Source: an uncultured Bacteroidia bacterium
GTDB taxonomy: Bacteria; Bacteroidota; Bacteroidia; Bacteroidales; F082
Assembly: GCA_902769875.1 (NCBI GenBank)
Contig: CACXQV010000016.1
Span: 1-44,277 of the forward strand
Direction of reading: 5' to 3'
Length of the DNA: 44,277 nucleotides
Shown: positions 1 through 44,277 of the stretch, one piece after another
Position numbering within the stretch: position 1 is the first letter of the stretch
How the letters are laid out: each line of letters begins with the position of its first letter
Translations under genes and position numbers: made by a program
Notes under the pieces: generated by a model
What the model was told of the DNA's origin: nothing
The model's database searches: none
Seen by the model: only the letters and a program-made list of their open reading frames with translations

Positions 1-2
1 AC

Positions 3-968
3 ATCCAATCCGTTGCCTACGAACTTTTAGGTAAGGCCCGCGACCTCGCCGACACCCTCGGTGAGAAGGTTGTGGCCATGTTGCTCGGCTGCGGCATCAC
101 AGACCAAGCCCAGAAACTGATTGAATTCGGTGCTGACGAGGTCATCGTTGCCGACTGCCCCGAACTGAAAGACTACTTGAGTGAGCAATACACTCAGGTC
201 GTCGACCAGATCATCAAGGAGCGTTGCCCCAACATCGTGCTTTATGGTGCCACCACCATTGGCCGTGACATGGCTCCGCGTATCGCTTCACGTCTGAAGA
301 CCGGTTTGACCGCAGACTGCACCAAACTCGAAGTCGTCAGCGACGAGAAGAGCAACGGCGAGCCGCAGTTCCGAATGACCCGTCCCGCTTTTGGCGGCAA
401 CCTGATGGCTACCATCATCTGCCCGAACACCCGTCCGCAGATGTCGACCGTGCGTCCTGGTGTGATGCAGAAGCGTCAGCGCCAAGAAGGCCGCCAAGGC
501 ATTGTAACAAATTTCGTCCCAAAATTTGACACCAGCAAGTTCAAGGTGAAACTCGTCCAGACCATCAAGGAAGACAAAGCTATGGTCGACATCGCCGATG
601 CCAAGATCTTGGTTTCCGGCGGTCGTGGCGTCCACAACAAGGAAGGCTTCGACAAGTTGCAGGCTTTGGCCGATGTGCTTGGCGGACAGGTTTCGTCGAG
701 CCGTGCCATGGTCGACAACGGCGTGATGCCTCACGAGCGTCAGGTGGGTCAGACGGGTAAGACCGTCCGCCCGAACCTCTATATGGCTTGTGGTATCAGC
801 GGTGCCATCCAGCACTTGGCCGGTATGGAAGAATCCGACTTCATCATCGCCATCAACAAGGACAAGTTCGCGCCCATCTTCAGCGTCGCCGACCTCGGTA
901 TCGTTGGAGACCTGCACAAGATTGTCCCTATGCTGACGGAGAGGTTGAAGAAGGAAGTGGAGAAGTAA
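3..968 (+). CDS. etfA: Electron transfer flavoprotein subunit alpha, 5' end cut by window
   Basis: The reading frame is open from the first in-frame codon of the window, and the residues before the first GTG (SVAYELLGKARDLADTLGEK) are typical EtfA sequence, so the start lies upstream. EtfA pairs with EtfB and passes electrons from FAD dehydrogenases to the quinone or reductase side, in the cytoplasm. The C-terminal FAD-binding domain is clear: LVSGGRGVHNKEGF, then SSSRAMVDNGVMPHERQVGQ, ACGISGAIQHLAGM and AINKDKFAPIF, which hold the adenine-nucleotide and flavin contacts in the family. About 320 residues are present, close to the full family length, so only a few N-terminal residues are missing. 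An etfB gene would be expected just upstream. It ends at a strong intrinsic terminator. Confidence 0.95.
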   Translation: MQSVAYELLGKARDLADTLGEKVVAMLLGCGITDQAQKLIEFGADEVIVADCPELKDYLSEQYTQVVDQIIKERCPNIVLYGATTIGRDMAPRIASRLKTGLTADCTKLEVVSDEKSNGEPQFRMTRPAFGGNLMATIICPNTRPQMSTVRPGVMQKRQRQEGRQGIVTNFVPKFDTSKFKVKLVQTIKEDKAMVDIADAKILVSGGRGVHNKEGFDKLQALADVLGGQVSSSRAMVDNGVMPHERQVGQTGKTVRPNLYMACGISGAIQHLAGMEESDFIIAINKDKFAPIFSVADLGIVGDLHKIVPMLTERLKKEVEK

Positions 969-995
969 TCCTAAGCGGATTATTGGTTTTCATTG

Positions 996-1028
996 TAGAG
1001 CCGTTGCGTGCAGCGGCTCTACTTTTTT
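996..1028 (+). terminator. Intrinsic terminator after etfA
   Basis: TAGAGCCGTTGC pairs with GCAGCGGCTCTA (one G-U pair), giving an 11-12 bp stem with a tiny loop, followed by a T6 run. It closes the etfA transcript 27 nt after the stop. Confidence 0.9.
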
Positions 1029-1051
1029 CTACATACAATTTGAAATTTGTT

Positions 1052-1059
1052 TATTTTTG
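1052..1059 (+). promoter_or_regulatory. Bacteroidota -7 box for the nuclease-like gene at 1079
   Basis: TATTTTTG, a perfect TAnnTTTG match, ends 19 nt before the ATG at 1079. No convincing -33 TTTG at the usual distance was seen. Confidence 0.6.
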
Positions 1060-1078
1060 CAAATCAATTCGTTTGAAT

Positions 1079-2257
1079 ATGAAAAAATATAATCGTGTTA
1101 TGCTGGGCCAAGGTGGCCGTTTTGCCAAAATCTGCAGACAAGAAGGGTTCATCGGCGGTGGATTTGATATTAATGTTGATTTAAGCGATTCCCTTTATGA
1201 AAACAGGAGAGATTTTAATCAGAAATTTGTTCCTGTTTGGATGGAAAATGTCCCAGAAAAAACAAAAACAGCGGCAGGTGTGGCATGTGGTTTTTTGTGG
1301 ACTATTGTTAAAGGTTTGCAAATTGGAGATGTTGTTCTGTGCCCGACAGGTGAAGGGACTTATTATGTAGGCACGATAATTGGCGATTATTACTATGTTC
1401 CCAACACGGATTTGCCGCATCGTCGTCGGGTAAACTGGATGGATGTAGAAATTTCTCGAAAATCAATGTCCGAAAAACTACGTAATTCAACGGGTTCTAT
1501 TGGTACTTGTTGTGATATTACAAATTATGCGGCAGAAATTGAGGCTTTGATTGAAGGAAAAGATATTTCAGCACATGCTACAACAACCAAAGAAATGGTT
1601 ATGCAACATAATTTCGATGAGCGTTCTTTGCATAAATTATTTTGCAACTATTTGCGCTCTCGAAACATTTTTGCAAAGACCATCTTTCATGAAAAATCCT
1701 CAAACAGAGTTGATTCCGCACAAAAATGGGTGCATCCCGACATAGTTGGAGTTCAATTCGAAGAGTTTAAAAACGAAGCCACACTTTCACTTCTCAAAGC
1801 TTCGGAGCCTAAAGAGTCTGTCCATCTGTATTCTTACGAATTGAAGAAAAGAATAGACTCTGATTACCAATTGAAACAATGCTTTTTCCAAGCACTTTCC
1901 AATTCAAGTTGGGCAAATTATGGGTATTTAGTGGCATTTGAAATCAATGATGGCCTTGAGGAAGAAATGGAAAGATTGAATAATGCTTTTGGAATTGGTA
2001 TCATATTAATGCAGGCGAATGATTCGAAGATTTTGTTTCCTGCTCGTGAAAAAGCTCTTGATTATAACACGATTGAGAAACTCAACAATCTGAATCCGGA
2101 TTTTTGTACTTTTATCACAAAACTGTCAAAGGTTATGAACGCATCAAAGGATTATACTTTAGATGCCAAGTCATCTTTTGAAAAGATTTGTGATAAGGTC
2201 TTTGAATCTGATGATGAACTGGAAAGATACTGTAAAGAACACAGCATTCCTTATTGA
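1079..2257 (+). CDS. Restriction-endonuclease-like protein with EVE/PUA-like N-terminus
   Basis: This is a 392-residue protein. The open frame runs back into etfA, but the ATG at 1079 follows a terminator and a -7 box, so it is the likely start. The N-terminal part (about residues 75-125, VVLCPTGEGTYYVGTIIGDY then PHRRRVNW) resembles the PUA/EVE-like modules that precede Mrr-type nuclease domains in predicted Mrr-cat superfamily endonucleases. The middle has WVHPDIVGVQFEE followed by YSYELKKRI, which fits the D...(E)xK core of PD-(D/E)XK nucleases. It is separated by 27 nt from an AlbA_2/ATPase gene (or abuts it, if that gene starts at its TTG), and both are more AT-rich than the flanking chromosome. 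A defence or modified-DNA restriction role is inferred; the family call is moderate and the specificity is unknown. Confidence 0.55.
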   Translation: MKKYNRVMLGQGGRFAKICRQEGFIGGGFDINVDLSDSLYENRRDFNQKFVPVWMENVPEKTKTAAGVACGFLWTIVKGLQIGDVVLCPTGEGTYYVGTIIGDYYYVPNTDLPHRRRVNWMDVEISRKSMSEKLRNSTGSIGTCCDITNYAAEIEALIEGKDISAHATTTKEMVMQHNFDERSLHKLFCNYLRSRNIFAKTIFHEKSSNRVDSAQKWVHPDIVGVQFEEFKNEATLSLLKASEPKESVHLYSYELKKRIDSDYQLKQCFFQALSNSSWANYGYLVAFEINDGLEEEMERLNNAFGIGIILMQANDSKILFPAREKALDYNTIEKLNNLNPDFCTFITKLSKVMNASKDYTLDAKSSFEKICDKVFESDDELERYCKEHSIPY

Positions 2258-2284
2258 TTGAACAAATTGATTGTTTTGCCACCT

Positions 2285-3853
2285 ATGACCCAACAACAAC
2301 TAATAGAAACATTGCAAAATGGCGAGCGGTTGACTCTTGAGGCTAAATTAGCCAAGAGTGAACTTCCGAAATCGGTTTGGGAAACCTATTCCGCTTTCGC
2401 CAATACAATTGGCGGCACGATTCTCTTGGGCGTTAACGAACAACTGAAGGAGCCCAACCCGACCAAACGGTTCTCGATTCAAGGCGTGGAAAACCCGCAA
2501 AAACTGATGACCGATTTTTGGAATACGCTCAACAGCAACAAAGTGAGCGTAAATATACTAACAGACGCTGATGTGGAATTGCTGGAAGTGGAAAATAAGA
2601 AGATAATTGTCATTTATGTTCCACAAGCCAATTGGAAGGAGAAACCCGTCTATATTAATGACAATGTCTATAAGGGAACCTTCCGCCGTAATCATGAGGG
2701 TGATTACCATTGCTCGCAAGAGTCGGTTAATTCCATGATTCGTGATGCCAATGCAAATGGCAATGACGGATCATTGGTGGAGTACTTTGGAATGGAAGAT
2801 GTGGACAAGGATTCGCTTCGCCAATACCGTTCTGAGTTTCGTTTGCTCAATGAAGACCATATTTGGAACGACGATGATGACAAGACTTTCCTGAAGGACC
2901 TTGGAGGCTACATTGTGGATAGGAAGACGAATAAGGAAGGCCTGACCGTGGCAGGATTGTTGATGTTTGGCAAAGGAATGTCCATCCGTGAGCGGTTTGC
3001 CAACTTTAGGATGGACTATGTGGATATGAGCCATTTGGTAGGCGACGAGCGTTATCATGACCGCTTGACGTACGATGGACGATGGGAGAACAACCTATAC
3101 CAGTTTTTCCATAGGGTGGTACCAAAATTGACGATGGATTTGCCGCGTCCTTTCAGGATGGAAGGCATCAGACGAATTGACGACACACCCCAACACAAAG
3201 CTGTGCGCGAGGCTTTTACAAACGCCATCATACATTCAGATGTGTTTTTGGAAGGTGGCGTTCTTCGCATTGACAAATATGATGACAGGTTGGTGTTTCG
3301 TAATCCGGGCACATTAAAGTTGCCCGTAGAACAAATCTATGAAGGTGGAATGTCAAAAGCTCGTAACCCAAGAATCCAGAATATGCTTAGGATGATAGGG
3401 TTTGGAGAAAACTTGGGTTCTGGTTTTCCCTTGATTCTATCGGCATGGAACCAAGTGGGGTGGAAGGAACCTGTTTTGGAGAACAAAATGGAATTGGACG
3501 AGGTGGCTTTGACATTGTTTGTTTATGATAAAACTGCACAAACTTCTGCACAAACTTCCGATGGTAGTCTAACTGGTAGTCTAAGTAGTAGTCTAAGTAG
3601 TGGTCTAACTGATAATCTAATTGGTGGTCTAACTACAAAAGAAACTGTTTATAAACTTATAGTTGAGAACCCATATATCACGAGAGCAGAGCTGGCTGAA
3701 ATAACAGATAAGGCCTTGAGTACCATCCAAAAATGCCTAAACAAACTGAAAGCAGAAAACCGTATCCGCCGTGTTGGGCCAGCTACTTTTGGCGGCAAGT
3801 GGGAAATTATCAGTGAAGAAACCGAAAAAACGAAAGATACAAACACACAATGA
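2285..3853 (+). CDS. AlbA_2 (Schlafen-like) DNA-binding protein with HATPase_c_4 and wHTH
   Basis: The protein has about 522 residues and three modules. An AlbA_2 domain occupies residues 1-140 (LTLEAKLAKSELPKSVWET, AFANTIGGTILLGVNE). A GHKL ATPase domain of the HATPase_c_4 type lies at about 305-400 (REAFTNAIIHSD is the N-box; GFGENLGSGFPLI is the lid region). A winged helix at the C-terminus contains ITRAELAEITDKALSTIQKC. Such proteins are annotated as ATP-binding transcriptional regulators, often wrongly as RecG-like helicases. The linker before the wHTH is built from short GGTAGTCTAAC-like repeats. ATG 2285 was preferred over TTG 2258, which abuts the upstream stop. The stop overlaps the next gene's start (ATGA), so it is coupled to the ThrE exporter gene. 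Target unknown. Confidence 0.8.
   Translation: MTQQQLIETLQNGERLTLEAKLAKSELPKSVWETYSAFANTIGGTILLGVNEQLKEPNPTKRFSIQGVENPQKLMTDFWNTLNSNKVSVNILTDADVELLEVENKKIIVIYVPQANWKEKPVYINDNVYKGTFRRNHEGDYHCSQESVNSMIRDANANGNDGSLVEYFGMEDVDKDSLRQYRSEFRLLNEDHIWNDDDDKTFLKDLGGYIVDRKTNKEGLTVAGLLMFGKGMSIRERFANFRMDYVDMSHLVGDERYHDRLTYDGRWENNLYQFFHRVVPKLTMDLPRPFRMEGIRRIDDTPQHKAVREAFTNAIIHSDVFLEGGVLRIDKYDDRLVFRNPGTLKLPVEQIYEGGMSKARNPRIQNMLRMIGFGENLGSGFPLILSAWNQVGWKEPVLENKMELDEVALTLFVYDKTAQTSAQTSDGSLTGSLSSSLSSGLTDNLIGGLTTKETVYKLIVENPYITRAELAEITDKALSTIQKCLNKLKAENRIRRVGPATFGGKWEIISEETEKTKDTNTQ
3547..3641 (+). repeat. Imperfect 12-bp repeats in the linker of the AlbA_2/ATPase gene
   Basis: Degenerate units of the form GGTAGTCTAACT / AGTAGTCTAAGT / GGTGGTCTAACT run for about 95 bp and encode a flexible linker (GSLTGSLSSSLSSGL). 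All units are multiples of three, so copy-number change would alter linker length, not frame. Confidence 0.8.
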
Positions 3854-5088
3854 ACGACCTCGCCAAACCCCTTGACCTCGCCTACGAAGCCGGTTCCATA
3901 CTTTTGGAAAACGGCGCGGAGATTTCGCGCGTGGAGGAGACCATGCGGCGCATCGCTACCCATTATGGCGTGGAGGACGAGAGTTTCTTTGTGCTCAGCA
4001 ACGGCATTATGGCCACGGGCAAAGACTACGCCCGCTCGAAGTTCATCCCCATCAAGGGGGCGAGTCTTGATAAAGTTGTGGCCGTCAACCAACTGTCACG
4101 CGAGGTGGAGCATGGGCAATGCTCCTTAAAGCAATTGGAGCAACGACTCAAAGCCATACGCGCTATGAAAGCCAAACCCACTTGGGAGCAGATTCTGGCT
4201 TCGGCCGTGGGCAGTGCGGCTTTCTGTATTATTTTTGGTGGCGGCTTCATGGATTGCATCGCATCATTCATTGCAGGTATGATGCTGTGGGTCTTTATGC
4301 TTTTCGTGGCATCGAAACACTTGTCGCGCATTGTGGGCAACGTCACGGGAGGGCTGTTGGCCACTTTGCTTTGTTTCGGGATGTATCGCATCGGGCTCGG
4401 CAACCATTTGAGCAACATGATTATCGGAGCCATCATCCCTTTGATTCCCGGCGTGCCTTTCACCAACGGCATTCGTGATATGGCCAACGAGGACTACATC
4501 GCGGGCGTTACGCGCCTTTTGGATGCCATGCTGACCTTCTTCTGCATCGCTTTGGGTGTGGCTTTGTCCTTTATGTTCGATGAGAATGTGTTTGGCGAAA
4601 TGCCTGTCTTGGAGGGACTTGCCGCCGACCCACAGACTTCGGGCTTTGCCGTGCAACTCATCGCAGCCTTTTTGGGCACCGTGTCGTTTGCCTCACTCTT
4701 TGGCGTGCCGCGCAAGTATTATCTCGATGCTGGTTTTTGCGGGACGATGGGCTGGTTGCTCTATCTCGTCCTGACGCGCTATACCGCCATGTCGCCCGCC
4801 GAAGTCCTTTTCTGCGCCACAGCTTTAGTGACTTTGACCGCCTTGCTGCAATCGTCGGGGCGGAAGTGCCCTATCACCGTGTTTCTCATCTGCGGCATTT
4901 TCCCCTTGGTGCCGGGCGCGGGCATCTTCTGGACGAGTTACAACATCGTTTCCAACCAACTTCAAGAGGCGTTGCAAACGGGTTTTGGAGCGCTGAAGGC
5001 CACCGTAGCCATTGCTTTCGGCATCCTTGCCGTGATGGAACTCAACGGAAAGGGCAGGATAGGAAAGTGGATAAAAATGAGGAAGTAA
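3850..5088 (+). CDS. ThrE-type threonine/serine exporter, both halves fused
   Basis: This is a 412-residue inner-membrane protein. The N-terminal half is the ThrE (DUF1212) domain: LAYEAGSILLENGAEISRVE, ESFFVLSNGIMAT, then several hydrophobic helices with IPLIPGVPFTNGIRD. The C-terminal half is the ThrE_2 (DUF3815) domain, with GVPRKYYLDAGFCGTMGWLLY and GIFPLVPGAGIFW. In many bacteria these halves are separate genes; here they are one polypeptide. Corynebacterium ThrE exports threonine and serine by proton-motive force; the substrate here is inferred. The ATG overlaps the TGA of the upstream regulator by 4 bp, indicating translational coupling. It converges on the DMT transporter gene 26 bp away, and no obvious hairpin lies between. 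Confidence 0.9.
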   Translation: MNDLAKPLDLAYEAGSILLENGAEISRVEETMRRIATHYGVEDESFFVLSNGIMATGKDYARSKFIPIKGASLDKVVAVNQLSREVEHGQCSLKQLEQRLKAIRAMKAKPTWEQILASAVGSAAFCIIFGGGFMDCIASFIAGMMLWVFMLFVASKHLSRIVGNVTGGLLATLLCFGMYRIGLGNHLSNMIIGAIIPLIPGVPFTNGIRDMANEDYIAGVTRLLDAMLTFFCIALGVALSFMFDENVFGEMPVLEGLAADPQTSGFAVQLIAAFLGTVSFASLFGVPRKYYLDAGFCGTMGWLLYLVLTRYTAMSPAEVLFCATALVTLTALLQSSGRKCPITVFLICGIFPLVPGAGIFWTSYNIVSNQLQEALQTGFGALKATVAIAFGILAVMELNGKGRIGKWIKMRK

Positions 5089-5114
5089 TAGTGCCTGCCG
5101 ATGCGAAAAAGGCG

Positions 5115-6056
5115 TTATTTGACATGTGTTCGCGATTTGCCCTCCTTATCAATATTCAACATTACAATCGCAAACAGCATCACCGCTGCGGCCACCCATT
5201 GCACGGGTGAATACACCGTCTTGTTGACAAAATAGTCGAGCACCACAGCCGTGATGGGATACATCAACTCAAGGAAGGTGGAGAGTGAGGCTTTCACATT
5301 GCGCAAGCCATAGTAATATAGGAAGATAGCCCCAGAGCCCGTTGTCAAGCCGATGAGGGCGATGAAGAGCCAATTGCGGGGCGTCACTTGCGTGAAGTCG
5401 CCGATGTGACCCGTGAACAGCACAATGACGAGCATAATCAAAGTGGTGAAGCCATAGCGGAAAAACGTGGAGCTGACGAATGAATGATTCCCCAAAATCT
5501 TCTTTGAAAACACCGTTGAGCTGCCGAATGAGAATGCCGCCAGCAGCGAGAGCAAGGCTGCATAAACGGTGGTGATGCCCTCGGTGCTGAAGTCGGGGAG
5601 CGCCCAGCCGAAAGTGAGGAAATAGCCTCCTGCCAAAGCAATGGCAGCCCAAATCGCGAAATGCCTTTTGATTTGTTCTTTCAGGATGATACGCGCCAAA
5701 ACGATGGCAAAGACGGGTTGCAGCTTTTGGAGCAACACCACAACCGAAAGGCTGTTGAAGTGCAACAAAAACAGCGACTTGACGATGGCCAAAGTGCCTA
5801 ATGCGCCTCCGAAAAGCGCGATGAGGCTGAAATAGAGCAAGTCGGAGCGCGACATGGTCTTCAAATGGCGGTATTCCCTGAAGAAGAACAGGTTCATCAG
5901 CAAGAATGGGCAGAGGTGGATGATGAAGACCACGAAAACGGTGTTCAGGTTGTAGAGTTGAGGCGTGAGCAGAATGCCGTCCACCCCCCACAGCATGGCG
6001 GAAAACGCCACGGCTAAGGCGCCGATTGCCTTTGCATTTTGTTGGTTCTCTTTCAT
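5115..6056 (-). CDS. EamA-family (DMT) drug/metabolite transporter
   Basis: The 313-residue protein has about ten hydrophobic segments forming two EamA repeats. The first repeat includes AFSAMLWGVDGILLTPQ and VVLLQKLQPVFAIVLARIIL; the second includes AAFSFGSSTVFSKKILG and LSTFLELMYPITAVVLDYF. DMT exporters move amino acids, nucleosides or other metabolites across the inner membrane, and the substrate cannot be read from sequence. The start ATG overlaps the TGA of pnuC by 4 bp (ATGA), so the two are co-translated. The pairing with a vitamin-precursor channel makes a vitamin- or NAD-related substrate a fair guess, but only that. Confidence 0.85.
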   Translation of the reverse strand: MKENQQNAKAIGALAVAFSAMLWGVDGILLTPQLYNLNTVFVVFIIHLCPFLLMNLFFFREYRHLKTMSRSDLLYFSLIALFGGALGTLAIVKSLFLLHFNSLSVVVLLQKLQPVFAIVLARIILKEQIKRHFAIWAAIALAGGYFLTFGWALPDFSTEGITTVYAALLSLLAAFSFGSSTVFSKKILGNHSFVSSTFFRYGFTTLIMLVIVLFTGHIGDFTQVTPRNWLFIALIGLTTGSGAIFLYYYGLRNVKASLSTFLELMYPITAVVLDYFVNKTVYSPVQWVAAAVMLFAIVMLNIDKEGKSRTHVK

Positions 6057-6763
6057 TTCAGTAACTTGTCATTCGCGATTGCCTCCTTCTCCCATCTTAT
6101 GCACATAATGATGGAATTGACCAAATAAACTGCATACATCATCGTGATAGGGAAGTTGCCCGCTTTGATGTACATAAAGATGCTGACACAATTGATGGCA
6201 ATCCAAAGCCACCATTGTTCGCTGAACATCCTGACCATCAGTATCATGGCCACAACCTGCATCACGGCCTTGGCCGAGTCGGCGAAAGGCGCCAAGTCGT
6301 CGGTGAAGTGTTTCATCAGGAGGCCGAAGCCGATGGTGCCGACGATGATGATAGCCAAATTGATGAGACGTGAACGGTTTGTCATGTGGATTTTCCTCAC
6401 CTCGTGGGTTTCGTGGTTCATGTTTTTCGACCAAGTGAAGAACCCTACAAACTGCATCACGAAGTTGTAGACCGTCACGCCAAAGTCGGCATAAAGTCTG
6501 GAAATCATTGTGATGTAAATCATCAGGCAGCAGTGGATAAAGCCGAAGAGATAGTTCGACAATTTGCCTTTGCCGCCAAGCACTACGTTGATGATGCCGC
6601 AGGCCGCCGCCACGATGTGGATCCAATAGAAACGGTCGCTCTTGTCGTATTTGAAGAGGATTGACATCACCGTGATGACGATGCTCACCGTCAATAGCCA
6701 GATAATGTCGAAAGGCTTCCATCCTTTCAGTTCTTCTTTGAGCAAGTTGTTGATTTTCTGCAT
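6053..6763 (-). CDS. pnuC: PnuC-family nicotinamide riboside (or related vitamin) transporter
   Basis: The 236-residue protein has about seven hydrophobic segments typical of PnuC, a SWEET-like facilitator whose cargo is trapped by phosphorylation inside the cell. Recognisable parts are GIINVVLGGKGKLSNYLFGF, VTVYNFVMQFVGFFTWSKNM and SEQWWLWIAINCVSIFMYIK (the W-rich segment conserved in PnuC). The longer open frame starts further out, but MQKINNLLKEEL at 6763 gives a normal N-terminus and lies 31 nt downstream of a -7 box. PnuC paralogues can carry thiamine (PnuT) or riboflavin instead; no TPP or FMN riboswitch was seen upstream. It is first gene of a pnuC-DMT operon. Confidence 0.88.
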   Translation of the reverse strand: MQKINNLLKEELKGWKPFDIIWLLTVSIVITVMSILFKYDKSDRFYWIHIVAAACGIINVVLGGKGKLSNYLFGFIHCCLMIYITMISRLYADFGVTVYNFVMQFVGFFTWSKNMNHETHEVRKIHMTNRSRLINLAIIIVGTIGFGLLMKHFTDDLAPFADSAKAVMQVVAMILMVRMFSEQWWLWIAINCVSIFMYIKAGNFPITMMYAVYLVNSIIMCIRWEKEAIANDKLLK

Positions 6764-6794
6764 AATATATAAAATATTAATATGGTTTGAAAGG

Positions 6795-6802
6795 CAAAAG
6801 TA
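6795..6802 (-). promoter_or_regulatory. -7 box for pnuC
   Basis: On the minus strand the sequence reads TACTTTTG (TAnnTTTG), 31 nt upstream of the pnuC ATG. Confidence 0.55.
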
Positions 6803-6844
6803 AGAAAACTTATTCATTTGTGTCGTTTTCGCTCCAAATCTTCT

Positions 6845-6852
6845 TATTTTTG
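6845..6852 (+). promoter_or_regulatory. -7 box for the Omp28-like gene
   Basis: TATTTTTG ends 23 nt before the ATG at 6876. It is divergent from the pnuC promoter 43 bp away. Confidence 0.65.
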
Positions 6853-6875
6853 CACCCAACTTAAAACGTTCAACC

Positions 6876-8507
6876 ATGAAAAAAGCATTATTTTTATTGA
6901 CTTTGGCACTTGGAATGTTGCCGATGGCGCTTTTGGCCCAAACCAAGGACAATGTGGCGCGTGAATGCGTGCTGTTTGAGATTTTTACTGGTGTGCGTTG
7001 CCCTTATTGTCCGGCAGCCGCCAATGGTATCGCGCAAATGATGGAAGAAGGCCTGTCCATCGCGCCGGTGGCGTATCATACCCCAGCTTTTTCCACCGAG
7101 GATTACTACACCCCCGAAACCAATGCACGAGCCTCTTATTACAGCATCTCCAGCTATCCGACCTTGAAAGTCGATGGCATCACAGGTATGTCGGGTGGTG
7201 GCAATGCCAGCCAAAACATGTACTCGAATTACCTGAACTACTACAACCAACGCATCAACGTACTTAGTCCGTTCACCATCGATTTGAGTTATGAGCCTGC
7301 CGATGGCACTTCGTGTAGGGTGAACTGCACGGTGACTCAGGTTGGAGATTGCAACGGCTCCGATGTGAGGGTGTTCATCGCCTTGACCCAAAGCAACATC
7401 AACGTGAACTGGCAGGGCATGCAAGGCCTGCACCATGTTTGCCGCGACATGATTCCCACCCAGACGGGTACACCTTTCGCCGGCCCCACGATGACCATTA
7501 GCGAGACCTTCGAAATGCCTTATCCCAAGGAGGATTGCTATCTGACGGCTTGGGTGCAGAACTATTCGGGAGGCAGCAAGGAAGTGTATCAGGCGGTGCG
7601 TATGCCGATGGCCTTGGATTTGGACTACGACATTGCATTGAAGTCGGTGGAGAATGTGGTCACCAAAAACTGCTCAGGCATCCAAAAGCCGTCATTGACC
7701 GTCAAAAACTATGGCAACCAAACCATTACGTCTTTCGATGTGTGCGCTTTCGATATGCTTGAAGAACATCGCCAGTCGTGGCAAGGCACGTTGCCCAAGG
7801 GAGAGTCGGTGACGGTGATGATGGACGAATTTGTGGCTGCCCCTTGCGATGCCTTGCAGTTGTATGTCGAGATGCCCAATGGTGAAGCCGACCAGTTTAT
7901 GCCCGACAATTTCATTCAAGTTGCCATGGAAGACGTTCCCGAAATCGATGGCTACCTGAAGATGCAGCTGAAGACGGGGGCGCACCCTGAGAATGTCACG
8001 GTCGAGATTATCGAGACCGGAAGCGGCGAGGTCGTCAATTCGTATGCTTTTGACCAAGCCAATCATGTTTACACCGATGAAATCGTGTTGATGAATGCGG
8101 GTTGCTATCGTATCAGTGTGCGTGATGCCGCCGGCGAGGGTATGGGCAGTGGCTTTTTCCAGTTCAAGGACTCCAACAATCAGATTGTGTTGAAAGGTGG
8201 AGGAGCTGCTGGCTATTTCACATACGAGTTGGCCACCGAGGTGCAGTGTGATGGAACACTTTCTGTCGGCGAGGCCGAAGAGGCTCTTCCGATGGTCTAT
8301 CCCAATCCTTCCGATGGTTGGGTTACCCTCAATTTGGGCACTGGACGATGGAATGTTCAGGTGTATGACATCACGGGGCGCAAGGTTTTTGAGGATGATT
8401 GCGATGCCCATTCGATGGTCGACCTTAGCCGTTGCCCCAGCGGCGTGTATTTCCTGAAGGCTGCTGACGGAAACCGTGAAATCAATGGAAAAGTAATTGT
8501 GTTATAA
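6876..8507 (+). CDS. Omp28-like secreted thioredoxin-fold protein with T9SS sorting domain
   Basis: This 543-residue protein begins with a Sec signal peptide (MKKALFLLTLALGMLPMALLAQ). It then has an Omp28-related region with a thioredoxin-like start, FEIFTGVRCPYCPAAANG, in which C42-P-Y-C45 is a CxxC redox motif. The middle (about 170-450) is a beta-rich stretch with no recognised domain. The C-terminus is a type A T9SS sorting domain (YPNPSDGWVTLNL, VQVYDITGRKVF, CPSGVYFLKA, GKVIVL), so it is expected to be exported by T9SS and fixed at or released from the cell surface. Omp28 of Porphyromonas gingivalis is a surface adhesin-like protein. A disulfide or redox role is possible but unproven. 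Confidence 0.82.
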   Translation: MKKALFLLTLALGMLPMALLAQTKDNVARECVLFEIFTGVRCPYCPAAANGIAQMMEEGLSIAPVAYHTPAFSTEDYYTPETNARASYYSISSYPTLKVDGITGMSGGGNASQNMYSNYLNYYNQRINVLSPFTIDLSYEPADGTSCRVNCTVTQVGDCNGSDVRVFIALTQSNINVNWQGMQGLHHVCRDMIPTQTGTPFAGPTMTISETFEMPYPKEDCYLTAWVQNYSGGSKEVYQAVRMPMALDLDYDIALKSVENVVTKNCSGIQKPSLTVKNYGNQTITSFDVCAFDMLEEHRQSWQGTLPKGESVTVMMDEFVAAPCDALQLYVEMPNGEADQFMPDNFIQVAMEDVPEIDGYLKMQLKTGAHPENVTVEIIETGSGEVVNSYAFDQANHVYTDEIVLMNAGCYRISVRDAAGEGMGSGFFQFKDSNNQIVLKGGGAAGYFTYELATEVQCDGTLSVGEAEEALPMVYPNPSDGWVTLNLGTGRWNVQVYDITGRKVFEDDCDAHSMVDLSRCPSGVYFLKAADGNREINGKVIVL

Positions 8508-8527
8508 TATTTTATGTTGTTGTGAAG

Positions 8528-8558
8528 AGGACTGCCCGTTCAGGACAGTCCTTTTTTT
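8528..8558 (+). terminator. Intrinsic terminator after the Omp28-like gene
   Basis: AGGACTG pairs with CAGTCCT across an 11-nt loop, followed by T7. The stop codon of the convergent hydrolase gene (8540-8542) lies inside the loop, so the hairpin doubles as coding sequence on the other strand. Confidence 0.85.
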
Positions 8559-9451
8559 ATGTCTTCCGCTATTTTCTTCGTAGCCTTGAATCCTTCCGGA
8601 ATCGGGAACATGGCAAACGTGTGGAACATGCCTGCAAATTCGGTGAATTGTCCGGTCTTGCCGAAAGATTCGTAGGTCTCTTTGAGGAAAAGGTCGTCGG
8701 GCTGGAGGATTTCATCGGAGCCATAATAGACCCTCAAGTTGTCGATGCCGCTGAAATCGCCAAAAACGGGGCTCACCCAAGGATGCTTGGCAGGCAGGTC
8801 GTCTTGCCAAACGGCGTTGAGGTAGATGATGCGGTCGAGTTGAAGCATCTGGTCTTTTTCTTGCAAAGCCCTCATTTCCTTTTCTTTGGTATGACTCAAA
8901 TCGACGCAAGGGGAGAGCAAAGTGATGGTTTTTGGCTTGGGCCAACCGTTTTTGTGGGCTTCTTGAGCCAAAACCAAGCACAAATGGGCACCCGCTGAGT
9001 CGCCCACGAAATGGATGGCATCGTAATGGTTGAAATCGATTCGGTTTTGGTAGAAGTCCAAAAGCGTGCTGATGCAATGGCGGCAGTTGTATTCAGGCGA
9101 TTTGGGGTAAATGGGCAACAGCGCGTCGCAATGCGTGCGCAAGGCGAGGTCGTGGAGGAAACGCCAGTGGAAGAACACGGGCGGATAGATGAAGGCGCCG
9201 CCGTGGAGGTATAATATCAGCTGCCGCGAGCCGTGGTCGTGCTTGAACACTTGCATCTCGTAGCCCGTCGAGGCGTCGAACTTTTCGTCTTCGGTGATGA
9301 ATCCCCTGAAAAGGCGCGGCACGCGCACGGTCCTCCGATTCTCGCGCCGGCAGTGCTCCAGCTCCTCCTGCACCTCTTCAGGCGTGGCGTCGCGTAGCGA
9401 TTTGAACATCAGCTTTAGGTAACGTTCCGTAAAAACTCTTCCTGCATTCAT
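8540..9451 (-). CDS. Alpha/beta hydrolase of the hormone-sensitive-lipase (HSL) type
   Basis: The 303-residue protein shows the HSL-family signature: an oxyanion motif HGGAF (H83-G84-G85), a nucleophile elbow G150-D151-S152-A153-G154, a later YGSDEILQPD acid region, and a histidine in AGMFHTFAMF. No signal peptide was seen, so it is probably a cytoplasmic esterase or lipase acting on small acyl esters; the substrate is unknown. The frame extends 11 codons to a TTG at 9484, but ATG 9451 (MNAGRVFTERYL) is the better start. It is the last gene of the leftward unit, 53 bp behind the mechanosensitive channel gene. Its last codons form one strand of the opposing terminator. Confidence 0.85.
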   Translation of the reverse strand: MNAGRVFTERYLKLMFKSLRDATPEEVQEELEHCRRENRRTVRVPRLFRGFITEDEKFDASTGYEMQVFKHDHGSRQLILYLHGGAFIYPPVFFHWRFLHDLALRTHCDALLPIYPKSPEYNCRHCISTLLDFYQNRIDFNHYDAIHFVGDSAGAHLCLVLAQEAHKNGWPKPKTITLLSPCVDLSHTKEKEMRALQEKDQMLQLDRIIYLNAVWQDDLPAKHPWVSPVFGDFSGIDNLRVYYGSDEILQPDDLFLKETYESFGKTGQFTEFAGMFHTFAMFPIPEGFKATKKIAEDIKKGLS

Positions 9452-9504
9452 AAATCTTTTCTGTGGATTTGTGGGTTGCCGCAATGCGACCGCCCAACAA
9501 TTTC

Positions 9505-10725
9505 TTAATGTTTCTGGTAAATTTTCAGGTCGAACATCGTGGCGGCGGCGATGATGTGGTCGAAAATGTCGCTTTGGATTTCCTCATAGTTGACCCAATT
9601 CTTGTCGCTGCTGAAGGCGTAGATTTGCAGCGGCACACCGAATTCCGAAGGTTGCAGCTGGCGCACCATCATTGTGAGGTGGTGGTTCAGCTTGGGATTG
9701 TTGTTGAGGTAGGCCTTGATGTAGGCGCGGAAAATGCCCAAGTTGGTCTGCTGCCGCCCGTTCATGATTTCGCTTGTGTCGATGTGGTTGGCCTTGTTGT
9801 ATTCGGCGATGTCTTTCTCCCTTTGGGTGATGTAGTCCTTCACCAAGGCATAGTGCTTGTATTTTTCGAGCATCTCAGGCGTGCAGTAGCGAATGGTGTT
9901 CACGTCGATGTTGATGCTGCGTGCTATGCGTCTTCCGCCTGATTCCGACATTCCGCGCCAGTTGGTGAAGGGGCTCGAAACCAAGGTATAGGTCGGGATG
10001 GTGGTGATGGTGTTGTCCCAGTTTTGCACTTTCACCGAGGTAAGGTTGATTTCCAATACGTTGCCATCTGCCGGGCCGACGGCAATCCAGTCGCCGATGC
10101 GGAGCATGTCGTTAATCGACAGCTGGATGCTGCCCACAAACCCCTTGATGGAATCTTGGAAAATCAACATCAAGACCGCTGAGAGCGTGCCGAGTCCGAT
10201 GACCAAGGTGCTGACGCTCTTGCCTAACAGGTAGGCCGCCACGAGCAACACGCAAACCGAATAAAGTATGCCTTTGAGCACTTGAATCAGGCCTTCGATG
10301 GGCTTTTGCTTCGAAAAATCAAAGCTGTTGTATAGGTCGTGGCCCGTATTCACCAAAGCCAGCATAATGGAAGTGTAGATGACGATTTCGTAGATCTTCT
10401 CAATCTTGAGCAGTATGTCAGCCGCATCGGGGAAGTTGGGCAGGGTGTCGTTGGCGTAATACTTGATGATGATGGCCGGAATGAGGAGGCAGATGCGCGT
10501 GAGCACCTTGTTCTTGATAAGCAGGTCGTCATATTTCGAAGGCGTCCGCTGTATGAAGATGTAGATGGTTTTTTTGATGAGGAATCGGGCCAACATATAA
10601 AGGAGGATGCCGAGAAACAGGAGCGAAACGAAAGCGATTCCGTTAGCCAATCCGTTGGCAATCTGATGGTTGGGTATGAAACTGTCGGCAAATTGTTTGA
10701 GGATGTCCAAATATTTTGTTATCAT
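9505..10725 (-). CDS. MscS-family mechanosensitive ion channel (YbdG-like)
   Basis: The 406-residue protein has about five N-terminal membrane segments followed by the conserved MscS pore helix and beta domain: LSAVLMLIFQDSIKGFVGSI, MLRIGDWIAVGPADGNVLEI, and VQNWDNTITTIPTYTLVSSP. The long C-terminal domain with GRRIARSINIDVNTIRYC is characteristic of the YbdG/YnaI-like miniconductance branch, not short MscS. It should sit in the inner membrane and release solutes on osmotic downshock. It lies 12 nt downstream of the SUI1-like gene and is almost certainly in the same transcript. Confidence 0.9.
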   Translation of the reverse strand: MITKYLDILKQFADSFIPNHQIANGLANGIAFVSLLFLGILLYMLARFLIKKTIYIFIQRTPSKYDDLLIKNKVLTRICLLIPAIIIKYYANDTLPNFPDAADILLKIEKIYEIVIYTSIMLALVNTGHDLYNSFDFSKQKPIEGLIQVLKGILYSVCVLLVAAYLLGKSVSTLVIGLGTLSAVLMLIFQDSIKGFVGSIQLSINDMLRIGDWIAVGPADGNVLEINLTSVKVQNWDNTITTIPTYTLVSSPFTNWRGMSESGGRRIARSINIDVNTIRYCTPEMLEKYKHYALVKDYITQREKDIAEYNKANHIDTSEIMNGRQQTNLGIFRAYIKAYLNNNPKLNHHLTMMVRQLQPSEFGVPLQIYAFSSDKNWVNYEEIQSDIFDHIIAAATMFDLKIYQKH

Positions 10726-10737
10726 GGTGCCAAAGTT

Positions 10738-11079
10738 TTAGATGCCACTGATTTTGGTTTTCGTATAGCCTTTCTGAAGCAGCAGGGCCAACACTTTTTC
10801 GCGGAAATCGCCTTGCAGCAAGATTTCGCCCTCTTTGGTGCTGCCGCCCACGCCGCAGGCCGATTTCAGCTCCTTGCCAAGGATGGCCAAGTCGAAGTCG
10901 GAGCCTTTGAATCCTGTGATGAGGGTCACTTTCTTGCCGGCGCGTTGTTTCTTGTCGAGCATCACGCGAAGGTTCTGCTTGGCGGGTTCGGGGGTTACGG
11001 TTTCTTCTTCACCATAGTCGAAGGCAAAGTCGGGATTGGTGGAATAAACGGTTCCGTTTTTGTCACTCTTGTGTTTCAT
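10738..11079 (-). CDS. SUI1/eIF1-like translation factor (YciH family)
   Basis: The 113-residue protein has an acidic, low-complexity first third and then a complete SUI1 domain: LRVMLDKKQRAGKKVTLITG, FDLAILGKELKSACGVGGST, GEILLQGDFREKVLALL, KGYTKTKISG. Bacterial YciH is an eIF1 homologue that inspects initiation fidelity on the small ribosomal subunit. The start codon lies 17 nt inside the upstream LtaS-like gene, so translation is likely coupled. Confidence 0.92.
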   Translation of the reverse strand: MKHKSDKNGTVYSTNPDFAFDYGEEETVTPEPAKQNLRVMLDKKQRAGKKVTLITGFKGSDFDLAILGKELKSACGVGGSTKEGEILLQGDFREKVLALLLQKGYTKTKISGI

Positions 11080-13036
11080 GAATTGTGTCTAAATTTGGTT
11101 TCAGGTCGTTGAAAATCATTCTCCTGTTGTAATCGGCCAACACCGCGTAAAGTTTGGCGAAAATGTCGGGGCATTGCAGCAGGTCAATCAGGTTGTCGCT
11201 CATCAGCGGGTCGAGGAGGGGCTTGTAGATGCCGAAGGGGTTCTGCCCGTCCGACTGCACCAAGTAGGTTCCGTCGCAATATTGGTAGGTGAGGTTGAAA
11301 AAGCTGAAGAAGGCGGGTTCGCTCAGTGTGTCGAACAGGTTGCGGCCATACGAGAGCAGGGTGTCGTTCACCTGCAATGCGGCAAGAATCGATGGCCCAA
11401 GGTCGACTTGTTGGGCGATTTCCTCGCAGCGTTGTGGCTCGATGCGTTTGGGCCAGTAGAAGGCGATGGGGATGGAATACATTCCCCAGATGTTGCTGTA
11501 TTCGGGTTGGAAATGTTGGGTGTTTGAGTAGTCGGAGGTGATGACGAACAGGGTGTTGCCGAACCAATGCATCGTGGCGGCCTCGGCGAAAAAGTTGCGT
11601 AGGGCGCAGTCCTCGTAGTAGACGGTCTTTTCGAAACCGGTCCAGAAATAGCTTTCTTCGGGCAGTTCGAAGTCGTTGGGCACCTTATACGGATAGCGCG
11701 AAGATAGGGTGTAGATGGTGGTGGCGAAAGGCTGATGCACGCGGTTGAGGGTGTGGGCGGCATAATCAAGGAAAGGCCCGTCGTAGATGCCCCACTGCCC
11801 GTCGTAGTCGGTGTCGTCGTCATATTCCACCCGTCCGAAGTAGTTCCTGAATCCGGCGCGGCGGGCAAATTGCCCGAAACCCATAGTGCCATTGTTGCCG
11901 CCGTGCATGAAGATGGTGTTGTAATCCTTTTTCTGCAAGTGTTGCGCGAAGGCATCGAAGTCGTTGTCGGCATAGTCTGACCTCATGAAGTCGTTTTCCA
12001 TCAGCGACGGGATGCCGGCAAGAATGGAAGGCAACACTTCAAGGCTTCGGCGACTGTTTGACATTCCGTTGAAAGTGAGGCTGTTGGAGAATAAGCTGTC
12101 CAAGAATGGGGTGAGCGAATAACGCCTGTTTGGATTGTAGTAGCCTATCATCTCTTGCCCGATGCTTTTCATGATGATGACCACCACATTGCTCGGAAGC
12201 GTGTCGGCAACCAAACTGTCATTGACGAGGAAACGGTTGGCAATCAGGTCAGTATGGATTGGAGAATAAGCAACGTCGGGCACTTCATCCCTTAGTTCCA
12301 ATTTCGTGTCGTGGCTGTTGATCAGGCAAAACGGCGTGTTGAGCAGGATGGGGGCGTTTTGGGGGTCGGTGTATTCCATTGCGGTCTTCATCGTGATGCG
12401 CTGCGATTGGAACCCGCCGCGCCATGCAATGCTTGCAACAATGAGCATCACTGCCAAGCTGATGCCTTGTCGTGCATACCAACGCCTTGCCTCTTCCTTT
12501 TCTTTCCTATGCAGTTGGGTGTGGCTTGTCACCACGTTGATAACCAGCACAAATAGCACGAAAATCACCAGCAGGTACCAATAATCGAAGAACACCTGCC
12601 TGATGATGGCGAAAGAGATTTCCTCGGAGTTGCTGAGCACTTTGATGAAGTCAATGGTGAGATGCTTGCCGAAGAAGTTGAAGCATACGATGTCGATGAA
12701 ATTCAGTAGGATGGCAAACGAATTGAGGAAAACATAAAGGATGTCGATGAACGCTTGCGCGGTTTTGTTGTAAATCCTATATGAGGGGAAGCAGTAGTAT
12801 ATGATGACGGGCAGGTTGATGGCGACCACCACGGGCAAGTCGAAGCGCATGCCATAAAAATAAAGGCTTGAGGCTTGGCCGAGGCTCAGCTGGTGGAAAA
12901 ACTGCAAGTTGAACAAATAGAGCATCCAACGGCTGATGCTGAGGGTCAGCATAATGGCCAGCAGTCTGTAGATCAGCAGCATATAGGGCTGACCTAACCA
13001 TTCGTTGAGGAGCTCTTTTCTGGTGTGGCGTCGCAT
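11063..13036 (-). CDS. LtaS/alkaline-phosphatase-superfamily membrane protein with degenerate active site
   Basis: The 657-residue protein starts with about five membrane helices (residues 20-210) and ends in a sulfatase/phosphoglycerol-transferase domain (about 283-620). The fold landmarks are clear: NVVVIIMKSIGQEMIGYYN, SNSRRSLEVLPSILAGIPS, IFMHGGNNGTMGFGQFARRA, TLSSRYPYKVP, LFVITSDYSN. However, the residues that normally coordinate the metal or substrate appear replaced: K290 where the family has Glu (ES.G), R447 where SSHxPF has His, and Y503 where the ADH motif has His; D502 and S331 remain. The family consensus is from memory. Catalysis is therefore doubtful and a structural or regulatory role is possible. 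ATG 13036 was chosen because a -7 box lies just upstream, inside the longer open frame. Confidence 0.85.
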   Translation of the reverse strand: MRRHTRKELLNEWLGQPYMLLIYRLLAIMLTLSISRWMLYLFNLQFFHQLSLGQASSLYFYGMRFDLPVVVAINLPVIIYYCFPSYRIYNKTAQAFIDILYVFLNSFAILLNFIDIVCFNFFGKHLTIDFIKVLSNSEEISFAIIRQVFFDYWYLLVIFVLFVLVINVVTSHTQLHRKEKEEARRWYARQGISLAVMLIVASIAWRGGFQSQRITMKTAMEYTDPQNAPILLNTPFCLINSHDTKLELRDEVPDVAYSPIHTDLIANRFLVNDSLVADTLPSNVVVIIMKSIGQEMIGYYNPNRRYSLTPFLDSLFSNSLTFNGMSNSRRSLEVLPSILAGIPSLMENDFMRSDYADNDFDAFAQHLQKKDYNTIFMHGGNNGTMGFGQFARRAGFRNYFGRVEYDDDTDYDGQWGIYDGPFLDYAAHTLNRVHQPFATTIYTLSSRYPYKVPNDFELPEESYFWTGFEKTVYYEDCALRNFFAEAATMHWFGNTLFVITSDYSNTQHFQPEYSNIWGMYSIPIAFYWPKRIEPQRCEEIAQQVDLGPSILAALQVNDTLLSYGRNLFDTLSEPAFFSFFNLTYQYCDGTYLVQSDGQNPFGIYKPLLDPLMSDNLIDLLQCPDIFAKLYAVLADYNRRMIFNDLKPNLDTIHETQE

Positions 13037-13056
13037 ATATTCTTCCTTAATCGTGG

Positions 13057-13064
13057 CAAAAATA
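13057..13064 (-). promoter_or_regulatory. -7 box for the LtaS-like gene
   Basis: The minus strand reads TATTTTTG, 20 nt upstream of the ATG at 13036. It is back-to-back with the M23 gene promoter. Confidence 0.65.
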
Positions 13065-13077
13065 GGGAAAAATGATG

Positions 13078-13085
13078 TATCTTTG
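13078..13085 (+). promoter_or_regulatory. -7 box for the M23 peptidase gene
   Basis: TATCTTTG lies 31 nt before ATG 13117 and downstream of the earlier in-frame ATG at 13072, which supports the later start. Confidence 0.65.
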
Positions 13086-13116
13086 CGCAATATTCAACGA
13101 AAGAAAAACCGCAACC

Positions 13117-14823
13117 ATGAAAAAGCACCCATCCTTTGTCCTTTTGCTTAGTTTGCTCAGCCTTGGCCTGTTGGCTCAGGAGCGTTTTCCGCACTATCGC
13201 AACCCTTTGGACATCCCTATCCAGCTTTCGGCAACTTTCGCCGAGATTCGTCCCAACCACGTCCACGCCGGCCTCGACATCAAGACGCAGGGCGTGGAGG
13301 GCAAAAAGGTGTATGCCGTTGCTGATGGCTATGTGAGCCGCATCGGAGTGTCGCCCTACGGCTATGGCAACGTGTTGTATATCACGCATTATGATGGATA
13401 TACCTCGGTGTATGCCCACCTTCAGCGTTTTTCGGGCGAAATCGCGAAATATGTGAAACAATACCAATACAGGAACAAGAAATTCGCCTCGCAAATCTAT
13501 CCCGAAAAAGACAAATTCCCGATCAAAAAGGGCGATCTGATTGCATATTCGGGCAATTCGGGTGGTTCGGGCGGGCCTCACCTGCATTTCGAAATCCGCC
13601 ATACGGCAAGCGAAAAACCTGTCAATCCGATGTTTTTTGGCCTGAAGATTGATGACAACGTGAAGCCTTTGATCCAAGGTGTGTCGGTTTATCCTTTGGG
13701 TGACAGCTCGACGCTCGAAAGGGGCGGCAAACCCATGTATTTCGCGACGGTTGGCGAAAAGGGCAGGTACAAACTCAAAGACAGGCCTGTCGTTTATGCC
13801 AATGGCGACATTTCGTTTGGGATTTGCACCTACGACCAAGTGGGCGTTGCCACAAACAAGGACGGCGCGTTTCTCTATGAGCTTTACCTTGACGATGAGC
13901 TGGCTTTCCAATTGAAGGCCGACAGCTTCTCCTACAGCGAGCCTCGTTATGTGAACAGTCTGCTGGATTATCGTCGCTACAAGCAGAAGAAGTCGAGCTA
14001 TGTGCGCACCGAAACCGACCCCAACAACAAGCTCCGCATGATCAAGAAACCCAATGGCATCGTCCGCATCGGGGAGGGCGACACGGTGAAGGTGTGCTTC
14101 AAGATAAGTGACTATGCGGGCAACTCGTCAACGGCAGAGTTCAAGTTGGTGGGTACGGAGCCGGTAGAAGTGGAGCGTCCGGTGCGCAGCCGTAGCGAGT
14201 ATTTCGTCAAGGCCGACGGCTCGTTGAACTCCGAGATTGTCATTGACGATTTCAGTGTCTCGATGGAAAAGAACACGCTCTTCCGCGATGAGTGGATCAG
14301 GACCGGACAGCGTGATGAAAAAGGCTGTTGCTCACGCATTTACCGCTTTGGCGATGAGGAAATGACGACATTCAAGAAGTTCACGATAAAACTTCGTCCT
14401 GACGAGAAATGGGCTGGCGACAGTAGGCTTTTTGTCGCCAACATTGACAAGAATGGCAAGGTCAGTTCGCTTGGGGGAAAATTGAGGAATGGCTGCGTGG
14501 AGACCACCACTTACACTATGGGTGAATACACGCTGAAGATTGACTCCGTAGCACCGAAGGTGAAAGCATCCAACTTTAAGGACGGGCAGTCGGTGAAGGG
14601 GCTCAAGTCGTTGCGTTTCAAGATCTCGGACGATATGACGGACATTGAATCTTACGACATTTATCTCGACGACGTGTGGGTTTTGGGCCAATACGATGCC
14701 AAGAATGACTTGTTGTATTATGAGTTCGATGAGAAGATGAAAGCCGGCACCAACAACGTAAAGGTCATTGTGACTGACGGGGTGGGAAACAAGAAGATCT
14801 TGAAGATGAAGGTGGTGTATTAA
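13117..14823 (+). CDS. Secreted M23-family metallopeptidase
   Basis: The 568-residue protein has a signal peptide (MKKHPSFVLLLSLLSLGLLA) directly followed by a LytM/M23 peptidase domain. Zinc ligands are visible as H50 and D54 in NHVHAGLDI and H157 in GPHLHFEI, with H101 in SVYAHLQ and H155 as further family residues. M23 enzymes cut peptide cross-links of murein, or act as scaffolds when ligands are lost; here all ligands are present. The remaining 400 residues are beta-rich, with Ig-like stretches but no T9SS tail. It likely works in the periplasm in cell-wall remodelling. Its stop overlaps the stop of the convergent lipoprotein gene. Confidence 0.9.
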   Translation: MKKHPSFVLLLSLLSLGLLAQERFPHYRNPLDIPIQLSATFAEIRPNHVHAGLDIKTQGVEGKKVYAVADGYVSRIGVSPYGYGNVLYITHYDGYTSVYAHLQRFSGEIAKYVKQYQYRNKKFASQIYPEKDKFPIKKGDLIAYSGNSGGSGGPHLHFEIRHTASEKPVNPMFFGLKIDDNVKPLIQGVSVYPLGDSSTLERGGKPMYFATVGEKGRYKLKDRPVVYANGDISFGICTYDQVGVATNKDGAFLYELYLDDELAFQLKADSFSYSEPRYVNSLLDYRRYKQKKSSYVRTETDPNNKLRMIKKPNGIVRIGEGDTVKVCFKISDYAGNSSTAEFKLVGTEPVEVERPVRSRSEYFVKADGSLNSEIVIDDFSVSMEKNTLFRDEWIRTGQRDEKGCCSRIYRFGDEEMTTFKKFTIKLRPDEKWAGDSRLFVANIDKNGKVSSLGGKLRNGCVETTTYTMGEYTLKIDSVAPKVKASNFKDGQSVKGLKSLRFKISDDMTDIESYDIYLDDVWVLGQYDAKNDLLYYEFDEKMKAGTNNVKVIVTDGVGNKKILKMKVVY

Positions 14824-16277
14824 TTCTCTCTATACTGATACGCTCCCATGTCGGGTGCGCCAATGCGTGAAACGCCATCCAAATCAAAGGGCACTTCGTT
14901 GCCCAGCAAGGGGTTGCCTGTTCCAATGACGGGCGAGGCAATGCTGTCGATGTGGAAATCGTGGCTCGTGTTAGCGAAATAAGGCTCCAAGTTGAACAAG
15001 CAGTGGTTGAATCCCGAAGTGCTGTTGGCAAATCGCTCCGTCTTCACAAGGCAGTGGTCCAAGAAGTAGGTGGAGTCGGCATCGGGGCCGAAGTTGGTGA
15101 CGAACTCGTCTTTCTGCTTGCCATAGATGATGCAGTTGTGCATCACCATGTTGAAAGGATAGTAGAACGCTTCGTGGTTTGCGTCCAAGGTGTAGTTCTG
15201 GATTTGCATTCCTACGTTATTGGCGTGTTCGTTGGCCGACCAATAGTTGGCGATGGTGCCGTGTACGAAACGGTAGTCGCCGCCAAAGGCCCACACATTG
15301 GCGCTGCCGCAGTTGGCGATGACGAAGTTCTTGGCCTCGACGGCATAGAGGATGGAATAAAGCCCTGCCGTGCTTTGGTTTTCGATGATGGTGTTGTCGA
15401 TGCGGAGGGCGCATTCGGTCCCTTTCAGCACCGACTGGCAGTTGAGTCCGATGGTGCCGTTGCGGATGATGGCGTGGCTGACGCGGTGGTCGGCACCGGC
15501 GCGCCCGTCCATCATCAGGATTTGCCCCCATTGTCCGGGCGTGTCGTTGTAGTAGGACTCCAAGCGGTCGCCTTGCACGACGACGGGTGCGTCAGCCGTG
15601 CCGTCGATGATGAGTTGCCCGTCGCTCCACGATAGTATGCCTCCACCTTGGTGGCAATGGATGCGTGTGCCGGCCTCGATGCGCAGCGTGCCGTATGAAT
15701 TGATGAGTGCCCAGCCGTAGATGACGTATGGCCTTTCGTTGGTCCACACTGTGGTTTGTAGGCTGTCGGCAACAATATGATAAGGATAAGGCACGCCGCC
15801 TAAAGTGACCATTTTGTCGGCTACGATGTAGTTGGCGTTCTGCCCCCAGGCCAAGAGTTTGATGGTCTGTGTGTTGCCGTTGGTGACAAACTCCAACTCG
15901 TCTTCCACCACGAAAGGCGAATTGAGGTCGTTGGGGTTGATGGTGACGCGCAAAAACGAGAAAAGGCTGTCGCCGGCAGGGATAATCTTGTCGTTGAACT
16001 CAGTCGCGCTTTCGCCATCGAGGTTGACGCGGAAAGGGGAGGACTCGCCGCGAACCAAGCGCACCGAGCTGATTTTCAGGTCGTCGTTATGCTTGTTGTA
16101 GATTCTCAGTTGGTGTGTGGCTGAGCCCAAAGAAGTAAATACCGTGTCGAAAAGAACGGTGTCGGCTGAGAATGACAGTTTCAGGTTCGGGTCCGGATTG
16201 ATTTGATGCTCTTTTTTGCAGGCATATCCAAAAAAGAGAAAAATGCTCAGTATGAAGAGAATATGTTGTTTTTTCAT
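14820..16277 (-). CDS. Lipoprotein with right-handed beta-helix
   Basis: The 485-residue protein begins with a lipoprotein signal (ILFILSIFLFFGYAC, lipidation at C20). After about 180 residues of Ig-like beta sequence (LFDTVFTSLGSATHQLRIYN) comes a parallel beta-helix region from about residue 215, with NSYGTLRIEAGTRIHCHQGG, IIDGTADAPVVVQGD, VSHAIIRNGTIGLNCQS and repeated short N/G turns. This organisation is common in Bacteroidota surface or periplasmic lipoproteins; the ligand is unknown. The C-terminal GAPDMGAYQY motif is typical of such beta-helix proteins. ATG 16277 was chosen because it starts the signal peptide and has a -7 box 19 nt upstream; the longer frame extends 57 codons further. 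Confidence 0.8.
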   Translation of the reverse strand: MKKQHILFILSIFLFFGYACKKEHQINPDPNLKLSFSADTVLFDTVFTSLGSATHQLRIYNKHNDDLKISSVRLVRGESSPFRVNLDGESATEFNDKIIPAGDSLFSFLRVTINPNDLNSPFVVEDELEFVTNGNTQTIKLLAWGQNANYIVADKMVTLGGVPYPYHIVADSLQTTVWTNERPYVIYGWALINSYGTLRIEAGTRIHCHQGGGILSWSDGQLIIDGTADAPVVVQGDRLESYYNDTPGQWGQILMMDGRAGADHRVSHAIIRNGTIGLNCQSVLKGTECALRIDNTIIENQSTAGLYSILYAVEAKNFVIANCGSANVWAFGGDYRFVHGTIANYWSANEHANNVGMQIQNYTLDANHEAFYYPFNMVMHNCIIYGKQKDEFVTNFGPDADSTYFLDHCLVKTERFANSTSGFNHCLFNLEPYFANTSHDFHIDSIASPVIGTGNPLLGNEVPFDLDGVSRIGAPDMGAYQYREN

Positions 16278-16296
16278 TTCGAATGGTATTGATGGG

Positions 16297-16304
16297 CAAA
16301 GATA
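16297..16304 (-). promoter_or_regulatory. -7 box for the beta-helix lipoprotein gene
   Basis: The minus strand reads TATCTTTG, 19 nt before ATG 16277. Confidence 0.65.
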
Positions 16305-16341
16305 AACTTTTATCTGATACGGTGGGAAATGGATTTTATTG

Positions 16342-16349
16342 TATTTTTG
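16342..16349 (+). promoter_or_regulatory. -7 box for the envelope protein gene at 16366
   Basis: TATTTTTG ends 16 nt before ATG 16366. It is inside the longer open frame, so the upstream ATG at 16339 is unlikely. Confidence 0.65.
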
Positions 16350-16365
16350 CGGAAAAATCAGGAAA

Positions 16366-16920
16366 ATGAAACGTCTTGGAATTGTTGCAACGCTTTGTTT
16401 GTTGCTTTTTGGATGCTTTGGCAAGGCCTCGGCGCAGTCGGTTGACATCCCCGACTTGAAGGGTAAGGTAGTTTATGGTGGCACATTCGGCGGAGGTTTG
16501 TCAGGCAATTATCTCAGCTTCTCGATTTCGCCTCAAGTGGGTTATCGCATCTTCCATCCGTGGGAGGTGGGCATTCGCGGTTCCTACGACCTGACGGCTC
16601 GTTTTGATGCCTTTAACGGCAATGTTTTCCGCCATTATTTTGGAGTGGGCCCTTATACCAGCGTTGAGGTTTTCAGGGGGTTGTTTCTCTATGCCGAGGA
16701 TGAGGTGCTGTATGGTTTCTCCTCCGGAAATCATGAGACTTGGGCGGGCAAATGGTACAACAGCGTTTTCGCGGGCGGAGGCTATCGGCAATACGCCTAC
16801 AACGGCAGCTATGTCTATATCTTGGTGCTCTACAACCTCTCTTGGGGCAACCTTACCGCTAACATCTGGGAAACGCCCTATGCTTCGCCGTTCTTGATCC
16901 GAGTGGGATATTGCTTTTGA
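16366..16920 (+). CDS. Small outer-membrane beta-barrel-like protein
   Basis: The 184-residue protein has a signal peptide (MKRLGIVATLCLLLFGCFGKASAQ; the cysteine near residue 15 lies inside the hydrophobic core and is less likely a lipobox). The mature part is rich in alternating aromatic strands (YLSFSISPQVGYRIFHPWEV, VGPYTSVEVFRGLFLYAEDE, SYVYILVLYNLSWG) and ends in an aromatic residue (RVGYCF), as outer-membrane barrels do. This suggests an eight-stranded barrel. I do not recognise a family. It stands alone between divergent and convergent neighbours. Confidence 0.6.
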   Translation: MKRLGIVATLCLLLFGCFGKASAQSVDIPDLKGKVVYGGTFGGGLSGNYLSFSISPQVGYRIFHPWEVGIRGSYDLTARFDAFNGNVFRHYFGVGPYTSVEVFRGLFLYAEDEVLYGFSSGNHETWAGKWYNSVFAGGGYRQYAYNGSYVYILVLYNLSWGNLTANIWETPYASPFLIRVGYCF

Positions 16921-17097
16921 ATGCGGAATTGGCTTTGAGCTGGGCCATTTGGCATTTCTTGAAAATTAGGGCATTTCCAAAAATTGCCTGCATTTTTATC
17001 TCGAATTAACTACGTTGAATCTTCGATTTCTCAAATTCTTGATAATTGGAAGTCCCCTTGTATTTCTTGATAATTGGAAATCCCCATTAGAAATACC
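16921..17097. repeat. Intergenic region with direct repeats of about 28-bp period
   Basis: This 177-bp gap between convergent genes holds two copies of a 22-bp near-identical sequence (17036-17057 and 17064-17085; core TTCTTGATAATTGGAA, one mismatch) spaced 28 bp apart. A weaker relative begins at 16956 (TTCTTGAAAATTAGGG). The last part, CCAAAAATTGCC, resembles the end of the tandem unit behind aroC. No gene or clear terminator was found. Confidence 0.7.
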
Positions 17098-17631
17098 CTA
17101 CAGTTCCGACTTGAATTCCTTGATGAAATCTTCTCCGCTCATGGCTTTGTAGGCCTCGTCGCCGAAGAAATGGATCATAGGCTCAAACTGCTTGGCATCT
17201 TGGTATCCGCCAATGACTTGTAGGGCTTTCATTTGCTCATTCATGATGACATACGAGGGGTACGACATCTTTCCACGGAGCAAGGCTTGGGCCAACTGGT
17301 GCGAGCCTCGCCGCCCGTCGGGACGCATGTTGCCTACATATTGCCGGCCAAAGAAAACCAGCGTGTCCTGACGCTCGGCATCGAATTTCACACAATAGAA
17401 ATGCTCGTTCATATAGCTGGCAATCACGGGGTTGGCAAAGGTCGATTGGTCCATGCGCTTGCACCAGCCACACCAGTCGGTGTAAACGTCGATGAAGACC
17501 ATCTTGGGCTGCTCGGCGCAGCGTTCAACCGCCTGCTCAAAGCTCATCCATTGTATCGTTTCTTGTTTTTCTTGCGCCTTCGCGCTTATGCCCATCAGGG
17601 CAAAAAAGGTGATAATCAATGTCTTTTTCAT
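17098..17631 (-). CDS. Periplasmic thioredoxin-like protein
   Basis: The 177-residue protein has a signal peptide (MKKTLIITFFALMGISAKAQ) and a thioredoxin fold with MVFIDVYTDWCGWCKRMDQS, where C54-G-W-C57 is the redox pair, followed by ANPVIASYMNEHFYCVKFDA. It fits the Thioredoxin_7/DUF255-like group of Bacteroidota envelope thioredoxins. The cis-proline loop is represented by SYPSYVIMNE. It presumably reduces or protects envelope disulfides. It starts 3 nt after the smpB stop, so it is co-transcribed with smpB. Confidence 0.85.
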   Translation of the reverse strand: MKKTLIITFFALMGISAKAQEKQETIQWMSFEQAVERCAEQPKMVFIDVYTDWCGWCKRMDQSTFANPVIASYMNEHFYCVKFDAERQDTLVFFGRQYVGNMRPDGRRGSHQLAQALLRGKMSYPSYVIMNEQMKALQVIGGYQDAKQFEPMIHFFGDEAYKAMSGEDFIKEFKSEL

Positions 17632-17634
17632 TTG

Positions 17635-18096
17635 TCAATACCTTTCCATACGTTCCAGTTCTCGTTTCGAATCCTTGGTTTTCAGGGTTTCGCGCTTGTC
17701 GTAGAAGTGCTTGCCTCGTGCCAATGCGATGTCTAACTTGGCCAAGCCGTTCTCGTTGATAAACAGCACGACGGGCACGATGGTGAACCCCTTTTCCTTG
17801 ACTTTGGTCTGTAGTTTGCGCAGCTCGCGGGCGTTGAGCAGGAGTTTGCGGTCGCGCTTGGGGTCGTGGTTGTTGTAGGTGCCTTGGGCGTATTCCGCAA
17901 TGTGCATTCCAATGACAAACAGCTCGTTACCCTTGAAGCTGCAATAAGAATCCACAAGGCTGGCCTTGCCTTCGCGGATTGACTTGATTTCCGTTCCTGT
18001 CAGCACGATGCCTGCCGTCAGGGTTTCCACGAGGAAGTATTCAAACGAGGCGCGTTTGTTCTTTATCTTGATGTTGTTTGTGCTTTTCTTGTCCAT
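17635..18096 (-). CDS. smpB: SsrA-binding protein SmpB
   Basis: This is a complete 153-residue SmpB, the tmRNA partner in ribosome rescue. Family blocks are present: [74 protein letters not shown], and the basic tail [20 protein letters not shown], which enters the mRNA channel. ATG 18096 is standard; the open frame extends 17 codons upstream through the promoter. The -7 box ends only 8 nt before the ATG, so the mRNA leader should be very short. It heads a two-gene unit with the thioredoxin-like gene. Confidence 0.97.
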
Positions 18097-18104
18097 AACG
18101 GCTG

Positions 18105-18112
18105 CAAAAATA
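18105..18112 (-). promoter_or_regulatory. -7 box for smpB
   Basis: The minus strand reads TATTTTTG, ending 8 nt before the smpB ATG, which predicts a leader of only a few nucleotides. Confidence 0.65.
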
Positions 18113-18133
18113 CAAAAATCTTGCCGAATTTCG

Positions 18134-18141
18134 TATTTTTG
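18134..18141 (+). promoter_or_regulatory. -7 box for aroC, predicting a leaderless mRNA
   Basis: TATTTTTG is followed by CCCC and then the aroC ATG. If transcription starts the usual few bases after the box, it starts at or next to the A of the ATG. Confidence 0.65.
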
Positions 18142-18145
18142 CCCC

Positions 18146-19168
18146 ATGAATACATTAGGTCATCTTTTCAAGCTCACCACATTCGGCGAATCGCACGGCG
18201 CGGCCATCGGCGGCGTTGTTGACGGCTGCCCATCGCAACTGAAACTCGACTTCGATTTCATTGAAAAAGAACTGCTTAGACGAAAAACGGCTCAATCTTC
18301 CACGAGCTCGCAACGTCAGGAACCGGATAAAATAGAGTGGCTTTCGGGCTTGCTTGATGGTGTCACTTTGGGCACACCGATTGCCTTCATAGTGCGTAAT
18401 GTGGACGCTAAATCGGCTGATTACGAGGCTTTGAAAGACATTTATCGTCCCTCGCACGCCGATTTCACCTACGAACAGAAATACGGCATCCGCGACTGGC
18501 GCGGTGGCGGTAGGGCTTCGGCACGCACGACGCTTCCCATCGTGGTGGCCGGCGCTATCGCCAAACAGCTTTTGGATGAAAAAGGCATCAGGATTTCGGC
18601 AGGAGTGACCTGCATTGGCGATGCGGAACAGGCTCGAAAAGAGGGTGATACGGTGGGTGGAATCGTCGAATGTCGCATCGTTGGCACTCCTGCTGGCTTG
18701 GGTGAGCCTGTGTTTGGCAAGTTTTCTGCCGAATTGGCCCACGCCATGTTCAGCCTTCCCGCCGTGAAGGGTTTCGAAATCGGCGATGGCTTTGCCTTGG
18801 CCAAGATGAGAGGCTCCGAGGCCAATGATACCTTTATTAATATGGACGCGAGACTATGGGACGCGGGACTACAGGACGCGAGAAGTGGGACTGAGGACTT
18901 GAGGATTTGTACTGCGACTAACCATTCTGGCGGTATTCAGGGTGGTATCACCAATGGCAACGACGTGGTTTTTCGTGTGGCTTTCAAGCCGATTCCGAGC
19001 ATTTCGAAGCCCCAACAAACTGTGAATCGGGCGGGGGAGGCTTGTACCATTGCCATCGAGGGGCGGCACGACGTTTGCGCCTTGCCCCGCGCCGTCGTCT
19101 TGGTTGAGGCCTTGGCAGCTATGGTGACGTTGGATTTGGTGATGATGGCAAAGCAATTGAGCTTTTGA
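18146..19168 (+). CDS. aroC: Chorismate synthase
   Basis: The 340-residue enzyme converts EPSP to chorismate with reduced FMN, the last shikimate-pathway step. Signatures are [20 protein letters not shown] at the N-terminus, [30 protein letters not shown], and [16 protein letters not shown] 18146 is fixed by this conserved N-terminus. Between EANDTFIN and CTATNHSGG lies an unusual stretch (about residues 233-255, [20 protein letters not shown]) encoded by GGGACT/GGACGCG-type repeats; relatives usually have a much shorter DxGRIRT-like link there. The frame is kept, so the enzyme is probably functional. No neighbouring aromatic genes were seen. Confidence 0.96.
18845..18907 (+). repeat. GGGACT-type heptamer-like repeat inside aroC
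   Basis: Degenerate units (GGACGCGAGACT, GGGACGCGGGACT, GGGACTGAGGACTT) fill about 63 bp of aroC and resemble the long GGGGACT/GAGGACT tract in the chromate transporter gene at 23025, in the same strand orientation. Confidence 0.7.
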
Positions 19169-19174
19169 AAGGCT

Positions 19175-19298
19175 GGAAAAGTCGTCACAAAAAATGCCAA
19201 ATTCTTGGAAAAGTCGTCACAAAAAATGCCAAATTCTTGGAAAAGTCGTCACAAAAATTGCCAAATTCTTGGAAAAGTCGTCACAAAAATTGCCAAAA
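19175..19298 (+). repeat. 32-bp tandem repeat array behind aroC
   Basis: Three full 32-bp units (19175-19206, 19207-19238, 19239-19270) and a partial fourth start with GGAAAAGTCGTCACAAAAA and end with GCCAAATTCTT. The later copies differ by one base (AATG to ATTG). The array fills the gap between aroC and the next promoter; no hairpin of terminator type was seen. Confidence 0.95.
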
Positions 19299-19323
19299 TT
19301 GTTTGTAATTCATTAAAAATGTG

Positions 19324-19331
19324 TATTTTTG
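19324..19331 (+). promoter_or_regulatory. -7 box for the DUF4143 ATPase gene
   Basis: TATTTTTG ends 25 nt before ATG 19357, immediately behind the tandem array. Confidence 0.65.
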
Positions 19332-19356
19332 CACATTGATTCAAAAATATGCAATT

Positions 19357-20670
19357 ATGAGGCGTGAAATATTGAAGAAAATGGTGGAGTGGAAGGAACT
19401 TCCTGACGACATCCGCAAGCCGCTTATTTTGGAGGGAGCGCGTCAGGTGGGGAAGACTTGGTTGGCTCGCGAATTAGGCAAAAGCGCATTCAAGAATTAT
19501 GTTGAAGTGAATTTTGAGGATATGGAAGAAATGCGAAGCCTGTTTGAAGCTGATTTCGACATCAACAGGATACTTATGGCCATACAGTCGACGACGGGGC
19601 AAAAGATTGTGGCAGGTGAGACCTTGTTGTTTTTCGACGAAATACAACATGCGCGTCGCGGCTTGCTTTCGTTGAAGTATTTTAAAGAGAAAACACCTCA
19701 TTATCATATTGTTGCGGCTGGTTCTTTGCTGGGTGTCATCGACCATAAAGACGATTCTTTTCCTGTCGGGAAAGTTGAATTCATGAATGTTTTCCCGCTT
19801 TCTTTTGAAGAGTTTTTGAATGCTTTGGGGAAAGAAGGCCTGACGGAAATCCTCAAATCAAACGACCCGGTGAGCATCAATGCCTTTTCCTCGCAGTTTT
19901 CCGATTTGCTGCGGCAGTATTACTATGTCGGCGGTATGCCCGAGGCAGTTCTGACTTTCGCCAACGAAGCGGATTATAAAGCCGTCCGTAAAGTGCAGTT
20001 GTCTATTCTGAAGTCATACGAGCATGATTTTTCGAAACATCCTCCCAAAGAGATTGCAAAACGGATGTCGCTGCTTTGGAATGCCATTCCCTCCCAATTG
20101 GCCAAGGAAAACAAGAAGTTCATCTATTCGGCAGTCAAATCGGGAGCGAGGGGCCGCGATTATGAAACGGCGGTTCAATGGCTGTGCGATGCGGGAATGG
20201 CTTATAAGGTCACGAGGGTTACGACTGGCGAGCTGCCTTTGGCGGGCTTTGAAGACACGGATTCGTTCAAATTGTATGTGCTTGACATTGGCTTGCATGG
20301 CGCGATGGCCGGCTTGAGTGCGCGGTCGTTAATGCAAGGAAATGGCTTTCTTGAGCAATATAAAGGCGCACTTACCGAACAATATGTGCTTCAGGAACTT
20401 ATGCTCTTCAATGAAGTCAAAATCCATTATTGGACACCAGACCAAGGCATAGCGGAAGTCGATTTCGTGATACAGATGGAGGACAACATCGTCCCCATCG
20501 AAGTCAAGGCGGAACGGAACCTCCAAGCCAAGTCGTTGAAGGAGTTTGTCAAACGCTACGCTCCTGAAACTGTGATTCGCACTTCGATGGCACCTTACGA
20601 AAAGGGGAACAACATCATTGATTTGCCCTTGTATGCATTCTCGTTGCTGCCGAGGTTGGTCGGGGAATAA
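19357..20670 (+). CDS. AAA_14 / DUF4143 ATP-binding protein
   Basis: The 437-residue protein has an N-terminal AAA_14 ATPase with Walker A LEGARQVGKTWLA (G27-T34) and Walker B TLLFFDEIQHA, then VAAGSLLGV (sensor region). A C-terminal DUF4143 domain shows LPLAGFEDTDSFKLYVLDIG, GALTEQYVLQEL and IHYWTPDQGIAEVDFVIQME followed by PIEVKAE, a PD-(D/E)XK-like nuclease fold signature (E..D..ExK). These proteins are abundant and often multicopy in Bacteroidales; the function is unknown, with proposals of mobile or conflict-related roles. It stands alone with its own promoter next to the tandem array. Confidence 0.9.
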   Translation: MRREILKKMVEWKELPDDIRKPLILEGARQVGKTWLARELGKSAFKNYVEVNFEDMEEMRSLFEADFDINRILMAIQSTTGQKIVAGETLLFFDEIQHARRGLLSLKYFKEKTPHYHIVAAGSLLGVIDHKDDSFPVGKVEFMNVFPLSFEEFLNALGKEGLTEILKSNDPVSINAFSSQFSDLLRQYYYVGGMPEAVLTFANEADYKAVRKVQLSILKSYEHDFSKHPPKEIAKRMSLLWNAIPSQLAKENKKFIYSAVKSGARGRDYETAVQWLCDAGMAYKVTRVTTGELPLAGFEDTDSFKLYVLDIGLHGAMAGLSARSLMQGNGFLEQYKGALTEQYVLQELMLFNEVKIHYWTPDQGIAEVDFVIQMEDNIVPIEVKAERNLQAKSLKEFVKRYAPETVIRTSMAPYEKGNNIIDLPLYAFSLLPRLVGE

Positions 20671-20690
20671 TATTCGACCCTCAACAACGT

Positions 20691-22385
20691 TTACTTTTTG
20701 TCCGATTGGTCATACAATATCACCCCCGAAACCATCCAATGGCTGAAACTCGTGCCTTCGTCCTCGCCTTGGGGAATGGCGACGCTGAGTGTGTGCTTGC
20801 CGGGCTTCAGGTGTTTGAGGTCGAACCAGACAGGGTTTGTTGCCGTGCCGGGACACCATCCTGAGCGCGAATAATCAGACGAGGAAAGGCCGTTCCAGAA
20901 GTTGCCCGAAACGGGATTTTGCTCGCGGAAGGTGGCGCAGTCGCAGCGCCAAGGCGTGTGGCTGAATTGCTTCTCGCCGTCGATGAAGATGGCGTTTTCC
21001 TTCGGGTTGAACTCGTCGCCGCCGTCCCAGCCGCCGTGACCCGTACTGATATAACGCAAGCGCACATTCTTGGCACCTTCGGGGATTTCAAACTCCACTT
21101 CAAGGGTGTCGGTGGCAAACAAACGACCATAGTTTTGTCCGATCATTTCCAGTACGTTGCAGGTGTTGAACAGCGGGATGGAATGTTGCTTCAGGGGCTT
21201 GTCTTTCCATTTGTTGTCGCCAGGATAGGCGAGGAGGTCGAGGGAGAGTTTGTGCCCGCCTCGGTCGTAGTTGCCGATGAAGGCCCCGATGAGCACATCG
21301 CCGCGCAGGCGGTCTCGCAACTCGCTGATTTCCTGTTTGTAATGGTTTTCCTCTGCCCATTCCAAACCGTCAATTTGTACGCGGTCGTTGAAATGGCCTG
21401 CGCCAAACGAAGTGAAGAAACGCACCAACTCCACCGGGGGCAGATAGTCTTTCTCCGCCTTGATGCCTTGGTACTCTTGGCCATCGTTGCCGACAAAAAT
21501 TGGCAAGGCTTCCAAGTGTTGCAAACCGTCCTTGAAACTCTTGGCTTTTTCAGTTGGGATGACGAACACCGATGCCGAGCGGTCGTAGGCGTCGCCATTG
21601 CTGCGTTGGTGGATTTCGGCGAAAATCTGGTAATGCTCTGGCAATTCGGGCAGATTCATCCTTTTGAGAATCAAAGTGCCATGGCTGAAATGCAATGTCG
21701 TGTCGAATGGTATTTCGCCTTCAAGAGGCTCGTAATCAGCGAAATGGATTTGCTCATCGTTGAAAACAGGGATGCGCACGATGAGTTTGTCTTTCCTCAA
21801 TTGGCTTAATTCGCGATTGGTCTTGTGCTGGCCTTTGTCGTCGGGAATCATATCGACCAAGGCGTATTTTTGTTTTGTAACTTGCTTCAAGTCAGTGATG
21901 TAGGCACCGTTTCTGGCGCAACGGACCATCACGCCTTGCAGGCGACCGAGGCTGGGCATGGGCGTTGCTTCAAAACCGAGGCTTTCGGTCATCCAAACCT
22001 CAATAGTGTTGGAATTGATGCTGGTCTTGTATTTCTTGCAATTGTAGCCCAACAGTTTCTCGCTACCTTCTTCGCTGAAAACCACGTCGTTATCGTTCAG
22101 CTGATATGAACTGTAGTATTTTCCGTCGGCATATTCCAAAATCGTGAACACCGAGTCGTGGGCATAGTCAACGTAGGTGGCGCTTTCGGCATAGCCTGGG
22201 ATGGCTTGTTTGTAATTGTCGATTACATTGCAGATTTTCAGGCAATTGTGGAACTCAACCACGCTGATGTAGGTGGTGTCTTGCTCGGCAACATCCTTGG
22301 CGTAGCTTTCGTAGGTGAGGTGGTGTTGCGCAACAGCGATTTGCGCCGACAACGAAACAATTATTCCAATGAGTAACTTCTTCAT
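20691..22385 (-). CDS. PNGase F-like glycoamidase with GLPGLI-like N-terminal domain
   Basis: The 564-residue protein has a signal peptide (MKKLLIGIIVSLSAQIAVAQ). Residues 20-190 resemble the GLPGLI family (LGYNCKKYKTSINSNTIEVW, PMPSLGRLQGVMVR). Residues about 200-560 match the two-domain PNGase F architecture, with GDAYDRSASVFV (aligned to the CDEWDRYANVYV segment carrying catalytic D60), GHGGWDGGDEF (E206 region), and WRCDCATF...RSGWCPGTA. PNGase F removes N-glycans from asparagine, and gut relatives release host glycans. The third known residue, E118, is not evident (GGHKLSLDL aligns to REYSVDF), so activity needs testing. No T9SS tail; likely periplasmic. Alignment is from memory. Confidence 0.75.
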   Translation of the reverse strand: MKKLLIGIIVSLSAQIAVAQHHLTYESYAKDVAEQDTTYISVVEFHNCLKICNVIDNYKQAIPGYAESATYVDYAHDSVFTILEYADGKYYSSYQLNDNDVVFSEEGSEKLLGYNCKKYKTSINSNTIEVWMTESLGFEATPMPSLGRLQGVMVRCARNGAYITDLKQVTKQKYALVDMIPDDKGQHKTNRELSQLRKDKLIVRIPVFNDEQIHFADYEPLEGEIPFDTTLHFSHGTLILKRMNLPELPEHYQIFAEIHQRSNGDAYDRSASVFVIPTEKAKSFKDGLQHLEALPIFVGNDGQEYQGIKAEKDYLPPVELVRFFTSFGAGHFNDRVQIDGLEWAEENHYKQEISELRDRLRGDVLIGAFIGNYDRGGHKLSLDLLAYPGDNKWKDKPLKQHSIPLFNTCNVLEMIGQNYGRLFATDTLEVEFEIPEGAKNVRLRYISTGHGGWDGGDEFNPKENAIFIDGEKQFSHTPWRCDCATFREQNPVSGNFWNGLSSSDYSRSGWCPGTATNPVWFDLKHLKPGKHTLSVAIPQGEDEGTSFSHWMVSGVILYDQSDKK

Positions 22386-22432
22386 ATCTTGTTGAATATT
22401 AAATATTTAAATCTCAATTTTCGAATCTGTCC

Positions 22433-22455
22433 GTCCCTTCGACAGGCTCAGGGAC
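22433..22455. repeat. REP-like dispersed element with GTCCCT/AGGGAC arms
   Basis: The stretch CCTTCGACAGGCTCAGG, framed by GTCCCT and AGGGAC inverted arms, is a very widespread short palindromic repeat in bacterial genomes; its spurious translation contains SLRQAQGP. It sits between the PNGase F-like gene and the chromate transporter pair. Confidence 0.7.
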
Positions 22456-22460
22456 CTATG

Positions 22461-23000
22461 CTAAAACGCGAAAAACCCAACTATTCCCGAAAGTGCTATC
22501 AGCAAAATTGGATTGGCCTTGAAAAAATACGAGGCCACAAAAGCCAAAACGCAGATAATCACGCTGATATTGTATTGGCCGCGACCAAAGTCGACGAAAT
22601 TTTGCAGGTTCATCATTGAGAGGCCTGCGGCGAAGATGAGTCCGGCTATGGCGGGTTTCAAGCCTTTCAAAGTGTTGTCCATCAGGGCGTTGTTCCGTTT
22701 GCTCATAAAGAGTTTCAGGATGAGGTAAACCATAATGACGGATGGCAGGCACAAGGCAAACGAAGCCAACAGCGAACCTCCGAAGCCCGCCGTGGTATAG
22801 CCCACGTAGGTCGCCAAGTTGATGGAAATCGGGCCGGGTGTCATCTGCGAAATGGCAACCATATCGGCGAAGTCGGTGGTCGTCATCCAAGCGTAATGGT
22901 CAACCACCTCGTGTTGGATGAGCGAAAGCATGGCATAGCCGCCGCCGAAGCCCAGCACGCCTATTTTCACGAAAACCCAAAGCAATTGCAAGTAAATCAT
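22461..23000 (-). CDS. Chromate transporter, second half-size subunit
   Basis: The 179-residue membrane protein is one CHR domain: FVKIGVLGFGGGYAMLSLIQ, FADMVAISQMTPGPISINLA, TYVGYTTAGFGG, and several following helices. In the short-chain CHR type, two half-size proteins form the ChrA-like transporter, which takes up or exports chromate or related oxyanions. A good Shine-Dalgarno (AAAGGAG) lies 10 nt upstream of the ATG, next to the repeat-encoded tail of the partner gene. It ends beside a REP-like element. Confidence 0.88.
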   Translation of the reverse strand: MIYLQLLWVFVKIGVLGFGGGYAMLSLIQHEVVDHYAWMTTTDFADMVAISQMTPGPISINLATYVGYTTAGFGGSLLASFALCLPSVIMVYLILKLFMSKRNNALMDNTLKGLKPAIAGLIFAAGLSMMNLQNFVDFGRGQYNISVIICVLAFVASYFFKANPILLIALSGIVGFFAF

Positions 23001-23003
23001 GGA

Positions 23004-23690
23004 TCAAACTCCTTTCATTTTAGATTGGGGACTGAGGACTGGGGACTGGGGACTTGGGACTGAGGACTGGGGACTTGGGACTGAGGACTGGGGACTGAGG
23101 ACTTGGGACTGAGGACTGGGGACTGGGGACGTCTCCCGTCCTCCGTCCTCAGTCTTCCGTCCTATGATAAGAGCATAGACAAGGCTTCCCGCGATGGCGG
23201 CAAGGATGACGTAGGCGGGCGAAATCTTGCACCACCAAATCAAAAACACCGTGGCGACGGGGATGATGACGGTTTTACATGTAACCTTGGCCGACTTGAT
23301 CATACGCAGGGAAGGGGCAAGGATGAGGGCCACCACGCATGGACGAATGCCCTTGAAGATGCGCTCCACCACGGGTTGGTCGCGGTACTCGCGGAACACC
23401 GTGGCCAAAAGCAAGATGATGGTGATGCTCGGAATGATGGCACCGAGCATGGCCGCGAAAGCGCCTTTGGCATTGGCCACCCGATGCCCGACATACAAAG
23501 CCGTGTTGACCGCAAACACGCCCGGCAACGACTGAACCACGGCAATCATGTCCCAAAACTCGTCGTTGGGAATCCACTTTTTCTGGTCGACGACGGCCTT
23601 CTCCACCATCGAGAGCATCGCATAGCCGCCGCCGAGGGTGAAAGCTCCGATTTTGAAAAAGGTCAGAAACAGTTCAAACGGTTTTTTCAT
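23004..23690 (-). CDS. Chromate transporter, first half-size subunit, with repeat-encoded tail
   Basis: The 228-residue protein has a CHR domain (FLTFFKIGAFTLGGGYAMLS, MIAVVQSLPGVFAVNTALYV, GHRVANAKGAFAAMLGAIIP). After the natural end (ALIIGRKTEDGG) it carries about 40 residues made almost only of Ser, Pro, Gln, Val and Leu (SPQSSVPSPQSSVP pattern). These are encoded by the GGGGACT-type tract at 23025-23163, so the tail is an in-frame invasion or expansion of a DNA repeat. It ends 3 nt before the partner's start. ATG 23690 matches the family N-terminus; the -7 box is only 4 nt upstream, predicting a leaderless mRNA. Confidence 0.88.
   Translation of the reverse strand: MKKPFELFLTFFKIGAFTLGGGYAMLSMVEKAVVDQKKWIPNDEFWDMIAVVQSLPGVFAVNTALYVGHRVANAKGAFAAMLGAIIPSITIILLLATVFREYRDQPVVERIFKGIRPCVVALILAPSLRMIKSAKVTCKTVIIPVATVFLIWWCKISPAYVILAAIAGSLVYALIIGRKTEDGGRETSPVPSPQSQVLSPQSSVPSPQSSVPSPQSPVLSPQSKMKGV
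23025..23163. repeat. GGGGACT/GAGGACT/TGGGACT heptamer tract
   Basis: About 105 bp are perfect or near-perfect 7-bp units on the plus strand (GGGGACT, GAGGACT, TTGGGACT), followed by degenerate CTCCGTCCTCAGTCTTCCG sequence to 23163. It resembles the short tandemly repeated repetitive heptamers known from filamentous cyanobacteria. It is translated on the minus strand in the chromate transporter gene; three 7-bp units make seven codons, giving a heptad peptide repeat. Confidence 0.95.
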
Positions 23691-23694
23691 GGCG

Positions 23695-23702
23695 CAAAAA
23701 TA
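23695..23702 (-). promoter_or_regulatory. -7 box for the chromate transporter genes
   Basis: The minus strand reads TATTTTTG, then CGCC, then ATG at 23690. This predicts a leaderless or nearly leaderless transcript. Confidence 0.6.
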
Positions 23703-23733
23703 CGGGTTTTTCATTCGAATATGAAAAAAACAT

Positions 23734-23741
23734 TATCTTTG
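23734..23741 (+). promoter_or_regulatory. -7 box for the YbjQ-family gene
   Basis: TATCTTTG ends 43 nt before ATG 23785. Confidence 0.6.
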
Positions 23742-23784
23742 CGGTCTGCAAATACTAAAGTCAAACCTATAAAAAAGTTGATTT

Positions 23785-24105
23785 ATGATACTTACGACCA
23801 CACCGACCGTTGAAGGTCGCACCATTACAGAATACAAAGGCATTGTGTTCGGGGAAGTGATTTCCGGGGTGAATTTCATCAAAGACATAAAGGCCAGCCT
23901 TCGCGATATTGTTGGCGGGCGCTCAGGCTCTTACGAGCAAGAGCTGATCAATGCCCGTACCCAAGCCTTGAGGGAGTTGGAAGAACGGGCTCGACAAATG
24001 GGCGCTGACGCTGTGGTAAGCGTTGATATTGATTATGAGGTGTTGGGCCAAAGCGGTTCGATGCTGATGGTTTCCGCTTCGGGCACGGCGGTAAGGCTAC
24101 AATGA
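23785..24105 (+). CDS. YbjQ/UPF0145 family protein
   Basis: The 106-residue protein covers the whole YbjQ (UPF0145, so-called heavy-metal-binding) domain: [70 protein letters not shown]. Members form pentameric cytosolic rings of unknown function. It is followed 23 nt later by the GltS-like gene, so the two are likely co-transcribed. Confidence 0.95.
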
Positions 24106-24128
24106 TGAAAATCAAATAATTGGATATT

Positions 24129-25541
24129 ATGCTTTTAGATGTTTCCGTAATGACTTTCGACCAGCCTTTGGCTTGGAATTGGCTGGTGCAATTCTGTATT
24201 TTGGCGACCGCCCTGCTTTTTGGCAACATCCTGAGAACCAAAATCCCGTTCCTGAACAAGAGCCTGCTGCCCTCGGCTTTGTTGGGCGGCTTGCTGCTGC
24301 TCATCTTCAAGGCGTTTCCCAATTGCCGCGACCTCATCAACAAGCCGGTGATGGAAATCGTGACCTATCACGCCTTGGGTTTGGGGTTTGTCGCCTTGGC
24401 ATTGAAAAACAACAAGATAGAGTCGAAATCAACGCCGATGAAGGTGATTGAGACGGGTGCCCTGACGGCTTCCACCTACGTCATTCAGGGCATTGTGGGC
24501 CTGTTGGTTTCCATCCCGTTTTTCCTGTTCGGGAAGAAATTGTTCTACGCGGCAGGTCTGTTGTTGCCGATGGGCTTCGGCCAAGGACCGGGACAGGCCT
24601 TGAATTTCGGCAAGATCTTCACAAGTGCCGCCGCCGAGCAGGGCTTGGACTTCGCCGGCGCCGACTTCGGCCTTTCCATCGCCGCCACGGGTTTCATCGT
24701 GGGCAGCGTGATGGGCGTCATCTATATGAACTACCTGCGCCGCAAAGGCCGTCTTTCGGCAAAGAAAACCATGAGTGCGAAAGTCAATAAGTTGGAGGAC
24801 TACGAAGGCAAGAACGAAATTCCCGATGCCGAGTCCATCGACAAGCTGTCGGTGCAGATTTGCATGGTGCTGTTCGTCTATTTCCTCGTTTATTTGTTCA
24901 CGAATTGGATTCAGGGTATGGAGTTGGGCAACTTCGGCACCAACACGCTGAAACCCATGCTTTGGGGCTTCAACTTCCTGATTGGCACGCTGTTTGGCAT
25001 CTTGTTCAAGACCATCCTGAAACGTTTCAAGAAGGCCAAGCTGATGAGCCGCGAATACATCAACAACTATATGCTCAACCGCATCAGCGGCTTCTGCTTC
25101 GACATCATGATTGTGGCAGGCACGGCGGCCATCAGTTTCGATGAGTTCGGAAAGTTCGTTTTGCCTTTCGTCATCATCGTCACCTTGGGTGCTGTCGTCA
25201 CCTTCTTCTATGTGTTGGCCATCAGCAAGCACCTCTATCCCGATTACAAGTACGAAGGCTTTTTCTCGATGTTCGGCATGCTGACGGGCACGGCCTCCAA
25301 CGGTATGATATTGCTTCGCGAAATCGACCCGAAGTTTGAGACGCCTGCCGCCAACAACCTCGTGCTGCAAACCCTTTCGGCCATCGTTTTGGGCTTCCCC
25401 GTGCTGCTCCTGATGGGTTTTGCGCCGAAAAGCCTCTCCGCCACTTGGATTACCTTGGGCGTGTTGGTCGTTTTCTGGGCTGCGCTCACGGTTTTCATGC
25501 TGCGGACGAAGATTTTCAAGCGGAAGAAGAAAGGAGAATAA
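24129..25541 (+). CDS. GltS-like sodium/glutamate symporter family protein
   Basis: The 470-residue inner-membrane protein has about 11-12 hydrophobic helices. GltS-type features are LLFGNILRTKIPFLNKSLLP near the N-terminus, LLPMGFGQGPGQALNFGKIF with a glycine-rich re-entrant motif, and GMLTGTASNGMILLREIDPK in the second half, matching the two inverted pore loops of the GltS fold. Glutamate uptake with sodium is the family function; substrate here is inferred. The charged cytoplasmic loop (AKVNKLEDYEGKNEIPDAES) lies between the halves. The frame opens with TTG 24120; ATG 24129 was taken as start. It ends at a bidirectional terminator. Confidence 0.85.
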   Translation: MLLDVSVMTFDQPLAWNWLVQFCILATALLFGNILRTKIPFLNKSLLPSALLGGLLLLIFKAFPNCRDLINKPVMEIVTYHALGLGFVALALKNNKIESKSTPMKVIETGALTASTYVIQGIVGLLVSIPFFLFGKKLFYAAGLLLPMGFGQGPGQALNFGKIFTSAAAEQGLDFAGADFGLSIAATGFIVGSVMGVIYMNYLRRKGRLSAKKTMSAKVNKLEDYEGKNEIPDAESIDKLSVQICMVLFVYFLVYLFTNWIQGMELGNFGTNTLKPMLWGFNFLIGTLFGILFKTILKRFKKAKLMSREYINNYMLNRISGFCFDIMIVAGTAAISFDEFGKFVLPFVIIVTLGAVVTFFYVLAISKHLYPDYKYEGFFSMFGMLTGTASNGMILLREIDPKFETPAANNLVLQTLSAIVLGFPVLLLMGFAPKSLSATWITLGVLVVFWAALTVFMLRTKIFKRKKKGE

Positions 25542-25544
25542 ACG

Positions 25545-25575
25545 AAAAAAGCTCCGAGCAATCGGAGCTTTTTTT
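25545..25575. terminator. Bidirectional terminator between the GltS-like gene and rplS
   Basis: AAGCTCCGA pairs with TCGGAGCTT across a GCAA loop, with an A-run before and a T-run after, so it works in both directions for the convergent genes. Confidence 0.92.
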
Positions 25576-25591
25576 GTTGTTGCGAAGGAAA

Positions 25592-25945
25592 TCAGTTCTT
25601 GAGTTCCTTGATCTTGGCTTTCTTGCCGCGCAAGCCACGGAGGTAGTAAATGCGTGATTTGCGAACCTTGCCCTGCTTGTTGAGCTCAATGTTCTCAATC
25701 ATCGGGGAGGCAATCGGGAAACATCTTTCCACGCCAATGTTGTTGGAAATCTTGCGGATAGTGAAAGTGCCGGTCTTGCCGTGACCGCTGCGCTTCAGGA
25801 CGATGCCCTGGAACTTCTGCAAACGTTCTTTTTGTCCTTCAACAATCTTGTAGGTCACCGTGATGGTGTCGCCTGTCTTGAACTTCGGAAAATCTTTTAC
25901 AACAATCTGATCTTCAACGAATTGAATTAATGCTTGTTTACTCAT
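25592..25945 (-). CDS. rplS: 50S ribosomal protein L19
   Basis: The 117-residue protein is a full L19: FKTGDTITVTYKIVEGQKER, LQKFQGIVLKRSGHGKTGTF, TIRKISNNIGVERCFPIASP, VRKSRIYYLRGLRGKKAKIK. It sits at the 30S-50S interface. ATG 25945 follows the family N-terminus; the open frame extends ten codons further. It follows trmD as in the widespread rpsP-rimM-trmD-rplS cluster but has its own -7 box in the 71-bp gap. Confidence 0.97.
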   Translation of the reverse strand: MSKQALIQFVEDQIVVKDFPKFKTGDTITVTYKIVEGQKERLQKFQGIVLKRSGHGKTGTFTIRKISNNIGVERCFPIASPMIENIELNKQGKVRKSRIYYLRGLRGKKAKIKELKN

Positions 25946-25985
25946 TTTTATATATTTTTGTATATTTTTCTCCAAAAAGTGGGTG

Positions 25986-25993
25986 CAAAGATA
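25986..25993 (-). promoter_or_regulatory. -7 box for rplS
   Basis: The minus strand reads TATCTTTG, followed by an AT-rich leader of about 40 nt before the rplS ATG. Confidence 0.65.
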
Positions 25994-26016
25994 CGAATAA
26001 TTTCAATATGTGTCAC

Positions 26017-26712
26017 TTATATTGTGCTTTTTTTGAAAATTTCGTACATTTCCGGTCGGCGTTCTTTGGTGCGCTGGATGGCTTGCTCCATTTTCCACTC
26101 GTTGATTTTAAGGTCATTTCCCGACAAAAGTATCTCTGGCACCTCCCAACCCTTGTAGTTGCGCGGTCGGGTGTAGACGGGCGGCGACACCAATCCGTCT
26201 TGGAACGAGTCGGAGAGGGCCGAGGTTTCGTCGCCCAAGCTGCCCGGAATGAGGCGAACAAGGCTGTCGACCAATACCGCTGCCCCCAACTCGCCGCCTG
26301 AAAGCACATAGTTCCCGATGCTTATCTCTTTGGTGACCAAATGCTCACGGATGCGCTCGTCGATGCCTTTGTAATGCCCGCAAAGGATGATGAGGTTCTG
26401 TTTCATCGAGAGTTGGTTGCACAATGGCTGGTCCAAGAGCTGCCCGTCGGGGCTCATATAGATGACCTCGTCGTAGTCGCGTTGGCTTTTCAGGTGGCTG
26501 ATGCAGTTGTCGACGGGCTCAATCATCATCACCATACCCGCACCGGCGGCAAAAGAGTAGTCGTCCACCTTGTGGTGCTTGTCGGTGCTATAGTCGCGAA
26601 GGTTGTGCAGCCCGATTTCCACAATGCCCTTGTTGACAGCGCGTTTGATGATGCTTTCGGTGAAGGGCCCTTCGAACATTTCGGGAAAAACGGCGATTAT
26701 ATCGATACGCAT
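26017..26712 (-). CDS. trmD: tRNA (guanine-37-N1)-methyltransferase
   Basis: The 231-residue enzyme methylates G37 next to the anticodon using SAM and prevents +1 frameshifting. TrmD marks are [20 protein letters not shown] at the start, [18 protein letters not shown], the trefoil-knot SAM site [15 protein letters not shown] plus [16 protein letters not shown], and [20 protein letters not shown] near the end. ATG 26712 matches the universal N-terminus. rimM and rpsP, usual upstream partners, are absent; the gene has its own promoter. Confidence 0.97.
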
Positions 26713-26735
26713 GACCTGTGTTTTGGAAATTTTGG

Positions 26736-26743
26736 CAAAAGTA
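26736..26743 (-). promoter_or_regulatory. -7 box for trmD
   Basis: The minus strand reads TACTTTTG (TAnnTTTG), 23 nt before ATG 26712. Confidence 0.55.
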
Positions 26744-26793
26744 GGGAATTTTTGAATGCGCAAAGCGGAATTTTGGATGCCCGTTGCCGAATT

Positions 26794-26830
26794 AGCTGGC
26801 TGACGGCTGAAAGCTGATAGCCGATAGCAG
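26794..26830. repeat. Short CTGATAG-type degenerate tandem repeat
   Basis: The intergenic sequence contains GCTGGCTGACGGCTG, AAGCTGATAG and CCGATAGCAG, degenerate 7-8 bp units resembling dispersed heptamer repeats. The rest of the 226-bp gap holds only the two divergent promoters. Confidence 0.5.
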
Positions 26831-26879
26831 AATATTGTTCCATTTTTGTTGATATGGTGCTTGTATTGGATATTTTGGT

Positions 26880-26887
26880 TATTTTTG
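26880..26887 (+). promoter_or_regulatory. -7 box for the T9SS subtilase gene
   Basis: TATTTTTG ends 51 nt before ATG 26939. Confidence 0.65.
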
Positions 26888-26938
26888 CGCGGTTTTTGTC
26901 ACCTAAATGAAATAATCAAATCTTAATTCTGTTATATT

Positions 26939-28588
26939 ATGAAAAAAGTATCGTTTTTACTTTTGTTTTTGGCGGTTGCGATGTTTGCCCAAGCGCAAAT
27001 CGCGACCAACATCTATTGGGTGCAGTTCACCGACAAGAACAACTCACCTTATTCCATCGACAATCCGGAGGCATATCTGAGCCCTCGCGCCCTCCAACGT
27101 CGTGCCAATCAAGATATTAAAATTGATGAGTACGACATTCCTGTCAATCCTCAATACCTTCAGGCCGTGGCCGATTGTGGCGCACAGCTGCTCAACCCCT
27201 CGAAATGGCTCAACGGTGTTTCGGTTTACACCACCAATGCGAGTGTCGTGGATGCCATTGATGCCTTGGATTTCGTCGCCGAAGTGCGCAACTGCCCCAA
27301 CGACCTCAAGGCTCAGGAGTGGAAGGAGCAATGGATGAAACAGGAAATGACACCTGCCAATCCTGTTCGTGGCATGTATGGCTACTATGGTGGCGCCGAA
27401 GCCCAAGTGACCCAGCTGAAGGTCGACCGACTGCACGAATTGGGCTACGACGGCACGGGCATCATCATCGCCGTTCTCGATGGCGGATTTGAGGGCACGC
27501 CTGACCAATCCTGCTTCGACAACATGCGCGAGGAAGGTCGCTTGCTCGGTGTTCGCGACTTCGTTTATGGTTCCACTTCGGTGTATTCACAGAGCACTCA
27601 CGGCACTTCTTGCCTGAGCACGATGGGCGCTTACGACCCCAACACTATGGTCGGGACGGCTCCCAAGGCTTCCTATTATCTGATACACACCGAGGATGGC
27701 GAATCGGAGAACATCGTCGAGGAATACAACTGGGTTTCGGGTGCCGAGTATGCCGACAGCTTGGGCGTTGACGTTTGCACCACCTCTTTGGGCTACATTA
27801 CCTTCGACATGGGCCAATGGAACCATCCTTTTGAGCACTACGATGGCACAACCGCCCCAATGTCGATTGGCGCCGAGATTGCGGCTTCGCGTGGTATGGT
27901 TTGCATGAATGCCGCCGGAAACGAAGGCGGTGGCACTTGCACTTTGGGTATCCCAGCCGATGCCGAGCATATCCTGACCGTGGGGGCCGTCGATGCCTCT
28001 GGGGTTCGTGCCAGCTTCAGTTCTGTGGGCCCGACGTATGACGGACGCATCAAACCCGATGTGATGGCCATGGGCGAAGGCACATACGTTGCCTCTGGCT
28101 ATGGCGAATGGTGGCCCTACTACAATGGGAACGGCACCTCGTTTGCGACCCCAGTCCTTGCTGGTGCGGTGGCTTGCTTGCGTCAGGCCAATCCTTATGC
28201 TTCGGTGCAGGAGATTTGCGATGTCGTCCGCGCTTGCGGCGATCGTGCCAACAGCCCTGACAGCATGTATGGTTATGGCGTCCCGGACTTCAGCCAAGCC
28301 GTGGATTTGTTGAGCGTTGAGGAACCGATAGGGAACACCCCTGAACATATCATTTCCGTGTATCCCAATCCCTCCAACGGCGAGGTGCATGTGGCGCTGA
28401 ATGACCTCCATAAGGCTGAATTGACGGTCTATGACTTCATGGGTCATGAGCTTTATTCCTATAGCTTCAACGGCTTGAACCACACATCGTTTGAGCGTTA
28501 TCTCAACACGCTTGTCTCTGGTGTGTATTTCATCAACGCCGTGTCGGAGTCGGGCAGCGAGACGCTGAAGCTCATCATAGCGAAATGA
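26939..28588 (+). CDS. Subtilisin-like (S8) serine protease with T9SS sorting domain
   Basis: The 549-residue protein has a signal peptide (MKKVSFLLLFLAVAMFAQAQ), a propeptide-like region to about 150, and an S8 catalytic domain. The triad is visible: D181 in IIIAVLDGGFEG, H221 in STHGTSCLSTM, S401 in GNGTSFATPVLAG, with oxyanion N328 in NAAGNEGG. The C-terminus is a T9SS type A domain (YPNPSNGEVHVALND, TVYDFMGHELYSYSF, LVSGVYFINAV). It should be an exported, surface-bound or released protease, as in nutrient-scavenging Bacteroidales. It is monocistronic and ends at a long bidirectional terminator. Confidence 0.93.
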   Translation: MKKVSFLLLFLAVAMFAQAQIATNIYWVQFTDKNNSPYSIDNPEAYLSPRALQRRANQDIKIDEYDIPVNPQYLQAVADCGAQLLNPSKWLNGVSVYTTNASVVDAIDALDFVAEVRNCPNDLKAQEWKEQWMKQEMTPANPVRGMYGYYGGAEAQVTQLKVDRLHELGYDGTGIIIAVLDGGFEGTPDQSCFDNMREEGRLLGVRDFVYGSTSVYSQSTHGTSCLSTMGAYDPNTMVGTAPKASYYLIHTEDGESENIVEEYNWVSGAEYADSLGVDVCTTSLGYITFDMGQWNHPFEHYDGTTAPMSIGAEIAASRGMVCMNAAGNEGGGTCTLGIPADAEHILTVGAVDASGVRASFSSVGPTYDGRIKPDVMAMGEGTYVASGYGEWWPYYNGNGTSFATPVLAGAVACLRQANPYASVQEICDVVRACGDRANSPDSMYGYGVPDFSQAVDLLSVEEPIGNTPEHIISVYPNPSNGEVHVALNDLHKAELTVYDFMGHELYSYSFNGLNHTSFERYLNTLVSGVYFINAVSESGSETLKLIIAK

Positions 28589-28604
28589 TCGTATTTCCCA
28601 TTAA

Positions 28605-28650
28605 AACAAACAAAGGTGAGTCTCCCGATAGAGGCTCACCTTTGTTTGTT
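28605..28650. terminator. Long bidirectional terminator between convergent T9SS genes
   Basis: AACAAACAAAGGTGAG pairs perfectly with CTCACCTTTGTTTGTT; the inner bases CTC/GAG extend the stem to about 20 bp around a CCGATA loop. A run of A before and GTTTTT after suit both directions. Confidence 0.85.
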
Positions 28651-28664
28651 GTTTTTCGTGAAAT

Positions 28665-31600
28665 TTATTCCTTTATGAACTTCAAATCGTATGTCTCATT
28701 GATTCTCACAAGGTAAACTCCAGCATTCAAATCGCTGACGTTGAGGGCTTCATTGTAGCTTAACTTGGCGGTCTTGACAAGCCGTCCCGTGGTGCTGAAG
28801 ATTTGGATTTCGTTCTCGCCATCCAATCCTTCGATGCGGATTTGGTCGTTGGCGGGATTGGGGAAGAGGCTGATTTTGGCAAGGTAGCTGTCGTTGATGC
28901 CGGTTTGGTCGAAGAAGGCGGCCAAAACGATGTCTTGGTTCACGACGATGTCGCGCGAGTTTTCGGTGACGCCGTCGCTCCATTTGACGAACATATAGCC
29001 GTCGGCTGGGATGGCGGCAAGTGTGGCCGTCGCACCGGCGGTGTAGGTGCCTGCACCAAGTACAAATCCTTGGTTTTCATCGCAATAAACGGTAACGGTA
29101 TAGGTCGGGACGGGCTCTTGCGAAAAGTAAGCCACATATTCGGCGTTTTGGGTCACGACGATGGAGCGCGGGTTGTCGGCGTTGCCGTCGTGCCAACCCG
29201 AGAAATAGAAACCGTTGCTGGGAATCGCGCCAATGTTGACTGCTGTTCCGGCGGGATAGGTGCCGCTGCCGTAAGTGGAGCCCGTGAAAGGACTTTCGGG
29301 CTTTACCGTGATGGTATAGGTCTCGACTCTCGAGAAGATGGCCTTGTAAGTCGTATCGGCAGTGACCACCACAGTGCGTGGGTTGTCGGTGTTGCCGTCG
29401 TGCCAACCTTCGAATATGGCACCGCTCACAGGCACTGCGCTGATTTCGATGCTCGTGTTTTCAGGATAAGTGCCACTGCCTGTAACAGTGCCCAATTCAG
29501 GGTCGTTGGGCAGTACGGTGATGGTGTATTCTGGCGTACCGATGAGGTAGAAAAGGGCCTTGTAGTGAGCGTTTTGGGTCACGGTCACGTTGCGTGGGTT
29601 AGTCATTATGCCATCGTGCCAACTGATGAACATATAACCCTCGTTGGGGTCGGCTTTCAATGAGGCTGTGGCGCCATAGTCGTAAATGCCTGCACCTCTC
29701 ACCGTGCCGCCTTCTTCGGGGTCGGCCTCTGTAGTGATTTCGTATTGCACTGCATTGAAAAGAGCGGTGTAGGTTGCGTCGCCTTCCACTAAGACGATGC
29801 GCGGGTTGGTGATGTTGCCGTCGTCCCACCTGTCGAAAACGAAGCCTTGGTTGTTGTGGACGGTGAGGCGGATGGTCTCGCCGTAGTTGTACACGCCTCC
29901 GCCGTCAATGGTGCCTGCGCCGGCAGGACTGACCTCGGCCCTGATTTCACATTGCCTGATGTCGAAAAGTGCAGTGTAAGTCGCGTCACCGGTGACGATG
30001 ATTTCACGCGGGTTGTTGGTGTTGCCGTCGTGCCATTTGATGAAGGCAAAACCGAGATGGGCCGTGGCCGAAATCTGGATGGTGTCGCCAAAATAATAGG
30101 TGCCGCCGCCGGTCACGCTGCCCCAAGCTGGGTGGTCACTTTCGACTGTAATAGTGAATTGGCGGATGCCAAACGAGGCAATGAAAGTGCTGTCTTGCGT
30201 GACCACAACATTGTGCGGATTGTCGGTGACGCTGTCGTTCCACATCAGGAACTCGTGGCCTACATTGGGGATGGCCTCAATGGTGGCGGTGTCGCCATAA
30301 TGATATTCACCGCCGCCGATGACGGTGCCCCAATCGGGGTTGTCGGATTCGAGGGTGAGAGTGAATGTCGGTTGAGGTGGGGCAGGCTTCACGACGAGGC
30401 CGGTGATGATGATGAACTCTTCGGGCTGATACAGGACTTCGCCGTCTTTATAAACCGTTTGTGCATCAGTATAATAAACTCCGCTCTCGTTGACGACCAA
30501 ATTGCTGATTCCAGAAAGTTCGGGCAAGGCGTATAAAACCTCTCCGTCTTGCCAAATGCAAACCGTTGAGTCTGTCAGGGAAATCCCTGTCCAATAAAGG
30601 CTGCCGTCAAATGCCGCGATTTGCCCGAAGTTGGCGTTTTCCATTTGGTAGATGATGGAGTCGTTTTGCCAGATGACACCGTAGGAAAGGGAATCGTTTG
30701 CAACCTTGAACCCCGCCGCATAGAGGTTTCCACCGTCAAAGCAGATGTTTTCGACGCTCGAAACGGTATCTTCCATCCAAAGGAGCGAGTCGTTTTTCCA
30801 AACGCTGGCATACGTAAGGTATTCGCCAGAGAGGTAGATTGCACCGCCTGTATAAATGTCGCCCGTCGTTGTGTCAACGGCCAAACTGTGAATGTGGCAC
30901 TCATCGTCTTCGTGGATGTAGGAATAAAGGAGCTCGCCGTTTTGCCATACGTTGTTGCCGCCAGCCACTGTCCAATTGTTGCCGTTGAGGGCGATATGGT
31001 CGAAAAAGGTGTTGGTGTCGGCTGTGAATATGCACGAGTCGTTCATCCAAACGCGACCGCGATTATCTGAGCTATTGTAGGCATATCCGGCTCCGTAAAT
31101 TGTACCGTCTTCCGCTACTTGGATGCCTTTCAACTGAATATCGATGCTGTCGGTGATGCTGTATAACAGCGTGTTGTTTTTCAAGACTTTGCCCGTAGTA
31201 AAATGGTTGCCCGAGATATAAACATCTTGGGGTTGCGGTTCGTCCCAGTTGAAATAGGTCTTCACCATCCAATCGCCTGTCGAAAACCAAATTTGATCCC
31301 ATTGGGTTCCGTTCCATGCCCATATTCCGTTGCCGCTTGGGTCGATGTCGCCGCAAACGCCCATGTGCCAAGGTGACAATGGCTGCTCGGCTTGCCAGAC
31401 TATCCAAATGGTTTCGTCTCCAGTAACCCAAATGGGGGTGGAAAGGTCGAACTCAGCCCAATCATTGAGGCCTTGGGGGACATCACAACTCATTGTATAT
31501 GCAATCAAACCCTCCGAAGGGGTTTCGCCGCCCAAGTAGATGGAACAGGTGTAAATGCCTCCAATTGAATTGTTTGGGCCGTCACTGAATATGCCCACTT

Positions 31601-31799
31601 TTGTGATTTGCGTACCAGCAAAGTTGCTGGCCATATCGGGAGGATAACAAATCGCGACGGTGGTGTGTGTCCCGTAACTGATGGCCTCGTTGAATTCGCT
31701 TGCGCAATAGGTGTGCCAGCCGTGCATCGGCTCGTTTTGTGCAAAGGCGGCTCCCAAGCACATTATTAATAAGGTAAGGAGTGAAGCTATCTTTTTCAT
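28665..31799 (-). CDS. Large T9SS surface protein with seven InlB-B-type repeats
   Basis: The 1044-residue protein has a signal peptide (MKKIASLLTLLIMCLGAAFA), an N-terminal beta-sandwich region (to about 200), and a propeller-like middle (about 205-470) with repeated short units such as NDSCIFTAD, NGELLYSYI and WQNDSIIYQ. Then come seven repeats of about 68-70 residues of the divergent InlB B-repeat type; each has GTVxGxGxYxxGxxxxIxAxP, then FxxWxDGxTxNPRxxxVTxDxxYxAxF. A T9SS tail (LFPNPANDQIRIEGL, IFSTTGRLVKTAKL, LNAGVYLVRI) follows. It is a likely surface adhesin or matrix protein with unknown ligand. ATG 31799 starts the signal peptide; the longer frame has no support. A minus-strand TAACTTTG box precedes it. 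Confidence 0.88.
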   Translation of the reverse strand: MKKIASLLTLLIMCLGAAFAQNEPMHGWHTYCASEFNEAISYGTHTTVAICYPPDMASNFAGTQITKVGIFSDGPNNSIGGIYTCSIYLGGETPSEGLIAYTMSCDVPQGLNDWAEFDLSTPIWVTGDETIWIVWQAEQPLSPWHMGVCGDIDPSGNGIWAWNGTQWDQIWFSTGDWMVKTYFNWDEPQPQDVYISGNHFTTGKVLKNNTLLYSITDSIDIQLKGIQVAEDGTIYGAGYAYNSSDNRGRVWMNDSCIFTADTNTFFDHIALNGNNWTVAGGNNVWQNGELLYSYIHEDDECHIHSLAVDTTTGDIYTGGAIYLSGEYLTYASVWKNDSLLWMEDTVSSVENICFDGGNLYAAGFKVANDSLSYGVIWQNDSIIYQMENANFGQIAAFDGSLYWTGISLTDSTVCIWQDGEVLYALPELSGISNLVVNESGVYYTDAQTVYKDGEVLYQPEEFIIITGLVVKPAPPQPTFTLTLESDNPDWGTVIGGGEYHYGDTATIEAIPNVGHEFLMWNDSVTDNPHNVVVTQDSTFIASFGIRQFTITVESDHPAWGSVTGGGTYYFGDTIQISATAHLGFAFIKWHDGNTNNPREIIVTGDATYTALFDIRQCEIRAEVSPAGAGTIDGGGVYNYGETIRLTVHNNQGFVFDRWDDGNITNPRIVLVEGDATYTALFNAVQYEITTEADPEEGGTVRGAGIYDYGATASLKADPNEGYMFISWHDGIMTNPRNVTVTQNAHYKALFYLIGTPEYTITVLPNDPELGTVTGSGTYPENTSIEISAVPVSGAIFEGWHDGNTDNPRTVVVTADTTYKAIFSRVETYTITVKPESPFTGSTYGSGTYPAGTAVNIGAIPSNGFYFSGWHDGNADNPRSIVVTQNAEYVAYFSQEPVPTYTVTVYCDENQGFVLGAGTYTAGATATLAAIPADGYMFVKWSDGVTENSRDIVVNQDIVLAAFFDQTGINDSYLAKISLFPNPANDQIRIEGLDGENEIQIFSTTGRLVKTAKLSYNEALNVSDLNAGVYLVRINETYDLKFIKE
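28953..30380 (-). repeat. Seven tandem coding repeats of about 204-213 bp
   Basis: The in-gene repeats are diverged at DNA level but keep identical cores on the minus strand such as TGGCACGACGGCAAC (WHDGN), recurring at 29186, 29393 and 30025. They are recombination-prone within one gene. Confidence 0.75.
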
Positions 31800-31822
31800 A
31801 TTTGTAGGTTTCGTTTGGGGGG

Positions 31823-31830
31823 CAAAGTTA
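31823..31830 (-). promoter_or_regulatory. -7 box for the large T9SS repeat protein
   Basis: The minus strand reads TAACTTTG (TAnnTTTG), 23 nt before ATG 31799. Confidence 0.5.
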
Positions 31831-31873
31831 CAAACTTTTTCTTGTTTTGCGCGTAACCGAAAAGAAAAACCCC

Positions 31874-31881
31874 TATCTTTG
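31874..31881 (+). promoter_or_regulatory. -7 box driving the cobalamin riboswitch operon
   Basis: TATCTTTG lies about 10 nt before the first conserved riboswitch bases, leaving the whole aptamer in the transcript. Confidence 0.7.
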
Positions 31882-31887
31882 CCGCCG

Positions 31888-32060
31888 ATAAGCGGTGCCG
31901 CGAGGCTCAATAGGGAATCGGGTGAGAATCCCGTACAGTTCCCGCTGCTGTAAACTCTCCAAGCTGGCCATTATGCCACTGAAAACCAACCATTTTCGGG
32001 AAGGCGGACAGACAAAGGGAGTGAGTCAGAAGACCTGCCGCCTGTCAGTGAAACGATGCT
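31888..32060 (+). ncRNA. Cobalamin (B12) riboswitch
   Basis: The class I/II aptamer landmarks appear in order: GCGGTGCC; GGGAATCGGGTGAGAATCCC; ACAGTTCCCGCTGCTGTAA; GCCACTG; GGGAAGGC; and the B12 box GAGTCAGAAGACCTGCC (32022-32039). CGCCTG (32039-32044) can pair with CAGGCG (32074-32079), a possible expression-platform switch. Bound adenosylcobalamin should repress the three surface genes downstream, as for B12 uptake loci in Bacteroides. The leader to the first ATG is about 280 nt; it holds no other gene. Confidence 0.95.
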
Positions 32061-32164
32061 TTCGGGACAAGAGCAGGCGTTCCTTATATAATTAAGGTGT
32101 ACTTTCCCTTCCCGATGCATTTTAATGTAATTGATTGATTGTCAAAACTAAAAATTATATTATT

Positions 32165-33349
32165 ATGCGTAAAAACTTTACTTTTTTGTTCCTCATGGGA
32201 ATCTTTGGTCTGTTTTCGACCAATCTGTTTGCTCAACAAGATGCTTCCATCGACCCCGCCAACATCCGCTATTGGATTGGCGAAGGCGAAAACGAAGTGG
32301 TGTTCATCGTCAACTGGGCTGAGCCTGACACAGCCTTGGCTTGGGGCTATCGCTTCAGCGAAGAAACCATCACGGTGAAAGACATGATGGTGGCTATTGC
32401 CGAAACCGACAACCGATTTGGTTTTGAAGGCGAGAGTTTCGTCAGCGATGTCACTTTCAATGATGGCATCCTCGACCTTAGCCTCGCTGGAATGTGGTGG
32501 ATGTACAATGTGAATGGCGAGATGGCCATGAATTATTTCGATGCCGAGTATATTCACAATGGCGATTATGTGAAGTTCGGCGACGAGTCGGTTGGCGTTT
32601 TGATCGACCCCGAGAACTATGTCTATGTTTGGCCGAAGGAAGTGGCTGCCGTGTATCCTTTGGCTTATGAGGCAAAGATTGACTTCTCTGAAATCCTCTA
32701 TTGGGTGGGCGAAGGCCAGAACGAGGTGGTTTTTGCCGTCAACTGGAACGAGCCTAACAAGTGCTTGGCTTGGGGCTATCGTTTTGCCAATGAAGCAGTT
32801 ACCGTGAAGGAAATCATGGATGCCATTGCCACTGCCGATTCGCGTTTCGCTTTCGATGCCTCTTACGGCTTTGTTTCCGACATCACCTATCATGATGGCT
32901 CGCTCGACCTTGGCCTTGTCGGCATGTATTTCATGTATAATGTGAACGGTGGCTATGCCGATGCCTACGATGTGCAAACCGTGGTGAACGGCGACTTCAT
33001 CAAATGGGGCGACGAATCGTGCGGCACCGAGATTGCTCCTTGGACTTACGTCTGGACGCAAACCGTTGAACCCGTGTCGAATCCTACTGGCATCAGTGAA
33101 ACTGAAACCAACACTTTGGGCATTTTCCCGAATCCCGCTGTCAGTGAAGCTTTTGTGACCCTCGAAAACGCTGGTTTGAACGAAGTTGCTGTTTATGACC
33201 TTCAAGGCCGCTTGGTCAGCAGGGAAACCGTTGAGGCTCAGGCTGGTGAGCAAGTGCGCCTCAGCATTGAAACGCTGAACGCGGGTGTGTATTTCGTGCG
33301 CGTCAATAGTGCCAACGCCACACAAACCGCAAAACTTGTCGTGAAATGA
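32165..33349 (+). CDS. Riboswitch-controlled T9SS surface protein with two DUF4430-like modules
   Basis: The 394-residue protein has a signal peptide (MRKNFTFLFLMGIFGLFSTN...AQQ), two homologous halves of about 135 residues, and a T9SS type A tail (FPNPAVSEAFVTLEN, AVYDLQGRLVSRETV, LNAGVYFVRV). Each half opens with YWIGEGENEVVFIVNW / YWVGEGQNEVVFAVNW and closes with GMWWMYNVNGEMAMNYF / GMYFMYNVNGGYADAY then GDYVKFGDES / GDFIKWGDES. This matches the transcobalamin-like C-terminal (DUF4430) pattern of a YxVNG strand followed by GDxxxW. With the riboswitch in front, a cell-surface corrinoid-binding role is inferred. Its TGA overlaps the next ATG (ATGA). Confidence 0.82.
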   Translation: MRKNFTFLFLMGIFGLFSTNLFAQQDASIDPANIRYWIGEGENEVVFIVNWAEPDTALAWGYRFSEETITVKDMMVAIAETDNRFGFEGESFVSDVTFNDGILDLSLAGMWWMYNVNGEMAMNYFDAEYIHNGDYVKFGDESVGVLIDPENYVYVWPKEVAAVYPLAYEAKIDFSEILYWVGEGQNEVVFAVNWNEPNKCLAWGYRFANEAVTVKEIMDAIATADSRFAFDASYGFVSDITYHDGSLDLGLVGMYFMYNVNGGYADAYDVQTVVNGDFIKWGDESCGTEIAPWTYVWTQTVEPVSNPTGISETETNTLGIFPNPAVSEAFVTLENAGLNEVAVYDLQGRLVSRETVEAQAGEQVRLSIETLNAGVYFVRVNSANATQTAKLVVK

Positions 33350-34326
33350 GTAAAAGGATATTCATCCTTCTGATGGCTTTGGTGCCGACGATGCTTTGGG
33401 CACAGTTTGCGCCCGGAGCGGGATTCGTCGGCACCACGGCCATGCACGCCGACTCGTCAGCATTCGTGGCTTGGGCTACGGGCTGCACCGTCGAGCGCGG
33501 CCTTATGCGTATCAACAAGCCCAACCTTGGCTTTGCCTCTTATGGCGAGGACACCTTGGCATTGGGTGCGCCCGGAGGAACGTATGATATTGTCAGTCTC
33601 GGCGACGGCGGAACGGCCACAGTGACTTTTGCCTCACCGATTTACAATGGCGAAGGCCCCGACTTTGCCGTGTTTGAGAATGGTCTTGTCTTGGAAGATG
33701 ACAACACCCTCTGTTTCTTGGAGTTGGCTTTCGTTGAGGTCAGTTCCGACGGAGAGAATTTCTTCCGCTTTCCCGCGATTTGCAACTATCCCGAAGACCA
33801 GCAAATCGGCACTTTTGAATGTACGTCATGCACGCTGATTCATAATTTTGCGGGAAAATACGAGGCGTTTTACGGCACGCCTTTCGACCTTGACGATGTG
33901 GAGGACAACCCTTTGCTCGACAAGAATCGGGTGACGCATGTGCGCCTTATTGACGTGGTGGGCAACATCAATCCTGAATATGCCACTTACGACTCAAAAG
34001 GTCATGTCGTCAACGACCCATGGCCCACGCCGTTTGAGTCCTGCGGCTTCGATTTGGATGCCGTCGGAGTGATTCACGACTTGGCTCATAGCGATGTGAC
34101 CGAAAATGAAGCAGAAAGGGTTTCTGTGTATCCCAATCCCGCCAAGGACAGACTGACGGTGAAGGCTGAAAACTTGCAATCCATAGAGATTTATAATGTT
34201 ATGGGTCAGCAAGTTATGGTTTCAACAGAACCGACTATCAACTTAAGTGCTTTGACTGAGGGCATTTATTTTGTCCGTGTGGTTTGCGAAGTCGGAATGG
34301 TTACGAAACGAATTGTGAAACAATAA
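33346..34326 (+). CDS. T9SS surface protein of cobalamin-locus type
   Basis: The 326-residue protein has a signal peptide (MSKRIFILLMALVPTMLWAQ) and one domain of about 230 residues: ATVTFASPIYNGEGPDFAVF, ENGLVL, FLELAFVEVSSDGENFFRFP, IDVVGNINPEY, CGFDLDAVGVIHD. This pattern (FAVFENG, AFVEVSSDG, GFDLDAVGVI) recurs in secreted proteins encoded near B12 transport genes in Bacteroidota and other phyla. A T9SS tail (VYPNPAKDRLTVKAE, EIYNVMGQQVM, EGIYFVRVV) anchors it. It is translationally coupled to the DUF4430-like gene by a 4-bp overlap and shares its riboswitch; a corrinoid capture or accessory role is inferred. Confidence 0.82.
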   Translation: MSKRIFILLMALVPTMLWAQFAPGAGFVGTTAMHADSSAFVAWATGCTVERGLMRINKPNLGFASYGEDTLALGAPGGTYDIVSLGDGGTATVTFASPIYNGEGPDFAVFENGLVLEDDNTLCFLELAFVEVSSDGENFFRFPAICNYPEDQQIGTFECTSCTLIHNFAGKYEAFYGTPFDLDDVEDNPLLDKNRVTHVRLIDVVGNINPEYATYDSKGHVVNDPWPTPFESCGFDLDAVGVIHDLAHSDVTENEAERVSVYPNPAKDRLTVKAENLQSIEIYNVMGQQVMVSTEPTINLSALTEGIYFVRVVCEVGMVTKRIVKQ

Positions 34327-34338
34327 ATTGGAACGAAA

Positions 34339-35445
34339 ATGAGAAAAAATCGCCTGTTTTTGCTGATGGCTATGGCCGCCTTGATGTTCTCTTGCAAGCC
34401 CGATAAGCCTGTCAATCCGAGTGATTTTAACATCGGTTCGGGTTTGTTGGTGCTCAACGAGGGCAACTTCCAGTATTCCAACGCCTCATTGTCTTTTTAC
34501 GACATTCAGGCTGATACGGTGTGCAACAACCTGTTTTACAAGGTGAACGACGCCCCGCTTGGCGATGTGGCTGAAAGCATGGCCTTGGTCGACGGGAAAT
34601 TGTATATCGTCGTCAACAACAGCAACTATATTTATAAGGTGGATGCCAACTCTATGGTTTGCGATACCTCTAAGCCCTTTAAAATCACCGACTTCTATTC
34701 GCCGCGTGAGATTCATTTTGTGGCTCCCGACAAAGCATACGTCAGTGATTTGATGGGCATCAACTTGTGGATTATCAACCCACAAGAAATGAAACATACA
34801 GGCACTATCGAGATGGGCAAGACCACGGAAAAGATGGTGCAGGTGGGCAGCGAACTTTATGTCAGCAACTGGTCTTGTTATTATATTGACCACACTTCAA
34901 CTGAGAGTTACAATACCGTTCAGATCGTTGACCTCAACAACGATGTGAAGGTGGCCGAAATCGAGGTGGGGAAGGAGCCTAACTCGATGGTAGTTGACAA
35001 GAACGGCCATGTTTGGGTGCTTTGCGAGGGCCGCTCCTACGACGATTGGGGCGAGAATCCCACGCTTTGGGAAATCGACCCGATGCTGAAGACCGCCACC
35101 TGCCAATACGAGTTCAAAGGCCCGTTTGAGGATGACGACGAAATCAAAGGCACGGCTTCGATGCTGAAAGTCAATCCCGCAGGCGACCAACTCTACATGA
35201 TTTACAACAACAAGGTGCGCCGTTTCGACATTGGCACGCTGAGTTTGTCGGAGTCATTTTGCATTGTTCCCGAGCCGCAAGGCCTGTTCTACAGCCTCGC
35301 CGTTGACCCACTCACGGGCGACATCTACGTCACCGATGCAAAGAACTACATGATGAACGGTACGGTTTACCGTTATTCATTTGACGGTGTGTTGCTCGCT
35401 TCATTCGAGGCAGGCATCATCCCTAATGCAATGTTGTTTAAATAA
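34339..35445 (+). CDS. BtuG-like surface lipoprotein, seven-bladed propeller (YncE/DUF5074 type)
   Basis: The 368-residue lipoprotein has a lipobox ending at C19 (FLLMAMAALMFSC), followed by a beta-propeller with recurring blades: GSGLLVLNEGNFQYSNASLS, GDVAESMALVDGKLYIVVNN, VGKEPNSMVVDKNGHVWVLC, YSLAVDPLTGDIYVTDAKNY. BtuG of Bacteroides thetaiotaomicron is such a propeller and hands cobalamin to the TonB receptor BtuB with extreme affinity. Third gene of the riboswitch operon, 12 nt after the previous stop; it is followed by a strong terminator. No BtuB-type receptor is in the window, which is notable. Exact ligand is inferred. Confidence 0.85.
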   Translation: MRKNRLFLLMAMAALMFSCKPDKPVNPSDFNIGSGLLVLNEGNFQYSNASLSFYDIQADTVCNNLFYKVNDAPLGDVAESMALVDGKLYIVVNNSNYIYKVDANSMVCDTSKPFKITDFYSPREIHFVAPDKAYVSDLMGINLWIINPQEMKHTGTIEMGKTTEKMVQVGSELYVSNWSCYYIDHTSTESYNTVQIVDLNNDVKVAEIEVGKEPNSMVVDKNGHVWVLCEGRSYDDWGENPTLWEIDPMLKTATCQYEFKGPFEDDDEIKGTASMLKVNPAGDQLYMIYNNKVRRFDIGTLSLSESFCIVPEPQGLFYSLAVDPLTGDIYVTDAKNYMMNGTVYRYSFDGVLLASFEAGIIPNAMLFK

Positions 35446-35460
35446 TTGATATTCTTTTGA

Positions 35461-35519
35461 GGGGATGGCAAATCCCCAACTTAGTTCGGGCGGATTGCAA
35501 AATCCGCCTGAACTTTTTT
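35461..35519 (+). terminator. Terminator closing the cobalamin operon
   Basis: There are two hairpins in series. A small one is GGGGAT/ATCCCC (35461-35477). The main one is a 14-bp stem, AGTTCGGGCGGATT with AATCCGCCTGAACT, around GCAA, ending in T6 (35483-35519). This marks the end of native operon transcription just before the R-M genes. Confidence 0.93.
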
Positions 35520-35563
35520 GCGTCAAAATTTCCCAAACCATTTCGTAAAGCAGAAAAAAAGCG

Positions 35564-35571
35564 TACTTTTG
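35564..35571 (+). promoter_or_regulatory. -7 box for the EcoRI-like R-M operon
   Basis: TACTTTTG (TAnnTTTG) ends 16 nt before ATG 35588, showing the R-M genes are adapted to Bacteroidota transcription. Confidence 0.6.
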
Positions 35572-35587
35572 CAGAAATGTTACCAAA

Positions 35588-36421
35588 ATGGCAAAAAAGA
35601 ATCAATCGAAGCGATTAACGGCACAGCAAAAAGAGAGTCACGGTGTTGTTGGCATATTTGGAAAAGAGGCCAAGTTGCATGATATGACCGTGGGAGAAAT
35701 ATCCCACCATGTCATTAAACAACTTGAGGAAGATTATCCACAACTTACTTTCCGCTATAGGTCAAGTATCGAGAAGATGGAAATTAACGAGGCACTTAAA
35801 AAGATTGATTCTGAATTGGGACAAACGCTTTTTGTTGAAAATGCAAGCATTATTCCAGATGGCGGAATCATTGAGGTAATAGACGACAATGATAATTGGA
35901 GAGTTGTTTTAGTATCGGAGGCGAAGCATCAAGGGAAGGACATCGAGAATATCAAAAAAGGAGAACTTGTTGGCAAAAACAAAAACCAAGACCTCATTTT
36001 GGCTGGCAATGCCATAGAGCGGTCGCATAAAAACATTTCCGAGATAGCCAATTTCATGTTGGCGGAATCGCATTTCCCATACGTCCTTTTTCTTGAAGGC
36101 TCTAATTTCTTGACAGAAACCATCAAAGTCACAAGACCTGATGGAAGAGTTGTAACGCTTGAATATAACTCAAGTATGCTCAATCGGTTGGACAGATTGA
36201 CGGCGGCGAATTATGGGATGCCCATTAATGCCAACCTGTGCAAGAACAAGTTCGTGAAGCACGGCGACAAAAGTATAATGCTTCAAGCGGCTTCAATTTA
36301 TACACAAGGCAATGGCGAAAGTTGGGATGCGAAAAAGATGTTCGACATCATGCTGGAGATTTCCAAAACGTCGCTTCAAGTATTGGGCAGTGATTTGTTC
36401 AAACAATTGACAAAGAAGTAA
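35588..36421 (+). CDS. EcoRI-type restriction endonuclease (predicted GAATTC)
   Basis: The 277-residue protein is the same length as EcoRI, and the catalytic residues fall at EcoRI numbers: P90-D91 in IIPDGGIIEV and E111-A112-K113 in LVSEAKHQGKD. The recognition residues do too: N141, E144 and R145 in GNAIERSHKN, and R200 and R203 in MLNRLDRLTAANYGMP. Long runs such as ERSHKNISEIANFML match EcoRI as I remember it. It should cut G/AATTC as a dimer. Its stop is 4 nt before the methyltransferase start, the same R-then-M order as plasmid EcoRI. Base composition is much more AT-rich than the flanks, suggesting acquisition. No controller (C) gene was found. Confidence 0.97.
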   Translation: MAKKNQSKRLTAQQKESHGVVGIFGKEAKLHDMTVGEISHHVIKQLEEDYPQLTFRYRSSIEKMEINEALKKIDSELGQTLFVENASIIPDGGIIEVIDDNDNWRVVLVSEAKHQGKDIENIKKGELVGKNKNQDLILAGNAIERSHKNISEIANFMLAESHFPYVLFLEGSNFLTETIKVTRPDGRVVTLEYNSSMLNRLDRLTAANYGMPINANLCKNKFVKHGDKSIMLQAASIYTQGNGESWDAKKMFDIMLEISKTSLQVLGSDLFKQLTKK

Positions 36422-36425
36422 GACT

Positions 36426-37412
36426 ATGGCACGACAGGCGACAAATCAACTACTTCAAAAAGCGAAAAAGTCAAAAAGTGATGAGTTTTACACACAACTT
36501 TGCGACATTGAGCGCGAATTGCAATACTACCAAGACAGTTTTGCCGACAAAGTGGTTTACTGCAATTGCGACGACCCTCGCACAAGCAATTTTTTCAGAT
36601 ATTTTGCGACAAACTTCCACAAATTGGGACTGAAAAAGTTGATAGCATCATGTTATGTTGAGGATACATACGATTTATTCAATATTCAGGACTCAGAAAA
36701 GGGATTCTATTGTGAATATAATGGTGAAAGTGGCATCCAGTTCAATCCGAGCGATGTAGAAATAGAATATTTCAGAGGAAATGGCGACTTTAGAAGCCTT
36801 GAATGTATTGAGTTTCTGAAACAATCGGATATTGTGGTAACCAATCCGCCATTTTCCTTGTTCAGGGAGTTTGTGGCCCAAATCGTGAAATACGACAAGC
36901 AGTTTTTGATCATCGGCAATGTGAACGCTATTACCTATAAAGAAATATTCGATTTGATTCAGAAAGATAAAGTTTGGTTGGGTGTCAATTTGGGTCGAGG
37001 AATTTCGGGCTTTATCATACCAGAACACTACGATTTGTATGGTACTGAAATTAGTGTAAATAGCGAAGGCCAAACCATTATTGCCACAAATAACTGTCTA
37101 TGGCTCACTAATTTGGAATTGAAGCAACGCAATGAGGAGCTTGATTTGTCAAAAGAGTATGCTGGCAATGAAAGTGAATATCCAAAGTATGATAATTGTG
37201 ACGGCATCAATGTGGACAAGACACAAGATATTCCAAGGGATTATGATGGCTTGATGGGAGTTCCGATTACGTTTCTTCACAAGTATAATCCTGACCAGTT
37301 TGAAATTGTCAAATTCCGGAAGGGTGACGATGGGAAGGATTTGAGTGTTAATGGTAAGTGTCCTTATTTTAGGATTTTGATAAAGAATCGAAGGGTAAAT
37401 GTGGCTGGATAG
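36426..37412 (+). CDS. EcoRI-type adenine-N6 DNA methyltransferase
   Basis: The 328-residue enzyme closely follows M.EcoRI (326 residues): MARQATNQLLQKAKKSKSDE, DKVVYCNCDDPRTSNFF, GLKKLIASCYVE, SDIVVTNPPFSLFREF with the catalytic NPPF at 140-143, GVNLGRGISGFIIPEHYDLY, and MGVPITFLHKYNPDQFE. It should methylate the second A of GAATTC (GA-m6A-TTC), protecting the host. It lies 4 nt after the R gene. It ends 65 nt before the three-gene system, whose own -7 box follows. One C-terminal stretch, KGDDGKDLSVNGKCPYFRIL, is near-identical to M.EcoRI from memory. Confidence 0.97.
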   Translation: MARQATNQLLQKAKKSKSDEFYTQLCDIERELQYYQDSFADKVVYCNCDDPRTSNFFRYFATNFHKLGLKKLIASCYVEDTYDLFNIQDSEKGFYCEYNGESGIQFNPSDVEIEYFRGNGDFRSLECIEFLKQSDIVVTNPPFSLFREFVAQIVKYDKQFLIIGNVNAITYKEIFDLIQKDKVWLGVNLGRGISGFIIPEHYDLYGTEISVNSEGQTIIATNNCLWLTNLELKQRNEELDLSKEYAGNESEYPKYDNCDGINVDKTQDIPRDYDGLMGVPITFLHKYNPDQFEIVKFRKGDDGKDLSVNGKCPYFRILIKNRRVNVAG

Positions 37413-37422
37413 AAAAATGTTG

Positions 37423-37430
37423 TATATTTG
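37423..37430 (+). promoter_or_regulatory. -7 box for the STAS/GHKL-PRTase-phosphoesterase operon
   Basis: TATATTTG (TAnnTTTG) lies 47 nt before ATG 37478 and just after the methyltransferase stop. Confidence 0.55.
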
Positions 37431-37477
37431 TGGCCTAATGAATCTGAAAAGCAAAAAACGAAATTACAATTATTAAA

Positions 37478-38668
37478 ATGATAGAAGACAATATTATCCA
37501 ATATGACGATGAGGCTAAGAAAATCTATTTCGCAGGAAATATTACCTCTTTCGTGTTCTATAATCAACTTTTTAAAGCACTTAGAGAACACTACAAACAA
37601 AATGGAGTTGCGGTTGCTCCTATTTTCTCTTTTATTAATGTAAAGCGATTTGATTCTTTGGTCATCCCAAATCTAATTAGTTTGGGGTTTATTTTGAAAA
37701 GTATTCATAGTAAACCTACGCTTTTAGAAATACCAAACATATTGGAATCAGCAAGTAGAGAAGCCATTAAGTTTTTGGATAATGGATGGTTTTTTAGGGC
37801 TGTTGGCCGCCCCAATAGATTTAGCGAAGAGATAGGTATAGATCAGAAACGATATACGATAATACAAGAAACAGGTTATGAAATATATGATTTTGAGCCC
37901 AAAATGTTGGGTTTTTACGATGTTAATGTGTCATATAATCCAGATCACAGGGTATGTGTTTATAAAGATGAATCATATTCGTATTATAGCAAATTCGTTC
38001 AGGAAAGTGTTTCGGAAGAGGAACTTGGAATAATTCGTTCAGAAAAATATCGAGATTTAAAGCCGATTATTGCGAAAAGATACTGGAATGTTCTTAAAGT
38101 ACTGAATGATAACAATAAAGGTGTTGTATTAGATATTTTAACAGAGATAATTACAAATTCCGTTCTGTATAGTGGTTCGCGTTGTTCTGCGATGTTACAG
38201 ACAAAAGATAACGAAACAAAAATATCAATATCTGATTATGGTGTTGGATTTGAGTATTCTTTTGAGAAAAGGCAAGAAAAATTCGGGGGAGAATATAAAA
38301 ATGTATTTAATGAGTTTAGCACAGACGAACAAGAAAAGTACAAGAATTTCATATACATATTTGAAACTTTGTACTATTCGAAAATAAAAAGCGTTGCAAG
38401 AGATAATTTATTTACATTGCTAGAGATTGTATTAAGAAAGAATGATATTTTTGGTATTGATGAAGGAACAATAAGAATTCATTATAATGACACGCAAGTT
38501 ATAATGACATCAAAAAGGTGCAGTAGATGCAATAAATTTAATCCAAAGAACTGCGCAAAATGTTTGTTGAGTAATTACAATCCATCAAAAGAGGCCTCAA
38601 AATCAAATTTGCGATTTTATGATAGTACATTTAGGGGCGTGCATATTGAAGTTGAACTTAAATTTTAA
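37478..38668 (+). CDS. Gene A: STAS-like + GHKL ATPase + zinc-knuckle protein
   Basis: The 396-residue protein is not a member of any system I can name. Residues 1-90 look STAS-like (KKIYFAGNITSFVFYNQLF, SFINVKRFDSLVIPNLISLG). About residues 215-300 form a GHKL (histidine-kinase/MutL/Hsp90) ATP-binding domain, with E223 and N227 in the N-box LTEIITNSVLYS and D253-x-G255-x-G257 in ISDYGVGFEYS. Near the end C348-x2-C351-x7-C359-x2-C362 can bind zinc. There is no histidine phosphoacceptor helix and no membrane segment, so it is soluble and resembles an anti-sigma-type kinase/antagonist in one chain. Gene B starts 4 nt after its stop. Very AT-rich. A switch or sensor ATPase is inferred. Confidence 0.75.
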   Translation: MIEDNIIQYDDEAKKIYFAGNITSFVFYNQLFKALREHYKQNGVAVAPIFSFINVKRFDSLVIPNLISLGFILKSIHSKPTLLEIPNILESASREAIKFLDNGWFFRAVGRPNRFSEEIGIDQKRYTIIQETGYEIYDFEPKMLGFYDVNVSYNPDHRVCVYKDESYSYYSKFVQESVSEEELGIIRSEKYRDLKPIIAKRYWNVLKVLNDNNKGVVLDILTEIITNSVLYSGSRCSAMLQTKDNETKISISDYGVGFEYSFEKRQEKFGGEYKNVFNEFSTDEQEKYKNFIYIFETLYYSKIKSVARDNLFTLLEIVLRKNDIFGIDEGTIRIHYNDTQVIMTSKRCSRCNKFNPKNCAKCLLSNYNPSKEASKSNLRFYDSTFRGVHIEVELKF

Positions 38669-38672
38669 GACA

Positions 38673-39797
38673 ATGCTATTCGCTAAATTAGAAATAGACG
38701 AAACATTATATGTGTTTCTGCATGCAGAACAGGTTTATCGTGATTTTAGTCGTTGTGATAAAGATTTAGGATGTTTCAGGAATGATGTTTTGGAGCATTC
38801 TGATAATGATATATTGGAGCATTCTGATAATGATATATTGGAGCATTCTGATAATGATATATTGGAGCATTCTAGTTATACTATTACTGAAAGCACTATG
38901 CGCGATATTTATAAATATATTGAGGGAAACGCGACGCCTGTTAATATTATTATTGACTGTGCGGAGATAAAAAACGCCATAAATATTGCGGGATGGATTA
39001 AAAAAATCATCAAACACTGCAAGGAAAACGGCAGGAACTTGTCGTTTTGTCGCATGGGTGATACATTATATGGAAAATCAAGAATGCGTGAGAGAATGCA
39101 TGAGAAGACATTGGAAGAACAACCCAATGATGACAAAACATGCAATGTTTTTATTTCTGGAAGCAAGAAAAAAAATATTACTGATACCGAAATATTTGAA
39201 ATATATCAACAAGAAATAGCAAAGAGAATAAAATCAAACTATATAATTGAAAGAAAGGAAGGTGAAGAGAGTTATAGTCATTCCAGCAATGTTCAATTGC
39301 CGATATATATTAATATAAAAGCATTTATCGAACAAAAAGATTTTTCATTTTTAGGTTTGTATTTGCTATGCAAACAAGCAATTCGCGAAGAGTTTATTGA
39401 GTATGGTAAACATCCACTTCTGTTTTTTAGTTCGATGGCGGGGGCGTATTTGGCTTCCGTCTTTTCAAAACTGGCTTGCATTGATATGGTCTTTCTTAAC
39501 CATTTAGGTCCAAAGAAAAAACTTTATCGAGAACTCCATAAAGAGCAATTGTTGGCGGATAGAGATTATTTAATCATATCCGATGTGGTTTGTTTAGGTG
39601 CCGAAATTGAACGAGCAAAAACATTAATTGAACATGCTGGCGGCAAATTAAAAGGGATATTATCGGTTGTATATGTGGAGGTCGTTTCAGAACGCCCTAA
39701 AACAGAGAATGAGATTAAAAAAGTTGCCTTGCTGACTCTTACAAAGGATTATAATCCTATTGATTATCAAATAATAACCGACTTTCCAAAAAAATAA
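38673..39797 (+). CDS. Gene B: STAS-like + phosphoribosyltransferase-like protein with minisatellite
   Basis: The 374-residue protein has a short N-terminal part interrupted by an eight-residue repeat (LEHSDNDI, residues 40-67) from a perfect 24-bp tandem repeat. It is followed by a STAS-like stretch (PVNIIIDCAEIKNAINIAGW then HCKENGRNLSFCRMG, about 87-125). The C-terminal part (about 245-345) resembles a type I PRTase: LLFFSSMAGAYLASVFSKL, then DYLIISDVVCLGAEIERAKT, with D304 in the PRPP-loop position, then EHAGGKLKGILSVVYVE. Only one acidic residue is in the loop (SDVVCLGAE) where enzymes usually have two, so it may bind nucleotide or PRPP without catalysis. ATG 38673 was chosen over the earlier overlapping start. 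Operon with A and C. Confidence 0.72.
   Translation: MLFAKLEIDETLYVFLHAEQVYRDFSRCDKDLGCFRNDVLEHSDNDILEHSDNDILEHSDNDILEHSSYTITESTMRDIYKYIEGNATPVNIIIDCAEIKNAINIAGWIKKIIKHCKENGRNLSFCRMGDTLYGKSRMRERMHEKTLEEQPNDDKTCNVFISGSKKKNITDTEIFEIYQQEIAKRIKSNYIIERKEGEESYSHSSNVQLPIYINIKAFIEQKDFSFLGLYLLCKQAIREEFIEYGKHPLLFFSSMAGAYLASVFSKLACIDMVFLNHLGPKKKLYRELHKEQLLADRDYLIISDVVCLGAEIERAKTLIEHAGGKLKGILSVVYVEVVSERPKTENEIKKVALLTLTKDYNPIDYQIITDFPKK
38790..38873 (+). repeat. Perfect 24-bp in-frame minisatellite in gene B
   Basis: There are three identical 24-bp units (38790-38813, 38814-38837, 38838-38861; each begins TTGGAGCATTCTGATAATGA) plus a half unit to 38873. Perfect identity implies recent expansion; 24 bp keeps the frame. 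Confidence 0.98.
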
Positions 39798-39809
39798 AAC
39801 TAATTTCCA

Positions 39810-41483
39810 ATGAGCATAAACATATTACATATTTCGGATTTGCATTTCGGCACAAAGAAAAATGAAGATAAAACACGCTACAGCAAGAATTTTGTAAAAG
39901 AATTTATTGGGGAGTTTTCGAATACACAGATTGATTATCTGATTGTTAGTGGTGATATTTCAAATGAATCCAAAAAAATGGAATACGATGAAGCCTCTGA
40001 ATTTTTGAATAAGGTTGTAACAGACTTGAAAATTCCTAAGCGAAAAGTTCTTATTTGTATGGGAAACCATGATATTTCATGGAGAATACTTGAAGATATT
40101 GAAGACGAAGGAGGAACTGACTTATACAAAAGAAAGGAAAAGTATACGAATTTTGAAAAGTTCTATAATGACTTTTATAATGAAGAAGGCCGTCGGTTTA
40201 AGACAGATTCTATATTTGTTGAAATCCCGGACGATTCTCAACAAATATTGTTTTTGGGCGTGAATACTTGTTATAAAGAAAGTAATCACAAAGAAGACCA
40301 TTATGGCTGTATTGATAAATCAAGTTTTGAGACATATTTATATAACATGAATTCAAAATACAAGGGGTATGTGAAATGTTTGGTGATGCATCATAATCCG
40401 ATGGATTTGGCAGATGAAGAACATAACTTTAAAAATTGGAGAGAAATTGACCATAGTGGGCTTGGTTATCCTTTTGTTGTGTTTTGTGGGCATATTCACA
40501 GCTCAGATGGAGAAAGTCAAGTTTTCAGTGATGATGATGATGCAATACATTATATTTCTGTTGGTAGTTTGCTTCAAAGTTCTACCATTGGAAGATATAA
40601 TTTATATACCATAAACGAAGATTCAACAAAGTTAGAAATTAAGTATTTCAATTATGAAGAAAGAACTGCCGCTAATAAACATTATTGGCAGCCGCAAGAT
40701 AAAACTAAAGCAATTAAATCTGTCTGTCTTAGGAAACCAGTACAGAAAAATAATGCATGGAATGATTTAGCGTCTGATGATAGTAAAAGAATAGAACAAA
40801 ATCTTGATAGCCAAACAAAAAAAGGTTCAGGTAAGCCTAATATCATAAAGCCAGCAAAAAGTATTCTTGATGAAATAAAAGACAATCAATTGTATTATTC
40901 TGGGCACTTCCATTGGGATACTGATGGAAATGGAGAAAATAGCAAATTTAGATCTCATGGTTATATTGACATCAACTATCTTGTATCTCATATTGAATCT
41001 TTGGAAACAATAACCCAATTGTTTAAAGAAAAGATTAATGAGATTCAAGAGAAAACAAAACTCGATAAAACAATAATGGTTTCGATAGGTTTGGAATGTA
41101 GTGTTATAGGTGCAAGATTGTCCGTGTTGTTTCCTGAATTTGGTTACAGTTATATTCCACGAAAACATAAAGCAAACGATCACATTGATATTGAGAATGA
41201 AATCGGTTTTTCTGATTATAATACAGTAGTTCTAATAAAAGACATTACATTTGATGCAGATGAGTCTATTGAAATAATAGAAAAGAGATTTAAAAACAAA
41301 AGTATTCATTTGATTTCGTTATTTTACTGTGGAAAGAAGGACAAAAAGAAAGAGATTCTTAGTGGCATTGAGAATGCTCGTTTTTATTCACTTATTGACG
41401 ATATTGAAATTCCTCGATGTGAAGTGTCAGAATCGGATTGTCCTATAATCAAGAATAATTTACAAACAATTTATAGATGCTAA
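39810..41483 (+). CDS. Gene C: calcineurin-like phosphoesterase fused to a PRTase-like domain
   Basis: The 557-residue protein starts with a complete metallophosphoesterase: D10-L-H12 in ISDLHFG, D49 in VSGDISNE, G85-N86-H87-D88, the H195 region in LVMHHNPMD, and G227-H-I-H230 in FCGHIHS, so both metal sites are intact. A charged linker (about 300-350) leads to a C-terminal domain (about 355-557) with TIMVSIGLECSVIGARLSVL and NTVVLIKDITFDADESIEII (D478), the PRTase core strand and PRPP-loop pattern seen also in gene B. Soluble, no signal. It starts 12 nt after gene B. Phosphoesterase action on a nucleotide or nucleic acid, sensed or supplied by the PRTase-like domains, is inference only. Confidence 0.78.
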   Translation: MSINILHISDLHFGTKKNEDKTRYSKNFVKEFIGEFSNTQIDYLIVSGDISNESKKMEYDEASEFLNKVVTDLKIPKRKVLICMGNHDISWRILEDIEDEGGTDLYKRKEKYTNFEKFYNDFYNEEGRRFKTDSIFVEIPDDSQQILFLGVNTCYKESNHKEDHYGCIDKSSFETYLYNMNSKYKGYVKCLVMHHNPMDLADEEHNFKNWREIDHSGLGYPFVVFCGHIHSSDGESQVFSDDDDAIHYISVGSLLQSSTIGRYNLYTINEDSTKLEIKYFNYEERTAANKHYWQPQDKTKAIKSVCLRKPVQKNNAWNDLASDDSKRIEQNLDSQTKKGSGKPNIIKPAKSILDEIKDNQLYYSGHFHWDTDGNGENSKFRSHGYIDINYLVSHIESLETITQLFKEKINEIQEKTKLDKTIMVSIGLECSVIGARLSVLFPEFGYSYIPRKHKANDHIDIENEIGFSDYNTVVLIKDITFDADESIEIIEKRFKNKSIHLISLFYCGKKDKKKEILSGIENARFYSLIDDIEIPRCEVSESDCPIIKNNLQTIYRC

Positions 41484-41493
41484 TTGATTTATT

Positions 41494-42120
41494 ATGAGAG
41501 CAATAAAACCTTATTTTATCATCGAATCGCACATAGATGGCGATTACATTTTAAAACAGATTGAATTGGCGGGTCGTACAGCATACAAAAGCGAAGACAA
41601 AATTACTCCCGATTCGGCACAGGATTTTGTCAAAATGATAAGTGGTCGTGGACATTTGTCCGTAATTGAGCATCAGTCTGTTACCGTGCGCATTATATGT
41701 GATAGAGGTGTTTCGCACGAAATTGTGAGACACCGCCTTGCAAGTTACACGCAGGAATCAACCCGTTATTGCAACTACACAAAGGGCAAGTTTGGCAGCG
41801 AGATTACCGTAATAGAACCTTGCTTTTGGGCTCCTGATGATGAAAAATATAAGATTTGGAAACAGACCATTGAACAGATTGAGGCAGGTTATAACAAGCT
41901 GATTGAACTTGGCGCAACACCTCAAGAGGCGAGAAGTGTTCTACCCAATTCGTTGAAAACGGAAATCGTGGTGACAATGAATCTGCGCGAATGGCGTCAT
42001 TTCTTCACATTGAGAACATCCCAGGCTGCACACCCACAAATGCGTGAAATAGCCATTCCTCTTTTGAAAGAGTTTCAAAAGTTGATACCAGTTGTGTTTG
42101 ATGATATTGAAGTTGAATAA
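41494..42120 (+). CDS. thyX: Flavin-dependent thymidylate synthase ThyX
   Basis: The 208-residue enzyme makes dTMP from dUMP with methylene-THF and FAD/NADPH. The ThyX motif RHR-x7-S is present as R79-H80-R81...S89 in IVRHRLASYTQESTRY, with the FAD and dUMP segments SGRGHLSVIEHQSVTVRIIC and VLPNSLKTEIVVTMNLREWR HFF. It starts 10 nt after gene C and stops 3 nt before the CWC gene, so it can be read from the same transcript. It may be a native gene at the island edge or part of the acquired cargo; its composition is intermediate between island and flank. Confidence 0.95.
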   Translation: MRAIKPYFIIESHIDGDYILKQIELAGRTAYKSEDKITPDSAQDFVKMISGRGHLSVIEHQSVTVRIICDRGVSHEIVRHRLASYTQESTRYCNYTKGKFGSEITVIEPCFWAPDDEKYKIWKQTIEQIEAGYNKLIELGATPQEARSVLPNSLKTEIVVTMNLREWRHFFTLRTSQAAHPQMREIAIPLLKEFQKLIPVVFDDIEVE

Positions 42121-42123
42121 TTT

Positions 42124-42288
42124 ATGACAAAAACCTGTCCCCGTTGCGGAAAAACATTCGAGTGCGTCCATTCCGTGGACTGCTGGTGCGTGAAGGTGAA
42201 ACTCACCGACACCACAAAAGCCTATCTGAAAGCGAATTACAGCGACTGCCTGTGCAAAGACTGCTTGGAGGAAATCAATGGAAAATAA
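42124..42288 (+). CDS. Cysteine-rich CWC family small protein
   Basis: This 54-residue protein has the CWC pattern: CPRCGKTFEC, then VDCWCVKVKL, and CLCKDCLEEI, with eight cysteines apparently forming a zinc or metal site. Family function is unknown. It starts 3 nt after thyX and its stop lies just before the BtuF-like gene region. Base composition is back to that of the native chromosome, so the island border lies at or before it. Confidence 0.88.
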   Translation: MTKTCPRCGKTFECVHSVDCWCVKVKLTDTTKAYLKANYSDCLCKDCLEEINGK

Positions 42289-42354
42289 TATGCCTCACGC
42301 AGAATACGCTGAATTATGGGAAGAGCCAAGCGACACAAATATTGCAGCCGATAG

Positions 42355-42383
42355 GTTTCTGCGGGTTCTGCGATTTCTGCGTG
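42355..42383. repeat. TTCTGCG triplet repeat with distal inverted copy
   Basis: TTTCTGCGGG, TTCTGCGAT and TTCTGCGTG occur in series upstream of the BtuF-like start, and CACGCAGAA at 42297-42305 is the inverse of the last copy. It resembles degenerate dispersed CGCAGA-type repeats and fills most of the 100-bp gap. Confidence 0.6.
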
Positions 42384-42388
42384 CAAAT

Positions 42389-43525
42389 ATGACCCGTACT
42401 TTGCACGTTTTGTGTGCAGTAGTGTTCTTTGCGTTTACGGCTTGTGTTCCAAAAAATAGTCATTCTCCCGAAAGGACGCAAGGCGAGAACCTCATGCGCC
42501 ATGCCCGAAACATTTTGGTTTTCGAGAAAGACTACGGCTATCGCATGGAGGTGATTTGCCCTTGGGACACGACCCTTTCGTTAGGCAGTTTCGCCCTCGT
42601 CAAAGATACGACCAAAACGGTTGACAAGGATGTCAAAGGCGTATTGAACATTCCTGTCAAGTCGGTGATTTCTTTTTCGGCCACGCAATGGGCTGTTTTT
42701 CTGCGTCTTGGCGAAATCAACCGCGTGAAAGGCATCCTTGAAGGCCGTTTCGTGACAGACAGCACCATGCGTACGCTGTTGGCACAAGAAAAAGTCTATG
42801 ACATTGGCACGGAGGCTGCCGCCGACATCGAAAGAATGATTCAATTGCAGCCTGACGCGCTGCTTTATTCGCCTTATTTCGACGGCAACCAAGGTGGCCT
42901 GAACGTCACGGGTGCGGTGCTGTTCCCCTTTGCGGACTACATGGAAAACACGCCTTTGGGTCGGGCCGAATGGATTCGTGTGATTGGCATGTTGGCAGGC
43001 TGCGAGGACAAGGCCGACGCTTGGTTTGACGACATCGAAAGGCGTTACAATGCCCTTTCAACGCTATGCGCCAATGTGGAGCATCGCCCGACGGTGTTTT
43101 CCGATTTGGCCTTCAACGGGCAGTGGTATGTGGCTGGCGGACAGAGTTATATCGCCAAGCTGTTCGTCGATGCCGGTGCGGATTACATTTGGAAAGACAA
43201 TCCCTCAACGGCCAGCGTCCCGATGGATGCTGAAAGCATTTTAGCAAAGGCGCAAAAGGCTGAATATTGGCGGGTTATCAATTCTGCGCCTACGCCTATG
43301 ACCTACTCGACTTTGGCAAAGGAGAACCCTGTTTATCCGCTTTTCGATGCGTTCAAAAACAGGAAAATCATCGTTTGCGACATCCTGAAAACGGGTTATT
43401 TTGAGCAGTCGCAATGCGAGCCTGATTTGCTTTTGGCCGACTTCATCCACTTCTTCCATCCCGAGCTTTTGACGGGCGAATGGGCCGACTACCAACCCCG
43501 TTATTATCATTTGATGGGAGAGTGA
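42389..43525 (+). CDS. BtuF-like ABC transporter substrate-binding lipoprotein
   Basis: The 378-residue protein has a lipoprotein signal (MTRTLHVLCAVVFFAFTAC, lipidation at C19) and a class III periplasmic binding fold of the FecB/BtuF type: IPVKSVISFSATQWAVFLRL, GEINRVKGILEG, QPDALLYSPYF, WIRVIGMLAGCEDKADAWFD, and WYVAGGQSYIAKLFVDAGAD. It likely delivers a corrinoid or siderophore to an inner-membrane ABC importer. The frame could start at 42278 overlapping the CWC gene, but those residues are repeat-derived and would bury the signal peptide. No permease or ATPase follows in the window. Its closeness to a B12 riboswitch operon 7 kb upstream favours cobalamin. Confidence 0.85.
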   Translation: MTRTLHVLCAVVFFAFTACVPKNSHSPERTQGENLMRHARNILVFEKDYGYRMEVICPWDTTLSLGSFALVKDTTKTVDKDVKGVLNIPVKSVISFSATQWAVFLRLGEINRVKGILEGRFVTDSTMRTLLAQEKVYDIGTEAAADIERMIQLQPDALLYSPYFDGNQGGLNVTGAVLFPFADYMENTPLGRAEWIRVIGMLAGCEDKADAWFDDIERRYNALSTLCANVEHRPTVFSDLAFNGQWYVAGGQSYIAKLFVDAGADYIWKDNPSTASVPMDAESILAKAQKAEYWRVINSAPTPMTYSTLAKENPVYPLFDAFKNRKIIVCDILKTGYFEQSQCEPDLLLADFIHFFHPELLTGEWADYQPRYYHLMGE

Positions 43526-43583
43526 ATTTTGGAAAAAAGTTGCTTTAGTTTCATTTTTTTGGACAAATGTTGGGAAAAAACAC

Positions 43584-43591
43584 TATTTTTG
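43584..43591 (+). promoter_or_regulatory. -7 box for the DUF1566-like gene
   Basis: TATTTTTG followed by a leader of about 69 nt before ATG 43661. Confidence 0.65.
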
Positions 43592-43660
43592 CCTTTCAAA
43601 AGTGTGACAAAACACCGTGTTATTAATCTAACTAAGTGAAAATCAGAAATTAAAAGTATT

Positions 43661-44277
43661 ATGCGTAAACATGTAATGAGACAAATGATAACGGCTCTCC
43701 TGATTGCAATGGCAGTGCCGTTTGCGAAAGCCCAGAATATTTTCGTGGGCGACATTCTTTGCGAAAACGACACCATTGTCAGGCCGGCCGACTATGATTC
43801 AACGAATTTGAAAGCCATAGGTATTGTGTTTTATGTTGACGATTCGAGCGAACATGGCTGGGTCGTGTCGCTGCAAAACGACGGTTTTTACAAATGGGGC
43901 GGCTATGGTGTTGATACCGAATTGGATAACTTCACCAGAAGAGGCAGCGCTTCCGATGACCTTGACGGCCTGAACAACACGAAAACACTCCTTGAGGTGG
44001 ATACGATTGCCTATCCCGCCTTCGAAGGCGTCGACTTTCAGGGTGGCTGGTATGTGCCTGCTGCCGGTCAGTTGAAGATCCTCTACAAAAACCTCAATGA
44101 CGTGGACGAAAGCATCGCAAAGGTGGGTGGTGACGTCATTCGCCACATTGGCTTGACCTACTGGTCTTCCACCGAGTATTCCGACATCAATGCTTGGTAT
44201 ATGATTTCCATCGGTGGATTGGAACACACGTCGGATGGCTATAACGACCACAAGGACGCCCACCGCTATGTCCGTAG
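43661..44277 (+). CDS. Secreted Lcl/DUF1566-like protein, 3' end cut by window
   Basis: The first 205 residues are visible. The N-terminus is a signal peptide (MRKHVMRQMITALLIAMAVP...AKAQ). The mature part has GIVFYVDDSSEHGWVVSLQN, WYVPAAGQLKILYKNLNDV, and GLTYWSSTEYSDINAWYMIS, the GWxxPxxxEL...YWSSTE pattern of the DUF1566/Lcl C-terminal fold, which gives it a C-type-lectin or sulfatase-modifying-like look. The frame stays open to the window end. It is a secreted or surface protein of unknown role, possibly with a T9SS tail beyond the edge. Confidence 0.78.
   Translation, partial: MRKHVMRQMITALLIAMAVPFAKAQNIFVGDILCENDTIVRPADYDSTNLKAIGIVFYVDDSSEHGWVVSLQNDGFYKWGGYGVDTELDNFTRRGSASDDLDGLNNTKTLLEVDTIAYPAFEGVDFQGGWYVPAAGQLKILYKNLNDVDESIAKVGGDVIRHIGLTYWSSTEYSDINAWYMISIGGLEHTSDGYNDHKDAHRYVR

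Follow-up and report, generated by a model that had tools for sequence, protein, structure and literature searches.

The window analysed here, a 44,277-nt stretch of an uncultured Bacteroidia bacterium (contig CACXQV010000016.1), carries an EcoRI-type restriction-modification (R-M) pair followed by a tightly packed gene cluster, A-B-C-thyX, with the following features.

35459..42122, no strand: genomic island with an empty site in two genus relatives (flank homology ends at 35458 and restarts at 42123 in G349 and G201)
35588..36421, + strand: EcoRI-family restriction endonuclease, same island (Pfam PF02963, E 1.2e-150)
36426..37412, + strand: EcoRI-family adenine methylase, same island (Pfam PF13651, E 1.4e-133)
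37423..37430, + strand: candidate Bacteroidota-type -7 box, TATATTTG, 55 nt upstream of A
37478..38668, + strand: gene A, 396 aa, STAS-like N-terminus and GHKL (anti-sigma-kinase-like) domain
38144..38158, + strand: GHKL N-box of A, E223-N227, with E and N identical in 7/7 loci
38234..38248, + strand: GHKL G1 box of A, D253-x-G255-x-G257, identical in 7/7 loci
38519..38563, + strand: CxxC...CxxC (zinc-knuckle-like) insert of A, in the four close members only
38673..39797, + strand: gene B, 374 aa, STAS-like N-terminus (about 1-165) and class I PRTase fold (about 170-374)
38781..38873, + strand: tandem repeat of a 24-nt unit, in frame, 3.9 copies, within the N-terminal portion of B
39567..39605, + strand: degenerate PRPP loop of B, YLIISDVVCLGAE, with D, G and the final E kept in 7/7
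39810..41483, + strand: gene C, 557 aa, calcineurin-type metallophosphoesterase (MPE, about 1-300) and orotate-PRTase-like domain (OPRT-like, about 350-557)
41160..41183, + strand: RKHKANDH stretch of C, with RK..DH common to L006 and L007
41494..42120, + strand: phage-type FAD-dependent thymidylate synthase ThyX (TIGR02170, 136.7 bits, cut-off 87.9)

The R-M pair and A-B-C-ThyX constitute one island, because 35459-42122 is absent from two genus relatives, where the empty site is flanked by a YncE-like gene on one side and a CWC-like, cysteine-rich gene on the other; between these exact borders lies nothing else. The first-pass annotation had placed A, B and C in an AT-rich stretch directly after the R-M system, and both the location and the composition agree (GC of 0.31, 0.33 and 0.31 versus 0.50 outside the island), as do the 4-nt A-B and 12-nt B-C gaps. 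It had described a three-gene unit, however, and thereby missed thyX, which begins 10 nt after C. The unit in the window thus has four genes, with A, B and C all intact and conserved, and dN/dS values of 0.13-0.24 for these three (versus two relatives) argue that their coding is not a product of chance. The genome is a bin of 83% completeness and 5.7% contamination. TAnnTTTG is the Bacteroidota-type -7 motif, and the box proposed ahead of A does exist, but it is weak evidence because its position is not conserved: the motif falls within 200 nt upstream in 5/7 loci at varying distances, a count that carries no chance expectation.

The GHKL boxes of A, which the annotation had described as intact in the window, are intact across all seven loci. 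Profile matches were modest, with HATPase_c in Pfam at E 0.025 (below the cut-off), a best GHKL kinase match at E 0.011 and SpoIIAB at E 0.2. The STAS-like stretches described in A and B are less distinct by sequence: that of A was assigned by eye, Pfam STAS matches the N-terminus of B at E 0.043, again below the cut-off. Alignment of A with B by hhalign gave no useful match. Strand and helix order in a low-confidence model of B appears compatible with STAS by eye. The models of B and C were built from four-row alignments (mean pLDDT 59 and 61, respectively) and support the predicted PRTase fold of B and the predicted PRTase and phosphoesterase folds of C, which provides part of the structural backing that the annotation had sought; the matches listed were filled by PRTase rows and are uninformative on STAS. 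The 24-nt repeat of B is absent from the other rows of the B alignment.

In C, the metal ligands D10, H12, D49, H87, D88, H195 and H230 are kept in 7/7 loci, which upholds the intact calcineurin-type motifs reported earlier; the set DxH, GD, GN(D)HD, H, GxxH is present throughout, with N86 replaced by D in 2/7 and H228 by N or D in 3/7. The closest profile to this domain is DS9_1 (E 5.4e-24), although its 84.9 bits fall well short of the equivalog cut-off of 420, and C of L004 matched NCBIfam DS9_1 and DS8 with E 2.9e-28 and 1.2e-16, respectively. Comparison of the predicted structure afforded Z scores of 23.6 for a YydB model, 18.6 for GpdQ, 18.3 for Rv0805 and 17.9 for SMPDL3A. C of L130 ends early.

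The C-termini of both B and C resemble PyrE (orotate phosphoribosyltransferase) in predicted fold and partial motifs, and C of L054 matches pyrE directly (E 1.8e-8). The RKHKANDH stretch of C resembles the OPRT flexible catalytic loop. In a functional PRTase, the PRPP loop contains a T-x-G-x-T motif and a pair of acidic residues. By comparison, the first acidic residue is missing from B in 7/7 and from C in 6/7; both acids occur in no B and in a single C (L004, ED), and the loop Gly of C is out of register in 4/7, lying three positions on in L007. Judged by sequence, these loops appear ill-suited to the usual PRTase reaction, which makes ribonucleotide binding likelier than ribonucleotide making. 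Of the two roles first suggested for these domains, sensing or making a ribonucleotide, the latter thus loses ground. Between the window and L007, identity reaches 71% in the PRTase half of B and 61% in that of C, compared with 39% for the B N-terminus and 34% for the C MPE domain, as expected if the halves form a shared core; the contrast is smaller against L004 (32% and 33% versus 21% and 28%). Profiles of B and C align in the expected register, but non-significantly (E 0.022, probability 2%).

ThyX follows C directly in the four close members (the window, L004, L006 and L007), and it evolves under strong purifying selection (dN/dS 0.04-0.07). Its position inside the island and after C in all four led us to reject the idea of an unrelated flanking gene. 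The three distant A-B-C loci have no thyX after C, and elsewhere in the window's order ThyX was found in 1/246 genomes, as a distant type. The operon enzymes are up to 87% identical to ThyX of IMG/VR contigs and share a supported clade with phage ThyX. The viral loci differ in context, however, with A, B or C beside ThyX in 0/49 (up to 6 kb per side). Viral contigs carry a nearly identical ThyX, an observation behind one of the readings considered below.

The A-B-C order is identical in 7/7 loci found via A or B, at identities down to 20-22%. Judging by kinship labels, which do not cover two of the seven, the genomes come from the order of the window, from a second order in its class and from a second class. 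The expectation of triplets in varied genomes near defence genes was therefore borne out, but within one phylum, Bacteroidota. Defence-type genes adjoin 5/7 loci, a count that leaves out the flanks of L004 and L130 and carries no random-locus background: EcoRI R-M in the window, REase-NACHT-like PDC-S73 and AAA PDC-M29A in L006, TIR, AbiH and PDC-S49 in L007, HamA and Septu-like PDC-M01 in L054, and Cas8b/Cas6 with a weak E1-like match in L055. Such neighbours suggest an anti-phage role without proving one.

Broader families of A and B were considered and rejected. Searches with A matched 38 genomes, of which only the window's and G262 had full-length matches; in the other 36 the match was weak and confined to the GHKL region. 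Thirteen loci that were read, one of them on a second G262 contig and the rest from 12 additional genomes, look like ordinary sensor kinases, and another match, G123, has no A-like gene there. Searches with B matched 15 genomes, including 11 weak partial matches in family f124, where three loci examined appear RadA-like by eye, and a short match in G612 in a reading frame that contains a stop. A phage or plasmid vehicle was likewise rejected for want of supporting matches: the A and B profiles matched no viral contig, A matched no phage, nor did B of L055, and A, B and A of L055 matched no plasmid. With C of L054, five plasmid records showed matches to metallophosphoesterases. No near-identical A-B-C DNA was found in E. 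coli.

We found no description of this operon in open-licence PMC literature, and identity with a system already described was rejected, since PADLOC, NCBIfam, Pfam and PHROGs returned domain-level matches for C and weak or no matches for A and B; this agrees with the earlier remark that the combination was not recognised as a named system. The nearest parallel in design is VapKSC, in which a STAS-GHKL kinase, a STAS antitoxin and a PIN (VapC-like) nuclease effector make up a system that is activated by ssDNA and protects E. coli from a phage (PMC13373217, EMBO J 2026). It supplies a published precedent for a kinase/STAS switch that gates an effector. A-B-C appears to share with VapKSC and CapK/CapS the gene order of STAS-GHKL kinase, STAS-bearing partner and effector, and has a frequent location by R-M or other defence genes; in that source, 88/443 capKS pairs lie just downstream of R-M. 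The likeness of A to CapK or VapK lies in its putative domain layout. The same source gives an absolutely conserved Ser/Thr on the second STAS helix as necessary for VapS and CapS. In contrast, B carries a PRTase fold and has no conserved Ser/Thr column in its STAS alpha-2 region (about residues 98-120) in seven sequences, a loose alignment on a weak STAS call; on this point the STAS/kinase switch as first formulated finds no support. Further differences are an MPE-OPRT effector in place of the PIN nuclease and the ThyX added in one branch. By analogy, A-B-C may operate like VapKSC without being a member.

Other parallels come from PMC13092281. There, a metallophosphatase is required for phage defence by DS-9, and the domains of DS-9 and DS-8 are similar to the C N-terminus, with C resembling validated DS-9A. 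DS-9, however, has a HAD phosphatase partner and DS-8 pairs its metallophosphatase with NACHT, whereas the neighbours of C are A, B and ThyX, with no HAD phosphatase gene; scores of C are far under the curated DS9_1 and DS8 cut-offs (420 and 790 bits). Validated anti-phage systems of DefensePredictor include thymidylate synthase and PRTase domains, the former grouped in a legend with dNMP kinase and 5hmdU DNA kinase; these are known here from descriptions rather than sequences. In the main text of that paper, we found no mention of GHKL/STAS.

From the gene order, the island, the folds predicted for B and for C, the conserved catalytic residues of A and C, selection, neighbours, and the linkage and phage affinity of ThyX, we infer that A-B-C is a horizontally variable conflict operon, most likely anti-phage, of sensor-kinase/adaptor/effector design. 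We put this reading, including switching, pairing and the role of ThyX, at roughly even odds (about 0.5). A would sense an infection- or damage-linked signal and use ATP to switch B, which would keep C inactive, probably via pairing of its PRTase domain with the orotate-PRTase-like domain of C. Once released, the metallophosphoesterase would hydrolyse a nucleotide or nucleic-acid substrate and stop growth. A phage-type ThyX would have joined the operon in one branch, probably maintaining or restoring dTMP supply during effector action.

It seems unlikely, by comparison, that the PRTase-like domains, phosphoesterase and ThyX jointly produce a modified pyrimidine nucleotide, or trim one, as signal or DNA precursor, under regulation by A. 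This would follow the style proposed for the Ter PRTase/phosphatase module; Ter modules couple PRTases with HAD phosphoesterases (PMC7824862), and the pyrE match of L054, the RK..DH residues kept in three members and the pyrimidine chemistry of ThyX fit such a pathway; the degenerate PRPP loops and the 3/7 loci with no ThyX after C speak against it. Doubtful, too, is the same switch with C as an SbcD-like nuclease cutting phage or host DNA, which is outscored by other phosphoesterases both by profile (DS9_1) and by structure (YydB, GpdQ, Rv0805 and SMPDL3A, Z 17.9-23.6). A more speculative and quite improbable variant is a pyrimidine-guard defence system in which B and C, through their OPRT-like domains, hold a pyrimidine nucleotide whose level depends on ThyX, such that phage-driven dUMP/dTMP shifts would release C; phage ThyX would then have been captured, possibly twice, as a sensor reference or reset arm. 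Least probable of all is an island for stress or metabolism that plays no part against phages and travels with the R-M system, ThyX only supplying thymidylate. ThyA was not found in the window's genome (G000) and the selection on ThyX would suit such a role, but G000 is only 83% complete, 3/4 ThyX-operon genomes have their own ThyA, and the triplet is rare and accompanied by varied defence-type genes.

Overall, A-B-C is a rare and apparently undescribed cluster of Bacteroidota. On the conflict operon reading, it would extend the kinase-STAS-effector design reported in 2026, whose effector is a PIN nuclease, to an effector in which a phosphoesterase is joined to a nucleotide-enzyme fold. It would also tie a conflict operon to thymidylate synthesis via a phage-type ThyX, which makes it possible to test if defence operons can monitor or shield the pyrimidine supply on which phages draw.

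We delimited a compact gene unit comprising, in order:

37478-38668, A, a STAS-like and GHKL gene
38673-39797, B, a STAS-like and PRTase-fold gene
39810-41483, C, a calcineurin-type phosphoesterase (MPE) and orotate-PRTase (OPRT)-like gene
41494-42120, thyX, a phage-type FAD-dependent thymidylate synthase gene starting 10 nt past the end of C

The first-pass annotation had described A, B and C as an AT-rich trio behind a restriction-modification (R-M) system, and its three frames were borne out with their coordinates and their gaps of 4 nt (A/B) and 12 nt (B/C). An EcoRI-family R-M pair was found upstream, and GC contents of 0.31, 0.33 and 0.31 for A, B and C, and 0.41 for thyX, compare with 0.50 outside the island. 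Between 35459 and 42122 lies an insert that carries the R-M pair together with A-B-C-ThyX. Two relatives within the genus, G349 and G201, lack it: there the YncE-like gene adjoining 35458 is immediately next to the CWC-like and BtuF-like genes that the window has right of 42123 (gene names by eye). In the remaining two genomes searched from the genus, G286 and G101, the YncE-like copy is more distant, with no CWC/BtuF match within the 6 kb taken. Since the flanks match genus relatives, we argue that the contig belongs to this genus, although it comes from a bin of 83% completeness and 5.7% contamination. The frame at 28665-31910 encodes a long protein of surface type that contains a repeated unit.

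Full-length relatives were identified at six loci: L004 (identical to L008; genome G262), from the same order; L006 and L007, uncultured Bacteroidales records (G782 and G783); L054 (G698), from the same class and another order; L130 (G873), sharing a genus with G698; and L055 (G408), from another class of the phylum. This neighborhood search, suggested by the first-pass annotation, revealed the order A, B, C in all seven loci, window included, with intergenic gaps of −14 to +12 nt (the B start of L006 is ambiguous). A is 76% identical to its window counterpart in L006, 69% in L007, 42% in L004, 29% in L054 and 21% in L055. Relative to L006 and L007, dN/dS values of 0.13-0.24 for A-C and 0.04-0.07 for ThyX show that purifying selection acts on all four genes. 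The A-B-C system is rare. A was searched in 295 order genomes, by profile in 393 (two with full-length matches), and in one scan of genome contigs; B profiles, in samples overlapping those for A, gave full or long matches in 3 of 395 phylum genomes and one match in 390 class genomes, and were also run on 246 genomes of G698's order and four of G408's class. The weaker A or B matches that were read were rejected as further members, being sensor kinases (13 loci), RadA-like (3 loci) or nothing similar.

Several features vary among members. A CxxC...CxxC insert in A occurs in the four close members and is missing from the three distant ones. The N-terminal part of the window's B contains 3.9 copies of an in-frame 24-nt tandem repeat (DNDILEHS; 38781-38873), seen in no other row of the B alignment, whose copy number may vary. 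C of G873 (L130 7859-9439) stops ~75 residues earlier than that of L054, its closest relative, within the PRTase-like domain.

The nearest worked-out precedent is VapKSC, with which A-B-C shares its layout. PMC13373217 proposes that VapK, a STAS-GHKL kinase, phosphorylates the STAS antitoxin VapS and thereby frees a PIN toxin; the operon shields E. coli from one phage. The effector differs: the nearest match to C's phosphoesterase is DS-9A of the validated DS-9 defence system, whose catalytic residues are required for defence (PMC13092281). B has no clear counterpart of the VapS phospho-acceptor, so the switch may use a different residue or an ATPase-driven change. Comparison of the window with L007 revealed higher identity in the PRTase half of B (71%) and OPRT half of C (61%) than in the B N-terminus (39%) and C MPE (34%). 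This contrast is smaller for L006 (78 and 78% versus 57 and 68%) and L004 (32 and 33% versus 21 and 28%). Because PRTases commonly form dimers, we propose that B would hold C via PRTase-PRTase pairing; hhalign placed the two halves in the expected register, without significance (E 0.022, probability 2%).

The first-pass annotation had also predicted triplets beside defence genes. Of 20 flanking proteins scanned with PADLOC at L006, L007, L054 and L055, 13 had one or more matches at E 0.001, including:

PDC-M01A/B, E 2e-194 and 4e-138
PDC-S49, E 7e-147
HamA, E 2e-142
PDC-S73, E 2e-135
Cas8b, E 3e-101
PDC-M29A, E 7e-57
Cas6b, E 4e-56
TIR-TM, E 1e-24
E1-E2, E 6e-7 (weak)
AbiH, E 1e-6

Because these flanks were hand-chosen, without a random-locus control, the defence context is suggestive. 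Integrase-like and conjugative-element-like genes flank L130 by eye. In G408, A-B-C has type I-B Cas8b/Cas6 genes on one side and a weakly E1-like protein on the other (L055 1790-4436, 11886-13055), and a 414-aa gene between C and cas6 (4678-5922) has no Pfam or PADLOC match.

The thyX gene lies directly 3′ of C in the four close members, 2-10 nt away (L004 may have a 4-nt overlap, depending on the start codon), and is absent after C in the three distant members. ThyX was found in two of 247 genomes of the order, the window's and G160, and the G160 protein matches the operon profile at just E 1.9e-5. ThyA is also present in G262, G782 and G783; none was found in the window's own 83% complete bin. 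G698 has ThyA and no ThyX, and G408 lacks ThyA and has, elsewhere, one 516-aa frame with two ThyX-domain matches.

ThyX relatives are encoded at 49 loci on viral contigs, eight at 81-87% identity, with no A, B or C nearby in the DNA fetched; L070, which has a terminase, and L069, with a RecT-like gene, resemble phage by eye. The top match among GenBank phages is 65% identical. In a 44-row tree omitting cellular ThyX from outside the operons, the four operon and six viral sequences form one 10-row clade (support 100/98), with L004 branching outside the other nine. The tree needs two label changes, one sufficing in 0 of 200 bootstrap trees; the starred branches, taken alone, are still compatible with one origin of the operon ThyX. 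A ThyX dS to L007 of 0.57, versus 1.3-2.0 for A-C, is consistent with a partly separate history; that to L006 is not clearly lower (0.99 versus 1.02-1.45). On two viral contigs, L074 and L075 (6037-6636), the phage ThyX frame is broken by in-frame stop(s), which may be recoded.

ThyX may replenish dTMP while C acts, insulate the host from effects of phage ThyX, or set the pyrimidine level read by the OPRT-like domains. Defence systems with thymidylate enzymes are already known, since PMC13092281 places a thymidylate synthase domain in another validated system. The first-pass annotation recognised no named system here, and the combination turned up neither on scanning PADLOC, NCBIfam, Pfam and PHROGs nor in the open-licence literature searched. 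Overall, the four-gene unit is real and conserved in this branch; it is probably a kinase-partner-effector type of conflict system, whose effector is new and whose accessory gene, of phage type, is unusual.
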